From assembly GCA_034717985.1 (NCBI GenBank), contig JAYEMH010000037.1, positions 1-14,148 on the forward strand: a stretch of 14,148 bases of DNA, in the 5' to 3' direction. Shown here one piece after another: positions 1 through 14,148 of this stretch. The notes beneath the pieces were generated by a model that was not told the DNA's origin, did not search any database, and was given only the letters and a program-made list of their open reading frames with translations. The first letter of the stretch is position 1. Every line of letters starts with the position of its first letter. This DNA comes from JAYEMH01 sp034717985 [NCBI: Candidatus Ratteibacteria bacterium]. Lineage in GTDB: Bacteria > CAZDME01 > JAYEMH01. The translations under genes were made by a program, and so were the position numbers.

Positions 1-32
1 TCTGTATTTTGCTCCCATAGAGCTGTATTATA

Positions 33-108
33 CCACCAACTTCGTTGGTGGACAACATAAGGTGTGGGGCCTTCGCCCCCACGCCCCACCACCGACTAAA
101 GTCGGTGG
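33..108. mobile_element. Double-hairpin REP/IS200-like palindromic element
   Basis: Two perfect 8-bp hairpins, CCACCAAC-TTC-GTTGGTGG (33-51) and CCACCGAC-TAAA-GTCGGTGG (89-108), enclose a third possible stem, GTGGGG (64-69) with CCCCAC (77-82). The GC-rich block stands out from its AT-rich surroundings. Paired subterminal hairpins without an open frame resemble REP sequences or minimal IS200/IS605 derivatives mobilised by a Y1 transposase elsewhere. No transposase is in the window. Confidence 0.6.
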
Positions 109-109
109 A

Positions 110-193
110 TTAGTATAGGCATTTAATTACTGCTACTGCAAACTCAAAAGTTCTTTTTTCTAAATCTCTATTGTTTTTATTGGATGTTATCAC
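110..193 (-). pseudogene. N-terminal remnant of a four-helix-bundle (S23-type) protein
   Basis: From a GTG at 191-193 the minus strand encodes 27 residues, including DLEKRTFEFAVAVIK, before a TAA at 110-112. This matches the usual start of the small four-helix-bundle family related to 23S rRNA intervening-sequence proteins (about 120 residues, function unknown). The reading frame breaks exactly where the palindromic element at 33-108 begins, so the rest of the gene appears to have been lost or displaced by it. The 32 bases left of the element do not obviously continue the protein. The identification rests on a short segment. Confidence 0.6.
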
Positions 194-245
194 GCCCTTT
201 ATCCTTGCTTGTTTTTCTTTTTTGCTTCTCTTTTTTTGTTTTTCC

Positions 246-319
246 CTTTATCCTTTTTCCTTTATCCTTTTTCCTTTATCCTTTTTCCTTTTTCCTTTAT
301 CCTTTTTCCTTTATCCTTA
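246..319. repeat. 14-bp tandem repeat after the wza-like gene
   Basis: The unit CTTTATCCTTTTTC (GAAAAAGGATAAAG on the minus strand) occurs four times (246-259, 260-273, 274-287, 295-308) with one half-unit (288-294) and a partial last copy. It starts 4 bases after the wza-like stop codon and leads toward the four-helix-bundle remnant, so the minus-strand transcript carries a series of AAGGA-like motifs. The left 322 bases otherwise hold only that remnant and the hairpin element at 33-108. Confidence 0.85.
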
Positions 320-322
320 TTA

Positions 323-907
323 TTAGAAAAAACTCTCCGGGACAAAGATAATATCGGCGGCTTGAAGAGAAACGTCTTTTTCTTTCATCCCTTTTTTGGT
401 GATGTCGGTAATTTTAACCGGAATGATTCGTTCTTCGCCATCTTCCTTTCGGATTATCCGCGTTCCGTTTACACTGGCTATATCACTAAAGCCTCCAGCC
501 ATGGCGATGGCTTCCAAGACGGTAGTTTCTTTTTCGGTATACATATCGTATTTGCCCGGTTGCTTTACGGCGCCAAGCACGGAAACTTGTTTCACATGAT
601 AGCGGCCGATAAATACCTGCACCTGCGGTTCAACCAGATAATCTTTGGCCAAAAGCTTTTCTATTTTTTCTTTTAGCTCACTGACAGTGAAACCGGCCGC
701 CTCTATTTTGCCCAGAAGTGGAAAAGCAATTTCACCGGTAGAGCTGATGCGCACGGTGGTATCTAAGTCCGGCTGTTCATAAACGGCGATATCCAGCACA
801 TCTTCCGGTTGAAGGCGATAATCCGGCTCCTGCGCCCGGACCGGCATAATAATGGAAAGACTTACAAAACACAAAACAGCTATCCTTAGAACCGATTTAA
901 GTTTCAA
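323..907 (-). CDS. Wza-like polysaccharide biosynthesis/export protein (Poly_export + SLBB)
   Basis: Such proteins form the periplasmic and outer-membrane part of capsule or exopolysaccharide exporters. The 194-residue protein has a signal peptide with likely cleavage after VRA (25). A polysaccharide export domain follows (about 27-101, beginning DYRLQPEDVLDIAVYEQPDL, with TVRISSTGEIAFPLLGKI), then one SLBB domain (about 107-157, with VSVLGAVKQPGKYDM and AIAMAGGFSDIAS), and it ends with DIIFVPESFF, the usual terminus of short members. It lacks the second SLBB and outer-membrane helix of E. coli Wza and has no lipobox, so it probably relies on a partner such as the upstream beta-barrel. The start is TTG: an in-frame TAA directly precedes it and GGAGGAG lies 11 bases upstream. 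It was probably one operon with the beta-barrel gene before the repeat element entered. Confidence 0.92.
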   Translation of the reverse strand: MKLKSVLRIAVLCFVSLSIIMPVRAQEPDYRLQPEDVLDIAVYEQPDLDTTVRISSTGEIAFPLLGKIEAAGFTVSELKEKIEKLLAKDYLVEPQVQVFIGRYHVKQVSVLGAVKQPGKYDMYTEKETTVLEAIAMAGGFSDIASVNGTRIIRKEDGEERIIPVKITDITKKGMKEKDVSLQAADIIFVPESFF

Positions 908-932
908 TTATACTTCTTCTCCTCCATTAGTC

Positions 933-1298
933 GGTACTGTCAAAAATTAACCACAGAACACGGAGAACACGGAGAACTTCTTTAATATCAGGGAATTAAG
1001 AAGCCTTTTGTTCCCTTTCCCTCTGTGTCCTCATAAAATTAGTCTTTTTATTCCTTCTTTAAGCCTTGAAACATTAAAGTTAATCAAAAGTCCTATCATT
1101 TTATTCATTGCTCTTAAATACGTTAGCAACTGGGTTTCAAAGATTTTATTAAGCGCATTGAATGCGCCTCTATTCAGCAAGAGATTATTTCCTTACTAAG
1201 ATCTTACAACGGGTATTCTTTTGGAGAACACAGAGAAATATTTTTTCTACTCTGTGAACTCTGTGGTTCATTCTTTCATGTTTTATTTGACACTATCC
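933..1298. mobile_element. Element with inverted ends, CCACAGAG repeats and a GxxExxY relic
   Basis: The block between the beta-barrel and wza-like genes begins with GGTACTGTCAAAAATTAACC and ends with TTTGACACTATCC, whose complement GGATAGTGTCAAA is nearly the same. CCACAGA/CACGGAGAAC units follow the left end, and the complementary CTCTGTGAACTCTGTGGTTC precedes the right end. Between them lies a truncated GxxExxY gene. The right end abuts the beta-barrel stop codon. CCATTA occurs on both sides (924-929, 1297-1302) but its position relative to the ends is not clean enough to call a target duplication. No transposase is present. The same end sequence recurs at 7798 and 10597, so this looks like a non-autonomous or decayed dispersed element. 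Confidence 0.55.
1031..1192 (-). pseudogene. Truncated GxxExxY-family protein (C-terminal remnant)
   Basis: Reading the minus strand from 1192 to the TGA at 1031-1033 gives 53 residues, including NALNKIFETQLLTYL and MIGLLINFNVSRLKEGIKR, then LIL-stop. This is the conserved C-terminal part of GxxExxY proteins, a family of about 125 residues of unknown biochemical role with a PD-(D/E)XK-like look. The N-terminal half, with the GxxExxY motif itself, is missing. Two in-frame stops (TAA, TAG) stand directly before the remnant and there is no start codon. It is therefore a pseudogene. It lies inside the CCACAGAG repeat element, a setting in which I recall this family often occurring. Confidence 0.8.
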
Positions 1299-1299
1299 A

Positions 1300-2565
1300 T
1301 TAAAAGCTGGCAGTAAGAGCAGCGCTTGTCCGATTATTTTTATAATCAAAAATCGGAAAATTGGACTCTCTGATTCTATATTCGTATATGAGACTAACGG
1401 TAAATCTCTTCGGGAATTCATACCCAAGACCGATTGAACCTGACCACAAGTCATCTTTTCTCTTAGCCGTCTTGCCTCCTTCAGTGGTTTCCGTCGGATA
1501 GCCGTTGCGTTGATAATAAAAATTCAAATTACCAAAAATTCTATCCGTGAAACTGTGTTTATAGCCGGCCCCGATAAAAGAATTCTTATAATAAGCATTA
1601 TCCTTATAGATAGTATCGGTAGTTCTTCTCAAGAAATCAAGGCGGAAAATATCCCGGGAACTAAAAACTTCAACTAAACTGCCGTCAAAAATCAGTCCGT
1701 CAAAATCATCGTCATAATCTTCATAATTTTGCTCGCGATAGCCGACTTTTCCTTCTACGGTGCATTTAGCAGTCGGTTTTCCGCGCAGGCCGATTAAGCC
1801 GTCAAAATATTCCGAATCGCTTTTCTTGCCCGTATCATGGTCAATCAAGCCGTAATCCCCGGAAAGAAGAAGCGAGGTCTTGGGCCATAATTTAAAAGCG
1901 GCCTCTATTTCACCTTTATGTTCGTCTCTCTCTAAATCCTTATAAGTCAAGGATTGGCCTTTGAAATCGCCAATAGCATTGTCACTGCGGTAGTTTTCAA
2001 AATTGTAGTAATAACCTAAAGACAAATCCAGTTTATTAAAATCAAAAGTGGTACTGACCTGGGCATAATCCTGAGTCCTGGGGACCCGCGCAACATCTTC
2101 ACTTCCGCTCCGGTCAGAAAAATAATGGAACATATTGGTAAAATCCAGATCAAAAGTATTAAAATCGAGTTTCAGGGCAGCATTGGTAGTGTGATTATCG
2201 GTATCCTCATTATCATAGTCAAGAAAAAATTCTAAATCGGCCCGATAATCCAGGCTGAATTTATGCCTGGTTAATTCCGGTTCAATGATAAAACCCGGGC
2301 TGACAGTAGCAATCCAATCGGTCTTTTCGTCATCATTGGTAAGATAAATATTATCGTCATACGTTCCCATAAGCAGTAAAAAGGGGCGAAACCAAGCTTC
2401 CTGTTCTTCGTGAATAACCGGAAAAGGCCGATACCATGTTTCCCGTGTTTCATACATAACTGAAAAAGGGCGCAACGGGGGTTCCTGGGCATAAGCATAA
2501 TCAGTCAAAACCATACCTTGCGTTAACAAAAATATCCCTGCTGCCAAAAAGATTTTTCTACCCAT
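1300..2565 (-). CDS. Outer-membrane beta-barrel protein of an exopolysaccharide locus
   Basis: The 421-residue protein has a signal peptide cleaved probably after AYA (26), then alternating amphipathic strands rich in aromatic and charged residues ending in ...TAALTASF. A terminal phenylalanine is typical of barrels inserted by the BAM machinery. The segment GTYDDNIYLTNDDEKTDWIA followed by TVSPGFIIEP (67-96) resembles the beta-barrel family (BBP2-like) often encoded beside polysaccharide export genes. After the signal peptide a 14-residue unit is repeated: RPF at 32-34, 46-48 and 60-62, with VxxExxExW between (RPFSVMYETRETWY, then RPFPVIHEEQEAWF). The ATG is preceded by AAGGAGG 8 bases upstream, an excellent ribosome site, and by its own promoter. 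An inserted repeat element separates it from the wza-like gene. A role as polysaccharide porin or secretin partner is inferred from position. Confidence 0.8.
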   Translation of the reverse strand: MGRKIFLAAGIFLLTQGMVLTDYAYAQEPPLRPFSVMYETRETWYRPFPVIHEEQEAWFRPFLLLMGTYDDNIYLTNDDEKTDWIATVSPGFIIEPELTRHKFSLDYRADLEFFLDYDNEDTDNHTTNAALKLDFNTFDLDFTNMFHYFSDRSGSEDVARVPRTQDYAQVSTTFDFNKLDLSLGYYYNFENYRSDNAIGDFKGQSLTYKDLERDEHKGEIEAAFKLWPKTSLLLSGDYGLIDHDTGKKSDSEYFDGLIGLRGKPTAKCTVEGKVGYREQNYEDYDDDFDGLIFDGSLVEVFSSRDIFRLDFLRRTTDTIYKDNAYYKNSFIGAGYKHSFTDRIFGNLNFYYQRNGYPTETTEGGKTAKRKDDLWSGSIGLGYEFPKRFTVSLIYEYRIRESNFPIFDYKNNRTSAALTASF

Positions 2566-2632
2566 ATTTCTTCCCTCCTTAACGGTAGTTGGTTGGTTAA
2601 GATTTTAGAAAACGATTAAAAGGACAGTCTCT

Positions 2633-2662
2633 TATATACCAGCTTTTTGGTATCTTTGTCAA
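2633..2662 (-). promoter_or_regulatory. Promoter of the beta-barrel gene with a palindrome in the spacer
   Basis: On the minus strand TTGACA (2657-2662) and TATATA (2633-2638) lie 18 bases apart, giving a start near 2626 and a leader of about 60 bases. The spacer contains ATACCA (2636-2641) and TGGTAT (2648-2653), an inverted repeat with a 6-base centre in a typical operator position. One isolated copy of the 10-bp motif (AATCGTTTTC on the minus strand, 2608-2617) lies just after the predicted start. Confidence 0.6.
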
Positions 2663-2758
2663 GATAAAATATGGGTTCTTTCCCAAACTTGATGTAAAAA
2701 CGGAAAGAACCTGATTATAGAGATTTCTTAAGATTACAGTGATTCTTCCGACGAAAAA

Positions 2759-2793
2759 TAATCTTTGTAATCTGCTTTTAATCGCTGCAATCA
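2759..2793. repeat. TAATCTG-type interspersed repeat upstream of the beta-barrel gene
   Basis: TAATCTTTGTAATCTG, TTTAATCGCTG and CAATCAG have the same order and spacing as 6260-6297. The two copies share the pattern TAATCT-N3-TAATCTG followed by TTAATC-N-CTG and AATCAG. Confidence 0.5.
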
Positions 2794-2897
2794 GAAGCTT
2801 TCCTACAGTAAAAAAGTTGAAAACAGAGAGTTAAGCTACAACTCTTATAATGTCAGTAAGTTGTAGTAGAATGTTGCATCAGATTCGGGAAAGCTTC
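2794..2897. repeat. Nested inverted repeats downstream of the sugar transferase
   Basis: An outer pair, GAAGCTTTCC (2794-2803) and GGAAAGCTTC (2888-2897), encloses an inner pair, CTACAACT (2836-2843) and AGTTGTAG (2859-2866). The structure begins 18 bases after the sugar transferase stop. The rest of the 2566-2914 gap holds the TAATCTG-type repeat at 2759-2793 and the promoter of the next gene. There is no U tract after the stems, so a terminator role is only possible. Confidence 0.4.
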
Positions 2898-2914
2898 AAA
2901 ATATGCCCGTATAT

Positions 2915-4321
2915 TTATTTGGCGCCGCAGGCGAACAATACCACCGGAATAGTTTTAAGGAGAATTTTAAAGTCAACCCAGAGAGACCAATTGTCAATAT
3001 ATTCAAGGTCAAGTTTCATCCACCGATTAAAATCAACTATAGTATTTCTTCCGTTCACCTGCCACAAACAGGTTATTCCGGGCGCCATACTCAAACGCCG
3101 CCTCTGCCAGCTATCATATTTGCGAATTTCGGTAGGTATGGCCGGCCTGGGACCAACAATACTCATATCTCCCTTTAACACATTCCAGAGTTGGGGCAGT
3201 TCGTCAATACTGAATTTCCTCAAGAATTTACCCGCTTTTGTCAGGCGGGGGTCATTGGTCATTTTGAACACCGGCCCATTCATCTCATTATAGGCAAAAA
3301 TATCTTTAAGTTTAGTATCCGCATTCGCACCCATTGTTCGAAATTTATACAGGGTGAACCTCCGGCCGTTTACACCGCATCTTTCCTGTTTGAAGAATAC
3401 CGAACCTCTGGAGGTAGCTTTTACGGTGAGCGCTATGGCCGCAAAAACCGGTGATAAAAGAATAAGGGAAATTCCGGCAAAAATTATGTCAAACAAACGC
3501 TTTAATAAAAGATGCCATAATTTATCCGGGGTGGTCTCGAAGGTAAGCAGAGGAAAGCCATTCAACTCAACCTGCTTTGCTCTGGAAAATTTGAGTTTAA
3601 AATAATCCATTGCCACGCTTACCTTTAAACCCTCAGCCTCACAGAAATGCATTATCTCTTCTATCTTACCCAGCCAGGAATGGGGAACAACAAATAAAAC
3701 CTCATCTACCACATTATTATGGATTATATCCGGCAAATCTTTAAAAGCGCCGAGCACTTTACACCCGCTGATCATTTCTCGCTTCCCGGCTTCATTTTCA
3801 TCTATCAATCCGATAATTTTAAAGCCCCACTCAATGTGTCTATTGAGTATCCCTATAAAATTCTGAGCTCTTTTGCCTGTACCTATAATTAAAATATTTC
3901 TATAATTGGCCCCCCTTTTGCGCAGGTATCTTAAGAACTGCATCAGGAGAACCTTCTCTAAACCGATAAAAACCGCCGCCATGATAAAAATAAGAGATAT
4001 AAAGGTTCTACTTATATAAGTAACCTTAAAGATATAAGTAAAACTGCCGAAAATGAGAAATCCAAAAATAGCTGTTTTGAAAATAATAAAGAGAATCCCA
4101 GAAAGCTTTTTAATCCTAAAAGATTCATACATTCCCAAATGGTACAGAAGACTTCCCCATATAAGAAGTAAAAGGGGTAAGAAAAGGATATAAATGTTTA
4201 ATGGATAAATGCCATTCATCTTATCCCGTAGGAAATACCCGAAGAAAAAAGACCCAATCATTATACAGAGGTCAGCAAATATCATCAGTTTTCTAAATAC
4301 TGCGGGGTGTTCCTTTAACAT
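2915..4321 (-). CDS. Exopolysaccharide polyprenyl glycosylphosphotransferase (WbaP/EpsE-type sugar transferase)
   Basis: This enzyme starts repeat-unit assembly by moving a sugar-1-phosphate from a nucleotide sugar to undecaprenyl phosphate on the inner membrane. The 468-residue protein has four N-terminal membrane helices (about 12-31, 41-61, 75-98, 103-125), a Rossmann-like CoA-binding-type domain with NILIIGTGKRA (142-152), then the C-terminal catalytic domain (from about 270). The latter has the hydrophobic membrane segment (275-301), the Arg-rich GRRFTLYKFRTM stretch (about 319-330), DPRLTKAGKFLRKFSIDELP with the catalytic Asp373-Glu374 pair, and SIVGPRP (387-393). The start is the ATG at 4321, six bases after AGGAG; a TTG two codons earlier would sit on the ribosome site itself. 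It is transcribed from the promoter at 4399-4426 and heads the polysaccharide genes. The exact sugar cannot be told. Confidence 0.95.
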   Translation of the reverse strand: MLKEHPAVFRKLMIFADLCIMIGSFFFGYFLRDKMNGIYPLNIYILFLPLLLLIWGSLLYHLGMYESFRIKKLSGILFIIFKTAIFGFLIFGSFTYIFKVTYISRTFISLIFIMAAVFIGLEKVLLMQFLRYLRKRGANYRNILIIGTGKRAQNFIGILNRHIEWGFKIIGLIDENEAGKREMISGCKVLGAFKDLPDIIHNNVVDEVLFVVPHSWLGKIEEIMHFCEAEGLKVSVAMDYFKLKFSRAKQVELNGFPLLTFETTPDKLWHLLLKRLFDIIFAGISLILLSPVFAAIALTVKATSRGSVFFKQERCGVNGRRFTLYKFRTMGANADTKLKDIFAYNEMNGPVFKMTNDPRLTKAGKFLRKFSIDELPQLWNVLKGDMSIVGPRPAIPTEIRKYDSWQRRRLSMAPGITCLWQVNGRNTIVDFNRWMKLDLEYIDNWSLWVDFKILLKTIPVVLFACGAK

Positions 4322-4382
4322 CTCCAACTCCTGGTAGAATCATTAGCGATGATTATACCTAAAAACAGATAAAACAACATTA

Positions 4383-4402
4383 AAACGCATATAATCGCAT
4401 TA
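4383..4402. promoter_or_regulatory. Two degenerate copies of the 10-bp repeat over the -10/+1 of the sugar transferase promoter
   Basis: AAACGCATAT then AATCGCATTA match the first two units of the array at 4501-4520 at 16 of 20 positions with the same 10-base period; most differences are C for T. The pair overlaps the -10 box (4399-4404) and the predicted start point near 4392, so a bound protein would be expected to repress or remodel initiation. Confidence 0.45.
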
Positions 4403-4426
4403 TACTACACAAATCAAACTTGTCAA
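4399..4426 (-). promoter_or_regulatory. Consensus sigma-70 promoter of the sugar transferase gene
   Basis: On the minus strand a perfect TTGACA (4421-4426) and a perfect TATAAT (4399-4404) are separated by 16 bases. The predicted start near 4392 gives a leader of about 70 bases. The leader holds an imperfect palindrome, AATCAT (4338-4343) with ATGATT (4349-4354), and ends in an AGGAG ribosome site. Confidence 0.85.
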
Positions 4427-4500
4427 CTATTTTTTTGAATAAGATTTCTTTGAGGATAGGCACAACCAGAAGGGGAACAAATATCACAAATCTTGAAGCA

Positions 4501-4530
4501 AATCGTATATAATCGTTTTAAATCGTATAA
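4501..4530. promoter_or_regulatory. Three 10-bp-phased direct repeats (AATCGT)
   Basis: AATCGTATAT, AATCGTTTTA and AATCGTATAA follow one another with an exact 10-base period, one helical turn, so the AATCGT cores at 4501, 4511 and 4521 face the same side of the DNA. The array lies 8 bases beyond the stop codon of the HTH-HD-GYP gene and about 75 bases upstream of the sugar transferase promoter. It is a candidate binding array for the BldC-like domain encoded next door (inference). Confidence 0.55.
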
Positions 4531-4537
4531 ATAAAAT

Positions 4538-5305
4538 TTAGCCGCTTCTTTTCTTCTGGAGCTTGAGGAATATTTCTACTATCTCAGGGTCAAATTGGGT
4601 ATTAGCCCCTCGTTTAAGCTCGGCAAATGCCGCCTCTTGTGGAATTGCCTTTCGATAGGGTTTCTGCTGGGTCATAACATCAAACGCTTCAGCTACGGCA
4701 ATTATTCGCGCCTCTTTTTGAATATCCCTTCCGGGAAGGCTGTCCGGATAACCTTCACCATCAAATCTCTCATGGTGCTGTCTGATTATTAAAGAAAGTC
4801 GTTTCAAGGGTGCTATCGACTGAACGATTCCTTCTCCCATTTCCGGATGTTTTTTTATTGTTGAGAATTCTTCGCCGGTTAGTGAAGTGGATTTATTTAA
4901 TATCCTTTCTTCTATATTAACCTTACCGATATCGTGAAGAAGTGCGGCTAATTGTAAATCTTTTTTTTGGCTGTCTGAAAATTGAAGTTCTTCGGCAACA
5001 TCAAGACTTGAACGAGCTACTGACTCCGCATGCCCTTGATTGAAAGCTTCTCTTCGCTCGATTACATTTATCAACCCTGAAATTACTTCTAAAACCGGCT
5101 TATTTAGTACAAACTCCTGAAGGTTGATCCCTACACTCGCTGATAAGTCCGACATACGAATACGATGATGTCCTCCCGGGGTTTTGACCGATTTCAGTTT
5201 TCCGGAATAGATGTAATTTTTAATGGTCGGAACGCTAAGGTTAAGAACTGATGCGGCCTGTTTTACCGTCAGAAAGGCATCTTTTCTATCAAAATTCTGA
5301 ATCAT
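4538..5305 (-). CDS. BldC/MerR-type HTH fused to HD-GYP domain: putative cyclic-di-GMP phosphodiesterase-regulator
   Basis: The protein (255 residues from this start) has two parts. Residues about 11-55, from FLTVKQAASVLNLSVPTIKN to GKLKSVKTPGGHHRIRMSDL, form a winged helix of the BldC/MerR/excisionase type. The rest (about 70-250) is an HD-GYP domain with the HD pair at 124-125 in LLHDIGK, His92 and His153 as further metal ligands, and HHERFDGEGYP at 177-187. The usual VADxFD motif reads VAEAFD, with Glu206 for Asp, a conservative change. HD-GYP domains hydrolyse cyclic di-GMP and are commonly fused to receiver domains; a DNA-binding partner is unusual. I start at 5305 because GGAG lies 5 bases upstream of that ATG. 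An ATG at 5359 (273 residues) is in frame but lacks a ribosome site and would be almost leaderless. DNA binding and enzyme activity are inferred from motifs. The gene lies between the protease and the polysaccharide genes. Confidence 0.88.
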   Translation of the reverse strand: MIQNFDRKDAFLTVKQAASVLNLSVPTIKNYIYSGKLKSVKTPGGHHRIRMSDLSASVGINLQEFVLNKPVLEVISGLINVIERREAFNQGHAESVARSSLDVAEELQFSDSQKKDLQLAALLHDIGKVNIEERILNKSTSLTGEEFSTIKKHPEMGEGIVQSIAPLKRLSLIIRQHHERFDGEGYPDSLPGRDIQKEARIIAVAEAFDVMTQQKPYRKAIPQEAAFAELKRGANTQFDPEIVEIFLKLQKKRSG

Positions 5306-5372
5306 ATCCACTCCAGCCCCACTATTCCATTGATGGTTTTTATCCGTTGAATTACGCATAATATCAACTAAT

Positions 5373-5401
5373 ACTGTATCATTCTATACTATTCTTGTCA
5401 A
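5373..5401 (-). promoter_or_regulatory. Sigma-70-type promoter of the HTH-HD-GYP gene
   Basis: On the minus strand a perfect -35 box TTGACA (5396-5401) is followed after exactly 17 bases by TACAGT (5373-5378, four of six matches to TATAAT). Transcription would begin near 5366. That leaves about 60 bases before the ATG at 5305 but only about 7 before the ATG at 5359, which supports the shorter protein. Confidence 0.65.
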
Positions 5402-5415
5402 ATTTAATTTACCCG

Positions 5416-5438
5416 GTTAGAGAATTCCATTCTCTAAC
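5416..5438 (-). terminator. Hairpin after the CPBP protease gene
   Basis: GTTAGAGAAT (5416-5425) and ATTCTCTAAC (5429-5438) form a perfect 10-bp stem with a 3-base loop, starting 5 bases after the CPBP stop codon. It lies just upstream of the promoter of the next gene, where a terminator is expected. The downstream run is AT-rich but not a clear U tract, so termination strength is uncertain. Confidence 0.55.
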
Positions 5439-5443
5439 GAGAT

Positions 5444-6232
5444 TTACACGCCTTTGGACGAACCAAGAACCGTTATCGATAAAACCATCAGATTCCAGAG
5501 AAAATGGAAGAAAATCGGAGCCGTCAGCGACCTTCTCTTCTCATAAATCCATGAGGCAATTATACCCATAAAGAGAATGTTGATAAAGTTAAAGAAATAC
5601 CCATGCACCAGGGCAAAAAAGATACTGCTTACGATCAGGGAAAAAATGAAGCTATGATTTCTCCTTATTGCCCCGTAGAGACAGCCGCGAAAGAACACCT
5701 CTTCGAATACCGGAGCAATAAACACCAGCAAGATGATTTTAACCACCCCCAGGTGCGCCGTTATCCGGGCCTGTTCCATATTCAGCCCTTGAGAATAGGC
5801 ATTAAGCCACCTGACGGGGTCCTGATGAAACAAGAAGGCCGCAAAACCAATCCCCAGGAGAACAAAAATCCCCAGGAGAAAAGCGCCTAAAAAACTGAAA
5901 AAATATACGGCCAGGGCATAACCCATGTCTTTTTTAATTCCGGGGAAATCAATAAAAAAGGCGATTTTTGAGCCGCTGATTCTTTTAAGGATTACAAAAT
6001 AACTGGCCGCGCCGAGAAGGGCAAAATAAAACAGCATCAGCAAATCACCCCAGACGGTAGTGACAAAAAAGGTGCGGCCTATTTTATCTATCAGCCCCAG
6101 ATAGTGCAAATATTTCAAGCCAAGGCCGACTATCAGGCTAAAACCTAAAAAGGCCGAAAGGGTTATCAAAAAGGTTAAAAGTACCCGTATGATTCCCCAT
6201 GGCGGATTGAAATTGCGTTCCAATTTCTGCAT
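5444..6232 (-). CDS. CPBP-family intramembrane metalloprotease (CAAX protease / bacteriocin-processing family)
   Basis: Members of this family are multi-pass membrane zinc proteases. Eukaryotic ones cut prenylated CAAX tails; bacterial ones are often linked to bacteriocin immunity or membrane protein processing, usually with unknown substrates. The 262-residue protein has about seven hydrophobic segments and all the catalytic signatures near the C-terminus: EEVFFRG (177-183, the EExxxR motif), FALVHG (206-211, the FxxxH motif) and HFLWN (243-247). All expected metal-binding and catalytic residues are therefore present. The ATG (6230-6232) has no strong Shine-Dalgarno site. The gene stands alone between two hairpins (6292-6328 upstream, 5416-5438 downstream), and no prenylated protein or bacteriocin gene is near. 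The substrate cannot be told from the sequence. Confidence 0.92.
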   Translation of the reverse strand: MQKLERNFNPPWGIIRVLLTFLITLSAFLGFSLIVGLGLKYLHYLGLIDKIGRTFFVTTVWGDLLMLFYFALLGAASYFVILKRISGSKIAFFIDFPGIKKDMGYALAVYFFSFLGAFLLGIFVLLGIGFAAFLFHQDPVRWLNAYSQGLNMEQARITAHLGVVKIILLVFIAPVFEEVFFRGCLYGAIRRNHSFIFSLIVSSIFFALVHGYFFNFINILFMGIIASWIYEKRRSLTAPIFFHFLWNLMVLSITVLGSSKGV

Positions 6233-6259
6233 TCTTTCGGTAATTTTCTCGTATTAGTT

Positions 6260-6297
6260 TAATCTGCGTAATCTGTTTTTTTAATCTCTGAAATCAG
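6260..6297. repeat. TAATCTG-type interspersed repeat upstream of the CPBP gene
   Basis: The stretch contains TAATCTGCGTAATCTG, TTAATCTCTG and AAATCAG. It closely matches 2759-2793 in the leader region of the beta-barrel gene in order and spacing. It runs directly into the hairpin at 6292. It is most likely a degenerate genome-wide repeat; no function is visible. Confidence 0.5.
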
Positions 6298-6328
6298 GGG
6301 ATGCTGGCTTTTTCAGCATCCCCTGATT
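6292..6328 (-). terminator. Strong hairpin over the RodZ-like stop codon
   Basis: AATCAGGGGATGCTG (6292-6306) and its exact complement (6314-6328) form a 15-bp perfect stem with a 7-base loop. On the transcript the stem begins within the TAA stop (6327-6329). The bases after it are ATT/TCAG rather than a run of U, so a classical intrinsic terminator is not assured. It may stabilise the 3' end or work with Rho. Confidence 0.6.
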
Positions 6329-7010
6329 ATTCGTCAAAATAAATTACATCCGGGGTGATAACCAGCGCTTCGATAAATTTTCCTTCTCCGCCAACCGAAC
6401 CGATAAAATTATCATTTACCCACAGTTCTAAATTGGCGGCATTATCAAACCTGAGAACAAATTCTTTATTGGTCTTCCAGAATTTTTCTTCCCCTTTGCT
6501 TAGCCCGCCTTCAAAAATTATTTTATCGCCTTCTTTAAGCCGAAGCCGGCAGTCCCCGGTTGCTTTAATTTTCAAATTAACGCCGCTAATGGATTTCTTC
6601 CCCGGCAGGATTTCTGTCTTTGAAGAAACCGGTAAATCTTTTTTAATGCGGCGGCGGCGATAAGCGAAGGCGGCGGCGATCAACAGAATAATTAATATTC
6701 CAATCCAGATTTTTCGGTAATGCCGGGAGGAAAGATTAGGCCGGGGCAGCCTGAAGGATCTTTTTTCAAGGCTGGCTGGTCTGATTTTTTTATACAACTC
6801 GGAAATCTTTTCAAGCTTTATTCCTAAGTATTGCCCGTAGGCGGTTAAAAAAGCCCGGGTGTAAATTTCACCCGGGAGTTCATCGAATCTCTCTTTTTCC
6901 AGCGCCGTTAAAAACTCTTTTTTGATTTTCGTTTCCCGGGCGGCTTTCTCCAGGGAAATCTTTTTCTTCTTTCTGGCTTTTAAAAGCAGGCCGCCGATAG
7001 ATTCCACCAT
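6327..7010 (-). CDS. RodZ-like protein (HTH, one membrane helix, DUF4115)
   Basis: RodZ-type proteins link the MreB cytoskeleton to the wall-elongation machinery. The 227-residue product has the usual layout. The cytoplasmic Cro/Xre-like helix-turn-helix of the HTH_25 kind occupies about 3-72, with the hallmark FDELPGEIYTRAFLTAYGQY (42-61). A basic juxtamembrane stretch (82-100) precedes a single membrane helix (about 101-117), then an extracytoplasmic DUF4115 domain (about 145-215, with GDCRLRLKEGDKIIFEGGL and FDNAANLELWVN). The periplasmic linker is short. The ATG follows the lolA TAA with no spacer, and GGGGA sits 5 bases upstream inside the end of lolA. A perfect 15-bp hairpin covers its stop codon. 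The gene often lies near ftsK in other bacteria, as here. Family membership is clear; direct MreB binding is inferred from the family. Confidence 0.88.
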   Translation of the reverse strand: MVESIGGLLLKARKKKKISLEKAARETKIKKEFLTALEKERFDELPGEIYTRAFLTAYGQYLGIKLEKISELYKKIRPASLEKRSFRLPRPNLSSRHYRKIWIGILIILLIAAAFAYRRRRIKKDLPVSSKTEILPGKKSISGVNLKIKATGDCRLRLKEGDKIIFEGGLSKGEEKFWKTNKEFVLRFDNAANLELWVNDNFIGSVGGEGKFIEALVITPDVIYFDE

Positions 7011-7721
7011 TTATTCCCCAAAGATTTCTATTCCCTCCGGAGGCTTTAATTCAAACAACCCATCCGGCAAAGAAACATTCGTCTTGACATCTTCATAGGT
7101 AAACCGGGTCAGTGTCCCGTCGCTTAAGAAAACCTCAACCCTCAAAGGTAGAAAATCTTTCGGCTCTAACCAGAGATTTATCTGATTTATATCGGAGATT
7201 TCTCTTTTCGGACGAAATTCCAGAACCTCAATTTTTTCTCCCCGGGTTTTGACCGAAAATGGCCGGGAAATAATAAAATTTTGCTTGATTTTATTTATTG
7301 GTTCGGTTGAGGTGAACCAAAACGGGCCAAAGGACTTTTCAGGCGAATAAGCCCGTTTGAGGAGCTGTTTGTTCCGGGGAAAATAAATCCAGATAATTTC
7401 CCCGTCGCCGACAATTATCTGCTTCTCCGGTTTGACAACCTCCCAGCGGAAGAAATGCGGTTTTTTGAAAAAAACCGTGCCGGAAGTCTCTCCCTTTAAC
7501 TTATCTTCATAGTAAAGCCTTTGACTATATTGGGCGGTATATGTAGAAAGGTTCCTGTATTTTTCCTGCCAGGCGGAAATTATCCGCTCGGAGCTGGTAT
7601 CGGCGGATAAATCAGCCGGCAGAAAAATACCCATAAAAACGACGCTCCAGATGAAGAATTTACCCCGCCCCTTTTTACACCATATCGCATCGAAAATGCT
7701 AAATAAATTTTTGCTATACAT
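7011..7721 (-). CDS. lolA: Outer-membrane lipoprotein carrier protein LolA
   Basis: LolA is the periplasmic chaperone that carries mature lipoproteins from the inner-membrane LolCDE transporter to the outer membrane. The 236-residue product has an unusually long N-region (residues 1-21), a hydrophobic stretch (about 22-36) and a probable signal peptidase I site after LSA (40). The mature part shows the family pattern: a helix beginning SERIISAWQEKYRNLSTYTA (44-63), then the strand-rich core GTVFFKKPHFFRWEVVKPEK (81-100) followed by the GDGEIIWIYFP strand (105-115), and a C-terminal EDVKTNVSLPDGLFEL-like segment (210-225). The presence of LolA shows a diderm cell. The ATG has no good Shine-Dalgarno site; the only internal Met (30) would cut into the signal peptide. 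Its TAA stop touches the ATG of the RodZ-like gene, so the two are coupled. Confidence 0.93.
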   Translation of the reverse strand: MYSKNLFSIFDAIWCKKGRGKFFIWSVVFMGIFLPADLSADTSSERIISAWQEKYRNLSTYTAQYSQRLYYEDKLKGETSGTVFFKKPHFFRWEVVKPEKQIIVGDGEIIWIYFPRNKQLLKRAYSPEKSFGPFWFTSTEPINKIKQNFIISRPFSVKTRGEKIEVLEFRPKREISDINQINLWLEPKDFLPLRVEVFLSDGTLTRFTYEDVKTNVSLPDGLFELKPPEGIEIFGE

Positions 7722-7771
7722 AAGAAACTTCTGTTTAGATTTTCCTTAATAGAAAGGGGCGGGGTTTATTC
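7656..7771 (-). promoter_or_regulatory. Long-range inverted repeat enclosing the lolA start codon
   Basis: ACCCCGCCCCTTT at 7662-7674 and its exact complement AAAGGGGCGGGGT at 7753-7765 form a 13-bp, mostly G-C inverted repeat. It extends outward by four more pairs (7656-7659 with 7768-7771) after a two-base mismatch. The 78 bases between the arms contain the lolA leader and start codon (7719-7721). The inner arm is part of the lolA coding sequence (residues 16-20, KKGRG). If transcription begins upstream of 7771, the mRNA could fold with the start codon in a large loop. A regulatory effect is inference. Confidence 0.45.
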
Positions 7772-7797
7772 ATCCCGGACATCCTTTTAGTTGGTGT

Positions 7798-8209
7798 GGT
7801 ACTGTCAAAAATTAACCACAGAGACCGCAGAGAACTTCTTCTCTTTTTTTTGACCCTTTTATTTTTTTATGTATAACGGACAGGTCATGACCTGTCCCTA
7901 CACATTTTTTTGTTATTTTTCCTCTGTGTCCTCTCCGGTTAATCTTTCTCTTTTAATTTTGTTTCTGTGTTCACCTGTGTTTATCTGTGGTCCCTTTCAT
8001 TTTCTTTTATCTCTTTGTGTCTCTGTGTGCTCTGTGGTTCATTTTCTTTTTTTGTTTATTTTCCTTCGTGTTCTTCGTGTTCTTCGTGGTTATTTTTTGT
8101 TTTTTTCTTCTCCGTGTTCTCTGTGGTTTGTCTTTTGTTTTTTGGTTATTTGAATTTGGGTATTGGTTATTATTTGGTGTTTGGGATTTGGTCATTGGTT
8201 ATTGTTCAA
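7798..8209. repeat. Composite repeat block between ftsK and lolA
   Basis: This gene-free spacer is built of several short repeat families. It starts at 7798 with GGTACTGTCAAAAATTAACC joined to a CCACAGAG unit, matching the left end of the element at 933. A perfect palindrome follows at 7878-7897. CTGTG/CTGTGG repeats run from about 7921 to 8040, TTCTTCGTG units at 8063-8089, another CTGTGG unit near 8115-8128, and ATTGGTTATT/TTTGGG-type repeats from about 8135 to the ftsK stop codon. Open frames of 62 to 119 residues here only translate these repeats (for example LRVLRVLRG and Asn/Gln-rich strings) and have no ribosome binding sites. No convincing -10/-35 pair for lolA was found here. Confidence 0.85.
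7878..7897. repeat. Perfect 20-bp palindrome inside the ftsK-lolA repeat block
   Basis: GGACAGGTCATGACCTGTCC is its own reverse complement with no unpaired centre, and lies in T-rich surroundings. It is unlike the CTGTGG units around it. It could be a relic of a palindromic mobile repeat nested in the block, or a protein-binding site. Confidence 0.7.
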
Positions 8210-10390
8210 TTATTTGCTGTGATTAGCCAATATTTCCCGGGACCGGCTTCCCCGGTGCGGCCCGACAATTTGTTTCTCTTCCATCATATCAATCAGCCTG
8301 GCGGCCCGGGCATAGCCGACTCGTAAGCGCCGCTGTAAAACAGAAGCCGAGGCCTGCCCCGTCTCCAGAACTATTTCTACTGCCTGGTCAAACAGCTCAT
8401 CGGTTCCCAGAGAAGTTTCGTCCCCTTTTTCCTCTTTGGCAAAAATTTCTTCGTTATATGCCGGCCGGGCTTTTTCACTGATAAAGGCGACAATCTGCTT
8501 AATCTCCCGGTCGTTAATCAAGGCGCCCTGGGCCCGGATGGGCTTGGCCCGTCCGGGAGGCAGAAAAAGCATATCTCCTTTTCCCAGGAGTGTCTCGGCC
8601 CCGTTCATATCTAAAACCGTCCGGGAGTCAACCTTGGATGAAACCTGAAATGAAATTCGCGAGGGAAAATTGGCTTTGATTACACCGGTAATTACATCAA
8701 CTGAAGGCCGTTGGGTGGCTAAAACGATATGGATGCCGACGGCCCGGGAAAGCTGGGCCAGACGGGTTACCGCCTCTTCCACTTCCATCGGCACCGTCAT
8801 CATTAAATCAGCCAGCTCATCGATAACCACCACAATATAGGGAAGAATCTCCCTCTCGTTAGCCGATTTTTTGTTATAGCTTTCAATGTTTCTCACCCCA
8901 TCTTCGGCAAAAATCTTATATCGCTTCTCCATTTCTCCAACCAGCCATTTCAAAGCTGCCGAGGCTTTTTTAGGACTGGTTACCACCGGGGTAATCAAAT
9001 GCGGCAGATTATTGAAATTAATTAATTCTACCCGTTTCGGGTCAATTAAAATAAATTTCACCTCCTGCGGCGTGGCTTTGAAAAGAATGCTGGTAATGAG
9101 GGCGTTGATACAAATAGTCTTTCCGGAGCCGGTCGCTCCGGCAATAAGCAAATGAGGCATATCGGTCAAGTCAGTAATCAAAGGTCTGCCGGATATATCT
9201 TTGCCTAAAGCCATGGTTAATCGGGATGAAGATTTTTCGTAATCCGGATGAGTAATTATTTCACGCAGGTAAACGTTGACTACGGAGCGGTTGGGAATTT
9301 CTATGCCGACAACCGCCTTGCCCGGAATCGGAGCCACTACCCGGACACTCGGGGCGCTCATAGCCAGGGCAATATTATCGGCCAGACCGACAATCCGGCT
9401 GATTTTTATGCCCGGCGCCGGCTGGACCTCATATTCAGTAATTACCGGCCCCCGGTTAATCTGTGTTACCTTGGCTTTAATTCCAAAATTACTCAGGGTC
9501 TCCTCCAGAATCTTTGCCTGTTCTTTTAAGTTTTCCTTCAACTCCGGTTTTTCCGCCGCCGGTTCATCCAGGAACGAAATCGGCGGTATCCGGTACTCAC
9601 CCGGCATTGCCGGCTGGAGCTTTACCCGGGGAAGCTTTTTCTGAAGTTTAATCCGCTCCACCTTCGTCTTTTCTTCCAGTCTAACCTGCTTGATGCGGTC
9701 AGGCAGATTAATCTTCGGCTCTTTCCGTTTCTGAATTATGAATTTTTTGATTTTTCCAAAACCTGCCTTCAGGAAATTTCCCAGCCCTAAGGCAAGAAAG
9801 GCTAAAAGTCTGCCGGAGAGAAAAAACAGTTTCCAGATTATGACGAAGAAATAAAATATTCCCGCGAATAAAATCCGCCGGCTGTATAAAAGAATCCCCA
9901 GCAGAAAAAAGGTAATAATTAATATGGTAATTCCGGCCTGGCCTAAAAAGCCGCTCAAACGGTTTTTAAAAAAAGCGCCGATAATTCCTCCGGGAAGAAA
10001 ACCAAGGCTGGGAAGTTTTACCGGATAGAGCTGGAAAAAGGTGCTTAAAGCAACGAATATGAGGAGGATGCCGGAACATCTTAAAAAGAGCTTCAAGGTT
10101 TCTTTCCGGCGGAAATTCCGCCAGCCCCAGATGACTAAAAGCAGCGGAATCAGATAAGCCGTCCAGCCAAAATAGTTAAACAGGAAACTGGAAAGAAAAA
10201 CGCCGGCCAGACCGCCAAAATTATGGGGAGGACGGTTGGGAGGAATTTGGAAAAAAGACGAATCGCCGGGACGAAAAGTAATCAAGGTGATGACGATGAA
10301 GGCCGCCAGGGCTAAAATAACAATGCCGAAAATTTCCCGGCGCAATTCCGGATTAATCTTAAATTGAGGTTTGGCTTTTTTACGACCCAT
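8210..10390 (-). CDS. ftsK: DNA translocase FtsK/SpoIIIE
   Basis: This septal DNA pump clears and sorts chromosome ends during division. The 726-residue protein is a compact but complete FtsK. The N-terminus has at least four membrane segments (about 21-39, 59-90, 104-121, 153-170, with further hydrophobic helices to about 206). A short charged linker (about 210-290) replaces the very long one of enterobacteria. The RecA-like motor follows: alpha part with NFGIKAKVTQINRGPVITEYE (about 301-321), Walker A GATGSGKT (418-425), ILIDPKRVEL (448-456) and Walker B VVVIDELADLMM (520-531). The C-terminal gamma winged helix (about 662-722, with RRLRVGYARAARLIDMME) is the domain that reads KOPS/SRS polarity sequences. 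The ATG has only a weak purine-rich site upstream. Repeat blocks flank the gene on both sides, so it is probably its own transcription unit, although no convincing promoter was found. Confidence 0.98.
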   Translation of the reverse strand: MGRKKAKPQFKINPELRREIFGIVILALAAFIVITLITFRPGDSSFFQIPPNRPPHNFGGLAGVFLSSFLFNYFGWTAYLIPLLLVIWGWRNFRRKETLKLFLRCSGILLIFVALSTFFQLYPVKLPSLGFLPGGIIGAFFKNRLSGFLGQAGITILIITFFLLGILLYSRRILFAGIFYFFVIIWKLFFLSGRLLAFLALGLGNFLKAGFGKIKKFIIQKRKEPKINLPDRIKQVRLEEKTKVERIKLQKKLPRVKLQPAMPGEYRIPPISFLDEPAAEKPELKENLKEQAKILEETLSNFGIKAKVTQINRGPVITEYEVQPAPGIKISRIVGLADNIALAMSAPSVRVVAPIPGKAVVGIEIPNRSVVNVYLREIITHPDYEKSSSRLTMALGKDISGRPLITDLTDMPHLLIAGATGSGKTICINALITSILFKATPQEVKFILIDPKRVELINFNNLPHLITPVVTSPKKASAALKWLVGEMEKRYKIFAEDGVRNIESYNKKSANEREILPYIVVVIDELADLMMTVPMEVEEAVTRLAQLSRAVGIHIVLATQRPSVDVITGVIKANFPSRISFQVSSKVDSRTVLDMNGAETLLGKGDMLFLPPGRAKPIRAQGALINDREIKQIVAFISEKARPAYNEEIFAKEEKGDETSLGTDELFDQAVEIVLETGQASASVLQRRLRVGYARAARLIDMMEEKQIVGPHRGSRSREILANHSK

Positions 10391-10429
10391 AAATTAATTC
10401 TCTATACGCTATGCGGTTCTGCCAAATAC

Positions 10430-10597
10430 TTAACCACATCTTTTAATTTTCTTTTTTTGTTTTTTTTCTTCTGTGTTCACCTGTGTTTATCTGTGGTTTA
10501 ATTTCTTTTCCTGTGGTTATTTTTGGTGGTTTATTTTTTTGTTTTCCCCTCTGTGAACTCTGTGGTTCATTCTTTCATTTTATTTTTGACACTACCC
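10430..10597. repeat. Intergenic repeat block between uppP and ftsK (CTGTGG family)
   Basis: The uppP-ftsK spacer is filled with degenerate repeats read on the plus strand as CTCTGTGAACTCTGTGGTTC, CTGTGTTCACCTGTG and TATCTGTGG, separated by T-rich stretches. The right end is TTTGACACTACCC (ending at 10597). Its complement matches the ends at 933-945, 1286-1298 and 7798-7809. A 28-base stretch at 10469-10496 is identical to 7963-7990 on the other side of ftsK. No gene is visible, and the short open frame here only translates the repeat. The outer limit toward ftsK is approximate. Confidence 0.8.
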
Positions 10598-10603
10598 GAT
10601 ATA

Positions 10604-11410
10604 CTACATCCGATTCACGAAAAAATATATCCAGAGTGAAACCGCCCAGCAGTAAAAAGCGAAATAATTCAGGCTGTCTTTTTTAATAACTTGCGAAAGT
10701 ATTTCCAGCGCCAGATAGCCGACTAAAGCGGTAAATAAAATGCTGAAGCACAAAAGAATTATGGGGCAGTTAAGCTTGTTGAAGGAAAGCGCTATCGCCC
10801 CTAAGGTTGACGGCACGGCCAGGAGAAAAGCAAATTTAAAAGCCAGCTCTTTCTTCAATCCACAAAGGTAGCCGCAGCCAATGGTTGCCCCGGCGCGGGA
10901 AATCCCGGGAATTAAAGCGGCCGCCTGTCCGCAGCCAATTAATAAAGCCTGCCTCCAGCCAAAATTTTTCAAATCTACGGCGGCCCCTTTTCTTGAAGAA
11001 ACTCTCTGGCAAATGATAAGCCAGCATCCGTTTATAAAAAGAGCCAGGGCAACCAGCTGAATATTTTGAAACAGGTTGCTAAAAAATTCATAAAAAATCA
11101 AGCCGACTGCCGCCCCGGGGACGGTTGCCAGAAGAATCAGCCCTAATAACTTTGACTGCTCTTTCCTTTCTTCTCTGGTCTCTTTTTTGAAAGGTAAAAC
11201 AGAAAAAAGGATCTTTGCCAGATCCTTCCGAAAAAATGCCGCTATACTTAAAAGTGTCCCCGCATGAAAAGCGACTGTCCAGGCTAACTGATTTTCTGTG
11301 AAACGAAGAATATGGGAGACAATAACTAAATGCCCGGAACTGCTCACCGGCAGGAATTCGCTTAACCCCTGAATTAAACTTAAAATCAGAAGTTTGGCCA
11401 AGTTTACCAC
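10604..11410 (-). CDS. uppP: Undecaprenyl-diphosphatase (UppP/BacA family)
   Basis: This membrane enzyme removes one phosphate from undecaprenyl diphosphate, recycling the lipid carrier for peptidoglycan and surface polysaccharide. The 268-residue protein is almost entirely hydrophobic helices. It carries the first family signature QGLSEFLPVSSSGHL (14-28), with the glutamate and histidine of the active site, and the second, PGISRAGAT (168-176), whose arginine (172) is essential in the family. The second motif has alanine where most members have serine (SRAG instead of SRSG). The start is GTG: an in-frame TGA lies only three codons upstream, so no longer protein is possible. No strong Shine-Dalgarno site is visible. 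It follows dut by 52 bases. A repeat block begins about 6 bases after its TAG stop. Its lipid-carrier role also serves the polysaccharide genes at the left of the window. Confidence 0.96.
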   Translation of the reverse strand: MVNLAKLLILSLIQGLSEFLPVSSSGHLVIVSHILRFTENQLAWTVAFHAGTLLSIAAFFRKDLAKILFSVLPFKKETREERKEQSKLLGLILLATVPGAAVGLIFYEFFSNLFQNIQLVALALFINGCWLIICQRVSSRKGAAVDLKNFGWRQALLIGCGQAAALIPGISRAGATIGCGYLCGLKKELAFKFAFLLAVPSTLGAIALSFNKLNCPIILLCFSILFTALVGYLALEILSQVIKKDSLNYFAFYCWAVSLWIYFFVNRM

Positions 11411-11462
11411 CGCTGTTTTTCACTTACCAAATTAGTACCCTTATCTTTTGAATTTAATAAGC

Positions 11463-11915
11463 TCAATTGATTCCGGTGTGGCCAAAACCTCCGGAGTTTC
11501 TGCCTGTTTCACTCAGCCGGTCTTCTTCCAAAAGCTCTGCCCTGACGACTTCCTTGATAATCATCTGGGCAATCCGTTCCCCCCGTCGAATAATAAACGG
11601 CTCATCCCCCAAATTAATCAAAATTATTCCCACTTCTCCCCGGTAATCCGCATCTATGGTCCCGGGCGCGTTTACAATACTGAGACCGTGCTTTATCGCC
11701 AGGCCGCTGCGGGGACGGATTTCCGCCTCGTATCCAGGGGGAACCTCTATAAAAAGACCGGTGGGAACAAGCATTCTCTTCCCCGGGCCTAAAACAGCTT
11801 CTTCTTTTACGGCCGCCTTCAAATCCAGGCCGCTGGCGGAATCACTCATATACCGCGGGAGAGAAATATCCCGGCAGGTTTCATCCTGTCTGACCTTTAT
11901 GATGACCTTTTTCAT
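11463..11915 (-). CDS. dut: Deoxyuridine 5'-triphosphate nucleotidohydrolase (dUTPase)
   Basis: It hydrolyses dUTP to dUMP and pyrophosphate, keeping uracil out of DNA and supplying dUMP for thymidylate synthesis. All five motifs of the trimeric dUTPase family are present in order: I, ASGLDLKA (27-34); II, PRSGLA (68-73); [15 protein letters not shown] (85-96), in which Asp88 should be the catalytic base; [11 protein letters not shown] (111-119); and [11 protein letters not shown] (139-148), the glycine-rich arm that closes over the substrate in trimers. At 150 residues it is full length. The ATG lies inside the end of pnp (35-base overlap), with AGGGAG very close upstream. The last 52 bases before uppP contain no obvious promoter, so it probably belongs to the rpsO-pnp-dut-uppP unit. 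Confidence 0.97.
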
Positions 11916-13995
11916 CGCTCCCTTTTTCTTCCGATAAGGCCTGTTTGCGGCTCAAGTTAATTCTTCCCTGTTTATCTATCTCAATAACTTTAACCATAAC
12001 CCTATCATTTTCTTTAAGAACATCTTCCACCTTTTCTACCCGGCGGTTTTCCAGTTGAGAAATATGAACCAGCCCTTCCTGTTTGGGTAAAACCTCAACA
12101 AAAGCGCCAAAATTCATAATTCGCGTTACCCGTCCGCGATAAATCTTTCCGACTTCGACTTCGGCGGTTAAATCCTTAATCATTTTAACGGCTTCATTCA
12201 AGGCCGCTTCATCGGGTGAGGCAATTAAAATTTTCCCATCATCTTCGATATCAATCTTGGCCTTAGTTACTTCAACAATATTGCGGACAATCTTCCCTCC
12301 CGGGCCAATAACATCACGAATCCGGTCCGGTTTAACCTGAATGGTTCTTATCCGGGGCGCATAGGCCGAAAGTTCCGGGCGGGGCTGGCTGATAGTTTCA
12401 TTCATTTTTTCCAGAATAATCAAGCGGGCCGCTTTGGCTTTGACCACTATCTCCTCCAGCAAACTCACCTCCAAACCATCGGCTTTCATATCCATCTGGA
12501 GTCCGGTAAACCCTTTGCCGGTTCCGGCTAACTTAAAATCTAAATCGCCGCATTGGTCTTCCAGACCCAGAATATCCGTTAAAAGAACAGTTTTATCTTT
12601 TTCTTTAACCAATCCGATGGAAATTCCGGCCACCGGCGCGCTAATTGGCACCCCGGCATCCATCAGAGCCAATGTTCCGGCGCAGACACTGGCCATCGAA
12701 GAAGAGCCGTTGGATTCAAGAATATCAGAGACCAGACGAATGGTATATGGAAATTTTTCCGCCTCGGGTAAAACCGGCTGTAAAGAACGTTCGGCTAAAA
12801 GGCCGTGCCCGATTTCCCGGCGTCCCGGTCCCCTTGGCATCCGGATTTCCCCGACACTAAAAGGAGGAAAATTATAATGAAGCATAAAGGATTTGCTGGC
12901 CTCTCCGCTTAAGGCATCCACCCGCTGCTCGTCTTCGGATGTACCCAGGGTAGTGGTAGTTAACGATTGGGTTTGTCCCCGGGTAAAAAGAGCCGACCCA
13001 TGGGTGCGGGGAAGAATGCTAATCTCACCGCTAATCGGCCGGACATCATCATTGCCTCTGCCGTCCGAGCGTTTGCCGGTCTTGATAATTTTTTCCCGGA
13101 CGATATTCTTCTCCAGCTTTTCTAAGGTGAAATTCACCGTCAGGGAAGAATGAGTTTCCTCGTATTGCTCCAGAGCTTCCTCAGAAATCTTCTTTAAGGC
13201 CCGGTCCCTTGCGTCCTTATCAGCGATAGTATGAGCTTGATTTATTCCTTCACCGAACTGCTTTTCGAAGGTTTTATAAAGAGTCTTGTCGGCATTTACC
13301 AATTCAACCCGGCGTTTTGGCTTGCCGGCTTTTTCAACCAGCTCTTTTTGTAACGTAATAATTTCCCGGATAAACGGCTGGGCATACTTTATGGCCTCAA
13401 TTATCTCTGCTTCCGGAATTTCATTGGCGCTTCCTTCAAGCATAACGACCGCATCTTCGCTGGCCGATATAATCAAATCAAGCGCGCTGTTCTGGATCTG
13501 TTCATAGGTCGGATTGAGCACAAATTCTCCGCCGATTTTACCAACGCGAACCGCCGATAAGGTCTTGGTAAAGGGCGTATCGGAAAGGTTCAGGGCGGCT
13601 GAGGCCCCGATCATTGCCAGAATATCGGGGTCGTTTTCTTCGTCGGCGGAAAGCACGATGGCCATTATTTCCACTTCGTGAAAAAAACCATCCGGAAACA
13701 AAGGGCGAATCGGACGGTCAATGAGACGGGCGGTAACAATTTCCTTCTCCGTCGGCCGGCCCTCTCTCTTTATAAAACCGCCCGGAAACTTTCCGGCCGC
13801 CGAGGTTTTCTCGCGGTAATCAACAATTAAAGGGAAAAACTTAACTTCTTTCCCCAAATCTTTAGCCGTTACGCTGGTTACCAGGACGACCGTATCGCCG
13901 TACTGGACGGTTACGGCCGCATCGGCCTGTTTGGCCATTCGTCCGGTTTCGATAATTAATTCTTTACCGCCTATTGCTGCGCTGACTTTTTCCAT
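11881..13995 (-). CDS. pnp: Polyribonucleotide nucleotidyltransferase (PNPase)
   Basis: This enzyme degrades RNA from the 3' end with phosphate, releasing nucleoside diphosphates, and works in the cytosol as a trimer. The 704-residue length is normal for the family. The order is: first RNase PH core (about 12-140) with the conserved [17 protein letters not shown] and [17 protein letters not shown] stretch (70-104); helical linker (about 150-300); second RNase PH core (about 310-530) with the catalytic-site segment [19 protein letters not shown] (474-492); KH domain (about 552-610) with its IGPGGK loop at 563-568; and S1 domain (about 615-685) with [20 protein letters not shown]. The last 18 residues are charged and look disordered. 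The ATG is preceded by AAGGA at suitable spacing and follows rpsO by 22 bases. The 3' end overlaps the start of dut by 35 bases, so the two are probably co-transcribed and possibly translationally coupled. Confidence 0.98.
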
Positions 13996-14017
13996 AATTT
14001 TCCTTTTCTTCCTTAAG

Positions 14018-14148
14018 TTATTTTCTCAAGCCTAATTTTTCCACAATGGCTTGATAGCGTTTCTTTTGGTGAGTTTGAAGATATTTCAAAAGACGCCGTC
14101 GTTGGGCCACCATCTGCAGAAGTCCCCTTCGGGAATGGTGGTCTTTCA
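14018..14148 (-). CDS. rpsO: 30S ribosomal protein S15, C-terminal part (gene runs off the right edge)
   Basis: Only the last 42 codons plus the stop are in the window; the start lies beyond position 14148. The readable protein contains [20 protein letters not shown] followed by a [12 protein letters not shown] segment and ends in LGLRK. This is the strongly conserved second half of ribosomal protein S15, which binds 16S rRNA in the platform of the small subunit. The TAA stop is at 14018-14020 and the pnp start codon follows after 22 bases. This is the classical rpsO-pnp pair of many bacteria. The 22-base gap is too short for the long RNase III hairpin that controls pnp in enterobacteria, so any autoregulation must work differently. 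The identification is secure from the sequence; the start and promoter cannot be seen. Confidence 0.96.

What the first reader, a model, noticed from the sequence alone, without database searches (positions are those of the whole stretch)
4383..4530. 10-bp-phased AATCGY direct repeats at the polysaccharide promoter: candidate operator for the neighbouring HTH-HD-GYP protein
Three AATCGT units with an exact 10-base period (4501-4530) and two degenerate units over the -10/+1 of a perfect promoter (4383-4402; 16 of 20 matches) sit between the regulator gene and the sugar transferase it would control. BldC is known to bind direct repeats as head-to-tail multimers, so the repeat geometry fits the domain type. 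One further copy lies in the beta-barrel leader (2608-2617). Together this suggests a local circuit in which the HD-GYP protein controls exopolysaccharide synthesis.
Basis: partly seen in the sequence, partly recalled or inferred. Interest (0 to 1): 0.75.

Follow-up and report, generated by a model that had tools for sequence, protein, structure and literature searches.

The report
Ten-base-repeat switch for slime-coat genes
Beside a gene set for making a sugary outer coat lies a row of short DNA repeats spaced exactly ten bases apart, and the same kind of row recurs at the matching control site in distant relatives that carry the same type of DNA-binding protein, so it is probably that protein's docking site for switching the coat genes.

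Summary
The repeats are real and unlikely by chance. On the coding strand the unit is about TTTAYACGRT. Three units (4531-4502) and two units lying over the -10/+1 of a 12/12 sigma-70 promoter (4403-4384) stand upstream of an exopolysaccharide (EPS) sugar transferase. A weight matrix made only from the three window units, scored at 10-bp spacing, was run on loci of other Omnitrophota. The expected promoter was the best ORF-upstream region in 20 of 23 loci with the BldC-like HTH gene, against 3 of 14 EPS operons without it. A matrix-free test gives lag-10 self-similarity z=10.7 in those 23 regions, against -1.1 in the controls. The array follows the HTH domain whether it is fused to HD-GYP or stands alone. 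In 13 of 20 arrays listed it overlaps, abuts or lies within 30 bp downstream of a near-consensus -10. I conclude that it is a conserved operator of a BldC-like regulator of EPS operons, probably a repressor; binding is inferred. The HD-GYP part, mostly lacking the HDxGK lysine, may sense a ligand (c-di-GMP untested). It differs from BldC in its 10-bp unit, fused domain and target. The copy at 2608-2617 is not supported.

The parts
4502..4531 (-). Array B: three 10-bp units TTTATACGAT TTAAAACGAT TATATACGAT, about 110-140 bp upstream of the expected start site, just after the regulator's stop codon
4384..4403 (-). Array A: two units ATAATGCGAT TATATGCGTT overlapping the -10 and start-site region
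   Evidence: (third-best hit in the window, after two registers of array B)
4421..4426 (-). -35 TTGACA of the sugar transferase promoter
4399..4404 (-). -10 TATAAT (16-bp spacer), 12/12 consensus
4538..5305 (-). Regulator gene: BldC-like HTH (Pfam HTH_17) fused to HD-GYP (Pfam HD_5); ORF opens at 5359, ATG 5305 preferred by alignment to relatives and GGAG upstream
5141..5275 (-). HTH_17 domain of the regulator (residues 29-73 of the 273-aa ORF)
4580..5074 (-). HD-GYP domain (residues 96-260 of the 273-aa ORF)
5373..5401 (-). TTGACA-17-TACAGT promoter-like site (10/12) of the regulator gene; no strong array next to it
2915..4321 (-). EPS polyprenyl glycosylphosphotransferase (sugar transferase), the predicted target; many relatives start MLKEH or similar, so ATG 4321 rather than TTG 4327
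1300..2565 (-). BBP2_2 outer-membrane barrel of the EPS cluster
323..907 (-). Poly_export/SLBB polysaccharide export protein of the EPS cluster

Best explanation
The two arrays are an operator for the BldC-like HTH domain of the protein encoded next door (4538-5305). Shown by computation: in the Omnitrophota loci examined, a 10-bp tandem array of unit about TTTAYACGRT marks the promoter of the EPS operon and/or regulator gene, follows the HTH domain with or without HD-GYP, and in 13 of 20 arrays listed overlaps, abuts or lies within 30 bp downstream of the -10 of a near-consensus sigma-70 promoter. Inferred: HTH domains dock head to tail, one per 10-bp unit and all on one face of the DNA, cover the start region and block RNA polymerase (repression; autorepression where the regulator is the first gene). 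In the window, array B upstream and array A on the promoter would act together, as two arrays also bracket the promoter in L121. Further inferred: the HD-GYP part, mostly altered at the HDxGK lysine, is a ligand-sensing or oligomerisation module, with c-di-GMP the obvious but untested candidate, that sets how well the array is filled.
For: Matrix from the window's three units only: the best hit of the whole 9-20 kb locus is 22-87 bp upstream of the regulator start, on its strand, in 5 of 6 EPS-head loci and third in the sixth; by mean log rank 0 of 500 column-permuted matrices did as well, and spacings 7-9, 11-15 and 21 were worse, while 20 was about as good, as expected of arrays. Extended set: top ORF-upstream region in 20 of 23 HTH loci (best of the whole locus in 16) against 3 of 14 EPS operons without the HTH; spacings 8, 9, 11, 12 give 9-11 of 23; permuted matrices average 6.3 of 23. 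Matrix-free lag test: lag 10 z=10.7 in 23 regions, next best lag 4.1, controls -1.1. EPS-head upstream regions are at shuffled-level identity (median 0.57 against 0.57). Gene linkage: HTH-HD heads BBP2-sugar transferase operons in L110-L113 and the transferase in L114; in L118-L121 it lies between Wzz-like and Wzy-like genes (Pfam-tested for L111 and L120 only). Stand-alone HTH genes with arrays: L212, L178, L257, L258, L259, L260. HTH matches BldC structures 6ama/6amk by sequence (E 5e-4) and by fold (TM 0.79-0.89 normalised to BldC, probability 1.00, Foldseek E 0.04-0.09). Promoter overlap.
Against: No binding or expression data. The window's own genome is not held and the closest HTH found (L256) lies at a contig end. 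Misses: L117 (rank 33 in its locus), L147 (rank 18), L252 (second among ORF-upstreams); L259's array is about 225 bp from the called HTH start and would count as a miss under the 150-bp rule. Controls are not clean: 3 of 14 (L209, L214, L216) are first, L216 also best of its locus. One of 300 permuted matrices reached 20 of 23, and at least one of 500 reached 5 first ranks of 6. In L115 two better hits lie inside the BBP2 gene. The regulator's own promoter in the window has no strong array. In clade 2 the array is mostly in the opposite orientation and the loci are partly alignable (median identity 0.70), so they are not independent. L260 has an array before an HTH gene without visible EPS neighbours. 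L178's HTH is divergent (missed by the family HMM at 1e-3; HTH_17 by Pfam). HTH-HD genes of records titled Deltaproteobacteria, Thermodesulfobacteriota or Proteobacteria show no lag-10 signal (z=0.4 in 9). BldC's guanine-reading Arg30 (PMC5859096, passages) aligns with Asn here.
Confidence: 0.82

Rival explanations
1. The arrays are the operator of a different DNA-binding protein that merely regulates the same EPS promoters.
For: Binding was not tested; in clade 2 the arrays lie at BBP2 promoters several kb away from the HTH-HD gene, and three of 14 EPS promoters without the HTH also come first.
Against: Arrays follow the presence of this HTH: 20 of 23 loci with it, 3 of 14 EPS operons without it, and two array-bearing loci among the intended controls turned out to carry a stand-alone HTH gene just behind the array.
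Confidence: 0.1
2. Activation rather than repression: a chain of HTH domains recruits or remodels polymerase.
For: Array B in the window lies about 110-140 bp upstream of the expected start and L121 has an array just upstream of the -35, positions open to activators.
Against: Eight of the 20 arrays listed stand at 12/12 promoters and five at 11/12, in eight of these 13 overlapping or abutting the -10, where a bound chain should block polymerase.
Confidence: 0.2
3. The arrays are degenerate copies of a dispersed ~10-bp-period ACACGAAT repeat that also occurs in EPS operons of related genomes (L203, L206).
For: Similar look: L203 4710 and 5942, L206 6228.
Against: The consensus array is rare in the eight genomes searched (0-5 places each at <=3 mismatches, 20 in all against 23 for the reversed control), and in EPS-head loci it sits at one functional position in otherwise unalignable DNA.
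Confidence: 0.03
4. Chance or AT-rich promoter composition.
For: Upstream regions are AT-rich; column-permuted matrices also prefer them somewhat (6.3 of 23).
Against: Dinucleotide shuffles and lag scans single out lag 10 (z=10.7), and not in 14 EPS promoters without the HTH.
Confidence: 0.02
5. A transcribed leader (RNA) element rather than a DNA operator.
For: Many arrays lie downstream of the -10 and would be transcribed.
Against: In clade 2 the array mostly has the opposite orientation, and array B in the window lies upstream of the predicted promoter.
Confidence: 0.02

Closest known systems
BldC of Streptomyces (MerR-like HTH binding direct repeats head to tail; PMC5859096, passages read)
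   Same: HTH aligned over the whole domain (E 5e-4), same fold; tandem direct repeats of an AT-rich half followed by a C/G; variable number of repeats; promoter targets
   Different: Repeat 10 bp, not 9 (AATTXXXX(C)); BldC's Arg30 is Asn or Lys at the aligned place (my mapping); fused to HD-GYP in the window; EPS operon target; Omnitrophota instead of Streptomyces; scores far below NCBI's BldC family cut-off (28 against 77 bits)
HD-GYP c-di-GMP phosphodiesterases (PA4781 4r8z, tri-nuclear 4mcw, DvhD 9rbz)
   Same: HD-GYP fold and motifs, structure matches E about 1e-10; window protein keeps HDxGK, HHE and DGxGYP
   Different: Fused to a DNA-binding HTH; complete HDxGK in 2 of 16 Omnitrophota members aligned, and VAD becomes VAE in 13 of 16
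c-di-GMP-responsive transcription factors such as BldD and the MerR-like BrlR (titles and starts of abstracts only)
   Same: Would link a second messenger to biofilm or developmental genes through a DNA-binding protein
   Different: No HD-GYP domain serves as the sensor there (recalled); c-di-GMP binding is untested here

Membership tests
BldC family (founding member S. venezuelae BldC) | MerR-like winged HTH domain | tested here: met
   sequence match to 6amk/6ama, E 5e-4; fold, TM 0.79-0.89 normalised to BldC; Foldseek E 0.04-0.09, short domain
BldC family (founding member S. venezuelae BldC) | NCBIfam HTH_BldC subfamily cut-off | tested here: not met
   28.4 bits against cut-off 77
BldC family (founding member S. 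venezuelae BldC) | Binds tandem direct repeats head to tail | not testable with these tools
   Arrays of tandem direct repeats co-occur with the HTH; binding not measured
BldC family (founding member S. venezuelae BldC) | 9-bp repeat AATTXXXX(C) | tested here: not met
   Lag 10, not 9, is the peak (z 10.7 against 1.0)
BldC family (founding member S. venezuelae BldC) | Only a wHTH, no further domain | tested here: not met
   Window protein is HTH + HD-GYP; L212 is HTH_17 alone, L257 and L258 by their length of 60-61 residues
HD-GYP phosphodiesterases | HD and GYP motifs, HD-GYP fold | tested here: met
HD-GYP phosphodiesterases | Intact metal/catalytic residues | tested here: inconclusive
   Window keeps HDxGK but has VAE for VAD; complete HDxGK in 2 of 16 Omnitrophota members incl. 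the window
HD-GYP phosphodiesterases | c-di-GMP hydrolysis or binding | not testable with these tools
   Needs protein

The most novel reading that the evidence does not exclude
A BldC-type filament-forming repressor whose head-to-tail assembly on a 10-bp-phased operator is set by c-di-GMP (or another nucleotide) bound to a fused, mostly non-catalytic HD-GYP domain, so that the messenger's level directly switches EPS operons in Omnitrophota; HD-GYP would here be a transcription factor's sensor, not an enzyme.
Probability: 0.35. Interest if true: 0.85.

Novelty: new variant of a known kind. Interest (0 to 1): 0.64.

Why it matters
BldC-like proteins radiate through bacteria (PMC5859096, abstract), but the paper on the BldC regulon says its sites cannot be predicted bioinformatically (PMC6428758, passage). 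Here a BldC-like domain comes with a predictable, conserved operator, read from one window and recovered in distant genomes. That gives a direct test of how head-to-tail assembly works at a 10-bp step, proposes a target (EPS operons) and possibly a ligand sensor (HD-GYP) in a phylum known here almost only from metagenome assemblies, and lets regulon members be sought by sequence.

Tried and rejected
Rejected or unproductive: (a) the 2608-2617 copy as an operator: single unit, weak pair score. (b) Census of arrays in the window's genome: no genome held; done in eight relatives instead. (c) HTH-HD genes of records titled Deltaproteobacteria, Thermodesulfobacteriota or Proteobacteria (called 'Desulfobacterota' below) as carriers of the same operator: no lag-10 signal in 9 upstream regions (L005 and L061 not entered), although the best hits of L006 and L007 lie upstream. 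(d) First regexes missed most relatives because the units vary. (e) Dispersed ACACGAAT repeats as source: see rivals. (f) Papers: searches (open-access PMC library only; listings, with passages read only in PMC5859096 and PMC6428758) showed me no HTH-HD-GYP transcription factor and no EPS operator in Omnitrophota; this is not proof of absence in print.

How the sets were formed. The 23 regions are loci with this HTH family for which the promoter (regulator start in L110-L117 and the stand-alone HTH loci; BBP2 start in clade 2) was on the contig. The BBP2 choice for L118-L121 was made after seeing those four; L145, L147 and L251-L255 were then prospective (5 of 7 first, 2 second). L212 entered because its array was seen first; L257, L258 and L260 came from an HTH search. 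Starts moved by me: L110 (7134 to 7023, so that the array lies outside the gene) and L212 (5039). Left out: the window; L146 (no BBP2 on contig); L178 (array 80-109 bp before the HTH start, over 200 bp before BBP2; only three ORFs); L259 (would be a miss, making 20 of 24); L225 (weak best hit); L248 (best hit downstream of the gene); L256 (contig end). Controls: 14 of the 24 loci fetched; not counted were L174-L176, L195 and L218-L220 (no BBP2 before the transferase), L213 (BBP2 start off the contig), L178 and L212 (stand-alone HTH). The control loci hold no HTH of this family at 1e-3 and their genomes no HTH-HD at 1e-38; a stand-alone HTH elsewhere in those genomes is not excluded. Some controls are sister genomes by look (L203/L206, L204/L205). 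The score cut-off of 11 was chosen after seeing the scores. The consensus uses arrays chosen with the window matrix and leans towards it.

Full report
What is there. The window carries, all on the minus strand, a regulator gene (4538-5305; HTH_17 plus HD_5), an EPS sugar transferase (2915-4321; TIGR03025 432 bits), a BBP2_2 barrel and a Poly_export protein. Between regulator and transferase stand a 12/12 sigma-70 promoter (4426-4399) and two arrays of a 10-bp unit: array B, three units (4531-4502), and array A, two units over the -10/+1 (4403-4384). The arrays match at 16 of 20 bases. An equal-spaced triple is not seen in 2000 shuffles of the intergenic stretch.

Relatives. Full-length relatives of the regulator were found in the phylum of G003, whose record is titled Candidatus Omnitrophota (10 of 384 genomes at E<=1e-52; 12 of 334 and 7 of 197 in overlapping samples), and, with other neighbours, in records titled Deltaproteobacteria, Thermodesulfobacteriota and Proteobacteria. 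In Omnitrophota the gene heads a BBP2-sugar transferase operon in L110-L113, followed by Poly_export-like and Wzz-like genes (by eye; Pfam-tested in L111), with overlapping or adjacent gene ends in L111-L113, and the transferase in L114. In L115 it precedes an exporter-like pair with the EPS operon upstream. In clade 2 (L118-L121 and others) it lies between a Wzz-like gene and an O-antigen ligase/Wzy-like gene of an operon that begins with BBP2 (Pfam-tested in L120). L116 and L117 sit elsewhere. That the window is Omnitrophota is inferred from these relatives; no record names it.

The operator test. I made a weight matrix from the window's three units alone and scored pairs at 10-bp spacing on both strands of the relatives' loci. 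In 5 of 6 EPS-head loci the single best place of the whole locus was 22-87 bp upstream of the regulator start on the right strand; in the sixth it was third (the L110 start was moved by me to the next ATG behind the array). By mean log rank none of 500 column-permuted matrices did as well, though at least one reached as many first ranks; other spacings were worse except 20, which is two steps of an array. In clade 2 the best places fell upstream of BBP2, the first gene of the operon, mostly in reverse orientation. This was noticed on four loci and then tested on seven new ones: first among all ORF-upstream regions in five, second in two. Over 23 loci with this HTH the expected promoter was first in 20, against 3 of 14 EPS operons without it. 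The control loci have no such HTH and their genomes no HTH-HD at 1e-38. Permuted matrices average 6.3 of 23, and 1 of 300 reached 20; spacings 8, 9, 11 and 12 give 9, 9, 10 and 11. A version with a score cut-off of 11, chosen after seeing the scores, gave 12 of 15 against 2 of 15 (Mann-Whitney p=2e-4). The matrix-free lag test peaks at 10 (z=10.7 over 23 regions, -1.1 in 14 controls), separately in EPS-head loci (6.5), clade 2 (6.3, with 5.7 at lag 11) and four stand-alone HTH loci (4.4), and not in 9 'Desulfobacterota' regions (0.4).

The array follows the HTH, not the HD-GYP. Two array-positive loci among the intended controls turned out to encode a stand-alone HTH_17 protein of 62-67 residues between array and BBP2: L212 and L178. 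A search with the L212 protein (27 of 279 genomes at 1e-8) gave more: L226/L257 (HTH then BBP2; four units AATACACGAT TTTACACGGT TTTAAACGAT TTTACCCGTT), L230/L258 and L229/L259 (HTH, export-like, Wzz-like; array directly after TATAAT, in L229/L259 about 225 bp before the called HTH start), and L223/L260 (no visible EPS neighbours). L225 gave only a weak best hit, and the best hit of L248 lies downstream of its HTH-HD gene.

Position and mechanism. Of 20 arrays listed, eight stand at 12/12 promoters (window A, L110, L112, L113, L116, L178, L229, L230) and five at 11/12 (L111, L226, L120, L121, L145). In these 13 the array overlaps the -10 (window A, L110, L178, L229, the second array of L121), abuts it (L230, L120, L145) or starts 4-29 bp behind it (L111, L226, L112, L113, L116). 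The other seven listed (window B, L114, L115, L118, L119, L212, L223) have only 8-9 of 12 matches. The promoter was sought near the array, which favours finding one, but not of this quality. A chain of HTH domains on such a site should block polymerase, hence repression; that is inference. BldC binds 9-bp repeats AATTXXXX(C) as a head-to-tail oligomer and reads a guanine with Arg30 (PMC5859096, passages). The present HTH aligns with BldC end to end and superposes, but has Asn or Lys at the aligned place of Arg30 (my mapping) and a 10-bp step, which would keep successive subunits on one face of the DNA.

The HD-GYP part. Its fold matches c-di-GMP-bound DvhD and PA4781 HD-GYP (model pLDDT 84, pTM 0.69). 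GYP is kept in 16 of 16 Omnitrophota members aligned, the HDxGK motif is complete in 2 of 16 (window and L112), VAD is VAE in 13 of 16. A sensing role is thus more likely than hydrolysis for most members, while the window protein may still be an enzyme.

Genome-wide. With the two-unit consensus at <=3 mismatches, eight genomes have 0-5 places each (20 in all, against 23 for the reversed control pattern). Of the 8 places at <=2 mismatches 7 are at the HTH/EPS promoter, two of them overlapping in one array of G003; the eighth, in G002, was not looked into. The consensus came from these loci, so this is descriptive. It suggests a local circuit rather than a large regulon.

Verdict. It is a new variant of a known kind: BldC-like direct-repeat recognition with a 10-bp unit, often coupled to HD-GYP, at EPS operons.

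Noticed in passing
L203 4710 and 5942, L206 6228: Repeats of about 10-bp period (ACACGAAT) flank a 135-aa gene inserted in EPS operons (resembles GxxExxY proteins, name recalled); look-alike of the operator but a different element.
   Followed up: partly
L002, L007, L009, L012: HTH-HD genes of Deltaproteobacteria/Thermodesulfobacteriota-type records lie just upstream of a ~140-150-aa gene conserved among them, followed in L002, L009 and L012 by two genes that by eye look like panB and panC; no 10-bp periodicity upstream of 9 such HTH-HD genes.
   Followed up: partly
L118-L121, L145-L147, L251-L255, upstream of HTH-HD: A recurring stretch like GTTAAAAAAACTTAAAATTGACTAATATCG precedes the clade-2 regulator gene; lag-10 self-similarity z=4.6 over 12 regions: possibly a second, diverged operator.
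   Followed up: partly
L256 (G365 contig 217, 3532-3720): HTH nearly the same as the window's, cut by the contig end; probably the closest relative of the window's regulator seen here.
   Followed up: no
L121 9972-10001 and 10035-10064: Two arrays bracket one promoter, as arrays B and A do on a larger scale in the window.
   Followed up: no
L248 2349-2378: A good array downstream of a second type of HTH-HD gene in G078, before a gene of an unknown secreted-protein cluster.
   Followed up: no
G002 contig 15, 15565-15584 (L125): The one place within 2 mismatches of the two-unit consensus that is not at an HTH/EPS promoter.
   Followed up: no
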